Shown: piece after piece, positions 1 through 64,000 of the stretch
How the letters are laid out: the number at the start of each line of letters is the position of its first letter
How positions within the stretch are numbered: position 1 is the first letter of the stretch
Assembly: GCF_000328665.1 (NCBI RefSeq)
Contig: NC_019977.1
Span: 1,852,011-1,916,010 of the forward strand
DNA length: 64,000 nt
Direction: 5' to 3'
Origin: Methanomethylovorans hollandica DSM 15978
GTDB taxonomy: Archaea; Halobacteriota; Methanosarcinia; Methanosarcinales; Methanosarcinaceae
Program-made: the position numbers and the translations under genes
Notes under the pieces: generated by a model
What the model was told of the DNA's origin: nothing
Databases searched by the model: none
Seen by the model: only the letters and a program-made list of their open reading frames with translations

Positions 1-1
1 C

Positions 2-2056
2 GGAAAAACCCTCATAGCTGAGCTTGCAATGCTGAGCTCCATCACAAAAGGGGGAAAAGCATTGTACATTGTGCCATTAAGGGCATTGGCATCCGAAAAG
101 ATGGACCGTTTTTTGAAGTTCAGACAGATCGGCATCCAAACCGGCATATCCACCGGGGATTTTGAAGCAAGGGATGAGTGGCTTGGTGCCAATGACATAA
201 TAATTGCAACCTCAGAGAAAGCAGATTCCCTGTTGCGCAACGAAACATCCTGGATGCAGGACATCACCGTAATAGTGGTGGATGAGGTACATCTGCTGGA
301 TTCACCCAATAGAGGCCCCACTCTGGAAGTCACTATTGCTAAATTGAGAAAACTTAATCCTAAAGCTCAGATAATTGCATTATCTGCAACAGTAGGTAAT
401 GCACAAGAGATAGCAGACTGGCTGAAAGGCGGGCTTGTATTGAGCGAATGGAGACCTACAGACCTGAGGGAAGGCGTGTACTATGCGGATACGATAAATT
501 ATATCGGTGCTCAGAAAGCTGTTGCTATCACATCCTCCGACGACGGGGTAAACATTGTCATAGATACACTGGAAGAAGGAGGGCAATGCCTTGTATTCGA
601 AAGCAGCCGCAAGAATTGCGTGGGTTTTGCAAAGAAGCTGGACAGACACGTTGATAAATTGCTCAGCAAACAGGAGCGCAGTGTCCTTGACAAGATCGTA
701 GACGCAGTAATCGAAACGTCAGAAACAGAAGCTTCCAAAGTACTTGCACAATGTATCAGAAATGGTGTGGCATTTCACCATGCGGGATTGAACTCAGCCC
801 ATCGCAGGCTTGTGGAGGACGGGTTCCGGGAAAACATGATCAAAGTTATATGCAGCACGCCTACCCTTGCAGCCGGGCTGAACCTGCCTGCACGCAGAGT
901 TGTTATCCGCAGCTATAAGAGATATGATTCCAACTTTGGAATGCAGCCTATACCTGTCCTTGAATATAAACAAATGGCAGGCAGAGCGGGTAGACCTCAT
1001 CTTGACCCTTACGGAGAATCTGTGCTTATAGCCCGTTCATATGATGAAATGGAAGCACTTTTTGGGAACTATGTCAATGCCAAGGCAGAAGATGTCTGGT
1101 CAAAACTTGGTACAGAGAATGCATTGCGTACCCATGTTCTTTCCACAATTGTCAATGGTTTCGCTTCCAGTGAAGAGGGACTTATGGAGTTCATGAGCGC
1201 AACATTTTTTGCACATCAGCAGGAGGCACGTAATCTGCAGGAACTGGTAGAACAAAGCATAGCATTCCTGCTTGAGCATGGTATGCTGCAGCAAGAAGGT
1301 CGCCTTCGGGCCACACGGCTTGGAAAACTGGTGTCCATGCTGTACATTGATCCACTATCAGCTGCCACCATACTGCAAGGTTTAGAGAAAGCTGGGAAAC
1401 TCACAGACCTTACTTTGATGCATCTTGTATGTAGTACCCCCGACATGAAACAGCTTTACATGCGCAGCTCTGATTATACCATGATCAATGAATTTGCAAC
1501 TGTCCATAAGGATGAGTTTGCCAGAATGCCCAGCCCTTTTAAGTCCATAGAATATGAATGGTTCCTGGGAGAAGTTAAAACTGCCTTGTTCATGATCAAA
1601 TGGATAGATGAGATACCAATGGACGAGATCACAGCACAGTTCAACGTTGGTGAAGGAGATATACACGCTTTTGCCGATATAGCACAATGGCTCATGCATG
1701 CTACGGCCAAACTTGCGGAAACCATGGAATTTCCAGGAACAGAAAAAGCCTATGAATTGGAAAAACGTATCCAATATGGAGCTAATGCTCAATTACTCGA
1801 ACTGGTAAGCATTCGTGATGTGGGCAGGGTGCGTGCCCGAAAGTTGTATAACGCCGGACTTACGTCAGTAGAAGCGCTAAAGAATGCTGGTGTTGAAAGA
1901 ATAGGCCAACTGATAGGGCCAAAGACAGCAGAGAGGATAATGCACAATATCATGGGTTCATATCAGACGGGGAAAATAAAAGGGAATGGCTTTGCAGAAG
2001 CAGTGTACAGACCTATGGAAAGACTACAAAGAACCTTTAGTGATTTTGATGATTGA
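2..2056 (+). CDS. hel308: Hel308 (Ski2-like) DNA helicase, 5' end outside window
   Basis: Superfamily 2 ATP-dependent 3'-5' DNA helicase that acts on stalled or branched replication forks. The window opens inside the Walker A motif: the first in-frame residues are GKTLIAELA, so the start codon lies upstream. The 684 visible residues are close to the full family length. Motif II DEVH is at about residue 94, motif III SAT at about 129, and motif [11 protein letters not shown] at about 325. A winged-helix/ratchet region follows, then a C-terminal helix-hairpin-helix ([13 protein letters not shown]). The last residues ([10 protein letters not shown]) resemble the short RPA-contact tail reported for Hel308. 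hisD follows after 24 bp. The frame is intact to its TGA. Confidence 0.93.
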
Positions 2057-2080
2057 ACTATAATTCTAAGGAGATGCAGC

Positions 2081-3361
2081 ATGCTTTACGGTAGATTATC
2101 AGAGTTTAAAGAAAAGGAGATAAAGGCACTCATTGAACGCGGAGGCGAGCTGGCAAATGTAAGTGGCACTGTTTCCTCGATCCTTGCAGATGTGCTCAGC
2201 AAAGGAGATGTAGCTCTTCGCGAATATACTCAGCGTTTTGATGGTGCAATGATCGATGCCATCGAAGTATCCAGGGATGAGATAGAAAACGCATACAACA
2301 GTACAGATCAGGAACTTATTAAACATCTGGAAATAGCTGCAAACAATATCCGCAAGTTCCATGAAGCACAGATGCCTGAAAAGATGTGGTTCATGCAGCT
2401 TTCCCCTGGAATAGAGCTGGGACAAAAGGCAACTGCCCTTGCAAGTGTGGGAGCCTATGTTCCCGGAGGCAGGGCCTCATACCCATCCACCGCACTTATG
2501 ACAATAATACCTGCAAAGGTTGCAGGCGTCAGAAAGGTTGTAATGTGTACGCCTCCGGGCCCTGATGGAAAGGTTAATCCCCTCACGCTGGCAGCAGCAA
2601 AAGTAGCAGGTGCGGATCATGTGTACCGCGTGGGAGGTGTGCAGGCTATTGCTGCAATGGCTTATGGGACAGATAGTGTGATGAAGGTGGATAAGATCGT
2701 GGGTCCCGGGAATGTGTATGTGACATCCGCCAAGATGCAGATCAGAGACAGGGCTGAAATAGATTTCCCTGCGGGGCCAAGTGAGGTGCTGATAATTGCT
2801 GATGAGTCTGCGTATCCTGCAATGGTCGCAGCGGACATGATAGCCCAGGCAGAGCATGACCCTCAGGCAGTATCTGTATTGGTGACAAACTCTGAAACCC
2901 TTGCCTCGAAGGTCAAAGAAGAAGTGCTGAAACAGGCACAAAGCACTATAAGAGGAGAGATAGTAGGTTCATCACTGAAGAATGCAGCAATACTGATAGC
3001 TGAATCCATTGAACAGTGCATAGATTTCTCAAACAGCTTCGCTCCTGAACATCTTGAAATAATCACTAATGACGATGAGACTGTACTTCAGAAGATAGAG
3101 CACGCAGGTTCGATCTTTATGGGCAACTATGCCCCTGTTCCTGTAGGTGATTATGCATCCGGTACGAATCATGTATTACCCACTGCAGGATATGCTAGAA
3201 TGTACTCAGGCCTCAACATAATGCATTTTCTCAAGATTTCCAGTATCCAGCGCATCAACAAGGAAGGACTTGCAACGATCATGGACACCGTAATATCTCT
3301 TGCTGAGAAAGAAGGGCTGCAGGCCCATGCCGATGCCATACGTATACGCTTTTCCAGTTAA
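2081..3361 (+). CDS. hisD: Histidinol dehydrogenase
   Basis: Catalyses the last two steps of histidine synthesis, the NAD-dependent oxidation of L-histidinol to L-histidine, in the cytoplasm. At 426 aa it has the usual family length. Clear motifs are [26 protein letters not shown], the zinc/catalytic segment [14 protein letters not shown], and the C-terminal [13 protein letters not shown]. The ATG is preceded by a good Shine-Dalgarno (aaggag, 2068-2073). It lies 24 bp after hel308 and may be co-transcribed with it. No other his gene is in the window, so the pathway is dispersed, as is common in methanogens. Confidence 0.96.
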
Positions 3362-3462
3362 GGTCTAAAATAGGATATGTTTCAATCGACAATTATTTAA
3401 TAGGTGACTACATAATTTGTTTAATAAGTTCTTTTTGAAATCAAATCGGTGGGGGGCCACCT

Positions 3463-3864
3463 ATGAAAATAAGAGTCGTAAGTTCAAGAGAAGAGATAAA
3501 TGAACTCAATCCGAATGAGAAAGTGATACACCTTGCTTTTCGCCCGTCGAACAAGGATATATTCAACCTTGTTCAAACCTGCACCAAAGTAGAGGTCATC
3601 CAGATACCAAGCTCTTACAGAAGAACAGTTTCCAAGTCCATAGAGATGTTCATGCAAATGCAGAACATTAAACTGGTGGAAGGAGATGTATGGGGTCACA
3701 GGAAGGATATCAACGAGTATTATAGCATATCACCTGCCATAATAGAGAAAATAAAAGAAATGAAGGCTGATGGCAGATCTGATGCCGAGATAGCCGATAA
3801 AATCGAAAGGGAAGGCAAACTTAACCGGGAAATGATATTCTACATACTCGGAAAGCAAAAGTAG
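3463..3864 (+). CDS. DUF1699 family protein
   Basis: A 133-aa protein of the DUF1699 family, which I know mainly from Methanosarcinales. Its function is unknown. The N-terminal half (MKIRVVSSREEI, then HLAFRPSNKDIF and VEVIQIPSSYRRTVSKS) carries the family signature. The C-terminal third (MKADGRSDAEIADKIEREG) looks like a small helix-turn-helix-like helical region, which would fit nucleic-acid binding, but that is inference. It is alone between hisD and cobA, with a GGGG-rich Shine-Dalgarno (ggtggggggccacc, 3449-3462) next to the ATG and a T-rich stretch after the stop at 3925-3938. Confidence 0.8.
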   Translation: MKIRVVSSREEINELNPNEKVIHLAFRPSNKDIFNLVQTCTKVEVIQIPSSYRRTVSKSIEMFMQMQNIKLVEGDVWGHRKDINEYYSISPAIIEKIKEMKADGRSDAEIADKIEREGKLNREMIFYILGKQK

Positions 3865-3966
3865 ACTTATTAGAAACAGCTCTATTAAGGCTATTGCGTG
3901 TCATCCTATTTTCGCAAATGCTACTTTTTTTCTTTTTGATGACAGTTTTAGGGCATCTCAACGATG

Positions 3967-3976
3967 CCTATAAATA
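3967..3976 (+). promoter_or_regulatory. Probable TATA box of cobA-hemD
   Basis: The sequence cctataaata is a good archaeal TATA element. Transcription starting about 25 nt downstream (near 3998) gives a leader of about 23 nt before the ATG at 4021. The upstream in-frame ATG at 3964 precedes the TATA box, so it cannot be the start for this promoter. The T-rich end of the preceding gene is just upstream. Confidence 0.55.
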
Positions 3977-4020
3977 ACTTTATCACTTCATCTTTTGAAA
4001 ACACGACAGGTTTTGCGATA

Positions 4021-4785
4021 ATGACCGACAACTATGGAAAAGTATATCTTGTAGGTTCGGGTCCCGGAGATCCCGAACTGCTTACTCTGAAGGCAAGAAG
4101 GCTCATAGATAGTGCAGATGTGGTCATATATGACCAGCTTCCTGGTGAAGCGATACTGTCTTCGATTCCTCAAAAAGCCGAGAAGATTGATGCAGGAAAG
4201 TATGCCGGAGATCATACACTATCTCAGGACAGGATCAATGAACTTATAGTAGAGAAGGCAAAAGAAGGCAAAATGATTGTCCGCCTCAAGGGTGGAGATC
4301 CATATGTTTTCGGAAGAGGAGGAGAGGAGGGGCAGGAATTAGTGAAGGCAGGCATTGGTTTTGAGATCGTGCCTGGTATAACCTCTGCCATATCCGCACC
4401 TGCCTATGCGGGCATTCCTGTGACACACAGAGATCATGCCTCCATGGTTACGTTTATAACCGGTCATGAAGACCCCACCAAAGAAGAAAGCGGGCTGGAC
4501 TGGGAAACACTTGCAAAGTTCCCTGGCACCATTGTTATCCTTATGGGTGTCAAAATGCTGGAACGCAATGTAAATGAACTTATGAGGCACGGTAAAGACC
4601 CATCCACACCAATTGCACTAATAGAGAGAGGAACCCGTCCTGACCAGAGAGTAACAGTGGGCACTCTTGAGAACATTGTTGCCCTCAAGAAAGAAAGGAA
4701 GGTAAAGACACCTGCGATCACTATAATAGGTGATGTGGTCAAATTGCACGATGAACTTGGAGAGCAGTTTCCGGGAAGGAGTTAA
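4021..4785 (+). CDS. cobA: Uroporphyrinogen-III C-methyltransferase (SUMT)
   Basis: SAM-dependent bis-methylation of uroporphyrinogen III to precorrin-2, the branch point to cobalamin, siroheme and the alternative heme route. The frame is open from 3964, but I choose the ATG at 4021 (MTDNYGKVYLVGSGPGDPELL) because the family motif begins there and a TATA box lies at 3967. The product is 254 aa, the size of a stand-alone SUMT. Motifs are GSGPGDPELLTLKA, YDQLP, RLKGGDPYVFGRGGEE, VPGITSA and PVTHRDHA. Its stop shares one base with the hemD start, so the two are translationally coupled. No siroheme-synthase dehydrogenase domain is fused. Confidence 0.94.
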   Translation: MTDNYGKVYLVGSGPGDPELLTLKARRLIDSADVVIYDQLPGEAILSSIPQKAEKIDAGKYAGDHTLSQDRINELIVEKAKEGKMIVRLKGGDPYVFGRGGEEGQELVKAGIGFEIVPGITSAISAPAYAGIPVTHRDHASMVTFITGHEDPTKEESGLDWETLAKFPGTIVILMGVKMLERNVNELMRHGKDPSTPIALIERGTRPDQRVTVGTLENIVALKKERKVKTPAITIIGDVVKLHDELGEQFPGRS

Positions 4786-5594
4786 TGGATATGGCTGACG
4801 AAAACAAACCTGTTCTGGCCATTATGCGGCCATCTGTATATAAGGAAGAATCAGTGAAGCTTGCAAGGTCCATGGGATTTGATGTAATGGCTGTTCCCAT
4901 GATCGAGCTTACGGGAACGCAAGATTCTTCCTTCAAACCTTTTTTTGAGCAGATAGCAAAAAAAGAAGCCGACTACGTGATATTCACAAGTGCCAATGGG
5001 CTTGATTACACATTGCAGAAAATACCATACGTTATGCGTGATATGTTCATAGAAGCTTTGAATAATACCAATGTAGTAGCTATAGGACCTACTACAAAGA
5101 AATCTCTGGAAGAGAAAGGCATTAAGGTCATGGGCATGCCCGGAGTGTACAGTTCAAAGGGACTTATAGAATACCTTTGCAAGGATGTAAAGAATAAGAA
5201 CATAGGCATGGCACGTAGTGTCTTTGGCTCAACTGTGCTCACAGAGGGACTTACCCGCTGTGGCGCAAATGTGCTGGAAACAAAAGTTTATAGCCTTTTT
5301 AGGCCTGATGGCGAGGAGCAAAAAGACCTGATAAGAACTGCTCTGGATGGCAAGATCACAGCTTTTGCCTTTACCAGTTCCATGATGGTGCATAATTTCT
5401 TTGAGGTGGCCAAAGAGCTCGAAGCCGGAGATGCGATCGTGCAGGCACTCAGTGAGTCAATCGTAGCAGCTATTGGCTTGCCTACAGCAGAAACATTGCG
5501 TGGCTACGATGTGAATGTTTCTGTTATCCCTGACGAGTATACGTTCGAAGAGATATTAAAGAAGATTAAGGACATGCTTTTGGCATGTTCCTGA
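4785..5594 (+). CDS. hemD: Uroporphyrinogen-III synthase
   Basis: Cyclises hydroxymethylbilane with D-ring inversion to uroporphyrinogen III, the substrate of the upstream cobA product. The protein is 269 aa with the loose two-lobe HemD pattern: RPSVYKEESVKLARSMGF at the start, YVIFTSANGLDY, VVAIGPTTKKSLEEKG, VYSLFRP, FAFTSSMMVHNF and a final VAAIGLPTAETLRG. The family is poorly conserved in sequence, but the context is decisive. The ATG overlaps the cobA stop by one base. A second ATG six bases downstream (4791) is an equally possible start. A T-rich terminator-like stretch follows the stop at about 5612-5627. Confidence 0.9.
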   Translation: MDMADENKPVLAIMRPSVYKEESVKLARSMGFDVMAVPMIELTGTQDSSFKPFFEQIAKKEADYVIFTSANGLDYTLQKIPYVMRDMFIEALNNTNVVAIGPTTKKSLEEKGIKVMGMPGVYSSKGLIEYLCKDVKNKNIGMARSVFGSTVLTEGLTRCGANVLETKVYSLFRPDGEEQKDLIRTALDGKITAFAFTSSMMVHNFFEVAKELEAGDAIVQALSESIVAAIGLPTAETLRGYDVNVSVIPDEYTFEEILKKIKDMLLACS

Positions 5595-5604
5595 AAAACC
5601 TATT

Positions 5605-5627
5605 TATATCATTTTTTCTTTTTCTCA
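5605..5627 (+). terminator. T-rich terminator-like tract after hemD
   Basis: Immediately after the hemD stop the plus strand reads tatatcattttttctttttc, a double oligo-T run of the kind that ends archaeal transcripts. The adjacent tttatat could also act as a TATA element for the next gene. A small hairpin (TGCC/GGCA inside AAATGC/GCATTT, about 5651-5673) lies between this tract and ahbC. Confidence 0.45.
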
Positions 5628-5709
5628 TGCAAATTTCGGATAAAACATAGAAATGCCCGGAAGGCAGCATTTGCGTACCTGATTCTACTTATTAAGCGGA
5701 ACGATTATC

Positions 5710-6909
5710 ATGATAGGTATTTCAAAACTATATTGTGGGACTGTGGAACCATCAGATGCTTTAAGATACGGCAGGGATTCTAAGAAACTCCCTTCTCATC
5801 TTTTGCAGTTCTCTATCGACAAAAAACCTGTTGTCGTCTGGAATGTGACCAGACGCTGCAACCTCAAATGTGTACACTGTTATGCACATTCTAAAAATAT
5901 TGATTACAAGAACGAACTGACTACAGAAGAAGGTAAGGCACTCATAGATGACCTTGCGGATTTTGGCTCTCCCGTGATCTTATTTTCTGGAGGGGAACCC
6001 CTCATGCGCAAAGATCTGCCTGAGCTAGCCGCATACGCCAGGTCCAAAGGAAGAAGAGCAGTCATCTCCACGAATGGGACCCTCATCGATAAAGAAATGG
6101 CAAAGAAATTAAAAGAGATCGGTCTTTCTTATGTGGGTATCTCACTTGATGGTATGAGAGAAACGAATGATAAGTTCAGAGGACGTGCAGGCGCTTTTGA
6201 TGCCGCTCTTGAAGGACTGCGCAACTGCAGGGCCGAAGGTATCAAGGTCGGCCTCAGGTTCACCATCAATAAGCATAATGTGAAGGATATCCCTGCCATA
6301 TTCGACCTTATAGAAAAAGAGAACATACCTCGTATATGTTTCTACCATCTGGTATATGCAGGCAGGGGTTCGGATATGGTAGAAGAAGACCTTAGCCTTG
6401 AAGAGAGCCGGGAAGTAGTTGACCTTATAATGAAGAGGACCCGGCAGTTACATGAGAAGGGGTTGCCTGTGGAAGTGCTCACAGTTGACAATCACTGCGA
6501 TGGGCCGTACATTTATCTGAAGATGCTTGAAGAAGATCCGGAGAGAGCTGCAGAAGTATACTCACTGCTACAGATGAACCAGGGGAACTCTACGGGCATA
6601 GGCATAGGTTGTGTTTCATGGGACGGATCGGTACATCCTGACCAGTTCTGGAGGCATTACACTTTTGGAAATGTCCGGGAAAGAAAGTTCAGTGAGATCT
6701 GGAGAGATACGACCGATGAGCTGATGGCAGGCCTTAAGGACCGCAAGCCTCTGATAAAACAACATGCAGATAGATGTGCAAAGTGCAAATGGCTGGATGT
6801 ATGTAATGCTAATTTCAGGGTTAGAGCCGAAGCTGTGCACGACAATGTATGGGCAGATGACCCTGCCTGTTACCTCACAGACAAGGAAATAGGCTATCAG
6901 AGTCAATAA
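5710..6909 (+). CDS. ahbC: Radical SAM/SPASM heme-pathway enzyme, probable AhbC
   Basis: Probable 12,18-didecarboxysiroheme deacetylase of the siroheme-dependent (Ahb) heme route, removing acetate side chains to give Fe-coproporphyrin III. The protein is 399 aa. The radical SAM cluster motif CX3CX2C is at Cys50, Cys54 and Cys57 (CNLKCVHC). The SAM-binding FSGGEPL and a STNG motif follow, and the C-terminal SPASM-type cysteines include CAKCKWLDVC. The N-terminal signature MIGISKLYCGTVEPSDALRYG matches what I recall of methanogen AhbC. It follows cobA-hemD, which make its precursor. The paralogue AhbD is the main alternative. ahbA, ahbB and ahbD are not in the window. Confidence 0.75.
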   Translation: MIGISKLYCGTVEPSDALRYGRDSKKLPSHLLQFSIDKKPVVVWNVTRRCNLKCVHCYAHSKNIDYKNELTTEEGKALIDDLADFGSPVILFSGGEPLMRKDLPELAAYARSKGRRAVISTNGTLIDKEMAKKLKEIGLSYVGISLDGMRETNDKFRGRAGAFDAALEGLRNCRAEGIKVGLRFTINKHNVKDIPAIFDLIEKENIPRICFYHLVYAGRGSDMVEEDLSLEESREVVDLIMKRTRQLHEKGLPVEVLTVDNHCDGPYIYLKMLEEDPERAAEVYSLLQMNQGNSTGIGIGCVSWDGSVHPDQFWRHYTFGNVRERKFSEIWRDTTDELMAGLKDRKPLIKQHADRCAKCKWLDVCNANFRVRAEAVHDNVWADDPACYLTDKEIGYQSQ

Positions 6910-7004
6910 GAACACAATTGACCTTATTAATAACTTGCAGACAAAGGAATCACCTGTCTGCTTATCTTTAGATTATAATGAGTACTGACAGGCCTATAAA
7001 AGCA

Positions 7005-7022
7005 TGGCCTCCGGAGAGGCCA
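7005..7022. terminator. Perfect hairpin between convergent ahbC and superoxide reductase
   Basis: TGGCCT, a six-base loop CCGGAG, then AGGCCA form a perfect 6-bp stem. It sits 95 bp after the ahbC stop and 30 bp beyond the stop of the opposing superoxide reductase gene, so it can serve both strands. An A/T-rich stretch (aaaaaagttaatgaaaaattt) follows on the plus side. Confidence 0.5.
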
Positions 7023-7051
7023 TAAGCATCTGAAAAAAGTTAATGAAAAAT

Positions 7052-7402
7052 TTAAACTTCGATGCAGTTCTGCCAGACACCATGTATATTGCAGTATTCA
7101 AGAGCACAGAAGGCCTTGAAATTATCAATGTTGTTGATGTGGAAACTGGCTATTGGCTCTGAGTGCACGGGCTCGAAGTTCATCCGTCCAAAATCAATGG
7201 TCTTTCCATCTTTTGTGATGCCGAAAAGCTCCACCCATTCAATATGATGTTCCACTGTGTTGGGATGAGGTACTTCCTTACCCACAACAACCCTTACAAA
7301 ATCAGCGCCTGTTGACCCGTGCCCTCTTATGAGCTCTATGGCCGGAACATGTTTCTCTTTGCCTTCTACTTCTTTTCCTTTAAGTATTTCTCCGAATTGC
7401 AT
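7052..7402 (-). CDS. sor: Superoxide reductase (neelaredoxin type)
   Basis: Non-haem iron enzyme that reduces superoxide to hydrogen peroxide without making oxygen, which suits an anaerobe. It is 116 aa. The ligands of the Fe(His)4Cys site are visible: Glu16 and His18 (GKEKHVP), His46 and His52/53 (HPNTVEHH), and Cys104 with His107 (CNIHG). The N-terminal desulforedoxin domain of 2Fe-SOR is absent, so this is the 1Fe class. It is convergent with ahbC. Directly upstream on the same strand is a decayed DsrE-like gene, possibly a lost operon partner. A peroxiredoxin gene 5 kb away could remove the peroxide formed. Confidence 0.93.
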   Translation of the reverse strand: MQFGEILKGKEVEGKEKHVPAIELIRGHGSTGADFVRVVVGKEVPHPNTVEHHIEWVELFGITKDGKTIDFGRMNFEPVHSEPIASFHINNIDNFKAFCALEYCNIHGVWQNCIEV

Positions 7403-7516
7403 TATTTCACCTCTATATTTATGCTGTTAATCATTATTCTGTCAAGCTCTTGTCTGCTGATGCTGTGAACACTGGAACAGAGAGAGATATTATCAAGCAT
7501 GAAAGATTCGCTCCAC

Positions 7517-7739
7517 TCAGAATACGATGATCTCATATCCTTGCTATACTTACCTGCTCATACTTGGATGCCCGAACATCTCATCACAAAGGCGAAGACC
7601 CTGTTCTTTGGCGCTTTCAAGGCTATCATCTTCTAGGTGCATGCACTGCAAACACAGTCATATCTATAGCATTCATCAGTGCGTGAGCAAAGCACATAGG
7701 CTCATCATTGAAAGCGAAAATTGCTATTTTTTTGCCCAT
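7517..7739 (-). pseudogene. Decayed DsrE-like gene remnant
   Basis: Read on the minus strand, a good Shine-Dalgarno (cggaggaag) precedes ATG 7739 and the protein starts MGKKIAIFAFNDEPMCFAHA, then stops after 37 codons (TGA 7628-7626). In another frame just downstream the sequence continues LEDDSLESAKEQGLRLCDE followed by MFGHPSMSR, then TAA, V, TAG, and QGYEIIVF with a final TGA. From memory, this matches the two ends of a roughly 115-aa DsrE-like family (an N-terminal FAFNxEPMCF and a C-terminal GHPSMSRY). The middle, including the CxxC-like cysteine region, is missing. The remnant therefore has an internal deletion, a frame change and two nonsense codons. It is upstream of, and in line with, the superoxide reductase gene. 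Confidence 0.7.
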
Positions 7740-7868
7740 ATTGCTTCCTCCGATACAGTGTACTGGCCACCCCTGATGAGATTAAGCAGATTGATATAAA
7801 GGATTAACGGTGTTCCTGACCCCTATGCGGAATATAGAGCATGTTGCCAGGATGTTGCGTCAACCAGA

Positions 7869-7881
7869 TATATTTAAATAA
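7869..7881 (+). promoter_or_regulatory. Probable TATA box of valS
   Basis: The sequence atatatttaaata is an archaeal TATA element. Initiation would be near 7903, giving a leader of about 40 nt to the ATG at 7943. It lies downstream of the earlier in-frame codon at 7841, which argues against that longer start. Confidence 0.55.
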
Positions 7882-7942
7882 TGAAAAACCCACTGTTACG
7901 GATACCGTACAATCACTACATCATATTTATCGGAGAGTTGCA

Positions 7943-10543
7943 ATGACAGTTCCAAAGGAATATATCCCTCATGAGGTCGAACCAAAGTGGAAGGAAGCAT
8001 GGGACATGTCCATGTACCATTTTGACTGGGAAGATCATAATAGACCACAGTTCATTATAGATACACCTCCGCCTTATCCCACTGGCAATTTCCATATAGG
8101 GAACTCTCTTAACTGGTGTTACATAGATTTTGTTGCCCGTTACAAGCGCATGTGCGGATACAATGTGATGTTCCCGCAGGGCTGGGACTGCCATGGACTT
8201 CCCACAGAAGTAAAGGTAGAAGAGATACATAATATCACAAAGAATCAAGTGCCAAGGGAAGAGTTCAGGAGAATGTGCCGTGAACTGACGACCAACAACA
8301 TTGCAAAAATGCGCAATACAATGATGAACTTAGGTTTCTCCGTGGACTGGAGCAATGAGTTCGTTACAATGGAACCTGCATATTACTCCAAGACACAGCG
8401 GTCTTTCCGCAGGATGTATGACATGGGCAGGATATACCAGTCCGAGCATCCTGTTAACTGGTGCCCGAGATGTGAAACCGCCATTGCATTTGCAGAAGTG
8501 GAATATGAAGGCAGGAGCACACAGCTTAATTACCTTAATTTTGACAAATTAAAGATAGCCACCACAAGGCCTGAACTTATGGCAGCATGTGTAGCTGTTG
8601 CAATCAATCCTGAAGATGCACGCTACAATGCTCATATCGGAAGCAAGGTAAAGGTTCCCCTCTTCGGACATGAAGTTCCCGTAATAAGTGATAGTGTAGT
8701 AGATCCTGCATTTGGTACGGGTGTCGTGATGATCTGTACCTTCGGTGATAAGCAGGATGTACGCTGGTGGGTGGAACATAAACTTCCCCTGCGCAAGGCC
8801 ATTGATAAGAACGGCCGTATGACAAAAATCGCAGGCAAATATGCAGACATGACTATTCCGGAATGTAAGGAAGCCGTCATAACGGATCTGAAAGCAGAAG
8901 GGTACCTATACGAGCAAAAGGAACTCGAACAGAATGTAGGAATGTGTTGGAGATGTGACACACCCATCGAAATCCTTTCTGAAAAGCAGTGGTTCGTTAA
9001 GATAGATACCAATGATGTCAAAAAAGCTGCCGATGAGATCAACTGGACACCTGAGCACATGAAGGTCAGGCTTGAGAACTGGCTGGGCACCATGGAGTGG
9101 GACTGGTGTATCTCCAGACAGCGTATATTTGCAACTCCTATACCTGTATGGTACTGTAAGGACTGTGGCGAGGTAATGGTGGCAAAAGAAGAGTGGATGC
9201 CCATTGATCCCACCCGGGAATCTCCAAAAGAACCATGCAGTAAATGCGGTAGCACTAATTTTGAGCCAGAGGAAGATGTACTGGACACATGGATGGATTC
9301 TTCCATTACAGTCCAGCATGTTACTGGCTGGCTCACTGATCATAAAAGCAGATTACCTGCCCAATTGAGACCACAGGGCCATGATATCATCCGGACATGG
9401 GCCTTCTATACGATCCTCCGTTCCATGGCACTTGCAGGCAAGCGCCCCTGGGATTCTATCCTTGTGAATGGCATGGTGCTGGGCGAGGATGGCCATAAGA
9501 TGAGCAAATCCCTGGGCAATATAATCCCTCCTGAAGAGGTAATTGAGAAATACAGCGCAGATTCATTCAGACAGTGGGCAGCCATAGGAGGCGCTCCTGG
9601 TTCAGATGTGATGTTCCGCTGGAAAGATGTAGTATCTGCATCACGCTTCTTTGCTAAGATGTGGAGCATATACAGGTTCTCTGTTTCCCACTTCAATGAC
9701 CGGGATACATCCTATGTGCCCACAAAAGAGGAACTTCATATTGTGGATAGATGGTTGCTCGACAAGTTGTACGAACTGATAACTTCAGTAACCTTGAACA
9801 TGGATGCCTGTCAGTTCGATGAGGCTTTTAAATCCATCCGAGGTTTTGCCTGGGAAGTAGTGGCAGACAATTACATCGAACTTGTCAAATCCCGCCTGTA
9901 TGGCACCAATGCAACGGATAGAAAAGCAGCACAATACACACTATACGCAACTATAGAAGTACTTGCAAAATTGCTTGCTCCGTTTGCACCCTTCTTTGCA
10001 GAGGAAATGTATTCAAGACTTGGAACCGGAAGTGTACATATGCAATCCTGGCCAAAGGCAGATGCCTTATGGAAGGATGAAGAGGCCGGTAAAGCCGGAG
10101 AACTTGTTAAAGAGATTGTGAGCAGCGTCAGGAGATATAAATCCGAGCATGGTATTGCCCTTAATGCTCCTTTGAAAGGTCTTGAAATATATGGAGCGCT
10201 CACCGACGTAATGGACATAACAGGTGCAACTAACACACCAGTAGAAGTGATGGTAGGCAACCCTGATTTTGAGCACGTGCCAGTGAATGTCAAGCCTAAC
10301 ATGGGAGTCATCGGCCCAAAATTCAAAGGCCAGGCAAAGGCTATAATCGATGCATTAACGGAAGCTAATCCGAAAAAACTGGTAAGCGAGATGGAACAGA
10401 ATGGGAAGATAAGCCTGCAGACAAAGAGTGGCATTATAGATCTGGCTCCCGAAAGTGTGGAGATAGAAAAAGAAGTGATCTCTGCCGGCAGAGCAGTTGA
10501 TGTGCTGGATGTAAAGGGCATTCCTGTTGTAGTGATCAGGTAA
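7943..10543 (+). CDS. valS: Valyl-tRNA synthetase
   Basis: Class I aminoacyl-tRNA synthetase charging tRNA-Val. The frame is open from 7841, but ATG 7943 ([20 protein letters not shown]) has a Shine-Dalgarno (cggagagtt), matches the family N-terminus and lies after the TATA box. The product is 866 aa. The HIGH-type motif is HIGN at residues 51-54 ([11 protein letters not shown]), followed by [18 protein letters not shown]. The CP1 editing domain has [14 protein letters not shown], zinc-type knuckles are present (CPRC, CWRC), and KMSKS is at residues 519-523. Overall similarity is to archaeal ValRS rather than IleRS. It ends with a small hairpin at 10546-10563. Confidence 0.95.
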
Positions 10544-10545
10544 GA

Positions 10546-10563
10546 AGGGAGATCTTACTCCCT
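10546..10563 (+). terminator. Hairpin after valS
   Basis: AGGGAG, loop ATCTTA, CTCCCT makes a perfect 6-bp stem that starts just after the valS stop codon. No long T-run follows, so it may act as an mRNA end-protector or a weak terminator. Confidence 0.4.
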
Positions 10564-10630
10564 ATACGTAATCTTTAATTGTGCTGTTGCGTTATGATAT
10601 TAATCACTGGAGAATAAGCCAGGTGGTCCC

Positions 10631-11116
10631 TTGAAGATCAGAGGAAGGATACAACTCAGGAAATCTGCCAAAAATAAACTGCTCGATAACCTCATATCCA
10701 TGTATGGGGACACAGTAGTGCAGAAGGTAGCATCGTACAAATTCGAGCATGCTGATGCAGGTGACACATCTGTGATCCTTATAGACGGGAAAGTGCTATT
10801 ATTTGCAGTAGACGATATCTATTTCCCAACAGTGCGAGGTGTTATAGAGCTGGCCATTGAGAAGAATACAGTGGTAGTGGATTCTGGTGCCGTACGCTTT
10901 GTAGTGAATGGTGCAGACGTGATGAGCCCTGGAATTGTCCATGCAGATGAGAACATTCTGCAAGGGGATCCTGTGATCGTAAAAGAAGAGAAATATGGCA
11001 AGCCTCTTGCCATTGGCAAGGCACTGATCCCTGGAAAGGACATGATTTCAGATTCTGGGAAAGCTGTGAAATCTTTGCATCATGTAGGTGATGAGATATG
11101 GAATATCGAAATGTAA
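10631..11116 (+). CDS. PUA-domain RNA-binding protein (MCT-1-like)
   Basis: A 161-aa archaeal protein with a C-terminal PUA domain (residues about 80-155: NTVVVDSGAVRFVVNGADVM, then SPGIVHADENILQGDPVIV, then GKPLAIGKALIPG) and an N-terminal pre-PUA region. This is the architecture of eukaryotic MCT-1/DENR-like and archaeal arCOG PUA proteins linked to ribosomes or RNA modification. The exact substrate is unknown. The start is TTG 10631, seven bases after the Shine-Dalgarno-like aggtgg at 10621-10626. It stands alone between valS and sepF. Confidence 0.85.
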   Translation: MKIRGRIQLRKSAKNKLLDNLISMYGDTVVQKVASYKFEHADAGDTSVILIDGKVLLFAVDDIYFPTVRGVIELAIEKNTVVVDSGAVRFVVNGADVMSPGIVHADENILQGDPVIVKEEKYGKPLAIGKALIPGKDMISDSGKAVKSLHHVGDEIWNIEM

Positions 11117-11149
11117 TTTTAGAGGCACAATAATTAAAATATATGGTTG

Positions 11150-11162
11150 TTCTTATAAATAA
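11150..11162 (+). promoter_or_regulatory. Probable TATA box of sepF-ZPR1
   Basis: The sequence cttataaataat in an A/T-rich gap. Initiation near 11183 would leave a leader of about 65 nt before the sepF ATG at 11249. Nothing more specific is visible in this leader. Confidence 0.45.
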
Positions 11163-11248
11163 TGAAGATGCTAAATCAGTAGGAGATATTTTTAACTGGA
11201 TCAGTCCAATAATAAAATAAGTACTGTAAAAGATAAAGGGTGCATGTT

Positions 11249-11629
11249 ATGGCAAAATTAATGGATAAGTTTTTTGGCGTAAGTAAAAGATCGCCTACGG
11301 GTGAAGACGAGTTCACTGAGCTTGATCTGAGCAAATATGAAGAAGTAACAGGAGAGGAGCCTGCAGAAACATATGTAAGAGTGGCAGAACTTACAAACCT
11401 GAATGATCTGGCTTTGCTCAAGAAAGAAGTGTATGAGGGAAATATCCTAATGATAGACATATCCACCATCAAGAACGATAAACTTATGTTGGACAGGGCT
11501 CTGAAGGACCTGAAAGATGTTGTCGTGGATGTCCATGGAGATATAGCTGGGCTTAAAGAAGACCAGGTTCTGGTAACCCCTACCGGGATAAAGATCGATC
11601 GTTCAAAGATAGTTGGTGGAAGATATTGA
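11249..11629 (+). CDS. sepF: Archaeal SepF cell-division protein
   Basis: Membrane anchor for FtsZ at the division site. ATG 11249 is preferred over the in-frame GTG at 11240, because the Shine-Dalgarno aaaggg ends eight bases before the ATG. The 126-aa product starts with a short amphipathic helix (MAKLMDKFFGVSKR) typical of SepF membrane targeting. An acidic linker and the compact SepF domain (ETYVRVAELTNLNDLALLKK through DRSKIVGGRY) follow. The stop codon overlaps the TTG start of the zinc-finger gene (ttga, 11626-11629), implying coupled translation. Confidence 0.9.
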   Translation: MAKLMDKFFGVSKRSPTGEDEFTELDLSKYEEVTGEEPAETYVRVAELTNLNDLALLKKEVYEGNILMIDISTIKNDKLMLDRALKDLKDVVVDVHGDIAGLKEDQVLVTPTGIKIDRSKIVGGRY

Positions 11630-12261
11630 CAGGTGATGGTCCACAGGCAGCATTCGTTACCCGTACGCAGTGTCCTCTCTGCCACAAAGAAATCATAATG
11701 AATTGGGAGAGAGATGAGATCCCATATTTCGGGGATGTCATGTACATTACGGCGTGCTGCGACTGTAGTTTTCGTTTCACTGACACAATGATCCTGTCCC
11801 AGAAAGAACCTGTCCGATACGAATTTGTCGTTGAAGGGTCTGAAGACCTTTATGCTAAGGTCGTGCGTTCTACTTCAGGGACGATAAAGGTTCCTGAACT
11901 GGGAATAATTGTGGAGCCTGGTTCTATCTCGGAATCATACATAACTAACATCGAAGGTGTGCTTGACCGGATACTGGGGGTTGTGATCACTGCAACAAAA
12001 TGGGTGGCAGATGAGCCGGAAAAATATGAGCGCGGCCTTCAGTTACAGGAAATGATACATGAAGCTGTAGATGGCAAAAGGAAACTTACCGTGATCATAG
12101 AGGATCCTTTGGGCAACAGTGCCATAATATCCGAAAAAGCCGTATCTTCCAAGCTTACTCAGGAACAGGCACGTAAGCTTAAAACTGGCATGATAGTTTT
12201 CGATGCAGAGAGTGCTGAGATCGAAATGGACGCATGTGATGAAGACATGATAGGAAATTGA
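11626..12261 (+). CDS. ZPR1-type zinc-finger protein
   Basis: A 211-aa archaeal homologue of the eukaryotic ZPR1 zinc-finger domain, which in eukaryotes acts with translation factor eEF1A. The archaeal role is not settled. Cysteines CPLC (near residue 16) and CCDC (near 44), separated by an NWERDEIPYFGDV-type hairpin, form the zinc ribbon. The A-domain follows (RSTSGTIKVPELGIIVEPGS) and is typical of the family. The start is TTG 11626 within the ttga overlap with sepF. A single ZPR1 module is present, against two in eukaryotes. Confidence 0.88.
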   Translation: MTGDGPQAAFVTRTQCPLCHKEIIMNWERDEIPYFGDVMYITACCDCSFRFTDTMILSQKEPVRYEFVVEGSEDLYAKVVRSTSGTIKVPELGIIVEPGSISESYITNIEGVLDRILGVVITATKWVADEPEKYERGLQLQEMIHEAVDGKRKLTVIIEDPLGNSAIISEKAVSSKLTQEQARKLKTGMIVFDAESAEIEMDACDEDMIGN

Positions 12262-12306
12262 TTATCTATCAGTTCCATCACTACAATTAAAATTATGGGG
12301 ATCAAC

Positions 12307-13062
12307 ATGGAAGGCGAAAGGACAGAGAGACCCACAATGCCTTTAATAGGCGATATAGCACCTGGCTTTCAGGCGAGGACAACAAAAGGAAGGATCAACT
12401 TCCCTGAAGACTACAAAGGAAAGTGGGTCATCCTCTTCAGTCATCCGGCAGACTTTACTCCTGTATGCACCACAGAGTTTATCAAATGTGCAACAATGCA
12501 GGAGGAGTTCAGGCAGCTTAATACTGAACTTATTGGTCTTTCCATTGATAGTTTATATTCTCACATCTCATGGCTCGCTGCTATCAAAGAAAAGATAGAG
12601 TACAAAGGGTTGAAAGGGATAGATATCGATTTTCCGATAATTGAAGATGTGAGCATGGAAATTGCGGGCAAATATGGTATGATCCATCCCCGAGCTTCCT
12701 ATACGCCCGAGGAAATTCTTGAAAAATTGGAGACTACGAGTGGTTCTTTCCATTTCATGGAGTCTAGCACAGAAACGGTAAGAGCAGTATTTATCATCGA
12801 CCCCAGGGCCAAGATAAGGGCAATGTTTTATTACCCATTCTCCAACGGCAGGAACATGGGAGAGATCAAGCGCCTGCTTGTAGCAATGCAGGTATCTGAC
12901 AAACATAATGTACAAACCCCTGAGAACTGGCATCCCGGAGAAGATGTGATTCTTCCAAACCCAGTATCATGGGATATGGCAAAGGAAAGGCTTCAGAAGG
13001 GTGAAGATGGCACCAGGTGCGGAGATTGGTTCCTCTGCATGAAAAAAGATTCTGAAAAATGA
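12307..13062 (+). CDS. Peroxiredoxin (archaeal Prx6-like)
   Basis: Thiol peroxidase that reduces hydrogen and alkyl peroxides. ATG 12307 (MEGERTERPTMP) is chosen over ATG 12295 because ggggatc lies just before it and nothing Shine-Dalgarno-like precedes 12295. The product is 251 aa. The peroxidatic cysteine is Cys54 in HPADFTPVCTTEF. The C-terminal CGDWFLC pair matches the two extra cysteines of archaeal Prx6-type enzymes that resolve the sulfenate. It is probably the partner of the superoxide reductase in oxidative defence. The upstream ZPR1 gene ends 45 bp before it. Confidence 0.93.
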   Translation: MEGERTERPTMPLIGDIAPGFQARTTKGRINFPEDYKGKWVILFSHPADFTPVCTTEFIKCATMQEEFRQLNTELIGLSIDSLYSHISWLAAIKEKIEYKGLKGIDIDFPIIEDVSMEIAGKYGMIHPRASYTPEEILEKLETTSGSFHFMESSTETVRAVFIIDPRAKIRAMFYYPFSNGRNMGEIKRLLVAMQVSDKHNVQTPENWHPGEDVILPNPVSWDMAKERLQKGEDGTRCGDWFLCMKKDSEK

Positions 13063-13168
13063 ACTGTGGTTTTTGCAGGTCCTCAACCGCCGGATGCGAT
13101 CCTGAGAAGGAAATGCCTATAAACAATGCATCTGTTTATACCTGAAGATCAAGATAGCAGGTGACCTC

Positions 13169-14605
13169 ATGACAGAAAAGGAGAAAGAAGCGACCCTTCC
13201 TTCAAAGAAGGATTTTAGTGAATGGTACAATGAACTCTTACGAATAGCTGAAATAATGGATGTGCGCTATCCTGTAAAAGGCCTTTACGTATGGTATCCG
13301 TTTGGTTTTACGATTCGGAAAAACGTTTATAACATAATAAGGGAACTATTGGACAAGGATCATATGGAAACAATGTTCCCGCTTCTTATACCTGAAAATG
13401 AGTTCATGAAAGAGGCGGAGCACATAAAGGGCTTTGAGGATGAAGTATATTGGGTCACTCACGGTGGTACATCTCCACTGGATGTGAAACTTGCCCTGCG
13501 GCCTACAAGCGAGACTGCTATTTATCCTATGTACAAATTGTGGGTGCGCTCCCATGCTGACCTGCCTCTGAAATTATATCAGATAGTTAACACTTTCAGA
13601 TACGAGACAAAACATACCCGTCCTCTTATAAGGTTAAGGGAGATAACCTCTTTCAAAGAGGCGCACACCGTACATGCTACCTGGCAAGAGGCTGCTGAAC
13701 AAGTAGATGAGGCTATAAAGATATATATAGAGTTCTATTATAGGCTGGCAGTGCCTGTGCTTGCTTCTAAGCGCCCGGACTGGGACAAGTTCCCGGGAGC
13801 TGATTATACCATAGCTGTAGATGCATTGATGCCTGACGGCAAGACCTTACAGGTAGGGACAGCTCATCATCTTGGCGATAACTTTGCCAGGACTTTCGAC
13901 ATAAAGTACGAGAATCCGGCAGGAGAACAGGTATATGCTCACCAGACATGTTATGGCGTTTCAGAGCGCTCTATAGCTGCACTGATATCCATACACGGTG
14001 ATGATAAAGGACTTGTATTACCTCCTGAAGTGGCTCCTATACAGGTGGTGATCATACCTATAGTGTTCAAGGATTCATCTGATGTGATCCAGGCATGTGA
14101 AAAAGTACAGCAACTTCTGCAGGATGCAGGGATCCGTGTAAAAATTGATCTGAGTGACGATCGTCCCGGGGCTAAGTATTATAGATGGGAAATGAAAGGT
14201 GTGCCACTGAGACTGGAGATAGGCCCCCGAGATCTAAAGAATGGTGTTGCTGTGCTGGTTCGTAGAGATACCGGAGAAAAAAGACAGGTACCTCTGGAAA
14301 ACATAAGCCATGAATCAAAAGAGACATTAAAGGTCATTCAGTCCACCCTCTTTGAGAAAGCGGTCGCAGATATGCAGGCACGCATATTTGTTTGCTCTAC
14401 TCTTGAAGATGTCAATGAGAAATTATCTGAGGGTATAGCACTCCTTCCATGGTGTGGCGATAAGGCATGTGGTTTGCAGATAGAAGAGGAGATCGGTGCA
14501 GGCATTTTGGGCATACCCACCGATCAGGAAGAGGGCCATAAGGGGCATTGCCCCGTCTGTGGCAAAGATGCAAGTGTAAAAGTTTATGTAGCAAGGAAAT
14601 ATTGA
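13169..14605 (+). CDS. proS: Prolyl-tRNA synthetase (archaeal/eukaryotic type)
   Basis: Class II synthetase for tRNA-Pro. It is 478 aa and lacks the bacterial insertion domain, the archaeal architecture. Motif 2 ([19 protein letters not shown]), the [14 protein letters not shown] segment and motif 3 region ([26 protein letters not shown]) are clear. The C-terminal zinc-binding domain is present ([18 protein letters not shown]) and the chain ends in a tyrosine (VYVARKY), as in its family. The start ATG has gcaggtgacctc just upstream. Confidence 0.96.
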
Positions 14606-14644
14606 TCCCTGCAACTTACTTTTTACTGAAAAAGAGGGTGTATC

Positions 14645-15709
14645 ATGGAAGGACCATCACCAGAAAATATAAAAATGCCTGAAAGGCCATTGTTCCTGTG
14701 CGTATTGGCAAATACTGAAACGGCTTACATTGAAGGCCTTTCTGCTGCCGGGAAGACAGCAAAACTAACAGACTATACACCGCCTGGGGATGCCGAGGTG
14801 CTGGAGACCGGCATGGTGGTGGATGTACCTATTCTGCCCATGACGCCGCCTTATGACACGCCTACACCTGCGCTTATTACCCGGGTTGCGCTGGATATGA
14901 CCGGTGTGCCACACATGCTTGTAAATGCAGGACTGAAGACCCTGCCTGCTAAAACAGTGCCTCTGAGAGACATTGGAGGAGCACCTGGAAAAGATATACG
15001 GGAAGCTATAGCCGTCCCTGATGCACAGGGTATCTTCGAACGTGGTTTTATTCTGGGCAGGGAACTAAAGGATAAATATGACTTTGTCATGATCGGCGAA
15101 AGTATACCTGCGGGTACCACTACTGCCAATGCGGTCCTGGCAGCCCTTGGTTATGATGGAAATGTAAGCAGTAGTGCATCCACCAATCCCCTTGAACTTA
15201 AAAAACAGGTTATAAATGAAGCTCTGGCCTCTTCCGGCATAAAACCTGGCGATCTTCGTAACGATCCTATGGAAGCGATCAAATGCGTGGGCGATCCTAT
15301 GATGGCAGCAGTTGCGGGGATAGCCACAGGGCTTGAAGATATGCCTGTGATCCTTGCAGGTGGCACTCAGATGGCAGCAGTTTTTGCCGTGATCAAACAT
15401 CTTGGATATGAGACAGATAACATCACTATTGTAACAACTTGCTATGTCATGAATGACACTTCAGCTCACTTTGCCACAATTACGGACAAACTGGATGCAA
15501 AAGCATATGCAACTGACCCTGGATTTGGTCAATCACGCCTGCAGGGCCTCAGACAATATGAAGCCGGATTCGTAAAAGAAGGAGTTGGTGCAGGCGGAGC
15601 TATATACCTTACACAGATGTTCGGCATCCCTATAGAAAAGCTGAGAGCTGAGATAGAATTGCTCTGTGAGAAACTCTCAAAATATGGGGATATTGAGAGA
15701 GTAAAGTGA
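14645..15709 (+). CDS. CobT-like nicotinate-nucleotide phosphoribosyltransferase (UPF0284)
   Basis: A 354-aa archaeal member of the nicotinate-nucleotide:dimethylbenzimidazole phosphoribosyltransferase fold (the TIGR00303/UPF0284 group), thought to activate the lower-ligand base of cobamides. Typical segments are MIGESIPAGTTTANAVLAAL, a VGDPMMAAVAGIATGL run and ILAGGTQMAAVFAVIK. Methanogens need cobamides for methyltransferases, and cobA is in the same window although not adjacent. The Shine-Dalgarno is gagggtg (14634-14640), five bases before the ATG. The true in vivo base is not evident from sequence. Confidence 0.85.
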   Translation: MEGPSPENIKMPERPLFLCVLANTETAYIEGLSAAGKTAKLTDYTPPGDAEVLETGMVVDVPILPMTPPYDTPTPALITRVALDMTGVPHMLVNAGLKTLPAKTVPLRDIGGAPGKDIREAIAVPDAQGIFERGFILGRELKDKYDFVMIGESIPAGTTTANAVLAALGYDGNVSSSASTNPLELKKQVINEALASSGIKPGDLRNDPMEAIKCVGDPMMAAVAGIATGLEDMPVILAGGTQMAAVFAVIKHLGYETDNITIVTTCYVMNDTSAHFATITDKLDAKAYATDPGFGQSRLQGLRQYEAGFVKEGVGAGGAIYLTQMFGIPIEKLRAEIELLCEKLSKYGDIERVK

Positions 15710-15829
15710 AGAAGATCAAAAATAGAGTTATGTGGACCTGATACATCCACATTTAATAGGGTATTTAAATACATTTGAGTATATAAAATGCTTGTTCATT
15801 ACTGTTTGGAAAAATTGGTATAATTTGTT

Positions 15830-15863
15830 TTGTGAGCCTGTCTTGATCTTCAGACGCTCACAA
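15830..15863. repeat. Two-part inverted repeat (possible terminator or small RNA)
   Basis: TTGTGAGC (15830-15837) pairs perfectly with GCTCACAA (15856-15863). Inside, after a two-base bulge, GTCT (15840-15843) pairs with AGAC (15852-15855) around an eight-base loop. That makes a 12-bp stem in otherwise A/T-rich DNA, 120 bp after the CobT-like gene. Confidence 0.5.
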
Positions 15864-16129
15864 TTCAATAATGAGGGGATTTTGATTAACCTCCTTTTTA
15901 ATCGATTACTTATATACATTATATAAGACATTTTTTAGAAAATGTAATCTCATTACACATCTTGTACCCTCCATCACACTTTATGGAATTATACTGGCTT
16001 TCTTGAATACTATTTAGTAAATTAGTGTTATTTTACACATATACCTTGATTTGAAAAATAAAGATCAAAAAAGAAAAAATAGATTATCTCTAACTATCAG
16101 TCAGATAAATCCGAATTTCCATCACCGAT

Positions 16130-16140
16130 AGATATATCAC
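16130..16140 (+). promoter_or_regulatory. Probable TATA box of tRNA-Trp
   Basis: The sequence agatatatcac is centred about 40 bp before the tRNA. Initiation near 16160 gives a pre-tRNA 5' leader of about 14 nt. Confidence 0.45.
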
Positions 16141-16173
16141 TGATAAGATGTATTCTGGGGGATACACCTATCT

Positions 16174-16361
16174 GGGGTTGTGGCCTAGCCCGGCATGGCG
16201 ACGGGCTCCAGCGGATAGATGATGAACAACGGGTCTACTGAGATCTGCCCGACGGGGCTGATTGGTGAGGAGCCGTTGGAGCACTGATATGTGCTCAGAA
16301 TGCTGAAAAGCATTTGTTCGGAGAGACCCGTCGATCGTGAGTTCAAATCTCACCAACCCCA
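16174..16361 (+). tRNA. tRNA-Trp(CCA) with a 114-nt intron
   Basis: The acceptor strands GGGGTTG (16174-16180) and CAACCCC (16354-16360) pair, with discriminator A at 16361. The T-arm is GTGAGTTCAAATCTCAC, and anticodon CCA is at 16208-16210. The anticodon stem ACGGG (16201-16205) pairs with CCCGT (16327-16331) only once 16212-16325 is removed. The splice sites form a textbook bulge-helix-bulge. The outer stem is the anticodon stem. The 4-bp centre is CTCC (16206-16209) with GGAG (16320-16323). Three-base bulges AGC and AGA flank it, followed by the inner stem from GGATA (16213-16217). CCA is not encoded. A T-run follows at 16363-16367. Confidence 0.96.
16212..16325 (+). ncRNA. C/D-box guide RNA in the tRNA-Trp intron
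   Basis: The intron contains box C atgatga (16219-16225), D' ctga (16238-16241), a C'-like tgattgg (16259-16265) and D ctga (16284-16287). Upstream of D', 16229-16236 pairs with 16324-16331, and the fifth base from the box (G16233) faces C16327, tRNA position 39. Upstream of D, 16273-16282 pairs with 16205-16214 with one G-U, and the fifth base (G16279) faces C16208, position 34. By the N+5 rule it directs 2'-O-methylation of C34 and C39 of its own tRNA. This is the known euryarchaeal arrangement, although position 39 is U in the haloarchaeal case I recall. Confidence 0.93.
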
Positions 16362-16674
16362 CTTTTTATAAGATATACCGTTTAGAAAAGCTATTTATAG
16401 TTGCCATAAAATATTTATTGTTTTTGAGCTTGTAGATGACACGATGCTTATATACTTATTGAAATATATATTGAATTTATGAGGGAATTAGATGAACAAA
16501 GGATGGATAATGGCATGTATGAAAATAAAATGTCCAAAGAGACAGGTGTTAAGGTCTTTGAAAAAGAGGCATACAAACATAGTATGTGCTGCAAAGGGGA
16601 TTTTACATTCGACAATGCAAATCCAAAAAGACTATATATTCTTCCCTTAATAACAAATTTTAGGATAGTATACC
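16362..16674. other. Gap between tRNA-Trp and response regulator
   Basis: About 310 bp. It holds the tRNA terminator T-run, a TATA-like ttatata at 16448-16454 and an ATG-initiated 69-codon frame (16479-16688). That frame starts about where the TATA box would place the transcript start and overlaps the next gene by 14 bp. The predicted peptide has no recognisable domain and the segment may simply be the response-regulator leader. Confidence 0.4.
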
Positions 16675-17682
16675 ATGATAGGATCTGATCTTGACAGAGT
16701 ACTGGTAGTTGATGATGAGCCAGCTATCGTAGATCTCATGGAACTTTATCTCAAGTCTCATTATGAAATAATCAGAGCTTATAACGGAAAGGAGGCTCTT
16801 AGAAAAGCCAGGTCCGAAAAGCCTTCTGTAATAATCCTTGATGTGATGATGCCCGACATGAACGGATATGAGGTCTGTAAGGTGCTTAAGACTTCAGTAG
16901 AAACCCAATTCACCCCCATTATAATGGTAACTGCTCTTTCAGGCAAAGATGAAAAGATAAAAGGTCTTGAGTCCGGTGCTGACGAATTTCTGAGTAAGCC
17001 TGTAAACAGACTTGAACTTGTGACCCGTGTTAAATCCCTTACAAGAATAAAACATCTTCAGGACAGGATCCTGGCAGAACGCAATTATGCATACCAATGC
17101 ATCGATGTGGCCGGAGGTTTAATGCTGGTTGTGGACAGGGATCAAATGATCAATCTGATGAACCGCACAGGAAATGAATCACTTGGTTATGATGAGTTTG
17201 AACTTATCGGACAAAATGTGTTCGATGTGCTGTTCTTACCTGAAGATAGGGAAAAAGAAAAAGAAAATTTCAAAGAGATAATAACTAATATGAGTGATAC
17301 TCCACTCTCCAGTGAGAAAAAGATCCTTAAGAAGAATGGAGAAGCTATAATTGTAAGCTGGAGCAAGTCACCCATTTACGACAGTAATGGAAATATAGAG
17401 GCATTGATATGTTCTGGAAAGGATATCACTGAACTCAAGATGAAAAATGAGTTATTGCTGAATCTGAACGAAATGAAAGATATCTTCACAGGCGTACTCA
17501 ACCAGGGTCTGATGGGTCCTGTTACAGAGATACAGGATTATGTGCAGGCACTTCTAGAACAGGAAACTGAAACAGAGAATATAGCATATGTTGAAAAAAT
17601 AATGCGAAATGTATCTAATATGACCGAAACTCTAAAGACTGCCTCAGCTTATCTGGATCAACAACCAGAAGAAAAAATATGA
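16675..17682 (+). CDS. Response regulator with PAS domain and degenerate kinase-like tail
   Basis: A 335-aa signalling protein. The receiver domain (residues 5-122) is complete: acidic pair Asp13-Asp14, phospho-acceptor Asp56 in ILDVMMPDMNGYE, Thr86 and Lys108 (LSKPV). A PAS domain covers about 135-255 and ends in a PAC-like GNIEALICSGKDITELK. The final 80 residues look like a histidine-kinase dimerisation helix pair (LNEMKDIFTGVL). Where relatives have the histidine box HDLLNP, this protein has QGLMGP (Gln277 in place of His), and no ATPase domain follows. It is probably a receiver-PAS output or scaffold protein. No kinase gene is adjacent. Confidence 0.88.
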   Translation: MIGSDLDRVLVVDDEPAIVDLMELYLKSHYEIIRAYNGKEALRKARSEKPSVIILDVMMPDMNGYEVCKVLKTSVETQFTPIIMVTALSGKDEKIKGLESGADEFLSKPVNRLELVTRVKSLTRIKHLQDRILAERNYAYQCIDVAGGLMLVVDRDQMINLMNRTGNESLGYDEFELIGQNVFDVLFLPEDREKEKENFKEIITNMSDTPLSSEKKILKKNGEAIIVSWSKSPIYDSNGNIEALICSGKDITELKMKNELLLNLNEMKDIFTGVLNQGLMGPVTEIQDYVQALLEQETETENIAYVEKIMRNVSNMTETLKTASAYLDQQPEEKI

Positions 17683-17724
17683 TAGAATATCTGGAAACAT
17701 ATGGTTTAAGAGATACATTTGGCA

Positions 17725-17739
17725 AAAACATTTAAATCA
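17725..17739 (+). promoter_or_regulatory. TATA box and BRE-like element of the rpl15e cluster
   Basis: Sequence aaaaacatttaaatc: an A-rich BRE-like stretch directly before catttaaatca. Initiation about 26 nt downstream falls at 17760-17762, which is where the structured leader begins. Confidence 0.6.
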
Positions 17740-17760
17740 TATCATGTGTGTAGTAATGTC

Positions 17761-17830
17761 GTTTCATTCGGGAGGGATCCCGTGGGAATGTAGCCGGAAA
17801 AAGGCTGAACCGTGAAACTAAAAATGAAAC
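17761..17830 (+). promoter_or_regulatory. Structured 5' leader of rpl15e with alternative pairing
   Basis: GTTTCA (17761-17766) can close a multi-branch fold by pairing with TGAAAC at 17813-17818. Inside are hairpin 1, CGGGA (17769-17773) with TCCCG (17778-17782) capped by a GNRA-type GGGA loop, and hairpin 2, AGCC (17792-17795) with GGCT (17803-17806). A second TGAAAC at 17825-17830 abuts the Shine-Dalgarno (aaggtg, 17831-17836) of the TTG start at 17844. GTTTCAT can pair with it instead as a perfect 7-mer. This layout would suit autogenous control by L15e or a ligand switch. The function is inferred. I do not recognise a known family. Confidence 0.5.
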
Positions 17831-17843
17831 AAGGTGAACACAA

Positions 17844-18434
17844 TTGTCAAAATCTTTTTATGGATATATTAGAGATGCCTGGAAGAACCCTGATGCGACT
17901 TATGTCAAGGATCTTAGGTGGGAGAGACTCCAGGAATGGAGAGAACAGGGTTCCATCGTGAAGATCAGAAGACCCACTCGCATAGATCGTGCAAGGTCCC
18001 TTGGATACAAAGCTAAACAGGGAATAATAGTTGTGCGTGCAAAAGTAAGAAGAGGAAGCCGCAGAAATACAAGATATGTTCGCGGAAGACGCAGTCACAA
18101 CATGGGTAAGAACAAGATAACTGCAGGCAAGAGTATACAGAGAATTGCAGAAGAGCGTGCGTCCAGAAAATACCCGAACATGGAAGTCCTCAACTCCTAC
18201 TGGGTAGGCGAGGATGGCAAAGCCAAGTGGTACGAAGTGATCCTTGTGGACCCCAGTCACCCCGTGATCAAGAACGATAAAAATCTTAATTGGATCTGCA
18301 ACAGCACCCAGAAGGGGCGTGTCTTCCGTGGAAAGACCAGTGCTGGTGTAAAGGGAAGAGGTATGGGTAAACGTGGTACTGGAACCGAAAAGAACAGACC
18401 CAGTATCAGGTCTAACATGAACAGGGGCAAGTGA
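17844..18434 (+). CDS. rpl15e: Ribosomal protein L15e
   Basis: Large-subunit protein shared by archaea and eukaryotes. It is 196 aa and highly basic. Typical segments are [33 protein letters not shown], the basic stretch [18 protein letters not shown] and the C-terminal [20 protein letters not shown]. The start is TTG 17844 with Shine-Dalgarno aaggtg eight bases upstream. It opens the translation/RNA-processing cluster. Its stop overlaps the GTG start of the next gene (gtga, 18431-18434). Its leader is unusually structured. Confidence 0.97.
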
Positions 18435-18886
18435 TCCATCATATAAATTTGCGAGTGATAGCGCACTCGACGGAAGAAAAATCCAGGGTAATGGATGCCC
18501 TGGGTTTATTTTTAAAGAATTCTTTAAAGAATAAGGATTCTGATTTATTGTCAGAGCTAGTTGATACTATTGAAGCTGAAGGGCACTATGGTAATCCGAT
18601 AACGATCTTCAGCATACAATTGACCCGTAAGCACGATACAATGGCCTTCTCAAAGTTTGTCCATAATAATATGACATCGGAAGATCTTGAGACCCTTCAA
18701 AGTGAAATGCCTGACAGACTTGATGATGAACAAGTATTCCACCTGAGATTCGATAAACAAGAAGCTTATATGGGCCGTGTGAAAATTGTTTCATCCTCTG
18801 ATGCTATAACTGCTAAAGTGAAGATAGAAACATACCCAAAGAACAGGGAAATGGCAGGGAAGATAGTGGAGGAGTTGTTTGGTTGA
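18431..18886 (+). CDS. COG1325 RNA-binding protein (exosome-linked)
   Basis: A 151-aa archaeal protein of the COG1325 (DUF54) group, annotated as a predicted exosome-associated RNA-binding protein because it nearly always sits with RNase P and exosome genes. Visible features are [20 protein letters not shown] at the start and a mixed alpha/beta body. The [20 protein letters not shown] strand and a [13 protein letters not shown] segment follow. No catalytic motif is seen. The GTG start overlaps the rpl15e stop by four bases, and its own stop overlaps the rnp3 start by eight. The biochemical role is unproven. Confidence 0.85.
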
Positions 18887-19616
18887 AGGGTATTATGATC
18901 TTTGCATCCGTTACCTTCCTGAAGATGACCAGGAAATGGAAAGATTCTTATCACTTGTAACACATTTTGGTTTTAAGGGTGCAGGAATAGCACAAGTACC
19001 AAATAGCAAATCAGTGGCATCATATATAGGCCCGCGTTATTCTTTTTTTGATCTTGTGCATGGAGTGGACATACATGAAGAGAATCCTTCTAAACTCCAC
19101 TCCCAGATCAGCCGCTACGCTAAAAAAGTAGATTTTGTGATGGTAGAAGGGGGAGCGGATAAACTGAACCGTTCAGCTGTTGAAGCCGCAAATGTGAACA
19201 TATTGTCTTTGCCTTTTGGTATCAAAGATGGGGGATTGGATCATGTGATCGCAAAATTTGCTGCTGACAGAAATATTGCCATTGAGTTTGATGTTGGGTC
19301 CCTAATACGATACAGAGGCGGGAAAAGAGTGCATGCTATGTCAGAACTCGGGCAGCGGCTGATGCTTGCAAGGAAGTTTGATGTGCATATGGTACTGACC
19401 AGTGGTGCGCGGTCCATTTATGATATACGGGGACCAAGAGAGCTTATTGCATTGGCAGGTTTGTTCGGGATGACAAAGGAAGAAGCAATAAGATCCATGA
19501 CTGCTATACCTGCCGCCATCCTTAGAACAAAAAGAAAAACTCATGGCTTTATTATGGATGGTGTGGAACTTATAGAAGAACAGGCTCCTCCTGAAAAACA
19601 GGAGGAATTCTGTTGA
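18879..19616 (+). CDS. rnp3: RNase P protein component 3 (Rpp30)
   Basis: Protein subunit of archaeal RNase P, homologous to human Rpp30, with a TIM-barrel fold. It pairs with Pop5 (next gene) to activate the catalytic RNA in pre-tRNA 5' processing. It is 245 aa. Family segments include YYDLCIRYLPEDD, GVDIHEENPSKLH, VDFVMVEGGADKLNRSAVE and LTSGARSIYDIRGPRELIAL. The start TTG 18879 follows a strong ggagg (18868-18872) and lies inside the end of the COG1325 gene. Its stop makes a ttga overlap with rnp2. Confidence 0.95.
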   Translation: MVEGYYDLCIRYLPEDDQEMERFLSLVTHFGFKGAGIAQVPNSKSVASYIGPRYSFFDLVHGVDIHEENPSKLHSQISRYAKKVDFVMVEGGADKLNRSAVEAANVNILSLPFGIKDGGLDHVIAKFAADRNIAIEFDVGSLIRYRGGKRVHAMSELGQRLMLARKFDVHMVLTSGARSIYDIRGPRELIALAGLFGMTKEEAIRSMTAIPAAILRTKRKTHGFIMDGVELIEEQAPPEKQEEFC

Positions 19617-19981
19617 AAACGCTTCCTTCCAGCTTAAGACAAAGGAAACGTTATCTTGCAATAGAGATAATTACTGAACTCGAAGTATCCAGAGAAGAAC
19701 TTTTACGTGAAATTTTCTCTGCCATGGGCTCATTGTATGGTGATATAGGTTCCAGTGAATGCGCAATGAGATTGCTGGATTTTGGGAACCGGAAAGGGAT
19801 ACTGCGCTGTTCCCACATGATGGAAGAAAGATCTCGTGCAGCACTTGCAACAATAACCACCATTGGTGGACAGCGCGCAATAGTGCATGTACTTGGCATA
19901 TCGGGAACTGTGAAGGGTGCAACACAAAAGTATATAAGTGTGCAGCAATATCAGAACCCGAACATATTAATATATAAGTAA
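19613..19981 (+). CDS. rnp2: RNase P protein component 2 (Pop5)
   Basis: Pop5-like subunit of RNase P, RRM-like fold, the partner of Rpp30 encoded just upstream. It is 122 aa. The family start LPSSLRQRKRYLAIEI is obvious, and the body has ITELEVSREELLREIFSAM, LLDFGNRKGILRCSH and GISGTVKGA. The start is TTG 19613 within a four-base ttga overlap with the rnp3 stop; gaggaatt lies just upstream. The 3' end overlaps a TATA-like stretch that probably serves psmA. Confidence 0.95.
   Translation: MKTLPSSLRQRKRYLAIEIITELEVSREELLREIFSAMGSLYGDIGSSECAMRLLDFGNRKGILRCSHMMEERSRAALATITTIGGQRAIVHVLGISGTVKGATQKYISVQQYQNPNILIYK
19968..19980 (+). promoter_or_regulatory. Probable TATA box of psmA
   Basis: The sequence taatatataagta covers the end of rnp2 and its stop. 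Initiation near 20002 would give a leader of about 40 nt to the psmA ATG, allowing proteasome transcription independent of the ribosomal part of the cluster. Confidence 0.4.
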
Positions 19982-20044
19982 TAACAATGTTCATAGAACA
20001 GAGCCGAAGAATATACAGTTTATTAATATAGGAGATGATTAGAT

Positions 20045-20830
20045 ATGCAAATGACGCCACAGATGGGTTATGATCGTGCCATCACAGTATTCAGTCCGGA
20101 TGGAAGGCTCTTTCAGGTGGAATATGCTAGAGAAGCCGTGAAAAGAGGAACAACTGCCGCAGGCATCAAGGCAAAGGAAGGAGTTGTACTTCTTGTCGAT
20201 AAAAGAATTACCAGCAGGCTAATTGAAGCTGAATCCATTGAGAAGATATTCCAGATAGACAGTCACATAGGTGTTGCTACCTCTGGGCTGGTGGCCGATG
20301 CCCGTTCACTGGTTGACAGAGCCAGAGTTGAAGCACAGATCAACAAAGTATCCTATGATGAGAACATCGGTGTCGAAGTCCTTGCAAAGAAGATCTGCGA
20401 CCATAAACAGAACTACACTCAGTTTGGAGGCGTCAGACCTTATGGTACTGCGCTCTTAATAGCAGGAGTGGATGACACCAGACCAAGACTATTTGAAAGT
20501 GACCCAAGTGGTGCTTTGCTGGAATATAAGGCCACAGCCATAGGTGCAGGCAGGAACACTTTCATGGAAGTTTTCGAAGCTCAGTATCGCGAGGATCTGA
20601 GCATTGATGAAGCAATTCTGCTTGGCATGACCGCCTTATACAAGTCCACCGAAGGAAAGATTGATGCTGCAACACTGGAAGTGGGAGTAGTTACACTACA
20701 AGATCGTACATTCCGCAAGCTTGCAGAAGAAGAAGTACAACAATATGTATCCAAAGTCATTGAAGAACAGAAGAAAGAAGTAAAAGAAGAAACTGAATCT
20801 GTTTCCGAAAATGGACCTGCAGGCGAGTGA
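20045..20830 (+). CDS. psmA: 20S proteasome alpha subunit
   Basis: Alpha-ring subunit of the archaeal 20S proteasome, gating substrate entry. It is 261 aa. The N-terminal gate sequence [21 protein letters not shown] is the family hallmark, followed by [16 protein letters not shown] and [20 protein letters not shown]. The C-terminus is a long charged tail of Glu and Lys. ATG 20045 is preceded by aggagatg; an internal ATG at 20051 is an alternative. The beta subunit is not in the window. Its place in this cluster is conserved across euryarchaea. Confidence 0.97.
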
Positions 20831-20849
20831 AAGGCTTACATTACATAAA

Positions 20850-20860
20850 GTTATATAAAA
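20850..20860 (+). promoter_or_regulatory. TATA-like element before SBDS
   Basis: The gap carries gttatataaaa and a second tatataaag. The first would start transcription around 20880, almost at the SBDS Shine-Dalgarno, so it may instead support read-through or a short-leader transcript. Confidence 0.35.
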
Positions 20861-20890
20861 ATATACAGTATATAAAGTGGGGGATATGAA

Positions 20891-21583
20891 ATGGTATCTC
20901 TTGATGAATCCGTAATTGCAAGGCTTAAGAAGGGTAAGAACCACTACGAGGTCTTTGTTGAGCCAGATGGAGCACTGGCATTGAAAAAAGGGGATGATGT
21001 AAAAATAGAAGAGATAATTGCAGTTGAATCCATTTTTACTGATGCTGGCCAGGGAGAACATGCTTCTGAATCTGATCTCCTCAATATATTTGGCACACTG
21101 GATGCCCTGGTAATTGCAAAGGAAATCATTTCACATGGAGAATTGCAGTTAACGAAGGAGCAGAGAAAGCAAATACTTGATGAGAAAACAAAGCGCATAA
21201 TCAGTACGATTGCACAGAATGCAATAAATCCACAGACCAAAGCCCCACATCCCCCTTCAAGGATTGAGAAGGCCATGGAAGAGGCAAAAATCCATATAGA
21301 CCCATTCAAATCTGTAGACGAGCAAGTAATGATAGTGATGAAGGCAATCCGCCCCATCATACCTATACGTTTTGAAGAAGTACAAATAGCAGTCAAAGTA
21401 CCAGGGGAATATGCTCCAAAATCATATGGAGAGATTGCCAGGTTTGGTACGCTTGTGAGGGAAGAATGGCAGGCTAATGGCTCATGGGTAGGTGTTGTAA
21501 AAATGCCTGCGGGTATGCAGAACGATTTTTACGGTCTTGTGAACCATCTCACCAAGGGTGATGCTGAAACTAAACTATTATAA
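20891..21583 (+). CDS. sbds: Ribosome maturation protein SBDS/Sdo1
   Basis: Shwachman-Bodian-Diamond family protein that helps release the anti-association factor aIF6 from nascent large subunits. It is 230 aa with the three usual domains: FYSH (about 1-90, LKKGKNHYEVFVEPDGAL, DLLNIFGTLDALVIAKEI), a helical middle (LTKEQRKQILDEKTKRIIST) and a C-terminal ferredoxin-like domain (VQIAVKVPGEYAPKSYGE). The ATG follows gtgggggatatga. rrp4 follows after 11 bp, as in other archaea. Confidence 0.96.
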   Translation: MVSLDESVIARLKKGKNHYEVFVEPDGALALKKGDDVKIEEIIAVESIFTDAGQGEHASESDLLNIFGTLDALVIAKEIISHGELQLTKEQRKQILDEKTKRIISTIAQNAINPQTKAPHPPSRIEKAMEEAKIHIDPFKSVDEQVMIVMKAIRPIIPIRFEEVQIAVKVPGEYAPKSYGEIARFGTLVREEWQANGSWVGVVKMPAGMQNDFYGLVNHLTKGDAETKLL

Positions 21584-21594
21584 GAGGCTAGATA

Positions 21595-22407
21595 ATGGAT
21601 AGAGAAATTGTAGTTCCGGGTCAACTTCTTTCCGATAATACGAATGAGTCGGGCTCCGGAACCTATGTAAAGGAGGGAAAAGTATATTCTCTCCTTTATG
21701 GAGTAGCTAATGTAAAGAACAGGATATCTGTTATTCCATTTTCCGGAAAATATATTCCTTCCAGAAAGGATTTAGTCATAGGCACTGTTTTTGAGACAAC
21801 TTCTTCAAACTGGATCTTTGATATCGGTTCTCCTTATGATGGCCTGCTGCATGTGTCAGAGTACCCAAGGCGTGTGGAATCATCCATGATGAGGGAGATA
21901 TTTAACATAGGCGATTGTGCTATCCTCAGAATAAAAGATGTGGACGCCTCTATGAAAATAGAACTTACCCTCCGGGAGAAAGGGTTAAGGAAAATAAAAG
22001 GTGGCAGGCTGCTTGAAGTACCACCTACAAAGGTACCCCGTGTCATTGGGCACAACGGTTCCATGGTCTCCATGTTAAAAAAGGAGACAGACTGCGAGAT
22101 CTTTGTCGGACAAAATGGAAGGATATGGATAAATGGCAAAGATGAGAATATGGATAAACTTTCAGAAGCTATTGATATGATCATCCGTGAATCTCATACT
22201 TCCGGTCTGACAGATAAGATCAGCCAATTCCTTCAGATAGAAGAAGAAGATACAAAGGTGGGGGAAGAAGTTGCAGACGTTGATATCGAGCAGGGAGAAG
22301 TTGTGGAAGATATAAACTCTGCTGATGAAGAAGACGGCGAAGACACGGATAAAGTTGACGAGACAAGCAGAAAGGTAGACCAGCTACTGGATGCAGAGGA
22401 AAACTGA
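21595..22407 (+). CDS. rrp4: Exosome RNA-binding subunit Rrp4
   Basis: Cap subunit of the archaeal exosome that feeds RNA into the Rrp41/Rrp42 ring. It is 270 aa. An N-terminal domain (VPGQLLSDNTNESGSGTYVK) is followed by an S1 domain (SPYDGLLHVSEYPRRVES). A KH domain comes next (VPRVIGHNGSMVSMLKKET). The last 55 residues form a very acidic, probably disordered tail (many Glu and Asp), longer than needed for the core fold. The ATG is 11 bp after the SBDS stop. rrp41 follows after 64 bp. Confidence 0.96.
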   Translation: MDREIVVPGQLLSDNTNESGSGTYVKEGKVYSLLYGVANVKNRISVIPFSGKYIPSRKDLVIGTVFETTSSNWIFDIGSPYDGLLHVSEYPRRVESSMMREIFNIGDCAILRIKDVDASMKIELTLREKGLRKIKGGRLLEVPPTKVPRVIGHNGSMVSMLKKETDCEIFVGQNGRIWINGKDENMDKLSEAIDMIIRESHTSGLTDKISQFLQIEEEDTKVGEEVADVDIEQGEVVEDINSADEEDGEDTDKVDETSRKVDQLLDAEEN

Positions 22408-22471
22408 AAGTTCCCTGTATGTTCTGCTTATGATCAGAAAATAGAGTTAGTATATATTTGGAGAAAGTATT

Positions 22472-23455
22472 ATGGCTAATAAACCTGAGAAGTTCATTGA
22501 TGAGAATGGCCTGCGCCTGGATGGACGGGCAGTTGATGAGATGAGGCCCATGACCATCGAGATCGGTGTCTTATCAAGGGCTGACGGTTCATGTTATTTA
22601 GAATGGGGAAAGAACAAGATACTGGCAGCAGTATATGGTCCAAGGGAACTGCATCCCCGCAGGATGCAGAAACCTGATGAGGCTATAGTCAGATACCGAT
22701 ACAATATGGCAGCTTTTTCTGTAGAGGACAGAGCAAGGCCAGGACCAAGCCGCAGAAGCATCGAGATCTCAAAGGTTAGCAGAGATGCCTTTGCCCCTAT
22801 AATAATGACAAAGTATTACCCCAGTGCTGTAATAGATGTTTTTGCAGAGGTATTGCAAGCGGATGCAGGTACAAGGACAGCGGCTATTAACGCCGCCTCC
22901 ATCGCCCTTGCTGACGCCGGTATCCCTATGAAGGGACTTATATCAGCATGCGCTGTGGGTAAAGTTGACGGACAACTGGTGCTGGACCTGAGCAAGGATG
23001 AGGACAATTATGGGAACGCAGACCTCCCTATTGCCATGACCCAGGATGGAGAAATATCCCTTCTGCAGATGGATGGCAATCTGACAAAGGAAGAGTTCAA
23101 AAAAGCATTAGAAATGGCAACTGAAGGCTGCAGACAGATCTTGGAGATCCAGAAAGAAGCTTTGAAAAAGAAGTTCGAATCCCATGAAGAGGTCGTGAAA
23201 AGTCTGGTAGAAGTTGCTGAAGAAAAATTCGATGACATTCAGAACGAGATAGAACTGATAGAAGATGACTTTGAAACATCTGACTTGGAAGAGGAAGAAG
23301 GCATCGAAGTTATAGTAATTAAAAATGATGTATCTGAGTCTGCTGATGAGATATCAGAAGATGAGTTCACAGAATTAACTGAAGATGAAGATTCAGAAAC
23401 AGATAATACAGAAGATCCTGAAGCAGAGAAGGTAGGTGAAAAAGATGAGCAGTGA
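22472..23455 (+). CDS. rrp41: Exosome catalytic subunit Rrp41 with acidic extension
   Basis: Phosphorolytic 3'-5' exoribonuclease of the RNase PH fold and the active subunit of the exosome. The core (residues 1-240) has [29 protein letters not shown] for RNA contact, [20 protein letters not shown] and the [11 protein letters not shown] active-site region. From about residue 240 to 327 an acidic Glu/Asp/Ser-rich tail follows, making the protein about 80 residues longer than the core enzyme. The ATG has ggagaaag upstream. The end overlaps the rrp42 start. Confidence 0.96.
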
Positions 23456-24227
23456 AGTAATGGCCTCACTGAAGAAAGATTACATCTACAACCTGATGCT
23501 CAAAGGAAAGCGTGAAGATGGTCGCGCGTTCGATGAGCACCGAAAAATTACCGTGCAGACAAACGTAATTGAGAAGGCAGAAGGTTCTGCAAAAGTGTGC
23601 ATTGGAGATACCCAGGTACTAGTAGGTGTAAAACTACAGGTAGGGGCTCCGTTCCCCGATTCACCTGATGAAGGTGTGATCATCACAAATCTGGAGATGA
23701 ACCCGCTTGCTTCACCTGACTTTGAGGCAGGACCTCCGAGAGAGGGTGCTATAGAGATGGCAAGGGTCACCGATAGGGGAATTCGGGAATCAGGCGCAAT
23801 TGATTTAAAGGAGTTATGTATTACGGAAGGAGAAGAAGTCTGGATCGTATTCATAGATGTGCATGTACTGAATGACGATGGCAATCTTCAGGATGCTTCA
23901 TGTCTTGGTGCCATAGCTGCCCTCATGACCTCAAAGATCCCTTCAGAAAGGGAAGGTAAGGGAGAAGATGTGAAGATGCCGATCAGGGATATACCCATAG
24001 GTGTTACACTGGTGGACATCGGTGGAGAATTGATGGTAGATCCGGGACTTGCAGAGGAAACTGTAGCAGATTCAAAATTGACCATAGCATCCAACAAGAA
24101 TGGTTCGATCTCTGCGATGCAGAAAACAGGGGAAGGCATGCTGACACAAGAACAGTTGTTAAAAGCAGTGGATATGGCATGTGCTAAAGCTGAAGAGATC
24201 AGAGAGAAATATCTGCTGAACATCTGA
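23445..24227 (+). CDS. rrp42: Exosome subunit Rrp42
   Basis: Non-catalytic RNase PH-fold subunit that forms the hexameric ring with Rrp41. The frame opens with GTG 23436, but I take ATG 23445 ([13 protein letters not shown]) because ggtg lies seven bases upstream. The product is 260 aa. Typical segments are [54 protein letters not shown] and [18 protein letters not shown]. The start overlaps the end of rrp41 by 11 bases, coupling equal synthesis of the two ring subunits. Confidence 0.95.
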
Positions 24228-24289
24228 GGGCAAATGGTCATTGATATAAAATATTAATTTTAGTATACTGAAGATCAAGGAGAATGCTC

Positions 24290-24577
24290 ATGGCAAAGAA
24301 ATATTCAAGGAAAGGACGTGTGACCAGATCTGCAGGGCGATTTGGTGTGAGATATGGTAGGAAAGATCGCAAACTGGTTGCAGATCTTGAAGAAAAGATG
24401 CGTATGCCCCACACCTGTGCAAAATGTGCACGTCCAAGCGTAAGGAGAATAGGAACAGGTATCTGGCAGTGTAGAAAATGCGGCTATACTTTTGCTGGCG
24501 GCACATTCCTGCCTCAGACACCTGTAGGCCTTACAGTTGCCCGCTCTGTAAAGAAGGCGACAGAGATCCTGGAGTGA
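24290..24577 (+). CDS. rpl37ae: Ribosomal protein L37Ae
   Basis: Zinc-ribbon large-subunit protein. ATG 24290 ([19 protein letters not shown]) is chosen because ggag (24279-24282) is at proper distance. The ATG at 24284 is too close to it. The product is 95 aa with the two cysteine pairs CAKC and CRKC flanking a GTGIWQ hairpin. The linked order rrp42, rpl37ae, rpoP is the usual archaeal one. The stop is followed by rpoP after 12 bp. Confidence 0.95.
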
Positions 24578-24589
24578 GTGATAACAACT

Positions 24590-24727
24590 ATGGGATACAA
24601 GTGCACGCGCTGCAAAAAAATAGTAGAGATAAATTATAGGGCTCTCGGTATACGCTGTGACTATTGTGGCCACCGTATACTTGTCAAAGAAAGGCCTACC
24701 TCTATTAAAAGAATAAAGGCTGAGTAA
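24590..24727 (+). CDS. rpoP: RNA polymerase subunit P (Rpo12)
   Basis: Zinc-ribbon subunit of archaeal RNA polymerase, homologous to Rpb12. It has only 45 codons: [20 protein letters not shown], then [20 protein letters not shown], then RIKAE. The two CxxC pairs hold the zinc. ATG 24590 is chosen; an in-frame GTG at 24578 would add four residues not seen in the family. It lies between rpl37ae and the Brix gene, its conserved place. Confidence 0.93.
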
Positions 24728-24732
24728 GAAGT

Positions 24733-25188
24733 ATGCTAATTACTTCTTCTCGCAAACCTTCAATAAATACCAGGTCCCTATGCAAAAATCTTGCCTCATT
24801 TTTCCATTGTGAGAATATTAACCGTGGCAAGATGGGAATGGGCGAAGTGCTTTCCCTGGTAGAAGGTGATCCTGGACCATTATTGATAGTAGGGGAATAC
24901 CACGGGAATCCTGGAAGTTTGATCTTCTATACACCAGATGGCAGAGAACTGCTTTCTATTAGGACAAGTGTAACTACTGTAAAGAAGCTTCAGAAAAAGG
25001 TGTCTCCCAAAATACTGCCTGTAGCAACCGGACATGGCGATATTGCACCTATCCTGGCGAAGATACTTGCAATACAATTAGTTGATGAACCTTCTTCTCC
25101 TTTAGTATTGGAAATATCAGATGATCAACTCGATTTTTTCTATGAAGGCCAGGAACTGTTCAGGTTGAACATTAAAACTATCCGTTAG
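24733..25188 (+). CDS. Archaeal Brix-domain (Imp4-like) protein
   Basis: A 151-aa protein with the Brix/Imp4 fold used in ribosome assembly and rRNA binding. The family start ITSSRKPSINTRSLCKNLAS is clear, followed by NRGKMGMGEVLSLV and IVGEYHGNPGSLIFYTPDG. In archaea this single protein replaces several eukaryotic Brix factors. It follows rpoP by 5 bp and precedes pcc1 by 8 bp. Confidence 0.9.
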   Translation: MLITSSRKPSINTRSLCKNLASFFHCENINRGKMGMGEVLSLVEGDPGPLLIVGEYHGNPGSLIFYTPDGRELLSIRTSVTTVKKLQKKVSPKILPVATGHGDIAPILAKILAIQLVDEPSSPLVLEISDDQLDFFYEGQELFRLNIKTIR

Positions 25189-25196
25189 GTGATCTA

Positions 25197-25448
25197 TTGG
25201 AAGCAACTGCAGAATCCGTTTTTGAAACGGATAGAGCATTTCTCATTTACAGGTCTCTGATGCCCGAAATAGAAACAACGGTCACTGAGCGGTCAGAAAT
25301 ATCTTTGCAGGTAATGGGAGATAAACTTACATTGAAAGTGATCGCATCAGACCTGATATCTCTGCGTGCCACAATGAATACATGGCTGCGCCTGATACAG
25401 GTAGCATATGAAGTATTGCATACCAGTATGGAATTGCAGTCCAGTTAG
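25197..25448 (+). CDS. pcc1: KEOPS complex subunit Pcc1
   Basis: Small dimerising subunit of the KEOPS complex, which makes the t6A37 modification on ANN-decoding tRNAs. It is 83 aa. Motifs are ETTVTERSEISLQVMGDKL and the helical IASDLISLRATMNTWLRLIQ. The start is TTG 25197 with ggtgatc just upstream. It sits between Brix and prefoldin beta, as in other euryarchaea. The other KEOPS genes are elsewhere. Confidence 0.9.
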   Translation: MEATAESVFETDRAFLIYRSLMPEIETTVTERSEISLQVMGDKLTLKVIASDLISLRATMNTWLRLIQVAYEVLHTSMELQSS

Positions 25449-25496
25449 AGAAACATTAAAATCATTTAAGGTTAATTCAGATTCAGGTGAAACCAC

Positions 25497-25850
25497 ATGA
25501 GTACACAAATACCCCCTCAAGTACAAAACCAGATTGCTCAGTTGCAGCAGGTTCAACAGCAAGCACAATCACTTTCCATTCAGAAATCTCAGATGGAAAC
25601 CCTGCAGAAAGAATCTGAACTGGCTCTTGAGGAACTTGAAAAGCTTCCTGACGATGCTATAATATACAGGGCAGTAGGTGACCTGCAGATCAGATCTGAA
25701 AAACAGGAAACTGTTTTGAAGCTTAAAGAAAAAATAGAAACTTTATCTTTAAGGGTCCAATCCATTTCAAGACAGGAAGAGCGCATTTCAAAACGCTTTA
25801 GTCAACTGCAGGAACAAATACAGCAGGCAATGGGTCAGCAGGCACAGTAA
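25497..25850 (+). CDS. pfdB: Prefoldin beta subunit
   Basis: Subunit of the hexameric jellyfish-like prefoldin that hands unfolded proteins to the thermosome. It is 117 aa and almost entirely coiled coil: an N-terminal helix (PQVQNQIAQLQQVQQQAQSL), a beta hairpin around LPDDAIIYRAVGDL, then a C-terminal helix (LSLRVQSISRQEERISKRFS). Gln-rich ends are typical. The Shine-Dalgarno is caggtgaa. A homopyrimidine tract follows the gene. Confidence 0.95.
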   Translation: MSTQIPPQVQNQIAQLQQVQQQAQSLSIQKSQMETLQKESELALEELEKLPDDAIIYRAVGDLQIRSEKQETVLKLKEKIETLSLRVQSISRQEERISKRFSQLQEQIQQAMGQQAQ

Positions 25851-25863
25851 GTGTCCTACCCTG

Positions 25864-25889
25864 TCCTCCTCTCTCTCCCCCCCCTCTCT
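25864..25889. repeat. 26-nt homopyrimidine tract with C8 run
   Basis: Thirteen bases after the pfdB stop, the plus strand is pure C/T for 26 nt, including eight consecutive C at 25877-25884. It is out of character for this A/T-rich genome and lies between pfdB and the DHH gene. Confidence 0.8.
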
Positions 25890-25935
25890 GCTTTAATGCT
25901 AATACTAGTTATTTAAGTGATGAGTAGAGGTTTCG

Positions 25936-26910
25936 ATGCAGGTTGATGAAGTAGAGTTCTATAATCGCCTTCTGGACTTCAATAAGATATTATATTTGTG
26001 CCACCGGAATGCTGATCCGGATGCAGTTAGCAGTGCATTTGCACTGGCTGAAGCACTTGGCGGAACTGTAGGGCTTGTAGATGGCTATAATAAAATGGCA
26101 GCATTGCTCATCGACAAACTGGGAATAGATGTTGTTGATAAGCCCGATCCTTCTGAATACGATATTACTCTGATTGTCGATACATCTACCAGTTCACAGC
26201 TTAATGATATCAAGCTTGGGAAGTATTGCGTGATAGATCATCACTCCACAACCGCCCTTACAGAGAATGCCGAATTCTATTTGCACCGCAATGCTACATC
26301 CACAGCTGAGATTGTCTTTGATATCCTCAGATGTATGGATGCTCCTATAATGAGGCGCACAGCACTGGGTCTGCTTACAGGCATAGTAACAGACACCGGG
26401 CATTTTAAACATGCAACCGCTGAAACTTTCCATAACGTGGCGGAGATCGTCATTACCAGCGGAGTGGAATATGCCGACGTGCTGGAAATGATGACTGCAA
26501 CCCCCCAGGATATATCCATGAGGATAGCCATGCTTAAATGTGTCACCAGGGCCACGATCGAGAGGATAGATGATTGGCTTGTGGTTTGTTCACATGTGAA
26601 CTCCTTTGGTGGTGCAGCATCTTCCATGTTCCTGAATATAGGTGCAGATGTGGCTTTCATTGGGACTGAAAGGGATAACACGATCCGGGTGAGCGGACGT
26701 GCCAAAAGGGAAGCTGTGAATGCAGGGGTCAACCTGGGAAAAATAATGGAAAATATAAGTCTCAGGTATGAAGGTACTGGTGGAGGCCATGCAGGAGCAG
26801 CCGGGATAGATGTAGTGGCAGATTTGAATGAAGTACTGAATGAATGCAAGGAGCGCGTCAGGATGATACTGGAAAATAAACCTAATCCGTCCATCAGCGA
26901 ATTCTTCTGA
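25936..26910 (+). CDS. DHH-family phosphoesterase (NrnA/RecJ-like)
   Basis: A 324-aa metal-dependent phosphoesterase likely to hydrolyse short oligonucleotides or cyclic-dinucleotide products. Motif I is HRNADPDAVSSAFALAEAL (residues 23-41), the VDTS motif follows, and the signature DHH is in VIDHHST. The C-terminal DHHA1 domain ends with GGGHAGAAGIDV. It follows the exosome/prefoldin cluster in the same direction, so a role in finishing RNA decay is plausible. True RecJ proteins are longer and carry extra domains. Confidence 0.87.
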   Translation: MQVDEVEFYNRLLDFNKILYLCHRNADPDAVSSAFALAEALGGTVGLVDGYNKMAALLIDKLGIDVVDKPDPSEYDITLIVDTSTSSQLNDIKLGKYCVIDHHSTTALTENAEFYLHRNATSTAEIVFDILRCMDAPIMRRTALGLLTGIVTDTGHFKHATAETFHNVAEIVITSGVEYADVLEMMTATPQDISMRIAMLKCVTRATIERIDDWLVVCSHVNSFGGAASSMFLNIGADVAFIGTERDNTIRVSGRAKREAVNAGVNLGKIMENISLRYEGTGGGHAGAAGIDVVADLNEVLNECKERVRMILENKPNPSISEFF

Positions 26911-26938
26911 TACCCATATGTTATACAGAGGCGAATAT

Positions 26939-28243
26939 ATGATCGAATACTGGAATCCTCTTACCGAAAGAATGCCCACTGAGGAACTGAACAAACTACA
27001 GGAAGAGAAACTGAAAAGTATAGTAAGATACGTCTATCAGCATTCTGATTTTTACAGGAAGAGGTTCGATGAAGCGGGAATAAAACCCGATGATATCAAA
27101 ACCCTTGCAGATGTCACAAAATTACCATTTACATATAAGAAGGACTTGAGAGACACTTATCCCACCGGGATGTTCTGTGTGCCGAATGAACAGCTTGTTC
27201 GTTTCCATGTATCTTCAGGTACAACGGGAAAACCTACTGTAGTAGGATACACTAAGAATGATGTAGACGAATGGGCTACATCGCTTGCAAGAGCTATGAC
27301 CTCTATAGGCATCGGGCGCGGGGATATAATTCAGATAAGTTATGGTTATGGCCTCTTCACGGGAGGACTTGGCCTGCATTATGGTGCTGAAGAAGTGGGC
27401 TCTACAGTATTGCCTACAAGTTCCGGGAACACGGAAAAACAAATAGAGCTCATGCAGGACCTGGGTACTACAGCCATGGCATGTACTCCATCCTATTTCC
27501 TCTTTATGGCAGAGGTTGCCAGGAGTATGGGAGTGAGCATAAGGGATGACACTAAGCTCAAAATTGGGATATTTGGAGCTGAACCCTGGTCGCAGCAGAT
27601 GCGTGCAAGGATCGAAGAAACTACGGGTATCAAAGCTTATGACGTATTTGGGACTTCGGAACTAAGTGGCCCTCTTTTCACTGAGTGTACCTATCAGGAT
27701 GGTATCCATATTTGGGCTGACCAGTTCTTGGTAGAGGTAGTCGACCCCAAGACCGGGGAATCTTTGCCTGACGGAGAAAGAGGAGAACTGGTTATCACAA
27801 CCCTTGCCAAGGAAGCACTTCCACTAATACGATATCGCATCGGGGACAACACTGTGCTTAACAGGGAACCCTGCGGGTGTGGCAGAACCCATCCACGTAT
27901 CATGCGTATACTTGGCCGTGTGGACGATATGCTTATTATAAGAGGCATCAATGTTTTCCCTGGCCAGATAGAGTCTGTGCTCATGAACATTCCGGAAGTA
28001 GGAGAACACTTCCAGATCATAGTTGACAGAATAAATGAGCTTGATGTGATGAAAATACAGATAGAGATGACCGACGCTGCCTTCAGTGACAAGGTGAAAG
28101 ATATAATAAAACTTGAAGACAAAGTTGCTTCAGCTTTACATAAAGTATTGAACCTTGCAGTGAAAGTCGAACTTGTGGAACACGGAAGTCTCCCAAGATC
28201 AATGGGGAAATCCAAGAAGGTCATCGACAACAGGAAATTATAA
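26939..28243 (+). CDS. Phenylacetate-CoA ligase family enzyme (PaaK-type)
   Basis: Adenylate-forming ligase that activates aryl acids, probably arylacetates, with CoA. I use ATG 26939 (MIEYWNPLTERMPTEEL), with gaggcga just upstream, giving 434 aa. The ATP-binding loop is SSGTTGKPTVVGYT. YDVFGTSELSGPLFTEC and RGELVITTLAKEALPLIRYR are also family marks, as is the C-terminal RGINVFPGQIE. In methanogens this gene is usually paired with an ACT protein, as here, and is linked to scavenging arylacetates for aromatic amino acids; that role is inferred. Confidence 0.85.
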   Translation: MIEYWNPLTERMPTEELNKLQEEKLKSIVRYVYQHSDFYRKRFDEAGIKPDDIKTLADVTKLPFTYKKDLRDTYPTGMFCVPNEQLVRFHVSSGTTGKPTVVGYTKNDVDEWATSLARAMTSIGIGRGDIIQISYGYGLFTGGLGLHYGAEEVGSTVLPTSSGNTEKQIELMQDLGTTAMACTPSYFLFMAEVARSMGVSIRDDTKLKIGIFGAEPWSQQMRARIEETTGIKAYDVFGTSELSGPLFTECTYQDGIHIWADQFLVEVVDPKTGESLPDGERGELVITTLAKEALPLIRYRIGDNTVLNREPCGCGRTHPRIMRILGRVDDMLIIRGINVFPGQIESVLMNIPEVGEHFQIIVDRINELDVMKIQIEMTDAAFSDKVKDIIKLEDKVASALHKVLNLAVKVELVEHGSLPRSMGKSKKVIDNRKL

Positions 28244-28284
28244 CAACTGACACTACATTAAATAATTAAACAGATGGTGGTCCT

Positions 28285-28722
28285 ATGGAAAACAGAATAA
28301 TAAAGCAGATATCACTATTTTCAGAGAATAAGCCTGGAAGGCTTGCAAACATCGCAGATAAGTTCAGGGATGCGGGAGTGAACATCCGGGCTTTCACCAT
28401 AGCTGAAGCTGGTGACTTTGGGATCATAAGGATGGTCGTAGACAAGCCAGACCTGGCACATGAGGTATTGCATGATACGGGTTTCACTGTCTCGGAAACT
28501 AATGTGCTTGGCGTAGCGATGGAAGATGTTCCCGGAGGGCTGGCTAAGATAGCTGATGTGCTGGGCAAGGAGAATATCAATATAGATTATGCCTATGCTT
28601 TTGTCACAAAGACAGAAAAAGCGCTGCTCATCCTGAGGGTCAACGATATAAAGGCAGCAATTAGTGTTCTGGAAAGAAATAGCATTAAGTTGATAGATAT
28701 GCAGGATATAAAAGACATCTGA
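28285..28722 (+). CDS. Tandem ACT-domain protein
   Basis: A 145-aa protein made of two ACT domains (residues about 5-70, QISLFSENKPGRLANIADKF; and about 72-140, VAMEDVPGGLAKIADVLGKE). ACT domains bind amino acids, and stand-alone pairs act as regulators. It lies 41 bp after the PaaK-type gene and is probably co-transcribed, which suggests that it senses an aromatic amino acid for that ligase. The ligand is not visible from sequence. A T-rich terminator-like stretch follows (28737-28744). Confidence 0.88.
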   Translation: MENRIIKQISLFSENKPGRLANIADKFRDAGVNIRAFTIAEAGDFGIIRMVVDKPDLAHEVLHDTGFTVSETNVLGVAMEDVPGGLAKIADVLGKENINIDYAYAFVTKTEKALLILRVNDIKAAISVLERNSIKLIDMQDIKDI

Positions 28723-28814
28723 ACCTATATCCGATTTCTTTTTTAGACTTCCTGATTTCACTATCGGAACAAAAACCACTACGATTTTATAGGATCTATT
28801 AGAATTTCCATGAG

Positions 28815-29171
28815 ATGAAAGAGGAGATCAGGCAGTGTTCTACGGTTGCACAACCCCACAATAAAATCGGGGGCTCCCATACAACAATAATTGGAGGCCG
28901 GTACGGTAAAAAACTTGTGCGTCTCATAAGCCTTCATACAGAAGTTAAGAAAATAGTGCCTTCAGTGATCACTGTGAGAGGAAAGAACAATCCTGGTGGT
29001 CTTATCATTGGTAAAGTACTGCGACCGGATGATAGAGGCAACCTGAGGCTGCTTATATCCCACGGCACTTCTTCCCAGGAACTGAGGATAATCACGACTG
29101 TGGGAGATGTGCAAAGTGGGGAGCGCATAATGAATGAACTTAACCGGATGATAGAGGAACATACCAATTGA
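28815..29171 (+). CDS. DUF2103 family protein
   Basis: A 118-aa protein of the archaeal DUF2103 group, annotated in databases as a predicted metal-binding protein. The start is QPHNKIGGSHTTIIGGRYGK, followed by KKIVPSVITVRGKNNPGGLI. There is no transmembrane segment and no cysteine pair. Function is unknown. It ends seven bases before the marker 12 frame, so it may belong to the same transcript. Confidence 0.75.
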   Translation: MKEEIRQCSTVAQPHNKIGGSHTTIIGGRYGKKLVRLISLHTEVKKIVPSVITVRGKNNPGGLIIGKVLRPDDRGNLRLLISHGTSSQELRIITTVGDVQSGERIMNELNRMIEEHTN

Positions 29172-29187
29172 GCGGAGCTTGGTTAAA

Positions 29188-30174
29188 ATGATCTATGTAG
29201 GAGTGGACCATGGCACGACAGCAATGAGATTTACTGCGTTATCAGAAGGAAAAAAAGAATATATTAATCTGGAAATTCCACGTACGAATGCAGCAGCCAT
29301 GTCGGGAGAGCAGATAATAGCTGCTCTTGAAAAAAAGTTTAGGGTTAGCAGAGAAGATATAGGACTTATAGCGCTCACCTATTCCATGGGTGATGGCATT
29401 ACTGCTATAGAAGATATCCATACAGTACAACATAGGGGTGTGCAGAGTATCGAAGGGGCCGGTCAGAAGACAGGAGGGGGATCAAAAGTATTTGATGCCA
29501 TACTTAATTCCGGCATCCCTGCGGTAGTGATCCCGGGGATTCACGAAGATAGTAACACTGATCCCAGAATGAATATATTTTCTCATTCTACCAGCCCCGA
29601 AAAGATAGGGATTGCATACCATGCCCTTTGTAAGGGACATCAGGATTTTGTACTGTCTGACATCAGTTCGAACACAGTGACCCTTGGGGTGGCAAAAGGA
29701 AAGATAATAGGGGCTATAGATGCATGCATTTTTGCTCCCGGACTGCGTCATGGACCTTTGGATGTACGAGCTATCCGTGAAGTTGACCGGGGGCAGGTGA
29801 GTGCAAATGAGGCATTTACAAATACCGGTGTGCTTAAAAGAGCAGGCTATTCTAACAGAAAAGAGCTAATTGATGCTGCATCCGGGAAAGAACCACAGGC
29901 TTTACTGGCACTTGATACACTGGCATTGTTCGCTGCAATGGAAATTGCCAGCATACAGGTACTATTGAAGGATTACGGAGTACAGGGAGAGATATTCATC
30001 GAAGGTTCGGTAGCTGAGATACCCTATGTTGTTGAAAGGATAGAACATCATCTTGGTGTGCAAGGTCACGTGCTTGGCAGGTGGAGCGCAGCTATCGGCT
30101 GTGCGGAAATGGCCAGAGATATTGCAAAGGGTTCCAGGGAGATACTTGGTCTGCAAGTGAAGTTCGTACTTTGA
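29188..30174 (+). CDS. Methanogenesis marker protein 12 (UPF0285)
   Basis: A 328-aa protein found almost only in methanogens. ATG 29188 (MIYVGVDHGTTAMRF) is used; a TTG at 29179 in frame is closer to the ggag than is usual. The N-terminal GVDHGTTAMRF resembles the phosphate-1 motif of the actin/ASKHA ATPase fold. Other family marks are QSIEGAGQKTGGGSKVFDAI, VVIPGIHEDSNTDPRMN and GPLDVRAIREVDRG. The exact reaction is unknown. Its presence supports a methanogen host. Confidence 0.9.
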   Translation: MIYVGVDHGTTAMRFTALSEGKKEYINLEIPRTNAAAMSGEQIIAALEKKFRVSREDIGLIALTYSMGDGITAIEDIHTVQHRGVQSIEGAGQKTGGGSKVFDAILNSGIPAVVIPGIHEDSNTDPRMNIFSHSTSPEKIGIAYHALCKGHQDFVLSDISSNTVTLGVAKGKIIGAIDACIFAPGLRHGPLDVRAIREVDRGQVSANEAFTNTGVLKRAGYSNRKELIDAASGKEPQALLALDTLALFAAMEIASIQVLLKDYGVQGEIFIEGSVAEIPYVVERIEHHLGVQGHVLGRWSAAIGCAEMARDIAKGSREILGLQVKFVL

Positions 30175-30307
30175 ATACATAAGAATTTGGCATCCTTTAG
30201 TGTCCAAATATGGGTTTCATTAATAAACCATCGGTATGTTCAAAGGACTACTTAATGTCAGACCGGATCGTTCAACTATACTTGATCAATAAAATAAGGG
30301 ATGTAAT

Positions 30308-32686
30308 ATGAAGATTGCAATAGTTGCACCAAGTCCTGTACCTTTCACTATCGGAGGGGCTGAACTGCTGTTCAGTGGTATGCAGGATGCTATAAACAGT
30401 TATACTTCACATCAGTGTGAACTCATAAAACTGACAACTAAAGAAAATACCTTCTGGGATCTGATCGAATCATATTATAAATTCTATCAATTGGATCTGT
30501 CCCATTTTGATATGGTCATTTCCACCAAATATCCCTCATGGATGATCAGACATCACAACCATATCGTTTATATGCTCCATCCTTTAAGGGGATTGTACGA
30601 TACATATAAATTATGTACTGGCAATCTGGAGATGCCTGAGGAGTTCAAAAACGGACTTGTTAAAGAGATACTTGATATAACTGATGCCCGGATCAAAAAG
30701 AAAAAAGATGTAGATGACCTGTTCCAAAAACTTTTCCAGCTGCAAGCCGAACAGGAAAGATATGCAAAGGAGATATTCATATTTCCAGGACCATTTATAA
30801 GAAAGATCATACATTTCTTTGATCACTGGGCATTGTCATACGAAAATACCAGAAAATATCATGCCATTTCAGAGAATGTAAGAACTCGCGAGGACTACTT
30901 TCCTCCCTCTGCGCGGGTCAATGTCCTATATCCTCCTTCAAAGATAGAAGATTTCGAGTGCAGGGATTTTAAGTACCTTTTTACTGCGAGTAGACTGGAC
31001 AGCCCCAAGCGTATAGATATGCTTATTGAGGCTATGAAATTTGTCCCGCATAACGTCAGATTGAAGATCGCAGGTGAGGGACCTGAAAAGGACAGGCTCA
31101 TGGAACTGGCTCATGGAGACGAGAGGATAGAGTTCCTTGGGTTCGTTACAGAAAATGAGCTTGTCGATCTATATGCAGATGCACTTGCAATACTGTTCGT
31201 GCCCCGGGATGAAGACTATGGCTACATCACCATTGAAGGGATGATGAGTGCCAAACCTGTCATAACCACATCAGACAGTGGTGGGCCCCTGGAATTCATA
31301 TCAGATTCATATACAGGATTTATAGTGGCCCCTGATCCTGAACAGATCGCGGAAAAAATAAATTATCTAGTCGAAAACATAGGAGAAGCCAAAAAAATGG
31401 GACTTCTTGCACATAAAGAAGTAAAGAAGATCTCATGGAGCAACTTTGCAGCAAAACTCATCGGAAAAAGAGATGTTAAGTTGCGCCGGAAAAAGAAGAT
31501 CCTTGTATTAGCTACTTATTCCTGCTACCCCACGAGAGGAGGAGGGCAGCAGAGAATATATAATATTTACTCAAGACTTGCAAAGAAGTTCGATGTGACT
31601 ATTTGCTCTTTAGTTGAGAGTGATAAGGAATATGAGAGTTTTATCCTGAAGAACGGATTAAAACAAATCTGCATTCCTCAAGGTATCGAACATGCGAGAT
31701 GCCAGTGGGAAATTGAAGGTAAGACCGGTCTGAATCTATATGATGTTCTTATGATCGATCTTGTTGAAAGATCAACGGATTACATAGGAGAAGTAAAAAG
31801 ATTAGCTGATGAAGCTGACATAATTATGTTACCGCACCCCTACCTATATGTAGTGAAAGACTTCATCGACCTATCCGGAAAAAAGATAATATACGATTCA
31901 CAGAATGTAGAATACCTTCTTAAAAAAGACTATGTTGGTGCTGAATTAGCACAGAAGGTATTCGATGTCGAGAAAGAGACTGCTGAAAAAGCTGATCTCA
32001 TTTTTGCAACTTCTGATGAAGATAAGGAACAAATGGTGCAAGTGTATGGCATTGATGCGAATAAAGTACTTGTGGCTCCAAATGGAGTGGATACATCAAG
32101 GATCCAACTGATAAGCCTGGAAGAGAAGGAACGCTTGAAAAAAGAACTTGGTCTCTCAGGTTATCATACTATTTTATTTATTGCCAGCTGGCATCCTCCA
32201 AATCTGGAGGCTTTTAAATTCATTTTAGATGAAATAGTGGATAAGTTCAATGATTGTATTTTTTTGGTTGTCGGCAGTATAAAGCATTATTATGTCAATG
32301 AGTGCAGCAAATCTCCGAAGAATGTTCTGGCTTTTGGTGTTGTTGATGAAGATGAGAAATACGAGCTGTATAAATTAGCTGATCTTGCCATTAATCCCAT
32401 GTTCAGCGGATCGGGAACTAATTTAAAGATGCTGGATTATATGAGTGCAGGTATTCCCACCGTCAGCACTCCTACCGGTGCAAGAGGGCTGGAAATTGAA
32501 AATGGAAAACATGCCCTGATCTGTTCAGAACAACAGATGTATGAAAAAATGACGGAACTGATAAACACGGAATCATTACGAAACAGTTTGAGGCTGCATG
32601 CAAGGGATCATGTTGAATCCAGATATTCATGGGATATAATTGCAGAATCAATAATATTGAAATTAAAGGAGATCGTTTACACTTGA
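30308..32686 (+). CDS. Fused double glycosyltransferase (two GT4-type domains)
   Basis: A 792-aa cytoplasmic glycosyltransferase made of two GT-B units. Unit 1 (about 1-395) begins MKIAIVAPSPVPFTIGGAEL and has SRLDSPKRIDMLIEAMKF and the donor-site EDYGYITIEGMMSAKPVI. Unit 2 (about 396-792) begins KKKILVLATYSCYPTRGGGQ and has VAPNGVDTSRI, INPMFSGSGTNLKMLDYMSA and GIPTVSTPTGARGLE. Retaining GT4 chemistry is inferred. The gene makes a ttga overlap with a third glycosyltransferase. Together they probably build part of a surface glycan or glycoprotein sugar. Confidence 0.85.
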   Translation: MKIAIVAPSPVPFTIGGAELLFSGMQDAINSYTSHQCELIKLTTKENTFWDLIESYYKFYQLDLSHFDMVISTKYPSWMIRHHNHIVYMLHPLRGLYDTYKLCTGNLEMPEEFKNGLVKEILDITDARIKKKKDVDDLFQKLFQLQAEQERYAKEIFIFPGPFIRKIIHFFDHWALSYENTRKYHAISENVRTREDYFPPSARVNVLYPPSKIEDFECRDFKYLFTASRLDSPKRIDMLIEAMKFVPHNVRLKIAGEGPEKDRLMELAHGDERIEFLGFVTENELVDLYADALAILFVPRDEDYGYITIEGMMSAKPVITTSDSGGPLEFISDSYTGFIVAPDPEQIAEKINYLVENIGEAKKMGLLAHKEVKKISWSNFAAKLIGKRDVKLRRKKKILVLATYSCYPTRGGGQQRIYNIYSRLAKKFDVTICSLVESDKEYESFILKNGLKQICIPQGIEHARCQWEIEGKTGLNLYDVLMIDLVERSTDYIGEVKRLADEADIIMLPHPYLYVVKDFIDLSGKKIIYDSQNVEYLLKKDYVGAELAQKVFDVEKETAEKADLIFATSDEDKEQMVQVYGIDANKVLVAPNGVDTSRIQLISLEEKERLKKELGLSGYHTILFIASWHPPNLEAFKFILDEIVDKFNDCIFLVVGSIKHYYVNECSKSPKNVLAFGVVDEDEKYELYKLADLAINPMFSGSGTNLKMLDYMSAGIPTVSTPTGARGLEIENGKHALICSEQQMYEKMTELINTESLRNSLRLHARDHVESRYSWDIIAESIILKLKEIVYT

Positions 32687-33861
32687 AAATTGCTTTTGTT
32701 ATCCAGCGTTATGGAGAAAATATTGTAGGGGGTGCCGAATACTTTACCAGGCTAGTAGCAGAGAGAATGGGACAATACCATGAGATAGAAATTCTTACTA
32801 CCTGTGCGGCAGAATATCATTTCTGGAAAAATGAATATCCTGAGGGGTCTGATATACTAAACGGGATTCGCATACATAGGTTCGCTAATGCGACAAAAAG
32901 GAATCCCAATAAGCATACTCAGATTCAGGAAACGGTCTTTTATGCAGATCATACAGTAAATGATGAGGAAGCCTGGGTTACCGAGCAAGGACCAAATTGT
33001 CCTGAGATGATAAAGTATATTTCACATAATAAAAACAAATATGATTGTTTTGTCTTCTTTACATTCCGATATTATCCAACATATTATGGAATAAAGGAAG
33101 TCACAAGCAAGTCACTAGTCGTTCCTTTTGCTGAAAACGACCCTGCTCTTGACCTTAGCACAACAAAGGAAATCTTTGAAAGAGCAAAGGGTATTGTGTA
33201 TTGTACACCCGAGGAAAAAACACTGGTCGAAAGAAAAGTCGGCATCACTAAAGGGAAAGTATCGGATATAGCAGGGTGCGGGATCGAGGTACCGAAAAGC
33301 ATACCTCGTACTGAAAATGAAGAACTGCAAGATAAGCAATATGTGCTATATATTGGCAGGATCGAGGGCTCTAAAGGCTGTTATCAGTTGTTCGAATACT
33401 ACATGAGATTGGTGAACGAATTTCCAGACCTTCCCAACCTGGTACTTGCGGGTCTGGATGCAATCGAAATACCAAAGCATGATAAAATAAAATACCTTGG
33501 TTTTATCTCTGAAGAAGAAAAGTATTCTCTACTGAGCGGGGCACAATTCCTGATCATGCCGTCACCTTACGAAAGCTTATCACTGGTCACCCTGGAAGCA
33601 ATGTGTTGTGGTACAGCAGTGCTGGCTAATGGTGAATGTGATGTTTTGAAAGGTCATTGCCTCAGAAGCAATGCAGGTCTTTGGTACCAAAACTACGATG
33701 AGTTCAGTGAATGCTTCAGATTTTTGTGCTCCAATGATCACCTGAGATCAAAAATGGGAGATAATGGAAAAACATATGTGAAAAAGAATTATTCATGGGA
33801 CGTAATTGAAAAGAAATATATGGAGTTGTTCAGCCTGTTCGACCATGGTCAAAAAAGCTGA
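32683..33861 (+). CDS. Glycosyltransferase family 4 protein
   Basis: A single-domain GT-B glycosyltransferase, 392 aa from TTG 32683. The frame is open from 32629, but aaaggagat (32666-32674) sits right before the TTG and the family start KIAFVIQRYGENIVGGAEYF follows. Donor-site features are YIGRIEGSKGCYQLFEYYM, YLGFISEEEKYSLLSGAQFL, MPSPYESLSLVTLEAMCCGT. It overlaps the fused glycosyltransferase by four bases. The acceptor is unknown. A hairpin (33901-33914) plus T-tract follows the stop. Confidence 0.87.
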   Translation: MKIAFVIQRYGENIVGGAEYFTRLVAERMGQYHEIEILTTCAAEYHFWKNEYPEGSDILNGIRIHRFANATKRNPNKHTQIQETVFYADHTVNDEEAWVTEQGPNCPEMIKYISHNKNKYDCFVFFTFRYYPTYYGIKEVTSKSLVVPFAENDPALDLSTTKEIFERAKGIVYCTPEEKTLVERKVGITKGKVSDIAGCGIEVPKSIPRTENEELQDKQYVLYIGRIEGSKGCYQLFEYYMRLVNEFPDLPNLVLAGLDAIEIPKHDKIKYLGFISEEEKYSLLSGAQFLIMPSPYESLSLVTLEAMCCGTAVLANGECDVLKGHCLRSNAGLWYQNYDEFSECFRFLCSNDHLRSKMGDNGKTYVKKNYSWDVIEKKYMELFSLFDHGQKS

Positions 33862-33900
33862 TCCAGCGAGGATATAAAATCCCTTCTTAACTTCTACATC

Positions 33901-33966
33901 TGTGCAAAAGCACACTATGGTTTTCAAGTTTTTTAGGTTATGCAACTCCTTTTTTAAAAAAAGGAG
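33901..33966. terminator. Convergent terminator region
   Basis: Two elements lie between the convergent glycosyltransferase and LVIVD genes. TGTGC AAAA GCACA (33901-33914), followed by T-runs, suits the plus strand. A near-perfect palindrome, CTCC with six T then seven A and GGAG (33946-33966), abuts the stop codon of the minus-strand gene. Confidence 0.65.
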
Positions 33967-33967
33967 A

Positions 33968-36622
33968 TCATGCCCAGGCACCTACAACCGGGGTCACGCC
34001 TGCCCATCCAAGACCGATCACATCGTATCCGGAATCTGTCTGGACAAGGAAATTGTCGCCTGCTGTGTTGTAGATACCAAGTTCAGTGGTGTTATCTCCA
34101 TTCCAGTCACCTACAACAGGCCTGGTGTTCACCCAGCCAAATACAGTGACAATAGCAGAGTTGGTACCCTGGTCCCAGAGAGCCCAGTTACCAGCGTTGT
34201 CGTAAACACCTACTTCTTCAGTACCATTACCATTCCAGTCGCCAACTACAGGTGTTACACCTGACCAGCCAAGACCGATCACTTGCGGTCCGAATGTACC
34301 CTGAATGACGAAATTGTTACCTGCTGTGTTGTATATACCAAGTTCAGTGATATTATCTCCGTCCCAGTCACCTACAACAGGCCTGGTATTTGCCCAGCCG
34401 AATCCAGCAATATCGACAGAATCAGCACTGTTGGTGGTTGTGTTCCACAGAGCCCACGTACCTGCATTGTCGTAAACACCGACTTCCTCTGCACCGTCAC
34501 CGTTCCAGTCACCTACAACGGGTGTTGCACCGGTCCAGCCAAGACCAAGGAGATCATAGCCTGCTTCGTTCGTCTCATTTCGGATCAGGAAATTGTTTCC
34601 AGCAGTGTTGTAGATACCTACTTCTCTAATGCCGTCTCCGTCCCAGTCACCGACAATTGGTTGAGTGTTTGCACAGCCGAATCCAACTTCCTCTGGATAG
34701 TCGAACGTTTCACTCCACAGAACCCAGGTACCCTCATTGTTGTAGACACCTACGCTTTCATTGACGACTTCAGGCTGCAATCTTAAAATAACGAGACCGT
34801 TGTTATGATCGGCTACATATGCATCGTTGCCTGAAACCGCAACACCGTAGGAAGTTCCTGCAGTATTAAAATCACCCGCATGGGTCACTGAAGAAACATT
34901 TGATATATTCAGAACAGCAACTCCACGAGTATCATCAGCCACAAAGGAATAATCTCCCTGGACAGCAACTGTGATTGCAGAACCAGCAGTGTCATAGGTG
35001 CTTATGAGCTCTGGTGCAGAAACATCAGTAATATTAAAGATCAAAAGACCAGTGCTTCCATCGGCTACATAGGCATAATTACCTGCAACAGTAATGCCAT
35101 ATGCATGCCCAGGTGTATCATAGCTGCCTGCAATGGTAGGTGAGGCAGGAGTACTGACATCCACGATCACAAGACCATTGAGACCATCAGCCACATAGGC
35201 GTAATTATCTGAAACAGCAACATCCTCTGAACGACCGTTGGTGTTATATGTGCCTACACGGCGTATGCTGGTCTTGGAAGTTGCATCAAATATCACAAGA
35301 CCGGTTGCATTAGCTGCTACATAGGCATGATTGCCTGAAACCGCAACATCGTATGCATAGTCACCTATTTCTTCCCTGTCGCTGACAAGTGGTGAAAGAC
35401 CCGTTAGTGGCGAAAGAACTGAAGCATCAAATACTATTAAACCACCTTCAGCAGCAGCTAAATACACATAATTGTCTGATGTAGTCACACCTGAACAAAA
35501 AGAAGTTGTCGTAAACCTGCTTTGGATCTCCGGAGAAGAAGGATTTGCAACATCCACTGTTAGAAGCCCGCCATGACCATAGGCCACATAGGCTTTATCA
35601 TTCGAGAAAGTAACATCACGTGCATAACCTGAACCATCATAACTGCCTACATCACCTACAGATGCAGGATCACTGACATCCACAATGGTAAAACCGCTGT
35701 ATCCGGATGCTACATAAGCAATATCATCTGCCACTACGACATTATATGAATATCCAGTTATAGCATGTGTACTCTCAAGAGATGGGAACTGGGGCTCAGT
35801 GACATTCACAACTACAAGACCATTGAGACCATCGGCTATGAAACATAAATTGGCTGCAACAGCAATATTCTGTGTGTATCCTGCTGTGTCAAGTGTACTT
35901 GCAGAAGTAAGAGACGTAGGAGTACTGATATCCGCGATCGCAAGACCTGCAGCACCACATGCAATATAAGTATAGTTTCCTGCAACAGTGACATCTATTG
36001 CACCGGTAGTTGAGAGATTATCTGCGAATGTCGGGGAAGCAGGAGTACCTACATTGATCACAGTAAGGTTCGAGCCATCTGCCACATATGCATAGTCTCC
36101 TGATACATCGACACCCTGTGCATCTCCGGTTGTGTCATAGCGACCTGTGCGGGTCATAGATAATGAAGGGTTTGTGATATCTACAATGTAAAGTCCCTCG
36201 CTGGCACAGCTCAGGTAGGCATAAGTGTCTGAAACAGTAACACCCATTACGTTACCAGGATCACTGAATTTGCCAATCAGATTTGGAGAAGAAGGATCAG
36301 TAAGATCAAATATCAAAAACCCTCCAGTGTTGTCTGCCACATAGGCAGTGGTCCCTGATATTACAATATCTTTCACAAGACCATCGGTGGTTATGGCTGT
36401 TACTTTTGTCGGATTGGTATTATTAGTGATATCCATCACAACAATGTCCTGCCCCTGTCCAAGATATGCATAGTTGCCGGATATAGCATCCTCGGTAATC
36501 CCTCCGCCTAACTTACTTATGAAATCTATATTGATTTCATCTGCCCTACATACCCCTGAGATCAGTACCAGAAGTAATAAAAAAATTCCACATTTTATCT
36601 GTCTGTTTAACTTTGTTTGCAT
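33968..36622 (-). CDS. Secreted LVIVD-repeat protein with FG-GAP-like C-terminus
   Basis: An 884-aa extracellular protein. A signal peptide (MQTKLNRQIKCGIFLLLLVL) precedes 14 LVIVD-type beta repeats of about 42 residues (roughly 30-625, each like VSGNYAYVADGSTGLLIFN with a following Pro-containing turn). Fourteen is twice seven, so two seven-bladed propellers are likely. About 260 residues follow with alternating GVYDNAGTWALW and GDWDGDG units that resemble calcium-binding FG-GAP/VCBS repeats. It ends abruptly in VTPVVGAWA without a PGF-CTERM or membrane anchor. The last repeat pairs are also very similar in DNA, with a period near 265 bp. Role in adhesion or surface structure is inferred. 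Confidence 0.85.
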   Translation of the reverse strand: MQTKLNRQIKCGIFLLLLVLISGVCRADEINIDFISKLGGGITEDAISGNYAYLGQGQDIVVMDITNNTNPTKVTAITTDGLVKDIVISGTTAYVADNTGGFLIFDLTDPSSPNLIGKFSDPGNVMGVTVSDTYAYLSCASEGLYIVDITNPSLSMTRTGRYDTTGDAQGVDVSGDYAYVADGSNLTVINVGTPASPTFADNLSTTGAIDVTVAGNYTYIACGAAGLAIADISTPTSLTSASTLDTAGYTQNIAVAANLCFIADGLNGLVVVNVTEPQFPSLESTHAITGYSYNVVVADDIAYVASGYSGFTIVDVSDPASVGDVGSYDGSGYARDVTFSNDKAYVAYGHGGLLTVDVANPSSPEIQSRFTTTSFCSGVTTSDNYVYLAAAEGGLIVFDASVLSPLTGLSPLVSDREEIGDYAYDVAVSGNHAYVAANATGLVIFDATSKTSIRRVGTYNTNGRSEDVAVSDNYAYVADGLNGLVIVDVSTPASPTIAGSYDTPGHAYGITVAGNYAYVADGSTGLLIFNITDVSAPELISTYDTAGSAITVAVQGDYSFVADDTRGVAVLNISNVSSVTHAGDFNTAGTSYGVAVSGNDAYVADHNNGLVILRLQPEVVNESVGVYNNEGTWVLWSETFDYPEEVGFGCANTQPIVGDWDGDGIREVGIYNTAGNNFLIRNETNEAGYDLLGLGWTGATPVVGDWNGDGAEEVGVYDNAGTWALWNTTTNSADSVDIAGFGWANTRPVVGDWDGDNITELGIYNTAGNNFVIQGTFGPQVIGLGWSGVTPVVGDWNGNGTEEVGVYDNAGNWALWDQGTNSAIVTVFGWVNTRPVVGDWNGDNTTELGIYNTAGDNFLVQTDSGYDVIGLGWAGVTPVVGAWA
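33985..34720 (-). repeat. Near-identical DNA repeats encoding the FG-GAP-like units
   Basis: The phrase cctacaacaggcctggt recurs at about 34109 and 34371, and gttgta-ataccaagttcagtg at about 34064 and 34327, with a diverged third copy near 34610. The spacing is about 263-283 bp. This looks like recent internal duplication within the gene. Confidence 0.75.
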
Positions 36623-37143
36623 GTTATATCACCAGTCCTTAAATTGAAGGACTTAGAACTATTTTCTAAAAATATTCCATACAATATATTAAATCAATTA
36701 TATTTATTATTTTTGATAATCTCTTTTGGAAACAAACAGTTTGCATATGTTTAACAGATGCACAACAGCGTGTCACATGGATCAAGACCGATTATTCTAA
36801 AAAGATGAAGTCTAACAGAAACCCGGCCCTTATACAATTGGCATAAATACAATGCATCGGCCGAAAAAGCTGTACCTGTGATTTGCGGTGCTTGCTGGTG
36901 GATCTGAGCTCAAGGATCTTTAGTATCGCAATTCAATAGAACATCGGAACTGCTGGGTATCTGCAGCAGAGATCAGTCTAACAAGTCTCTATTTACACTC
37001 TACCTATATTGCTATATATTTTAAAATTACTTAGTCATTTAATGAAAGGAATGCACCGCAAACGCTGCTCAAATGGATAATTTTTTAACTCACCATTGCG
37101 TATGCTTCCAAACCAGTACATTCTAACAAGAAGAGGTAGGAAC
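36623..37143. other. Divergent intergenic region, possible small RNA
   Basis: About 520 bp between the LVIVD gene (leftward) and the cupin regulator (rightward). The left third is A/T-rich promoter-like DNA for the LVIVD gene. In the middle, gcataaatac (36841-36850) resembles a TATA box. It is followed by more G/C-rich sequence with a 6-bp hairpin, CTGCTG (36950-36955) with CAGCAG (36964-36969). gctatatatttta (37011-37023) is a likely TATA box for the regulator operon. No coding frame is convincing. Confidence 0.5.
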
Positions 37144-37722
37144 ATGTCAGAGAAGAACCTAGTCGGTAACAAAATCCGTCAGTTGCGCGAAGCACGGGAA
37201 ATGTCAGTAGAAGAGCTGGCGCAAGCAAGTCACAGCAGTGTGGAACTTATACAGCAGCTTGAGAATGGTGCCCTTATACCCTCATTGACACCCCTGTTAC
37301 AAATAGCCCGTGCACTTGGAGTGCGCCTGGGCACTTTCCTTGATGATGCAACACAAAATACACCTGTTGTTGTAAAAGCCGGCAAGTCCGAACAAATTGT
37401 AAGGTTCTCAGGTAACTGTAAAACTCCAAAGGAAAGCCTACTGGAGTTTTCTTCCCTGGCATCTAACAAGGTAGACAGGCACATGGAACCATTCATTATA
37501 GATGTGCACCCCCTCGGATGTGCGGAGATCAATCTTTCAGCCCACGAAGGAGAGGAATTCATCTACGTGCTTAAAGGCCAGATAGAGGTCATGTACGGAA
37601 AGGAGCAGTATAATCTCAATGCTGGCGACAGCATCTATTATGATTCCGTGATACCGCATCATGTACATGCAGTAGGGAATCATGAGGCACAAATCCTTGC
37701 AGTGGTGTATACCCCCCTCTAA
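37144..37722 (+). CDS. XRE-cupin transcriptional regulator
   Basis: A 192-aa regulator. The frame opens at 37096, but ATG 37144 ([20 protein letters not shown]) has gaggtag upstream and begins the family sequence. An XRE helix-turn-helix covers about residues 8-62 ([39 protein letters not shown]). A C-terminal cupin domain covers about 110-190 ([39 protein letters not shown]). Proteins of this kind bind a small ligand in the cupin. It is 15 bp upstream of a thioesterase and likely controls that operon. Confidence 0.9.
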
Positions 37723-37737
37723 AAGAAGGTAATCCAG

Positions 37738-38148
37738 ATGTTCACAACAACAGTCACCCCCAGGTTCGGAGATGCCGATGGGCTGAAACACATAAATAAC
37801 ATTGCTATTTCCGAATGGTTTGAAGAGGCCCGCAACCCGGTATTCCGTATCTTTACACCCGACCTAAACCTTAGTTATGAGAAATGGAAGCTTATACTTG
37901 CCAGGACAGAGTTCGATTACCTCGCCGAAATGTACTACGGAGAGGATGTGGAGATACGTACCTACGTTATAAGGATAGGTAATTCTTCTTTCACAATAGG
38001 GCAAGAAGCCCGGCAAAATGGAGGCCTGAAAGCAAAGGGCCAGGCTGTGACAGTTCATTATGATTTTCTGAACAAGCGATCTGTCCCGATACCAGATGAT
38101 ATAAGAAAAAAACTCCAGGAACATCTTATCACTGAAGACCAGAAGTGA
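37738..38148 (+). CDS. 4HBT-type acyl-CoA thioesterase
   Basis: A 136-aa hot-dog fold thioesterase. The active-site motif FGDADGLKHINNIAISEWFE matches 4-hydroxybenzoyl-CoA-type enzymes, with the catalytic Asp early in the loop. It hydrolyses an acyl- or aroyl-CoA; the substrate is not evident. It lies between the XRE-cupin regulator (15 bp) and an acyl-CoA synthetase (32 bp), so the operon encodes both formation and hydrolysis of a CoA thioester. Confidence 0.85.
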   Translation: MFTTTVTPRFGDADGLKHINNIAISEWFEEARNPVFRIFTPDLNLSYEKWKLILARTEFDYLAEMYYGEDVEIRTYVIRIGNSSFTIGQEARQNGGLKAKGQAVTVHYDFLNKRSVPIPDDIRKKLQEHLITEDQK

Positions 38149-38180
38149 ACAATCACATCAGAAGTTGAGAGGGATATGAG

Positions 38181-39833
38181 ATGCCATTTATTGAAGATAC
38201 CATAGGTACAGTTTTAGAGAAAGTGGTGGCTAATGATCCTGACAGGGAATTTATGGTATATCCAGACAGAGACCTGAGATTCACCTACAAGGAATTCGAT
38301 GAGCGTGTGAATACATTTGCTAAAGGATTGCTAGCTATAGGCATTGGAAAAGGCGATCATGTTGGAATATGGGCTAAAAATGTCCCTGACTGGCTGACCT
38401 TCATGTTCGCAGCTGCCAAGATCGGTGCTGTGCTCGTAACTGTTAACACAGCATACAAAAGCCACGAAGTGGAATATGTCATAAAGCAGTCAGACATGAA
38501 AGCTATAGCCATCATTGATGGATTCAGAGATGTGAACTATATCGATATCATGTACGAACTCGTACCTGAACTTAAAACACAGCAGCGTGGTAAACTGCAC
38601 AGTGATAGGTTCCCGTTCCTGAAGAGTGTTATATTCATAGGACAAGAGAAACACCGGGGCATGTATAATAGTGCTGAGATCCTGCTACTCGGAAAACATG
38701 GAGATGAAGATAGTTTTCAAAGGATAAAACAGTCACTTGACTGCAACGATGTAGTGAATATGCAATACACATCAGGTACAACAGGTTTTCCAAAGGGTGT
38801 CATGCTGACACACCGAAATATCCTGAACAATGGACTTTCCATCGGAGATCGGCAGAAGTTTACTTCTGATGACCGTGTATGCCTTCCGGTACCGCTGTTC
38901 CACTGCTTTGGGATCGTCTTGGGAGTAATGGCCGTCCTTACCCACGGTGCAACTCACGTGATGCTTGAACTTTATGATCCACTTATGGTACTGGCAGCTG
39001 TTCAGAAAGAAAAGTGTACTGCTTTGTATGGAGTTCCCACGATGTTCATCGCGGAATACACTCATCCTATGTTCAAGATGTTCGACCTTTCTTCCTTGCG
39101 CACGGGAATAATGGCTGGTTCAACCTGTCCAATTGACTCCATGAAAAAGGTAATAAATGAAATGAACTGCAAGGAAATAACTATTGTGTATGGCCTGACA
39201 GAATCCTCTCCCGGGATCACTCAGACTACAACCGATGATCCAATAGAACTGAGGGTATCTACCGTAGGGACAGTGTTCCCTCATGTGGAAGCCGCTGTGC
39301 TGGATCCGGAAACGCATGAGCCGCTCCCTCCAAACACCATAGGAGAGATATGCTGCCGCGGCTATAATGTGATGAAAGGCTACTACAAAATGACTGAAGA
39401 AACAAAGAAAGCTATCGATGAGAAAGGTTGGCTGCACAGTGGAGATCTGGGAACATGTGACGAGAATGGCTACTATCGTATCACAGGCCGTATAAAAGAC
39501 ATGATCATCCGTGGTGGCGAGAACATTTATCCAAGAGAGATAGAGGAATTTCTGTACACTGTGAATGGGGTAAAGGATGCACAGGTCGTGGGCATCCCTG
39601 ACAAGAAATACGGAGAGATAGCAGGTGCTTTCGTCATGCTGAACGACGGAATTCAGCTTGCGGAAGAGGACATCCAAGACTACGCCCGCACAAAGATAGC
39701 CAGATACAAAGTTCCAAAGCACATATTCTTTGTGAAGGAATATCCGCTTACAGCAAGCGGAAAGGTTCAAAAGTTCAAGTTAAGGGAACTTGCAATACAA
39801 TTACTGGAAAATAAAAAGAGAGAAGAGGCTTAA
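38181..39833 (+). CDS. Acyl-CoA synthetase (AMP-forming)
   Basis: A 550-aa adenylate-forming ligase of the medium/long-chain acyl-CoA synthetase group. The P-loop is [20 protein letters not shown], followed by [15 protein letters not shown], the [20 protein letters not shown] hinge region and [14 protein letters not shown]. The catalytic lysine region is [16 protein letters not shown]. Length is normal. Sequence alone suggests a carboxylic acid substrate but not which one. It is the last gene of the cupin-regulated operon and ends at a perfect terminator palindrome. Confidence 0.9.
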
Positions 39834-39846
39834 GCCTCTTTTTTGT
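39823..39846. terminator. Palindromic terminator with T-run
   Basis: AAGAGGCTTAAGCCTCTT (39823-39840) is a perfect 18-nt palindrome followed directly by tttttgtatttttt. It covers the stop of the acyl-CoA synthetase gene and lies just beyond the stop of the opposing surface-protein gene, so it may serve both. Confidence 0.75.
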
Positions 39847-39851
39847 ATTTT

Positions 39852-41819
39852 TTATCTTCTCCCCTTTTTAAGATGTGACACCAAAGAAAATCCTATGATC
39901 ACAGAAACAATTCCAAATCCTGGGATCCCCTTACTTTGAGATTCGTCTTCATTCTCCTCTTCCGTGGGGACCACCTGAGAATAATCACTTTCTAGTGTCA
40001 TGACAATACCTGAAAATGCCGGGTCATTGCTATAGTAATCGTAGAGACCTCCTATAAGTTCAGATGTAGTTGCATTCTCTGAAGGCAGATATGTGACCAT
40101 GAGATCTATCATTGCCTTGCTGTCGTCAACCCTTGCCTGCCCCATCTTCGAAGCCAGAGCATCTACAACAGCACTGGTGGAACCGAGCTGTTCCTCAGCA
40201 TCATATGCAAGGAACACAAAGAGATCAACATTATCCGAAAAACCGGCAAGTTCTGTCAGATCATAGGATGCAGGCACATCCACTGCCAGAGGTATCTTAT
40301 CAGTTGTAACGTTCCTTACTTCTTCAAGTAGCAAAATATTATCCTGGCATGCCTGTTCAGTGTCCTTTGTACAGGGGTCGAGCGTAATGTCTATACCATC
40401 GAAATCGGCCAATGATTTTGTGTTATAATCCAGAATAGCATTCACTGTAGATAGGAATTGGTCTTTTCCTGATGTTGCATTGATCCCTTCTGGAATAAAC
40501 AGCATAGCATACACCTTTATGCCATTTTCATGTGCAGTCTTGATGAACCTTTCCGATTTCCAGATAGAATCTTCTGTAGTCCTCAGGAAAACCATATTCA
40601 CACCTGTTGAATTGAATCGGCTGAGGATAGTATCATCATAGTCCTCCACATCAAAGTACCTTATGGACAGCACTTTTCCTTCAGGAAGGACTAATTCAGG
40701 AACCTCTGGCTCTTCAACTATTTCTTCTGCAGGCTGCTCTTCAGTTTGCATCGCTGAGAAACTGACAGTTGGTTTTTGTGAAGTGTATTTACGGACAAAA
40801 AGATAATCAATGGACATAGAACCAGTATTAGGCGAACCATCCACATAAGTATTGGATTTCAGGAACACCTTCATATTGGCTCCAGGAACGTAGGGATTCT
40901 CCTCAGTGGAAACTACATCCATTCTTGGATCCCTTACTCCATTCTTGAACCAGGATACTTTATTGATCTCATCTCCTTCCTGATACCAGGCAGTTTCCGA
41001 TACGTACCAGACATCATGCTGTACATTCACATCGGAAAGGTCCCATGGATTATATCTAATGTTGTCTTTATCATTCTTCATAGTCCATGTGACAAAGGCT
41101 TCGTTATTCAGCTCTGTTTGCATCAGTACCCAGCTGCGGGTTTCACTTCGAGCGTCCACAAAACCTTGTTCCAGGATAGGACCCCTTGTATCTTCACCAG
41201 TAGTTACCTTCTTTCTTTTAACGACAAGACTTGAATTTATCGGGAAGTCTTTCTTTGACTTGATAACTGCAAAACCGTTCGGGTGCTTTGCGGGAACGAG
41301 GAGGTTGCACACACCTGAACTGAAGACAATTTGCCCACCCCCGTTGGTATTGGTATCCCATGCACCAAAGGCAAGGCGGGATTCACTGAAATCATCAAAA
41401 AGTTCAAAGGTAGAAGCTCCGCTGCTCACATCCTCTGCCAGAGGATTCCCATAATATAACTTGATCTCTGATCGGTCATTGGCCTTTAGAGAAGGAACCT
41501 TTACCCAGACAGATGCTGTAGCAGTGCCAGCATCCCAAAACTCTGTCCAATGACTAAGCTGCATGCCAGCGAATTCCAGCCTTATGTCTTTACCTCTGGA
41601 GTCGGCTTGTGTAAAGTCGAAGTTAGAACTGTCAAGTAGTATATTCACCTGATATCCGGAAAGATCAGCACCTGAATTCTCCTGAATATATAGTGTAGAA
41701 CTGTAATTCCATTCTCCTCCACCTGCTTCTGTTAATGCATGCGCTGACCCTGCCATTAGCAGAAGAACAGTAGAAACATACAATAATTTTATGAGAGATC
41801 GTTCCATCATTTCATTCAC
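39852..41819 (-). CDS. DUF2341 surface protein with PGF-CTERM sorting signal
   Basis: A 655-aa exported protein. A signal peptide ends near AGSAHA. A DUF2341-type beta-sandwich (GYQVNILLDSSNFDF, SEIKLYYGNP) and a lectin-like region follow to about residue 340. After a Glu/Pro linker (EEIVEEPEVPEL) comes a TIM-barrel-like part (LSIRYFDVEDYDDTILSRF, KVYAMLFIPEGI, DFDGIDITLDPC) reminiscent of putative glycosidase-like domains. The C-terminus GIPGFGIVSVIIGFSLVS plus HLKKGRR is a PGF-CTERM signal, so archaeosortase A processing and lipid anchoring are expected. The substrate is unknown. Confidence 0.85.
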   Translation of the reverse strand: MNEMMERSLIKLLYVSTVLLLMAGSAHALTEAGGGEWNYSSTLYIQENSGADLSGYQVNILLDSSNFDFTQADSRGKDIRLEFAGMQLSHWTEFWDAGTATASVWVKVPSLKANDRSEIKLYYGNPLAEDVSSGASTFELFDDFSESRLAFGAWDTNTNGGGQIVFSSGVCNLLVPAKHPNGFAVIKSKKDFPINSSLVVKRKKVTTGEDTRGPILEQGFVDARSETRSWVLMQTELNNEAFVTWTMKNDKDNIRYNPWDLSDVNVQHDVWYVSETAWYQEGDEINKVSWFKNGVRDPRMDVVSTEENPYVPGANMKVFLKSNTYVDGSPNTGSMSIDYLFVRKYTSQKPTVSFSAMQTEEQPAEEIVEEPEVPELVLPEGKVLSIRYFDVEDYDDTILSRFNSTGVNMVFLRTTEDSIWKSERFIKTAHENGIKVYAMLFIPEGINATSGKDQFLSTVNAILDYNTKSLADFDGIDITLDPCTKDTEQACQDNILLLEEVRNVTTDKIPLAVDVPASYDLTELAGFSDNVDLFVFLAYDAEEQLGSTSAVVDALASKMGQARVDDSKAMIDLMVTYLPSENATTSELIGGLYDYYSNDPAFSGIVMTLESDYSQVVPTEEENEDESQSKGIPGFGIVSVIIGFSLVSHLKKGRR

Positions 41820-42213
41820 CTTTTGAACATTGGCTTTATGCTGAACATAAAAGATAAGTAAAGAGAGCTATTAAACACTCGCAATTCCTATTGTAAAATA
41901 AGATCATTACTTATTAAATAGATTACTTTTACTCCTGGTATTTTGCATGTTGATATCATTTAAAAATAGAGCATACATTTATTAGCATATAATTAACGGT
42001 ATATTTATAAATGATATTTTTTAAACACAGTAAGTCTTCATGAAATGTGAAATCAATATATTAGTAGACACGCTTTCCGATGGATATGAGAGAATGAGGG
42101 CATATATGAGGAGATTCCTAAATTCGAGTCAAATAAATGAGACACCGTAATATGTGATTACAAAGCAGGTAGATTTAAGAAAAGAAAGAGATGGAAATCA
42201 AAAATTTTCATTC
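41820..42213. other. A/T-rich divergence region with candidate small ORF
   Basis: About 390 bp. It contains probable promoter DNA for the leftward surface protein, the strong TATA-like atatttataaat at 42001-42012 reading right, and the small frame 42040-42150. Otherwise I see nothing coding. Confidence 0.5.
42040..42150 (+). CDS. Candidate 36-aa small protein
   Basis: ATG 42040 opens a 36-codon frame: MKCEINILVDTLSDGYERMR, then AYMRRFLNSSQINETP. The TATA-like element centred at 42006 predicts a start near 42032, which would leave a very short leader, as in many archaeal mRNAs. The peptide is amphipathic and charged. There is no Shine-Dalgarno and no family I recognise, so it may be chance. 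Confidence 0.25.
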   Translation: MKCEINILVDTLSDGYERMRAYMRRFLNSSQINETP

Positions 42214-42606
42214 TTACTCATAAGGTGAGATCTCATCGGGCATCGGGGTACTATGCAGTACGCATTCATTGCCATGCTCAATGAGCTCCTGGATGGCATT
42301 TTTAAGCAGTGAAGGAGATACCAATCCTACTGCTTCCTTGATGGCTTTGCCTGTACAGAAGAACTTGAACGTAGGAGCAGACCTGACACCGTATTTCATG
42401 GCCGTTACCTGGCTCTCTACACCGTTCATCCTGATAAAGGTACATGAATCCCCAAATTCATCTGCATATTCCCTGAAATAAGGTTCGATCTGTTTACAAT
42501 GCGAACATTCGGGAAGATAGAACATAACAACCATGGGCTTTTCCTGGTTTGCCAGCATTTCCTCCCAGTTAGAATCATTTAGCTCGATAATATTTCCATT
42601 TACCAT
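42214..42606 (-). CDS. Thioredoxin-like protein
   Basis: A 130-aa thioredoxin-fold protein. ATG 42606 (MVNGNIIELNDSNWEEML) is preferred to the upstream in-frame GTG. The redox motif is CSHC (Cys34 and Cys37 in FYLPECSHCKQIEPYF) instead of the classical CGPC, and the cis-proline loop is SAPTFKFF. Extra C-terminal residues (GNECVLHSTPMPDEISPYE) include one more cysteine. No signal peptide is present, so it is cytoplasmic. It stands alone upstream of (and in line with) the surface-protein gene. Confidence 0.88.
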   Translation of the reverse strand: MVNGNIIELNDSNWEEMLANQEKPMVVMFYLPECSHCKQIEPYFREYADEFGDSCTFIRMNGVESQVTAMKYGVRSAPTFKFFCTGKAIKEAVGLVSPSLLKNAIQELIEHGNECVLHSTPMPDEISPYE

Positions 42607-42782
42607 AAGACCACTCTCAAACACTTTTTTACCGAGATGATATTAATAAGTATTCCTCACAGTATTCCTTCAGAGCAAAATATGCATAAATAAAAAATAA
42701 ATAATATAGGATTTTTATAACATTGCGTGGGTAAGTGAATATGTTTTTTCACCCAAATTCTGTGTGATGGAAGGCCGACCCC

Positions 42783-45356
42783 TCATTTAGCAAATAGTTC
42801 TTTTGTCCCGCTTGATATCAATAAGGCAATATCCTTCAGGACGAACATCTGCCTGATCCCTTTTGGCAAAGCTATATACCGGGGTTCCCATATGGGATTG
42901 AACTTTTCTTTATAGGCCCTAAGGCCCTTGAAGTTGTAGAAGTAATCCCCATGCGTGAAAATAGTTGAACCTATTTTGTTCCACAGTGGTGCAAGTGTCC
43001 TGTTCTCAAGACCTGAAAGCGGAGACATCCCCAATGAAAAATAATTGAACCCTTTTTCCTTTCCCCATAGCATGAGCTTGGTGAAAAGATATTCCATGGT
43101 GGAATTAGAGATATTGGGATCATAACGCATAAGGTCAATAGCCATCTCTTCTTTATCGGCTGTCACCCAGATATTGGCAAAAGCAGCTATCTGATCACCC
43201 TTTTTTATGATAGCAAGAGGGAAATTAGCCAGATACTCTTTTTTAAAGGATCCCATAGAAAAACTCTTCTCTTTAGTGTTCTTGATCTCCAGCCAGGCGT
43301 CAGATATACGTTTAAGCTCCTGGGCGTGCGCGGGAATATCCTCGGACTGCATGACCTCAAAATGAAAACCATCTTTTTCCATACGCTTCACAGAATACCG
43401 GAAATCTTTTCCGGCACTGCCCTCAAGGCTGAACTCCGAAAGCTGGACCCGTGCTTCCTCTCCTATTTTGATCAAGGTCAGGCCAATATCGAGGTAATAA
43501 GGAATGTATTTCTCGCTTACTTCATAAAAAACGGTCCATCCCTGGTGAAGGTTTGTCATTTCATGGAAATCCCATATCATTTCTTTGATGTTTTTACAAT
43601 TTCCTATTGGGTCTCCCATACAGACCCAGCTTTTACCAGAGATCCCATACGCCAGGAATGAAGTTTTCTGCTCATCGAACAATACATACTTATCTTCGAG
43701 CAGAGCTAGATTTCCATTAGTATCAGTACTTTCTCTGATGATCTCCTTCACTGTATTAATTTCGTGGTTATTGGGAAGTTTGAGATCCTTACTGGAACCG
43801 CTAAGCAGTCTCATGACCCCAAAAACAGCTAAAATAATAGATATCCCTACAATCGACCTGAAGAACCTGGATACATACATATTGGTTCCAAACTGCCATA
43901 AAAGTTCTTCAGAGTATTCCATAGGTTCATGGGCAAAGAGTCCAAGCCATATGAAGCTAAGAACAACAACGGCAATGGCAATAATATTGTCCCTGCTGAA
44001 GGACTGGTTCAGGAGGGATGACTTCCTGTAAAAATGCTTCCTCTGAGGCAATAGTAATAAGAATATTGAAAAAAGGATAGCTGATTCTATATAATTCAAA
44101 CCTTTCAGGATGGAAAAGATACTTCCCAGCAAAAGTACGATCATTGATAGCATATAAGCTCCATCGACCCTTTTCCATAATCCATTGGCCAGAATAAGAA
44201 GCATGACACCTATAATACTGCTGAGGAGGCTGGAATACTCTATTAATGATAAAGGAACCAGCGTTTCTACAACACGCATACCCTCTATCTGAGGAGGTAA
44301 GGCTTCTGAGAAAAGCAGCACTGCCCCTGCAAAGAAAATGAGTGTAGCGGACAGCTGAGGTGTAAATGCAGAAACTGTAAGATATGTTTTTTTGTGTAAA
44401 TTTATTAATATCTCTTTTCTTGTATTGAACTCGCTGTATGACAGAACGATCAGCCCCACCAGGAAGGGTGTGAAATAATATACTATCCTGAACATCACAA
44501 GAGCAACGATCACTTCTTCAAGAGCTAAATGAGGAGCAAGTGCAAGGAGCATGATAGCTTCGAAAACTCCCAGTCCGCCGGAAATGGTAGTTATGTAGGC
44601 AAGGGTCTGTGCCACTAGGAACATTGCCATGAAATATGGGAAAGAGATCTCACCACTATGAGAAAGAAGGAAATAGAGGGCACTGCCTGCAAAAACAGAA
44701 TCTATAGATGAAATGAGGATCTGTAGAAGAGCAGTCCGTAAGTAAGGGAACCGGACCTCATAACTTTTTATAATAAAAGCTCTATGCTGCACACACAGCA
44801 ACAGGTACACAATAAGGAAGAGCAATAGACAGGCACCTAAAACCTTGAAAAAGATCTCATAGAAGGAAAGAGATGCAGGCAGCTCAATGGGATAAAAAGT
44901 TAATAAAGATCCTCCGACAAAGCATATACCAAGCCAGAAAGTTATACTGCAGAATGTGATCACTTTGCCTATTTGCAGCAGTGTCAGACCATAGGCAGAA
45001 TATGATCTGTAACGCAGTGAGCCACCGGTAAGAGGATTAAAACCTATGCTGTAACTGATGGAAGTACTTGTAAAAGAAGAACGGAGAATTTCCTTAAAAG
45101 ATATAGATTGACCTATGTAGCGCATGGCCAGGAAATCATAACTGATAAGGGCAATATAACTCAAAAAAGTAAACATAGAAGCAAGTACCACACTTAATGA
45201 CCCAATGTCCGTGAAACTTGCCGGTATCTGATCTAATTGCAGGGGCTGAAGCTCCCTGTCTAAGACCCATAGTGCCAGCGCAAAAATAGCAATTGGTAAC
45301 AAATAGCTTATTTTTTTTATGATTTTCTGAGCGTGGTAATTCTTTTTTTGGATCAA
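42783..45356 (-). CDS. mprF: MprF-like bifunctional lipid flippase/aminoacyltransferase
   Basis: An 857-aa membrane protein with the two-part MprF plan. Residues about 10-510 hold about 14 hydrophobic helices (the flippase-like UPF0104 part: GFNPLTGGSLRYRSYSAYGL, TTISGGLGVFEAIMLLAL). Residues about 540-857 form the cytoplasmic DUF2156 acyltransferase (CMGDPIGNCKNIKEMIWDF, KRMEKDGFHFEV, FNYFSLGMSPLSGLENR). In bacteria MprF moves lysine or alanine from charged tRNA to phosphatidylglycerol. Here the acceptor would have to be an ether lipid such as archaetidylglycerol, which is inference. It is single-gene and divergent from the helicase. Confidence 0.85.
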   Translation of the reverse strand: MIQKKNYHAQKIIKKISYLLPIAIFALALWVLDRELQPLQLDQIPASFTDIGSLSVVLASMFTFLSYIALISYDFLAMRYIGQSISFKEILRSSFTSTSISYSIGFNPLTGGSLRYRSYSAYGLTLLQIGKVITFCSITFWLGICFVGGSLLTFYPIELPASLSFYEIFFKVLGACLLLFLIVYLLLCVQHRAFIIKSYEVRFPYLRTALLQILISSIDSVFAGSALYFLLSHSGEISFPYFMAMFLVAQTLAYITTISGGLGVFEAIMLLALAPHLALEEVIVALVMFRIVYYFTPFLVGLIVLSYSEFNTRKEILINLHKKTYLTVSAFTPQLSATLIFFAGAVLLFSEALPPQIEGMRVVETLVPLSLIEYSSLLSSIIGVMLLILANGLWKRVDGAYMLSMIVLLLGSIFSILKGLNYIESAILFSIFLLLLPQRKHFYRKSSLLNQSFSRDNIIAIAVVVLSFIWLGLFAHEPMEYSEELLWQFGTNMYVSRFFRSIVGISIILAVFGVMRLLSGSSKDLKLPNNHEINTVKEIIRESTDTNGNLALLEDKYVLFDEQKTSFLAYGISGKSWVCMGDPIGNCKNIKEMIWDFHEMTNLHQGWTVFYEVSEKYIPYYLDIGLTLIKIGEEARVQLSEFSLEGSAGKDFRYSVKRMEKDGFHFEVMQSEDIPAHAQELKRISDAWLEIKNTKEKSFSMGSFKKEYLANFPLAIIKKGDQIAAFANIWVTADKEEMAIDLMRYDPNISNSTMEYLFTKLMLWGKEKGFNYFSLGMSPLSGLENRTLAPLWNKIGSTIFTHGDYFYNFKGLRAYKEKFNPIWEPRYIALPKGIRQMFVLKDIALLISSGTKELFAK

Positions 45357-45456
45357 TATAATTCCTCTTATATTAAATTCACTATATTGATCATGCTATT
45401 TGATATTTACTCTGGTTTTGGGTGCAATGGAATTTTTCAAAAGTTCCTGAAGAAAC

Positions 45457-45469
45457 CGAATATAAATAA
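45457..45469 (+). promoter_or_regulatory. Probable TATA box of the helicase-TPR gene
   Basis: The sequence gaatataaataat gives a predicted start near 45490. The resulting leader contains two small hairpins: GTGTT/AACAC (45494-45498 with 45505-45509) and GCAAA/TTTGC (45510-45514 with 45522-45526). Confidence 0.5.
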
Positions 45470-45545
45470 TGGAAAAGCATTTTATCAAAAAGGGTGTTTA
45501 GCCTAACACGCAAATTCTTCTTTTGCAAATTACGGGGCTATTTTA

Positions 45546-48350
45546 ATGGATGTTTCTGAACTTATTGAGAGAATAAAGTCTTCAAGAAGATATGAAGGCC
45601 AGATCGTACACATTGAAGACATACCTGCAAAGGACCCTTTCTATAGCTCTGTTGAACTGAAACCAATTATACACTATGCTCTGGATGAGACAGGTATCAA
45701 GCAGCTTTACGTCCATCAGGTAGAAGCTGTAGAAAAGGCCAGGGAAGGGAAGAACATCGTCCTGTCAACCAGCACTGCCAGTGGCAAATCCCTTTGCTAC
45801 ATGCTACCTATATTTGAAACCATCCTGGAAGATCCAGCGGCAACAGCACTTTACATCTCTCCTTTGAATGCGCTGGTGAACGATCAGCTCCAGACCTTCA
45901 GGAACTTCAGCCAGCTGATGGGCCTGGATATCAATATAAACAAGTTCATTGGAGCTATGTCAAAAAATGAAAAGGATGCAGTTAAGTATAACGATCCACG
46001 GATAGTATTCTCCAACCCGGATATGCTGCATCTGAGCTTTCTGCAATGGAAACATCAGTGGAAACGTTTTCTATCGAATCTTAGGTTTATCGTCCTTGAT
46101 GAAAGTCATACATACAGCGGTGTCATGGGTAGCCACATGGCAAACCTGCTTCGAAGACTTAACAGAGTATGTGATCACTATGGTGCACATCCTCAATACA
46201 TCTGCTGCACTGCCACGATCGGTAACCCTGTGGAGCACACTACCGCTTTGATAGGCAAAGATGCGGTTTTGATAGATAATGATAGTTCAGGAAGCGGACC
46301 ACAGAAATTCGTATTCTGGAATCCACCCTTGTATGCAAAATATGGGAACTTCACCATAAGGAAAGCCAGTTTCGGGGAAACGATAGACCTGTTCACAACG
46401 TTTGTTCAGAGCGGATCTCAGACAATTGCTTTTGCAAGATCGAGACAGAAAGTGGAGCGGATGTTCATCGAATCAAAGAACATTCTCGCCCACAGAGGTG
46501 CCGAACAAAAAATAAGCTCCTACAGAGGTGGTTATCACGGGCATGAACGTGAGATCATTGAGAAAGGGCTTTCCAGCGGGCAGATAGCGGGTGTTATTTC
46601 CACTAATGCACTTGAACTGGGAATTGACATCGGTGGCCTCGATGCCTGTATCATGGATGGATTCCCGGGAACAATAATGAGTGCAAGGCAGCAAGCAGGA
46701 AGGGCAGGGCGCGGACATGCGCAAAGCATAGTGGTACTTGTTGCCGATCCGAATCCTCTGGATCAGTACTACATGCGAAATCCCGGGGACTTTTTCAGAA
46801 AACAGTGTGAAGAAGCGGTGATAAATGTCTCTAACCGCTATATACAGGCAGGCCATCTGTTGTGTGCCGCCAGAGAGATCCCTTTACGTGCAGCAGATGA
46901 ACAGTATTTCGGAAATGAGTTCAGCAATATAGTGAATGTGCTGGAAGAAGAAGGATTACTTGAAGGCACTGATGAAAAAAAAGCATTGGACACTGATGCT
47001 CATATGCACGTATCTATCCGGGATATTGACAGTGATGCATATACTATTATTGACAAAGCTTCCAAAAAACCTCTGGAGAATTCTCTTTGCAGACTACAGG
47101 CTTACAGGGAGGCATTCGAAGGTGCTGTGTATATAAACAAGGGAAATGCCTATGTTGTCACTACCCAGAACCATGAAAAACGCGAGATACACGTAGAACA
47201 TACACAGAATGAATACTATACCAGGTCGATGGTATCCTCAGAAGTGATCATTAGAAATGTCTTAGAAACAAAAGCGTTGTCAACTTGCCCTGATGTAAAA
47301 GTGGGATTTGGAAGTGTGGATGTTACCCAGCAGGTAACAGGATACAAGAAATTGCAGCAGCGTACGGATAAAGAACTTGATCAATGTGCTTTGCAAATGC
47401 CTAAGTTCACTCTTGAAACAGAAGCTCTCTGGATTGAACTGCCCGGCTGGTCCATGGGGGCAGTTGCAGCACACGACAGAGATTTTGCGGGAGGGATCCA
47501 TGCTATTGAACATGCTATAATAGCGATGTACCCTTTACACCTGCTTGCTGACCGCAATGATGTAGGAGGGCTTTCCACAGCAGAACACGCTGATATAGGA
47601 GGCAGCAGTGGAATATTCGTATACGATGGACATCCGGGAGGTGTCGGTTACGCTGAGAACGGATATGATAAGATCGTTGAAATGCTGGAGGTCACTCTGC
47701 GGTCCATTGAAAGCTGTCCCTGCAAGGAAGGGTGCCCATCCTGCATCCAGTCCCCAAAATGTGGTAACAATAACAATCCACTGGACAAGGATGCTGCGAT
47801 CATCTTACTTTGCAAAATGCTCGGAAAACCTGAATATATTCCTCAGAAGAAAAAGGCCCTTAATGAAGTGAAAAAATCAGAAAAACGTATTAGTGACATA
47901 CCTGAAAACAAGGAAAGAATTGAACAGAGATTCGATCCTGTAAGCGCTCTGAACAGGGCTAGGAGAAAACTTCGCCAGAAGCAGACAAAAACAGCATCCG
48001 AATGGGTAAAGACCGGTATTTTCACTGGAAAAGAACAAAAAGATCATGAACAGGCGTATGAGTGCTTTGAAGCTGCTCTGCAGCTTGAGCCCGACAATCC
48101 TAGTGCATTGCTGAACAAGGGTATAACCTGTTTGAACCTCGATCAGAACCAGGCTGCACTTACATGCTTTAACAGGCTTATTAATATGGGTGTGGACCAG
48201 AGTGTTGTATGGAAGAACAAAGGAACTGCTCTATATCGCCTCGGAGATCCAAGAGGCGCTATAAAAGCATACGATGAGGCTTTGAGAATTAAACCAGATG
48301 ATAAGAAAGTACAGGAACTGAAAGAGAGAGCAAAGAAAATGTGTCTTTAG
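45546..48350 (+). CDS. Hrq1/MrfA-like DEAD-box helicase fused to TPR repeats
   Basis: A 934-aa helicase. Motif I is STASGKS (near residue 80), motif II is DESH (VLDESHTYSG), and the C-terminal helicase lobe has GVISTNALELGIDIGGLDA and RQQAGRAGRG. The DUF1998/MZB domain near 640-760 has the four-cysteine motif CPCKEGCPSC plus a later Cys, as in Hrq1 and bacterial MrfA DNA-repair helicases. From about 830 to the end, after a basic linker, are tetratricopeptide repeats (YECFEAALQLEPDNPSALLN, AIKAYDEALRIKPDDKKVQE). The TPR fusion is unusual for this family. It is monocistronic and divergent from mprF. Confidence 0.88.
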   Translation: MDVSELIERIKSSRRYEGQIVHIEDIPAKDPFYSSVELKPIIHYALDETGIKQLYVHQVEAVEKAREGKNIVLSTSTASGKSLCYMLPIFETILEDPAATALYISPLNALVNDQLQTFRNFSQLMGLDININKFIGAMSKNEKDAVKYNDPRIVFSNPDMLHLSFLQWKHQWKRFLSNLRFIVLDESHTYSGVMGSHMANLLRRLNRVCDHYGAHPQYICCTATIGNPVEHTTALIGKDAVLIDNDSSGSGPQKFVFWNPPLYAKYGNFTIRKASFGETIDLFTTFVQSGSQTIAFARSRQKVERMFIESKNILAHRGAEQKISSYRGGYHGHEREIIEKGLSSGQIAGVISTNALELGIDIGGLDACIMDGFPGTIMSARQQAGRAGRGHAQSIVVLVADPNPLDQYYMRNPGDFFRKQCEEAVINVSNRYIQAGHLLCAAREIPLRAADEQYFGNEFSNIVNVLEEEGLLEGTDEKKALDTDAHMHVSIRDIDSDAYTIIDKASKKPLENSLCRLQAYREAFEGAVYINKGNAYVVTTQNHEKREIHVEHTQNEYYTRSMVSSEVIIRNVLETKALSTCPDVKVGFGSVDVTQQVTGYKKLQQRTDKELDQCALQMPKFTLETEALWIELPGWSMGAVAAHDRDFAGGIHAIEHAIIAMYPLHLLADRNDVGGLSTAEHADIGGSSGIFVYDGHPGGVGYAENGYDKIVEMLEVTLRSIESCPCKEGCPSCIQSPKCGNNNNPLDKDAAIILLCKMLGKPEYIPQKKKALNEVKKSEKRISDIPENKERIEQRFDPVSALNRARRKLRQKQTKTASEWVKTGIFTGKEQKDHEQAYECFEAALQLEPDNPSALLNKGITCLNLDQNQAALTCFNRLINMGVDQSVVWKNKGTALYRLGDPRGAIKAYDEALRIKPDDKKVQELKERAKKMCL

Positions 48351-48396
48351 GAAGAGCTGATCAGTGAACCTGAAAAAGAGATGAGAATCCTGATTA

Positions 48397-48433
48397 ACCC
48401 TCTATAATTTGTACCGGATACAAATAGAAGGGT
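48397..48433. terminator. Hairpin between convergent helicase and pirin genes
   Basis: ATTTGTA (48407-48413) pairs with TACAAAT (48419-48425) around a five-base loop, and ACCCT (48397-48401) pairs with AGGGT (48429-48433) outside an internal loop. It lies 47 bp after the helicase stop, and about 49 bp from the opposing pirin stop. Confidence 0.5.
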
Positions 48434-48481
48434 GACCGGATTACTCACTTTTTTGAACATCAATTGGATATGCGTCTTTCA

Positions 48482-49342
48482 CTATTTCTTAATGAACTGG
48501 TTGGAGTCTAATTCCTGGAAAGCCAGGTTCAGTTCTTCTTTCGTGTTCATGACGATGGGACCGCCCCAGGCAATCGGTTCTTTTAACGGCCTGGCGGACA
48601 GGAGCAGGAAGCGGATACCCTTATCTGCGGCTTTGATCCAGAACTGGTTGCCATCACTGAAGAGAACAGCTTGCTTTTCGTCGATCAGATCATCAGGATT
48701 ATCTATATTTTTGGCAGGGTCAAAAATAGCTTGGCCTGCAAAAATATATATAAACAGAGTGTCGTGAGGATCGTTTGAGAAGGACCATTCGTGACCAGCT
48801 GCAACTTCAACATCCAAGTAGGTAGCTTTGACATATTTTCCTTCGAAAGCCCCTCTTGTACCCAGATATTCACCGGCAACTATATGGATTCTATTGCCGT
48901 TTTCCTCAATGACAGGAATGTTTTCACATTTAATGTCACCGTAACCGGGATCGGTCATTTTGTCTTTGGCAGGAAGATTCAACCACAGCTGAGCGCCAAG
49001 CAGGCGGTCGCTAGCTTTCGGCATCTCCTGATGTATAATTCCAGATCCTGCAGTCATCCACTGGCAGTCGCCATCGAGAATGCTGCCACGATTACCCAGA
49101 CTGTCACCATGCTCGATATCGCCCTTAATAAGATAGGTGATCGTCTCAATACCACGATGTGGATGCCAGGGGAATCCTTTTGTATAATCATCCGGGTTCG
49201 TAGAATCAAAGGCATCAAGCATCAGAAAGGGATCAAAGTCCTTCGTATCATTATAACCAAGGACACGGACCAACCTGACTCCTGCACCATCAACGGCTCT
49301 CTGACCACTTACGATTTTTTTAATTTCTCTTAATTGACTCAT
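48482..49342 (-). CDS. Pirin family protein
   Basis: A 286-aa bicupin. The metal ligands are visible: His60 and His62 in the HPHRGIETITYLIKG segment, and His104 and Glu106 in MTAGSGIIHQEMP. Some pirins have quercetinase (dioxygenase) activity and others are redox-sensing co-regulators. Which applies in an anaerobic methanogen is unclear. The ATG follows aaggaaac, and a TATA-like gatttaaaaatt lies upstream (plus-strand 49419-49431). It is convergent with the helicase-TPR gene. Confidence 0.92.
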   Translation of the reverse strand: MSQLREIKKIVSGQRAVDGAGVRLVRVLGYNDTKDFDPFLMLDAFDSTNPDDYTKGFPWHPHRGIETITYLIKGDIEHGDSLGNRGSILDGDCQWMTAGSGIIHQEMPKASDRLLGAQLWLNLPAKDKMTDPGYGDIKCENIPVIEENGNRIHIVAGEYLGTRGAFEGKYVKATYLDVEVAAGHEWSFSNDPHDTLFIYIFAGQAIFDPAKNIDNPDDLIDEKQAVLFSDGNQFWIKAADKGIRFLLLSARPLKEPIAWGGPIVMNTKEELNLAFQELDSNQFIKK

Positions 49343-50043
49343 AATCTGTTTCCTTCTGATATGTCATAGGATGTATGAATTTTTCTGGTATTTTCTTGAC
49401 AAAAAACGCAGAAAATAATTTTTAAATCTTTTTGAGGGTTTAGGGACAATTATTTAAACATGTAATAAAAAAACTTGCTTGCTTTACTGAAAAACTCATC
49501 GATTCTGCTCACAATTAGGTCTCCGGACCTTATCATTGAAAGTTTTAAAAAATAGAGGCATGGTAAATGATTATTTAATACAGCTAATTAAAAGACATAT
49601 TATTTAAGAGATTGCAGTTTCAGAATTTTTATCTTTTGGCAGTGTCCCCATTTTGTCGTAAATTCGTCTGTACCCTGTATGGCAAAGAACCCATATTTAT
49701 TTTCGCTCCTTGCAGCTTTCCACAGTCCAATCCCTTTACAAAGAAGATCCCATAATATTAATACAATGAAATGGGCCATGAATCCTGAGGCTCCCAGCGC
49801 ATGCAGGATGTCACTAACACATTGAAGCTCCCAATAATGCATTGGTATATATCAAAATATAAAATTTTGGCATATCAACATAGATAATCGTTGATATTAT
49901 AATCAGAGTATTTTAATAAGAAAAAATATTTTTAGTTATAAAAACAATATAAATAATAACATTTAAGTAGTTTTTATATTTTCTTTTTTAAGATATGATC
50001 CGTGTGAAACATTAATAAGTAGTGCCGACTACTATAAAGTAGT
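49343..50043. other. 700-bp A/T-rich region with a gene remnant
   Basis: Holds the pirin promoter at its left end, the DUF5652-like remnant at 49600-49842 on the minus strand, and at its right end a TATA-like tttttatatt (49974-49983) for the beta-helix lipoprotein gene. A short repeat, agtagt gccg actact with a further agtagt (50019-50043), touches the lipoprotein start. I see nothing else coding. Confidence 0.5.
49600..49842 (-). pseudogene. Probable remnant of a small DUF5652-like membrane protein
   Basis: The frame encodes 80 residues. The middle, FIVLILWDLLCKGIGLWKAA followed by RSENKYGFFAI, resembles the start of DUF5652 small membrane proteins as I remember them (WDLIWKGIALWKAAR). After that point the expected second hydrophobic helix with NTLGILPI is absent in this frame. 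A similar string, MGTLPK then IKILKL, can be read only by changing frame around 49625-49650. It is thus probably a frameshifted, decaying gene; a diverged intact protein is the alternative. Confidence 0.4.
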
Positions 50044-51540
50044 ATGGTAATTCCTGTATTATTGAAATTCCTGGTCTTTATCATAAGCCTATCAATTTCA
50101 GGGTGTGTTTCACCTAGTGACCAGCCTGTTGATACTGTCACAAATATCAATGTGCCAACGGGACCCATTGCATACGTAGATACAGACGGAAATGCAAATT
50201 ATAACTGTGATGGAGTAAATGACCATGTGGAAATCAACAAAGCACTTGAATATATCAATAGTATTGGCGGTGGAACTGTATACCTGAAGGGGCCAAATAC
50301 ATACTGGATAGATGGTACCCTGAAGATGGGATCAAACACCGTCCTTGCAGGAGATTCCAGTGCCTGTATCAAGCTCATACCAAATGCCGATTGGGGCGAC
50401 TATGTGCCTTTGATCACCAACATGGAAGATGCAAATAAGAATTTTACAATCAAAGGATTCATAATAGATGGAAATAGTGAGAACCAGTCCGTTCCCCGGG
50501 GTTCAGGATACTATGACATGATCTATTTCCACAAATGTACTGACATAACTGTCACAAACATGCGTTTGCGATGGGGCACAAGTGATGGCCTGATTGTTAG
50601 GAACTACTTCCATGATATTCCTTCTAATATCGTTTTCGCGAATAATTCAGTATATAAGCTTGGACATGAAGCCTTGTATACCCTGGGACTTAATGGAGTT
50701 ACAGTAGCTAACAACAATGTGTTCACGAGGACTAACACCGCCTTCAGACTATCAAGTTCAGGCCACGCTAAGATCTACAATAACATCATCCATTCAGAGA
50801 TACAGGACTGGTCAACCGGACCAGGCATCGAGATCGACAAGAGTGATGGATACGAATCCGAGAATATAGAAATATACAGAAATCGGATCCACACCCTTAA
50901 TGGTGCTGCTATCTGGATATTTGGAGAGGACACTGATAATGTAGTACGTGGCAAGGATGTGTACATACATCACAATATTATATATGATGTTGGCCAATAC
51001 GATAAGTTTACCGGCTACAGCAACGCAGCGATCGTGATAGGACAGTTCAATAATACAGTAATAGAGAACAACGTCATTCATAATGGAGGCCATGCAGGAA
51101 TTAAATACTACCAATACCCGAACACAGCCAGCATGAATGAATCGTTCACGACCATTGTCAGGAACAATGTTATATTGGGCTCTAATAAAAACAATGACAG
51201 GGGATTGTGGAACACTGATGAAATAAATCACACGTTCATATCAAATAACAACTGCATATACAATGTGGACCTGAACTATGATGGGGACGGTATAATCCAC
51301 AAAGATGATATATATGTTGATCCACTGTTCGCCGACATGGCAAAACGTGATTACCATCTGAGAAGTGCTGCAGGCCGTTGGTCCGGCAATTCATGGATAA
51401 GTGATTCTGTAACAAGCCCGCTTATAGATGCTGGATATCCCGCATCGGGCTTCAGCCGGGAACCAGAACCCAACGGTGGTAGAATAAACATAGGCAGATA
51501 TGGCAATACTAATGAAGCTTCCAAGAGCCCTTCGAGATAA
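50044..51540 (+). CDS. Parallel beta-helix lipoprotein
   Basis: A 498-aa surface protein. The N-terminus MVIPVLLKFLVFIISLSISG is followed by Cys21, a lipobox-like SISGC. An N-terminal pectate-lyase-like opening (DGVNDHVEINKALEYINSIG) precedes about 300 residues of right-handed beta-helix rungs rich in Asn (NVIHNGGHAGIKYY, NNNVFTRTNTAFRLSSSG, IYNNIIHSEI). The C-terminal motif SPLIDAGYPASGF with INIGRYGNT is common in Methanosarcina polysaccharide-active proteins related to disaggregatase. A carbohydrate-binding or lyase role is inferred. No catalytic residue can be assigned. Confidence 0.82.
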   Translation: MVIPVLLKFLVFIISLSISGCVSPSDQPVDTVTNINVPTGPIAYVDTDGNANYNCDGVNDHVEINKALEYINSIGGGTVYLKGPNTYWIDGTLKMGSNTVLAGDSSACIKLIPNADWGDYVPLITNMEDANKNFTIKGFIIDGNSENQSVPRGSGYYDMIYFHKCTDITVTNMRLRWGTSDGLIVRNYFHDIPSNIVFANNSVYKLGHEALYTLGLNGVTVANNNVFTRTNTAFRLSSSGHAKIYNNIIHSEIQDWSTGPGIEIDKSDGYESENIEIYRNRIHTLNGAAIWIFGEDTDNVVRGKDVYIHHNIIYDVGQYDKFTGYSNAAIVIGQFNNTVIENNVIHNGGHAGIKYYQYPNTASMNESFTTIVRNNVILGSNKNNDRGLWNTDEINHTFISNNNCIYNVDLNYDGDGIIHKDDIYVDPLFADMAKRDYHLRSAAGRWSGNSWISDSVTSPLIDAGYPASGFSREPEPNGGRINIGRYGNTNEASKSPSR

Positions 51541-51648
51541 CACACAGAAAAGTGGACTACTGTTTGTAAATAAAATTTAAAATTGAAGCACATTTTCTGA
51601 AAGTAGCATAGACTAAACTTTAAGATCAAAAAAGACATTTTCAAATCC

Positions 51649-52884
51649 ATGCAAATCATGCGTGATCATCCCACACTTTGGATAAAGGGCAATACTTCAG
51701 CTTCTCTCAAAGGCAAAACAATAGTACTTGCAGTGACCGGTAGCATCGCAGCCGTACGCACTGTGGAGCTTGCCCGTGAATTGATCCGCAGAGGTGCTGA
51801 TGTATATGCTGTCATGAGCGAGGCTGCCTCATGGATACTTAATCCTATGGCTCTGCACTATGCTACCGGCCATGAAGTGATGACCCGGATTACCGGAGCT
51901 GTAGAACATGTGGAATTCTGCGGTATGAGCGGTAAAGCTGACCTGTTGCTCATAGCCCCCGCAACAGCCAACACCATTGGAAAAATAGCATCGGGAATAG
52001 ATGATACGCCTGTTACGACATTCGCCACTACGGCCATTGGATCAAATATACCTGTAATGATAGTGCCTGCTATGCATGAAGCTATGTATAACCATCCAGC
52101 AGTGGCTGAAAATATAGAGATGATCAAATGTTGGGGCGTAGGGTTCATTGGACCTGACATAAAGGAAGGCATTGCCAAAATAGCCTCTAATGAAGACATA
52201 GTACTGCAGGTGGAAAGACAATTAGGCAGCAAAGAGCTTGCCGGCAGAAGACTTCTCATAACCAGTGGTTCCACAGCAGAACCCATTGATCCGATCCGAA
52301 TACTTACCAACAGAGCATCGGGAAAGACAGGAGTAGAACTTGCTCTGGAAGCTTATCGGCGTTGTGCGGAAGTGACCATAGTACACCGCAACAGAATAGG
52401 ATGTGCAGGTATCAAGGAGATATATGCTGAAAGCGCCTCTCAGATGACAGAAGCCGTTCTTGAAGAACTTGCCTACGGTTGTGATATACTAATCAGTGCT
52501 GCAGCGATAGCTGATTATACCCTTAACTCGGCAGATACGAAAATAAAATCAGGCGGGGAACTTACCCTGCACCTGAAACCGGTGGCCAAGCTTATAAACA
52601 AAGCAAGGGACGAATATCCTGACTTGCTCATTGCAGGCTTCAAAGCTGAAACAGGAACCAGTTTGGACGAGCTTCTTGAAAGAGCAATGCACACCCTTGA
52701 AACTTCAAAGCTCAATATGATAGTTGCAAACGAGGTAGGAAGCAGGGGTATCGGTACAGATGACAATGAAGTATATATCCTTACTCCAGAAGATACCGGC
52801 TACATCCACATAATAGGATCAAAAAGAGTGATAGCTTCTGCATTGCTGGATGAACTGAGCCACTTGCTAATATCAAGGAAGTAA
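51649..52884 (+). CDS. coaBC: Bifunctional CoaBC (PPC decarboxylase / PPC synthetase)
   Basis: Joins cysteine to 4'-phosphopantothenate and decarboxylates the product to 4'-phosphopantetheine. It is 411 aa. The N-terminal flavin decarboxylase domain (about 20-200) has VLAVTGSIAAVRTVELAREL, VEHVEFCGMSGKADLLLIAP and the PAMHEAMYNHPAVAENI active-site segment. The C-terminal synthetase domain (about 215-411) has LLITSGSTAEPIDPIRILTN, RASGKTGVELALEA and SAAAIADYTL. The first ATG is 51649; ATG 51658 is a close alternative. It is first of the CoA gene group. Confidence 0.94.
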   Translation: MQIMRDHPTLWIKGNTSASLKGKTIVLAVTGSIAAVRTVELARELIRRGADVYAVMSEAASWILNPMALHYATGHEVMTRITGAVEHVEFCGMSGKADLLLIAPATANTIGKIASGIDDTPVTTFATTAIGSNIPVMIVPAMHEAMYNHPAVAENIEMIKCWGVGFIGPDIKEGIAKIASNEDIVLQVERQLGSKELAGRRLLITSGSTAEPIDPIRILTNRASGKTGVELALEAYRRCAEVTIVHRNRIGCAGIKEIYAESASQMTEAVLEELAYGCDILISAAAIADYTLNSADTKIKSGGELTLHLKPVAKLINKARDEYPDLLIAGFKAETGTSLDELLERAMHTLETSKLNMIVANEVGSRGIGTDDNEVYILTPEDTGYIHIIGSKRVIASALLDELSHLLISRK

Positions 52885-52889
52885 CCGAC

Positions 52890-53771
52890 ATGCAAGAAAG
52901 AAAATGGTCTGCGAAGGCTTTCGCTCCTGCACATATAACCGGCTTTTTTTGTATACACGACCATGAGGACAAGCGCAAAAAAGGGTCCACAGGTTGTGGC
53001 ATTGTCCTTGACAGGGGGGCAGTCACCACTGCGACCTACACAGAAGAGCTTGAAGATACCCTGATATTCCTTAACGGCAAGCAGGTAGACGGCAACACTA
53101 CGAGGACTGTTGTGAACATGCTTACAGATATACCCCTGCTCGTGGAAAGCGTGACGAACATGCCTATTGGATGCGGGTTTGGAGCATCTGGTGCCGGTGC
53201 CCTCAGTACGGCTTATGCAGTGAACGATGTATTATCACTAAACCTTACATCATCCGAAATAATTGAAACTGCACATGTGGCAGAGGTTGTAAACAGGAGT
53301 GGTCTTGGCGATGTGATAGCACAATCCTATGGAGGAGTTGTTATCCGTACCGCGCCAGGAGCACCGCAATACGGAGATGTGGACTGGATCCCTGCCGCAG
53401 GAAAAGAAGTGCTCTGTCTGGCACTTGGAGAGCTCGGCACAAGTTCTATCATATCAGACCCTGATCTTGCCTGGCGCATAAATTCGATGGGAAAAGGTTC
53501 AATGAAAAGGCTCATGAAATCACCTACTTTTGAGACTTTCATGCAATGCTCCCAGGATTTTGCCTTCGGTACAGGACTGGCATCCAATATAGTAACAGAT
53601 ATAATAGAAGCTGTAGGATCTGCAGGGGGCATAGCTTCCCAGGCTATGCTGGGTGAATCTGTTTTTGTAACGGTGGGCCCTGATAGAAGAGAAGCGGTGA
53701 TAGAAGCACTCTCCGAATTTGGGGAGCCTTCAGCATATTATCTCAACAACTGCAGAGCAGGTCTTTTGTGA
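52890..53771 (+). CDS. Pantoate kinase
   Basis: Archaeal GHMP-family kinase making 4-phosphopantoate, which replaces the bacterial order of pantothenate synthesis. It is 293 aa. Features are the start AKAFAPAHITGFFCIHD, the ATP-binding glycine-rich loop PIGCGFGASGAGALSTAYAV, and a later GSAGGIASQAMLGESVF. It starts five bases after coaBC and precedes phosphopantothenate synthetase, so the three CoA steps are encoded together. Its cosubstrate enzyme PanB/PanE is not in the window. Confidence 0.93.
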   Translation: MQERKWSAKAFAPAHITGFFCIHDHEDKRKKGSTGCGIVLDRGAVTTATYTEELEDTLIFLNGKQVDGNTTRTVVNMLTDIPLLVESVTNMPIGCGFGASGAGALSTAYAVNDVLSLNLTSSEIIETAHVAEVVNRSGLGDVIAQSYGGVVIRTAPGAPQYGDVDWIPAAGKEVLCLALGELGTSSIISDPDLAWRINSMGKGSMKRLMKSPTFETFMQCSQDFAFGTGLASNIVTDIIEAVGSAGGIASQAMLGESVFVTVGPDRREAVIEALSEFGEPSAYYLNNCRAGLL

Positions 53772-53868
53772 CAAAAGACCTATTTAACATGTTGTTGCAT
53801 TAAACTCTCAGGCAAATATTATCGAATTAATCTAAAAGGAAGGAATATGGAAAGGGAGACAGAAGATC

Positions 53869-54639
53869 GTGACACATATCCCTGAAGATCATCCAAGATA
53901 TGCATCCCTGATAACCAGGGAAAAGATAGTAGAAGGTGTACAGGTAGGTATCACCAGCCAGCAAGGTCTTGTGGCACAGGGCAGGGGCGAAGCCTTTGAT
54001 TATCTTATCGGTGAACGCACAATAGAGTCTGCTGTAATAGCAGAACGTGTGGCAGTAGCTTATTTGCTCACTGCTGAAAGACCGGTGATATCCATTAATG
54101 GGAACACTGCTGCCCTTGTACCAGGCAGCCTGGTGTCGCTGGCAGATGTATCAGAAGCAGAAATGGAAGTGAATCTGTTCCACCGCAGTGACGCGAGGGT
54201 CCACAGGATAATCGAACATCTGAAGGCACACGGAGCAGGAAATGTACTTGGTGCAAAAGGTGATGCACGACTTGACCTATCACATGACAGGGCTATAGTC
54301 GATCAGGAAGGTATATACGGAGCAGACGTGGTACTCGTACCTCTGGAAGATGGAGACAGGTGCCAGAAACTGGTGGAAATGGGCAAGGTGGTCATAGCTG
54401 TGGACCTGAACCCTCTGTCCAGAACTTCCCTGTCTGCAACTGTGACGATCGTCGATAACGTGACCAGAGCATTAGAGAACATGGTCTATTTCACAAAGGA
54501 AATGAAAAAGGATAATAAAGAACAACTCCGGGGGATCATTGATTCGTACGACAACCGGAAAGTGCTTGCTGATGCAATGTATGCCATCCAGGAAAATCTT
54601 AAGAACCAGGCTGCTCGCGAGGGAATCGAATGGATCTGA
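53869..54639 (+). CDS. 4-phosphopantoate-beta-alanine ligase (phosphopantothenate synthetase)
   Basis: Condenses 4-phosphopantoate with beta-alanine using ATP; specific to archaea. It is 256 aa from GTG 53869. Family motifs include HPRYASLITREKIVEGVQVG, GRGEAFDYLIGERT, LFHRSDARVHRIIEHL, VLGAKGDARLDLSHDRA and AVDLNPLSRTSL. The 97-bp gap after pantoate kinase contains an A/T-rich stretch (aatattatcgaattaat) that may be a promoter. Its last codons overlap the ATG of the HD-domain gene by 10 bases. Confidence 0.94.
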   Translation: MTHIPEDHPRYASLITREKIVEGVQVGITSQQGLVAQGRGEAFDYLIGERTIESAVIAERVAVAYLLTAERPVISINGNTAALVPGSLVSLADVSEAEMEVNLFHRSDARVHRIIEHLKAHGAGNVLGAKGDARLDLSHDRAIVDQEGIYGADVVLVPLEDGDRCQKLVEMGKVVIAVDLNPLSRTSLSATVTIVDNVTRALENMVYFTKEMKKDNKEQLRGIIDSYDNRKVLADAMYAIQENLKNQAAREGIEWI

Positions 54640-55271
54640 TTGATCAGACTAGAGAATACGTATCAGAAGTACTCGCAGATGAGCCTAGTAGTCATGACAT
54701 GCATCACATCGAGCGCGTAGAGAAGGTATGTATGCGCATAAGGGAAAAAGAAGGCGGTGATGAACAGGTGCTGCGCCTTGCTGCACTGCTTCATGATGTG
54801 GGTATTGTGAAAGAGCATCAGGAGGGAGGAGACCACGCGCAGTACAGTGCTGAGATAGCACAGGAATTCCTCACTGTCGCTGATGCTGATAAAGATCTTA
54901 TAGAACATGTGACGGCTTGTATCCGGTCACACCGGTTCAGCCGCAGGCTTGAGGCTCAAACACTGGAAGCAAAGATATTGCAGGATGCTGATAGAATAGA
55001 TGCACTTGGTGCTGTTGGCATTTTCAGATCTCTGGTTTCCATGGGTGCTTTGCGTGTCCTGAGGTTAAGCATCGGAACTATTAAGGAAACTTCGATGAAC
55101 GCTTATAATGATGAACCTCTTGAAGGTTTCTATGAGTATATGGAAAAGAAGCCTTTCAAAATACTGGAAAGACTTAACACTGGCACTGCCAGAAAAATAG
55201 CAGAAGAGAGGCTAAAGATTATGCATGCATATCTTGATGCTCTAAAAGAAGAGACCTGCTACATCGAGTGA
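54630..55271 (+). CDS. HD-domain metal-dependent phosphohydrolase
   Basis: A 213-aa HD-superfamily protein. Metal ligands are His-rich: SSHDMHHIERVEKV, LAALLHDVGIVKEH with the eponymous HD pair, IRSHRFSRR and KILQDADRIDALG. It resembles YpgQ/YedJ-type small-molecule or nucleotide phosphohydrolases; the substrate is unknown. The ATG lies within the end of phosphopantothenate synthetase, and the stop overlaps the frame of the SAH deaminase, so it links the CoA and SAM-recycling groups in one possible transcript. Confidence 0.87.
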   Translation: MDLIDQTREYVSEVLADEPSSHDMHHIERVEKVCMRIREKEGGDEQVLRLAALLHDVGIVKEHQEGGDHAQYSAEIAQEFLTVADADKDLIEHVTACIRSHRFSRRLEAQTLEAKILQDADRIDALGAVGIFRSLVSMGALRVLRLSIGTIKETSMNAYNDEPLEGFYEYMEKKPFKILERLNTGTARKIAEERLKIMHAYLDALKEETCYIE

Positions 55272-55276
55272 TAAAA

Positions 55277-56578
55277 ATGGCTGACATGATCATAACGAAC
55301 GGGCATATCCTTACAATGGAGCCCGGCAAGGAACGCGAGTTCAGTAAAGGAATGGTGGTTATAGATGAAGGCATCATCACGGAAGTCAGAGAAAAAACGC
55401 AGGAGACTGCAGATATTATAGTGGATGCACAGGGAGGCATTGTTATGCCTGGTCTTGTGAACACACACACTCATGCTGCAATGACACTTTTCAGAGGATA
55501 TGCAGATGATCTGCCCCTTTCCCAGTGGCTTCAGCAGCACATCTGGCCTGCAGAAGCAAAACTTACTGATAATGATATATATAATGGGACTCTGCTTGCA
55601 TGCCTTGAGATGATCAAAAGCGGCACCACTTGCTTCAATGATATGTACTTCCATATGGATGAAACGGCAAAAGCGGTAGAAAAAGCCGGAATAAGGGCTG
55701 CTCTGTCCTATGGAATGATAGAGTTTGGAAATAAGGATAAAGCAGATGCGGAATTGAAGGAGGGAAGCAGGTTCGTGCAGAGGTGGCATGGCAAGGCAGA
55801 TGGCAGGATCACAGCAATGTATGGACCACATGCACCTAATACCTGTTCCAGGGAATTCCTTCAAAGAGTTAAGGATAAAGCGAGAGAGGATGGTGTGAAG
55901 GTACATATCCATGTGCTGGAAACAGAGACTGAACTAAAAGAGATGAAAGAGAAGTATGGCATGTGCTCCATACACATGCTGAATAACATTGACTTCTTTG
56001 ATAGCGATGTTATCGCCGCTCACTGTGTGTGGCTGTCTGATGGAGATATTAAGATACTGGCAGAGAAGGGAGTCAATATATCCCATAATCCTGTGAGCAA
56101 CATGAAGCTTGCATCCGGCATTGCACCTGTGGAGAAGCTTCTGAAAAGTGGAGCAAACGTGTGCCTGGGAACCGATGGATGCGCCTCTAACAATAACCTG
56201 GATATGTTTGAGGAAATGAAAATAGCAGCATTACTGCAGAAGGTCAGCACCATGGACCCTACGGCACTACCTGCAAAAGAAGTGCTGAAAATGGCAACTG
56301 TCAACGGTGCCAAAGCACTGGGGATCAATGCAGGTATGATAAGAAAAGGAGCACTTGCAGATATAATAATAGTTGACAGGAACAAAGCCCATATGAGACC
56401 ATTCTATGATGCTGCCTCTCATTTGGTATACAGTGCCAACGGGCAAGATGTGATGACAAGCATTGTCAATGGCAAATTACTAATGCAGGATTATGAAGTG
56501 CTTTGTATGGATGAGATGAAAATAATAGAGCAGGCAAGTGTGGCTGCAGAGGATCTTATACAAAGAGTAAATGAATAA
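55277..56578 (+). CDS. dadD: SAH/5'-deoxyadenosine deaminase (DadD-type amidohydrolase)
   Basis: Zinc amidohydrolase removing the amino group of S-adenosylhomocysteine, 5'-deoxyadenosine or methylthioadenosine. I use ATG 55277 ([17 protein letters not shown]), 433 aa; a GTG at 55268 overlaps the previous stop. Metal and substrate motifs are [39 protein letters not shown] and [19 protein letters not shown]. The next gene encodes the hydrolase for the expected product S-inosylhomocysteine. 5'-deoxyadenosine from radical SAM enzymes is another likely substrate. Confidence 0.92.
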
Positions 56579-56613
56579 AATTTTTATCAAATTTGTTTTT
56601 TGGAGATATTAAC

Positions 56614-57849
56614 ATGCACAAAAAAGAACTTATAGAATACGGCGATCAGAAAATAGAATGGGCTCGTGCTCATATGCCGGTGTTGGAAATAATAAGAAAG
56701 AGTTTCGAGAAAGAAAAACCTCTGGAAGGACGTAGGATCGCAATGGCCCTGCATGTGGAGGCAAAGACTGCAGTGCTTGTGGAAACACTGGCTGTAGGGG
56801 GTGCAGAAGTAGCGATCACAGGATGCAACCCTTTAAGCACGCAGGATGATGTATCTGCTGCGCTGTGCACACGAGACAATATCAGCTCATGTGCAAAATA
56901 TGAATGCAGCAATGAAGAATATTATGCTGCGATGGATAAAGTACTCGCAATAGAACCTGATATTACAATAGATGATGGTGCAGATCTCATATTCAAGCTG
57001 CACACAGAAAGACAGGAATTGCTACCCAATATACTGGGAGGATGCGAGGAAACCACTACAGGCATACACAGGCTGAAAGCTATGGAAAAAGACGGAGCCT
57101 TGAAAATGCCGGTTATGGCTGTCAACGATGCTATGACAAAGTTCATGTTCGACAACAGATATGGGACCGGACAATCATCCTGGGATGGGATAATGCGGAC
57201 CACGAACCTGCTGGTGGCAGGCAAGAACGTTGTTGTAGGAGGCTACGGATGGTGCGGCAAGGGAGTTGCCATGCGTGCAAAAGGCCTTGGAGCTAATGTG
57301 ATAGTCACAGAGATAGACCCGATACGCGCCCTTGAGGCAAAGATGGATGGCAATCTGGTGATGCCCATGAAAGAAGCGGCAAAGATAGGTGATATCTTTG
57401 TGACGACTACAGGGAACCGTGATATCATAACCAGGGAACATTTTGAAGTAATAAAGGACGGGGCTATCCTTTCCAACTCGGGCCATTTCAATGTTGAGAT
57501 CGACCTGGAGAATCTGGAGGATATGGCAAAAGGCGTGCGTACTGTGCGCAAGAACATAAAAGAATATGATCTTGGCAGCAGGAAAGTGTATGTACTTGCA
57601 GATGGCAGACTGGTGAACCTGGCTGCAGGCGATGGACATCCTGCCGAAGTAATGGATATGAGCTTTGCTAACCAGGCCCTCTGTGTGAGACACATAGCAG
57701 AGAATAAGCTTGCCAACGGAGTACATGCTGTACCCAAAGAGATCGATATGCATGTAGCCGAACTGAAACTCATGTCAATGGGGGTCGCTATCGACTCACT
57801 GAGCGAGGCACAATGCGAATACATGTGTGGATGGAAGTCTGGAACTTAA
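56614..57849 (+). CDS. ahcY: S-adenosyl/S-inosyl-homocysteine hydrolase
   Basis: NAD-dependent hydrolase releasing homocysteine. The frame opens at 56593, but ATG 56614 ([20 protein letters not shown]) follows the Shine-Dalgarno ggagat. The product is 411 aa. Features are [62 protein letters not shown] and the Rossmann [19 protein letters not shown]. Its pairing with the deaminase gene makes S-inosylhomocysteine the likely physiological substrate, as shown for the methanogen enzyme MJ1388. A long hairpin follows at 57968-58002. Confidence 0.93.
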
Positions 57850-57967
57850 AGTAATTACTACAACATGCTGCTGAAAGGAAAAAGGTTACCGAAATAGTTT
57901 AGAGAGGAGAAAGGAATAGAAATAAGTAATGAAACAAACATGAGTAACGCCTGGAATGTTCTTTAAT

Positions 57968-58002
57968 GGTTTGGGATATTGACAGAATATCCATCCCAAA
58001 CC
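57968..58002 (+). terminator. Long hairpin after ahcY
   Basis: GGTTTGG (57968-57974) pairs with CCAAACC (57996-58002), and GATATT (57975-57980) pairs with AATATC (57986-57991), around a GACAG loop with a four-base bulge. It lies 118 bp beyond the ahcY stop and before the tRNA-Lys promoter. Confidence 0.6.
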
Positions 58003-58028
58003 TGTTTAGTCCTGTTGTGTGCCTGCGA

Positions 58029-58040
58029 AATGTATATATA
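58029..58040 (+). promoter_or_regulatory. TATA box for tRNA-Lys
   Basis: The sequence atgtatatatag is an excellent TATA match. Initiation near 58060 would make a pre-tRNA leader of about 50 nt. Confidence 0.5.
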
Positions 58041-58112
58041 GAATAAATACGTCTTGGGGGTCTACACCGAACTGATGCGAAAGTGAAAGGCAAAAGGACA
58101 TGCAAACAAGAT

Positions 58113-58189
58113 GGGCTCGTAGCTCAGTCAGGCAGAGCGTCTGGCTTTTAACCAGACGGCCTAGGGTTCAAATCCCTACGAGCCCGCCA
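58113..58189 (+). tRNA. tRNA-Lys(UUU)
   Basis: The cloverleaf is complete. Acceptor GGGCTCG (58113-58119) pairs with CGAGCCC, discriminator G, and CCA is encoded (58187-58189). The D-arm is AGCTCAGTCAGGCAGAGC. The anticodon stem TCTGG/CCAGA holds loop CTTTTAA with anticodon TTT at 58147-58149. The T-arm is TAGGGTTCAAATCCCTA. No intron. It lies between ahcY and the RNA polymerase operon. Confidence 0.97.
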
Positions 58190-58263
58190 TGAAAACCATG
58201 GAGTTATAGTACATGTTTTTTGCCAATTAATCCACGTGCACATTTTTTGAGGGAGGAGAAAAT

Positions 58264-58500
58264 TTGAATAAGTTCAACCTGCTCGACAATGAACTGATCC
58301 CAAAACATGAGATATTGGGTGAGGATGAGTTGAAATCTGTTCTAAAACGCTACAAGATAGAGAGAGAACAATTCCCAAAGATAAAAATCAATGATCCTGT
58401 AGTGCAAGAAATTGGCGCATCGGTCGGAGATGTTGTTAAGATAACCAGGAATAGCCAGACGGCCGGACAGGCACTTTATTACAGACTTGTAATAGAGTGA
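58264..58500 (+). CDS. rpoH: RNA polymerase subunit H (Rpo5)
   Basis: Subunit homologous to the C-terminal part of eukaryotic Rpb5, near the downstream DNA jaw. It is 78 aa from TTG 58264 with a strong gggaggagaa just upstream. Family marks are LIPKHEILGEDELKSVLKRY, FPKIKINDPVVQEIGA and GDVVKITRNSQTAGQALYY. It is first in the conserved order H, B'', B', A'. A TATA-like agttatagtac (58202-58212) lies upstream, just after tRNA-Lys. Confidence 0.95.
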   Translation: MNKFNLLDNELIPKHEILGEDELKSVLKRYKIEREQFPKIKINDPVVQEIGASVGDVVKITRNSQTAGQALYYRLVIE

Positions 58501-58522
58501 GAAAACATCAAATGAGAGCATT

Positions 58523-58555
58523 TTCTTTTTATATCACAACTGTATCGTGGTTGTG
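58523..58555 (+). promoter_or_regulatory. Possible internal promoter and hairpin between rpoH and rpoB''
   Basis: The sequence tctttttatatcac resembles a TATA element and would start transcripts near 58556. CACAAC (58535-58540) pairs with GTTGTG (58550-58555). Either separate expression of the large subunits or a processing site is possible. Confidence 0.35.
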
Positions 58556-58623
58556 CTACATAATGTTTTTCATACCTTTCTATCAATCAATTAGGTGTAA
58601 TCATCATTTAAGAGGGCAGTAAA

Positions 58624-60240
58624 GTGTCAGAGGCATATTTTACCAGGGACAAAATAGTTCAGCACCATATCGACTCTTATAATAAATTCCTTGAAAGTGG
58701 TCTACAGAATATTATTAACGAACAAGGAATAATTGAGACCGATATAGAAGACGTATATATTAAACTAGGGAACATCAGAGTGGAGAAGCCTGTAGTAAAA
58801 GAAGCGGATGGAGCTATTGAAAAGTTATATCCGAACGAAGGAAGATTGCGCAATCTTTCCTATTCAGCTCCCATATTCCTGCAGATGAGCGTAGTGCAGG
58901 GGGAAGAAGAATCTGAACCTGTGGAAGCAAAGATCGGGCAATTACCCGTAATGATAAAATCCTCAATATGCAACCTTGTGGAACTCAATGAAAAAGAAAT
59001 GATAGATTATGGCGAGGACCCACTTGATCCCGGAGGATATTTCATAGTGAACGGTACCGAAAGGGTTGTTATGACCCTTGAAGACCTCGCCCCTAACAAA
59101 ATACTGACGGAGTATGGCGAGAGATATGGCGACATGATAGAAGTTGCCAAGGTATTCTCCCAAAGAAGAGGCTATAGAGCTCTCGTAGTAGTGGAAAGAG
59201 GACGCAAATCCCTACTGGAAGTATCTTTCCCATCGATATCAGGCCGCATCAATTTTATAACTTTAATGAGAGCATTGGGAGTGGAAACTGACCAGGATCT
59301 TGTAAATACAGTGTCAAGCGACCCTGAGATCATGAAATTCATGCTCGAAAACTTGGAAGAGGCAGAAGTAGCCACTACCCGTGAAGCCATTGAAAAGATA
59401 GGCACAAGGGTTGCGGCAGGTCAGGCCCGTGATTACCAGATGAAACGTGCAAACTATGTAATGGATAGATATTTGCTGCCTCACCTTGGAAATGAACCTA
59501 AGGACAGGTTCGCAAAGGCATATTTCATTGGAAGGATGGCTGAATCCTGCTTTGAACTTGCCCTTGGGAAGCGTTCCGAAGATGATAAGGACCACTATTC
59601 CAACAAAAGGCTAAAGCTGACAGGTGATCTGATGGAAGACCTTTTCAGAGTAGCGTTCAATCGCCTGGCCAGAGATGTAAAATACCAGCTGGAAAGAGCT
59701 AATATGAGGAACCGTGAGTTGAACGTGGTAACCCTTGTCAGGGCCGATGTACTTACTGACAGATTACAACATCCTCTTGCAACAGGTAACTGGGTGGGGG
59801 GCAGAACAGGTGTGTCCCAGCTTTTGGACAGAACAGATTATATTTCAACCCTTTCACACCTCAGACGTGTGATCTCCCCTCTCTCAAGAGCACAACCTCA
59901 CTTTGAGGCTCGTGATTTGCATCCCACACAATGGGGAAGATTATGCCCATCTGAAACTCCGGAAGGACCTAACTGTGGACTAGTTAAGAATTTTGCCCAA
60001 ATGGTAGAATTATCTACTGGTATTGATGATAAAAGCGTTCTTAAGAAAGTACTTCTCGATCTGGAAGTAAAACCAAATATCCCACATCATCTACTGGAAA
60101 AAGTGGTGGAATATGACACAGAACTTGAAGAGTATACTGAAGAATTTGATACAATTCCACATGAGGAAGAGAAGCCTGATTTAGGATATACCGACTATTC
60201 AGATATGGATGATGGAATGGGAGGCTTTGCAGATGACTGA
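58624..60240 (+). CDS. rpoB2: RNA polymerase subunit B'' (Rpo2N)
   Basis: N-terminal half of the second largest subunit, equivalent to the first part of bacterial beta and eukaryotic Rpb2. It is 538 aa from GTG 58624 (agagggcag upstream). Conserved segments are [55 protein letters not shown] and the fork region [20 protein letters not shown]. The split of subunit B is typical of many euryarchaea, including methanogens. The end overlaps the rpoB' start by eight bases. The C-terminus is acidic. Confidence 0.96.
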
Positions 60241-62047
60241 AGCAAAAGTGTTTTTGGACGGGGAACTCATCGGTACCCACAGTAATCCACAGGACCTTGT
60301 GGAGAACATTCGCAAACAAAGGAGAAGTGGAGTAATATCCCGACAGGTCAATGTGACCCTTAATGAGGATATCCATGAGGTCATCATTAACTCCGATATA
60401 GGAAGGGCCAGAAGGCCATTAATAGTAGTTCGGGATGGAAAGTCTTTACTGACCGAGGATCACAAGGAGTCTCTGAAGAATAGAGAGACAACCTATGATG
60501 ATCTGGTAAAGGAAGGTGTCGTTGAATATCTGGATGCTGAAGAAGAAGAGAATGCCTTTATCGCCCTTACAGAGCCTCAGATAGTGCCAAAGAACACACA
60601 TCTTGAGATAGACCCCAGTCTTATTCTGGGGATCTGTACAGGCATGGTGCCTTACCCCGAACACAATGCATCTCCTCGTAATACCATGGGAGCAGCCATG
60701 GTAAAGCAGTGTATAGGTGTGTCCACATCCAACACAAAACTAAGACCTGATACACGTGCACACGTTCTGCACTATCCTCAGAAAGCCCTTGTAAGAACCA
60801 TGACCTGCGAGAACATTGCATTTGATGAAAGGCCTGCAGGGCAGAACTTCGTGGTGGCTGTGATGTCATTCGAAGGCCATAATATCGAAGACGCTCTGGT
60901 CTTTAACAAAGGCTCTATTGAAAGAGGTCTTGGAAGAAGCCATTTCATCCGGACGTTCGAAGGCGAGGAAAGGAGATACCCGGGAGGGCAGGAAGACAAG
61001 TTTGAGATACCTGATTCCGAGTATAGAGGAGCCCGCAGTCCTGAAGCATATTCTAATCTGGATGTGGATGGTCTTGTAAACCCTGAAACTTTGGTAGGAC
61101 CAAACGACGTCCTGATCGGTAAGACAAGTCCCCCTCGTTTCCTTGAGGAACAGTCTGATTTTGGTATTACCGTTGAACAGCGCAGAGAAAGCGCAATAAC
61201 AATGCGTTCTAATGAAAAAGGTATCGTTGACACCGTAATTCTCACAGAGTCAATAAATGGTACTCGCCTTGCAAAAGTAAAGGTAAGGGACCAGAGAATA
61301 CCTGAGATTGGAGACAAATTCGCTTCCAGACATGGACAGAAAGGAGTTATCGGCCTTATAGTACCCTACCAGGACATGCCTTTTACAGAGAATGGGATAG
61401 TTCCCGACCTTGTCATCAATCCACATGCTATCCCCTCTCGTATGACTGTGGGACATGTGCTTGAGATGATAGGTGGAAAAGTAGGTTCCATGGAAGGCAG
61501 GCGTATCGATGCAACTGTTTTTGCCGGGGAGAATGAAGAGGATCTGCGTGCAGGCCTTAAAAGACAGGGATTTGCCCATACCGGAAAAGAAGTGTTCTTC
61601 GATGGTGTCACAGGAAAGAGAATACCTGCTGATGTATTCGTAGGCGTTATCCTTTACCAGAAACTACATCATATGGTCGCCTCAAAGATACACGCCAGGT
61701 CCCGCGGGCCTGTACAGGTGCTCACACGCCAGCCAACAGAAGGCAGAGCAAGAGAGGGTGGTCTGAGGTTCGGAGAAATGGAGCGTGATGTTCTTGTTGG
61801 ACACGGGGCTGCCATGACGCTGAAGGAAAGACTGCTTGATGAATCTGACAAGGTTGTTGAACTTGTCTGCGGACACTGCGGTATGATAGCAACCTTTGAT
61901 CGCAAAAGGAACATAAGATATTGCGCAAGCTGCGGCGCTGAAACTGATATACACCCAGTAGAAATGAGCTATGCCTTCAAGCTGTTACTTGATGAGATCA
62001 AGTCGCTGGGAGTTGCACCGAGACTGAAGTTAGACGATGCTGTGTGA
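60233..62047 (+). CDS. rpoB1: RNA polymerase subunit B' (Rpo2C)
   Basis: C-terminal half of subunit B, carrying most active-site contacts. I use ATG 60233 ([16 protein letters not shown]); the frame opens at 60209 inside rpoB''. The product is 604 aa. Segments include [20 protein letters not shown], the catalytic-centre [38 protein letters not shown] and the zinc site [10 protein letters not shown] with CASCGAE. No intein interrupts it. The stop is followed by the rpoA' Shine-Dalgarno, which begins in the stop codon. Confidence 0.96.
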
Positions 62048-62059
62048 AGGTGATAGAAA

Positions 62060-64000
62060 ATGGATACACTACCCTCCATACCTAAAAGGATATCTGCAAT
62101 ACAATTTGGCCTGATATCTCCAAGAGAGGTAAGGAAAATGAGCGTTACCAACATCATTACTGCAGATACCTATGATGATGATGGTTACCCTATAGATATG
62201 GGACTAATGGACCTTAGACTGGGAGTTATAGATCCCGGACTTAAATGCAAGACCTGTTCAAGTAGGGCAGGAGAATGCCCTGGGCATTTTGGACATATAG
62301 AGCTGGTTGCCCCAGTAGTACATGTGGGATTTAACAAGACAATCCGCAAAGCATTACGCTCTATATGCCGCAATTGCAGTGCCCTTTTGCTGGAACCGTC
62401 TCAGAAAAAGAATTTCCTTACTCAGATCGATAAACTCCATGAAATGGGACATCTGCCGGACCCTGTGATTAATGACGTTTTTAAGGAGGCAAGGAAGACA
62501 AAAGTCTGTCCACATTGTGGGACTGAGCAGTTAGAGATCAAGTTCGAAAAACCCACTGAATACATAGAGGATGGGCACAAGCTAACACCTACAGAGATAA
62601 GGGACAGGTTCGAGAACATATCAGATGATGATGTGAAAGTGATCGGAATGGACCCTTCATGTGCCAGGCCGGAGTGGATGATCCTTACAGTATTACCCGT
62701 GCCGCCTGTAACAGTCAGACCATCCATCACACTTGAGTCCGGCCAGCGCAGTGAAGATGACCTGACCCACAAACTTGTGGATATAATACGTATAAACCAG
62801 CGTTTCCAGGAGAACAGGGATGCAGGAGCGCCACAACTTATCATAGAAGATCTGTGGGAACTGTTGCAGTACCATGTGACCACTTTCTTTGACAACGAAG
62901 TATCAGGCGTTCCACCGGCAAGACACAGATCCGGAAGACCTCTGAAGACACTTACCCAGCGTCTCAAAGGAAAGGAAGGACGTTTCAGGGGAAGCCTGTC
63001 AGGTAAACGTGTAAACTTCTCTGCACGTACCGTAGTGTCACCTGACCCAAACCTTAGCATCAACGAAGTTGGAGTACCCGAAGCCATAGCTATTCAGATG
63101 ACCATTCCTGAAAGAGTCATCGAGAGAAATATAGAGCTTCTAAGAATGTATATCCTTAAGGGAAGCGATGTCCACCCCGGGGCAAACTATGTGATCCGCC
63201 CGGATGAGAGACGTATAAAGATAACGGAGAACAACAAGGAAGAGCTGGCCGAGAAAGTAGAGAAAGGATGGGTTGTTGAGAGACAACTGATGGATGGAGA
63301 TACCGTACTATTCAACAGGCAGCCATCTCTGCATAAGATGAGTATTATGGCCCATCAGGTGAAAGTCCTTCCTAACAAAACATTCAGGCTTAATCCTGCA
63401 GTGTGCCCCCCATACAACGCTGACTTTGATGGGGATGAGATGAACATGCACGTGCTACAAACTGAGGAATCAAGAGCTGAAGCAAGTATACTCATGCAGG
63501 TGCAGGAAAATATCCTTTCACCACGTTTCGGCGGACCTATCATTGGGGGCATCCACGATCATATATCGGGTATGTTCCTGCTTACAAGGAACGAGAACCG
63601 GATAACCAAGAACGAAGCTTTGGAGCTTCTTAGAAAGGCAGAGATAAGAGAATTACCAGAGCCTGCGGGATATAAGGAGACCGGAGAACCCTATTGGAAT
63701 GGGAAGCAAATATTCAGCCAGATACTTCCGAAAGGACTTAATGCAGAATTCCCTGCTGAAGTGTGTTTTAAATGTGATGTTTGTAAGAAGGAAGCCTGTG
63801 AATACAATGCATATGTTGTGATCCGCAATGGAGAGATGATACAAGGCACAATCGATGAAAGGGCGATAGGGGCTTTCAAAGGTATCATACTTGACAAGGT
63901 AGTAAAGACATACGGTACTACAGCTGGTGCTAAATTTATAGATGATTTTACCAGGCTTGCCATAAGAGGCGTAATGAAGACTGGCCTGAGCTTTGGTATC
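62060..64000 (+). CDS. rpoA1: RNA polymerase subunit A' (Rpo1N), 3' end outside window
   Basis: N-terminal two thirds of the largest subunit, including the catalytic metal site. ATG 62060 follows a perfect aaggtgat. The visible 647 codons are open to the window end. Features in order: MDTLPSIPKRISAIQFGLIS at the clamp, a zinc motif CKTCSSRAGECPGHFGHIEL (residues about 64-83), a second cysteine pair CRNC, GKRVNFSARTVVSPDPNL, and the Mg-binding NADFDGDEMN at residues 453-462. No intein is seen in the part present. rpoA'' is expected downstream. Confidence 0.96.
   Translation, partial: MDTLPSIPKRISAIQFGLISPREVRKMSVTNIITADTYDDDGYPIDMGLMDLRLGVIDPGLKCKTCSSRAGECPGHFGHIELVAPVVHVGFNKTIRKALRSICRNCSALLLEPSQKKNFLTQIDKLHEMGHLPDPVINDVFKEARKTKVCPHCGTEQLEIKFEKPTEYIEDGHKLTPTEIRDRFENISDDDVKVIGMDPSCARPEWMILTVLPVPPVTVRPSITLESGQRSEDDLTHKLVDIIRINQRFQENRDAGAPQLIIEDLWELLQYHVTTFFDNEVSGVPPARHRSGRPLKTLTQRLKGKEGRFRGSLSGKRVNFSARTVVSPDPNLSINEVGVPEAIAIQMTIPERVIERNIELLRMYILKGSDVHPGANYVIRPDERRIKITENNKEELAEKVEKGWVVERQLMDGDTVLFNRQPSLHKMSIMAHQVKVLPNKTFRLNPAVCPPYNADFDGDEMNMHVLQTEESRAEASILMQVQENILSPRFGGPIIGGIHDHISGMFLLTRNENRITKNEALELLRKAEIRELPEPAGYKETGEPYWNGKQIFSQILPKGLNAEFPAEVCFKCDVCKKEACEYNAYVVIRNGEMIQGTIDERAIGAFKGIILDKVVKTYGTTAGAKFIDDFTRLAIRGVMKTGLSFGI

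Follow-up and report, generated by a model that had tools for sequence, protein, structure and literature searches.

The window analysed here, a 64-kb stretch of DNA from Methanomethylovorans hollandica DSM 15978, carries on its forward strand rpl15e (17844-18434; Pfam PF00827, E 4.4e-84), which encodes ribosomal protein eL15 and begins with a TTG (UUG) start codon at 17844. The gene is followed on the same strand by an RNA-processing cluster (18431-23455), in which Pfam assigns, in order, RNA_binding (PF01877), RNase P p30, Pop5/Rpp14, proteasome alpha, SBDS, Rrp4, and RNase PH. Elsewhere in the window, a tRNA gene at 16174-16361 contains a long insert that includes a box C/D RNA (Rfam sR3, 16215-16289), which we take to be the known archaeal pre-tRNA-Trp arrangement. 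The region immediately upstream of rpl15e, the subject of this analysis, had been described in an earlier note as a structured and possibly switching leader, and every position given there is exact on direct reading of the sequence. All of its elements lie on the plus strand: a TATA-like promoter element, CATTTAAATCA (17729-17739); the heptamer GTTTCAT (GUUUCAU in the transcript, 17761-17767), hereafter the 5' strand of an outer helix, P0; a hairpin, P1, with the GNRA loop GGGA (17769-17782); an arm, P2 (GGGAAUGUAGCC...GGCUGAACC, 17784-17811); two potential partners of the 5' strand, i.e., a near one, GTGAAAC (GUGAAAC, 17812-17818), and a far one, ATGAAAC (AUGAAAC, 17824-17830); and the Shine-Dalgarno sequence AAGGUGA (17831-17837, with AAGGTG at 17831-17836), which the far partner abuts.

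The TATA box that had been proposed at 17729-17739 is indeed recognisable there as a TATA-like sequence, and its spacing to GTTTCAT is conserved, being 29-32 nt from the hexamer in the family members scanned. In a relative, Methanolobus psychrophilus, promoter elements lie approx. 19-22 nt from the transcript start (PMC5378194). Based on these two distances, it is plausible that the transcript starts within a few bases of 17761; the start that had been predicted at that position is thus plausible as an approximate location. The main texts of the papers considered on Methanosarcina and Haloferax gave no usable value for a mapped rpl15e start.

The core of the leader is not new. Positions 17769-17816 match Rfam family RF03144, the eL15-Euryarchaeota ribosomal protein leader, over the full model (1-48) with 42.5 bits (gathering cut-off, 33.7 bits); the match lies in the 5' leader of rpl15e, with its end 27 nt upstream of the eL15 start codon. 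It is a single copy, as no second match was found in the source genome at E values up to 1. Within the order, RF03144 was matched in 137 of 150 genomes (121 above the cut-off). In all, an eL15 start was located downstream of 166 leaders. No match was present in any listed genome of one family of the same class (f6), although matches abound elsewhere in the class. The earlier note knew of no described L15e leader family; however, Eckert and Weinberg published RF03144 in 2020, proposing it as an r-leader that precedes rpl15e and has eL15 as its only regulated gene according to the main text (PMC7247131). In that paper, too, eL15 binding and repression are predictions, and the discoverers regarded mimicry of rRNA, which the earlier note had also suggested, as unclear, the likeness in question being to a bulged-G module of 23S rRNA (PMC7247131). 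Three covarying pairs were later added to the family in Rfam 15 (PMC11701678). The P1 loop is of the GNRA type in all six genomes of the organism's own genus and of the UNCG type in many other lineages, i.e., one stable tetraloop is swapped for another. The model, with its 48 positions, stops about five bases after GAACC, so that GTTTCAT and both of its partners fall wholly or mostly outside it.

Within the single sequence, the evidence for these outer pairings is limited. Folding exceeds chance only modestly, with a z of -1.98 for the 83-nt leader but of -1.09 for a 100-nt segment. When the linkers of the source genome were shuffled, a partner with seven of seven pairs appeared in 15% of cases and two partners in 1.4%. 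A double partner in one genome is thus weak evidence, only weakly beyond chance, and relatives must therefore decide. The predicted ensemble energies of the near and far states are -24.05 and -25.01 kcal/mol, respectively, a gap of about 1 kcal/mol, and predicted folding along the growing transcript has the near pairing dominant at 62-66 nt and the far one after about 74 nt. Among relatives, the predicted fold favours the far partner in most genera, the main exception being genus g7, in which mostly neither is favoured.

The comparison with relatives supports the far partner well as part of a conserved, covarying outer helix that connects with the ribosome-binding site. Eighty leaders of the same family were collected and aligned on the core. 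Among them, GUUUCAU hardly varies as the 5' strand, and the far strand pairs almost everywhere, with seven of seven pairs in most genera. In an alignment of 18 distinct anchored rows (A3, cut around the anchors), 94.4% of cells are paired, two pairs have changed on both sides, and the covariation score was reached by one of 500 shuffles, a test that, like the Fisher test used below, ignores the relatedness of the sequences; slid versions of the helix fare much worse, with 32-50% of cells paired. The compensatory changes come from two divergent species of genus g3, in which the 5' and far strands have changed together to GUUUCGUU/AACGAAGC (G091) and UUUCCGUU/AACGGAGC (G134); these far strands, missed by the automatic far-partner pick, were set by eye and entered by hand, and the G134 row was shifted by one base. 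Seven rows were excluded from the covariation count, namely those of six g9 genomes and one g27 genome, which have lost the far word; there, a match of seven of seven overlaps the Shine-Dalgarno sequence as GGUGAAAC. Thus, pairing of GUUUCAU with 17824-17830 beside the Shine-Dalgarno sequence, as well as compensatory change in relatives, on which the earlier note had proposed to judge it, are both borne out. The earlier note was also right that the leader is structured.

The near partner is conserved in a different manner. It pairs at seven of seven positions throughout the family outside g3, except for one mismatch in G109; its covariation, however, is not significant in this family, the observed counts being reached by 90 and the score by 45 of 500 shuffles. 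It has been lost in genus g3, which keeps the far partner. The earlier proposal of two mutually exclusive partners forming a translational switch had been staked on both TGAAAC copies being retained in close species: all six genomes of the organism's own genus keep both, g3 does not, and only the far pairing shows significant covariation. A two-partner switch is therefore possible from these comparisons, but it is not universal.

These observations give some weight to a static reading, according to which the outer helix always rests on the far partner, and the near GUGAAAC is kept for contact with eL15 or the core rather than for alternative pairing. Covariation backs the far pairing and not the near one, and g3 lacks the near partner altogether. 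In addition, three other families without the GUUUC strand (f5, f11, and f29) still have a word of similar sequence, GUAAAAC, where the near partner would lie. However, the near-place G that would pair with the C of GUUUC is present, when read by eye, where that strand is present and is an A in these same three families. Furthermore, in family f2 it is the near match that has seven of seven pairs and is apparently extended, again by eye, by CCA/UGG next to a bulge, whereas the far one has only five or six. A fixed helix thus appears unlikely, although by no means negligible.

In order family f14, the near and far matches each comprise five or six pairs; in two further families of the order, f3 and f4, GGUGAA(C) of the Shine-Dalgarno sequence itself is, as read by eye, complementary to the 5' strand. 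In these families, as in f2, the 5' strand can also pair, over five to six positions, close to the start codon or to the Shine-Dalgarno sequence, which suggests that the initiation region may be reached by several routes. No outer helix to the Shine-Dalgarno sequence was found in families f8, f16, and f25, where that sequence lies only a few bases from the core.

A link between the 5' end and the ribosome-binding site is also seen in haloarchaea. Toward the 5' end, nearly all of the 44 leaders read carry CGCUGG...[A/G]CGGGC...CCAGCG, and immediately upstream of the Shine-Dalgarno sequence they have G[C/U]CCG[U/C], so that [A/G]CGGGC near the 5' end can form a helix with GCCCG[U/C] that is unrelated in sequence to that of the methanogens. 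Covariation is strong: on the haloarchaeal alignment (A2), four pairs have changed on both sides, and the covariation score was reached by none of 500 shuffles, again without correction for relatedness. The first pair is A-U in 17 leaders, G-C in 23 (40 of 44 together), G-U in one, and mismatched in three (Fisher p 2.7e-8, without correction for the tree), and another pair switches from G-C to A-U. Thus, another lineage makes the same link with a different sequence. A second CGGGC copy can also pair with the 3' strand, with no change on both sides. In leaders L143-L218, a hairpin of CGCUGG and CCAGCG lies close to the predicted 5' end, and the CGGGC copy in its loop pairs with the GCCCG beside the Shine-Dalgarno sequence, possibly as a pseudoknot; the second CGGGC copy flanks this hairpin.

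Within this context, it appears improbable that the UGAAAC repeats are mere by-products of Shine-Dalgarno-like GGUGAAA and of spacers rich in A, without any regulatory pairing. The word does resemble a Shine-Dalgarno context, and the frequency of full partners in shuffled linkers fits such an origin; however, it would not account for the compensatory changes in G091 and G134, the replacement of the far partner in g9 and g27, or the covarying, GC-rich equivalent in haloarchaea. A metabolite as ligand, which the earlier note had also allowed, was rejected as extremely improbable because it found no support beyond the overall architecture of the leader, which is structured and offers alternative pairings, and it sits poorly with the eL15 gene following in all 166 leaders with a located start and with publication as an r-leader for which the main text names eL15 as the sole regulated gene (PMC7247131). 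A terminator-based mechanism was likewise rejected, as there is no terminator-like site.

The reading that we favour, with reasonable though not firm confidence, is that of an autogenous eL15 feedback leader in which the RF03144 core is joined by an outer helix, omitted from the Rfam model, that is linked to the ribosome-binding site. That eL15 is the ligand, as the earlier note had suggested among other options, is judged likely, with P2 as the candidate site. The most probable course is that binding of eL15 to the core is relayed by the outer helix to the ribosome-binding site; pairing of the 5' end beside that site probably lets excess eL15 stop its own translation. Surplus eL15 not taken up by ribosomes would bind the core and favour pairing of the 5' strand with the far partner, so that the helix and the bound protein would impede access of the 30S subunit and reduce translation of eL15. 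In the absence of the protein, the 5' strand could occupy the near partner, which is predicted to be close in energy and to form first during transcription; the outer helix would then be clear of the Shine-Dalgarno sequence. Most of the family would use the near partner as a decoy, and g3 would manage without it. In the 100-nt fold, the Shine-Dalgarno sequence is mostly paired with downstream coding sequence in both states alike; therefore, its predicted accessibility is unchanged by the switch, and any blocking would have to be due to the adjacent helix and the bound protein.

A broader proposal may be offered tentatively: RF03144 leaders could possess an expression platform, with the opening bases of the transcript selecting either a decoy strand or the one next to the Shine-Dalgarno sequence. 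Methanosarcinaceae-like genomes would have duplicated the 3' partner, and haloarchaea would appear to have two 5' partners, the hairpin-loop copy and the flanking copy, for one 3' strand. If true, archaea, in which few cis-regulatory RNAs are known, would have a visible RNA switch for ribosomal protein feedback.

The leader shares with the RF03144 family, as described in the main text of Eckert and Weinberg (PMC7247131), its P1 and P2 core and its place directly upstream of rpl15e in Euryarchaeota. That text published the eL15 leader without stating a route from protein binding to gene control, and for eL15 it describes neither a pseudoknot nor an alternative pairing, nor any connection to the Shine-Dalgarno sequence. 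Judged by it and by the Rfam 15 model, which does not include P0, the outer helix seems to be undescribed; it would extend the model on both sides. Feedback through leader structure is familiar from bacterial ribosomal protein leaders that sequester the ribosome-binding site, as outlined in the introduction of the same paper (PMC7247131). Those leaders involve unrelated RNAs and proteins, whereas the helix considered here abuts or overlaps the Shine-Dalgarno sequence and would act from there. A conserved helix between the 5' end and the ribosome-binding site, built from unrelated sequences in methanogens and haloarchaea, gives the control route a testable form.
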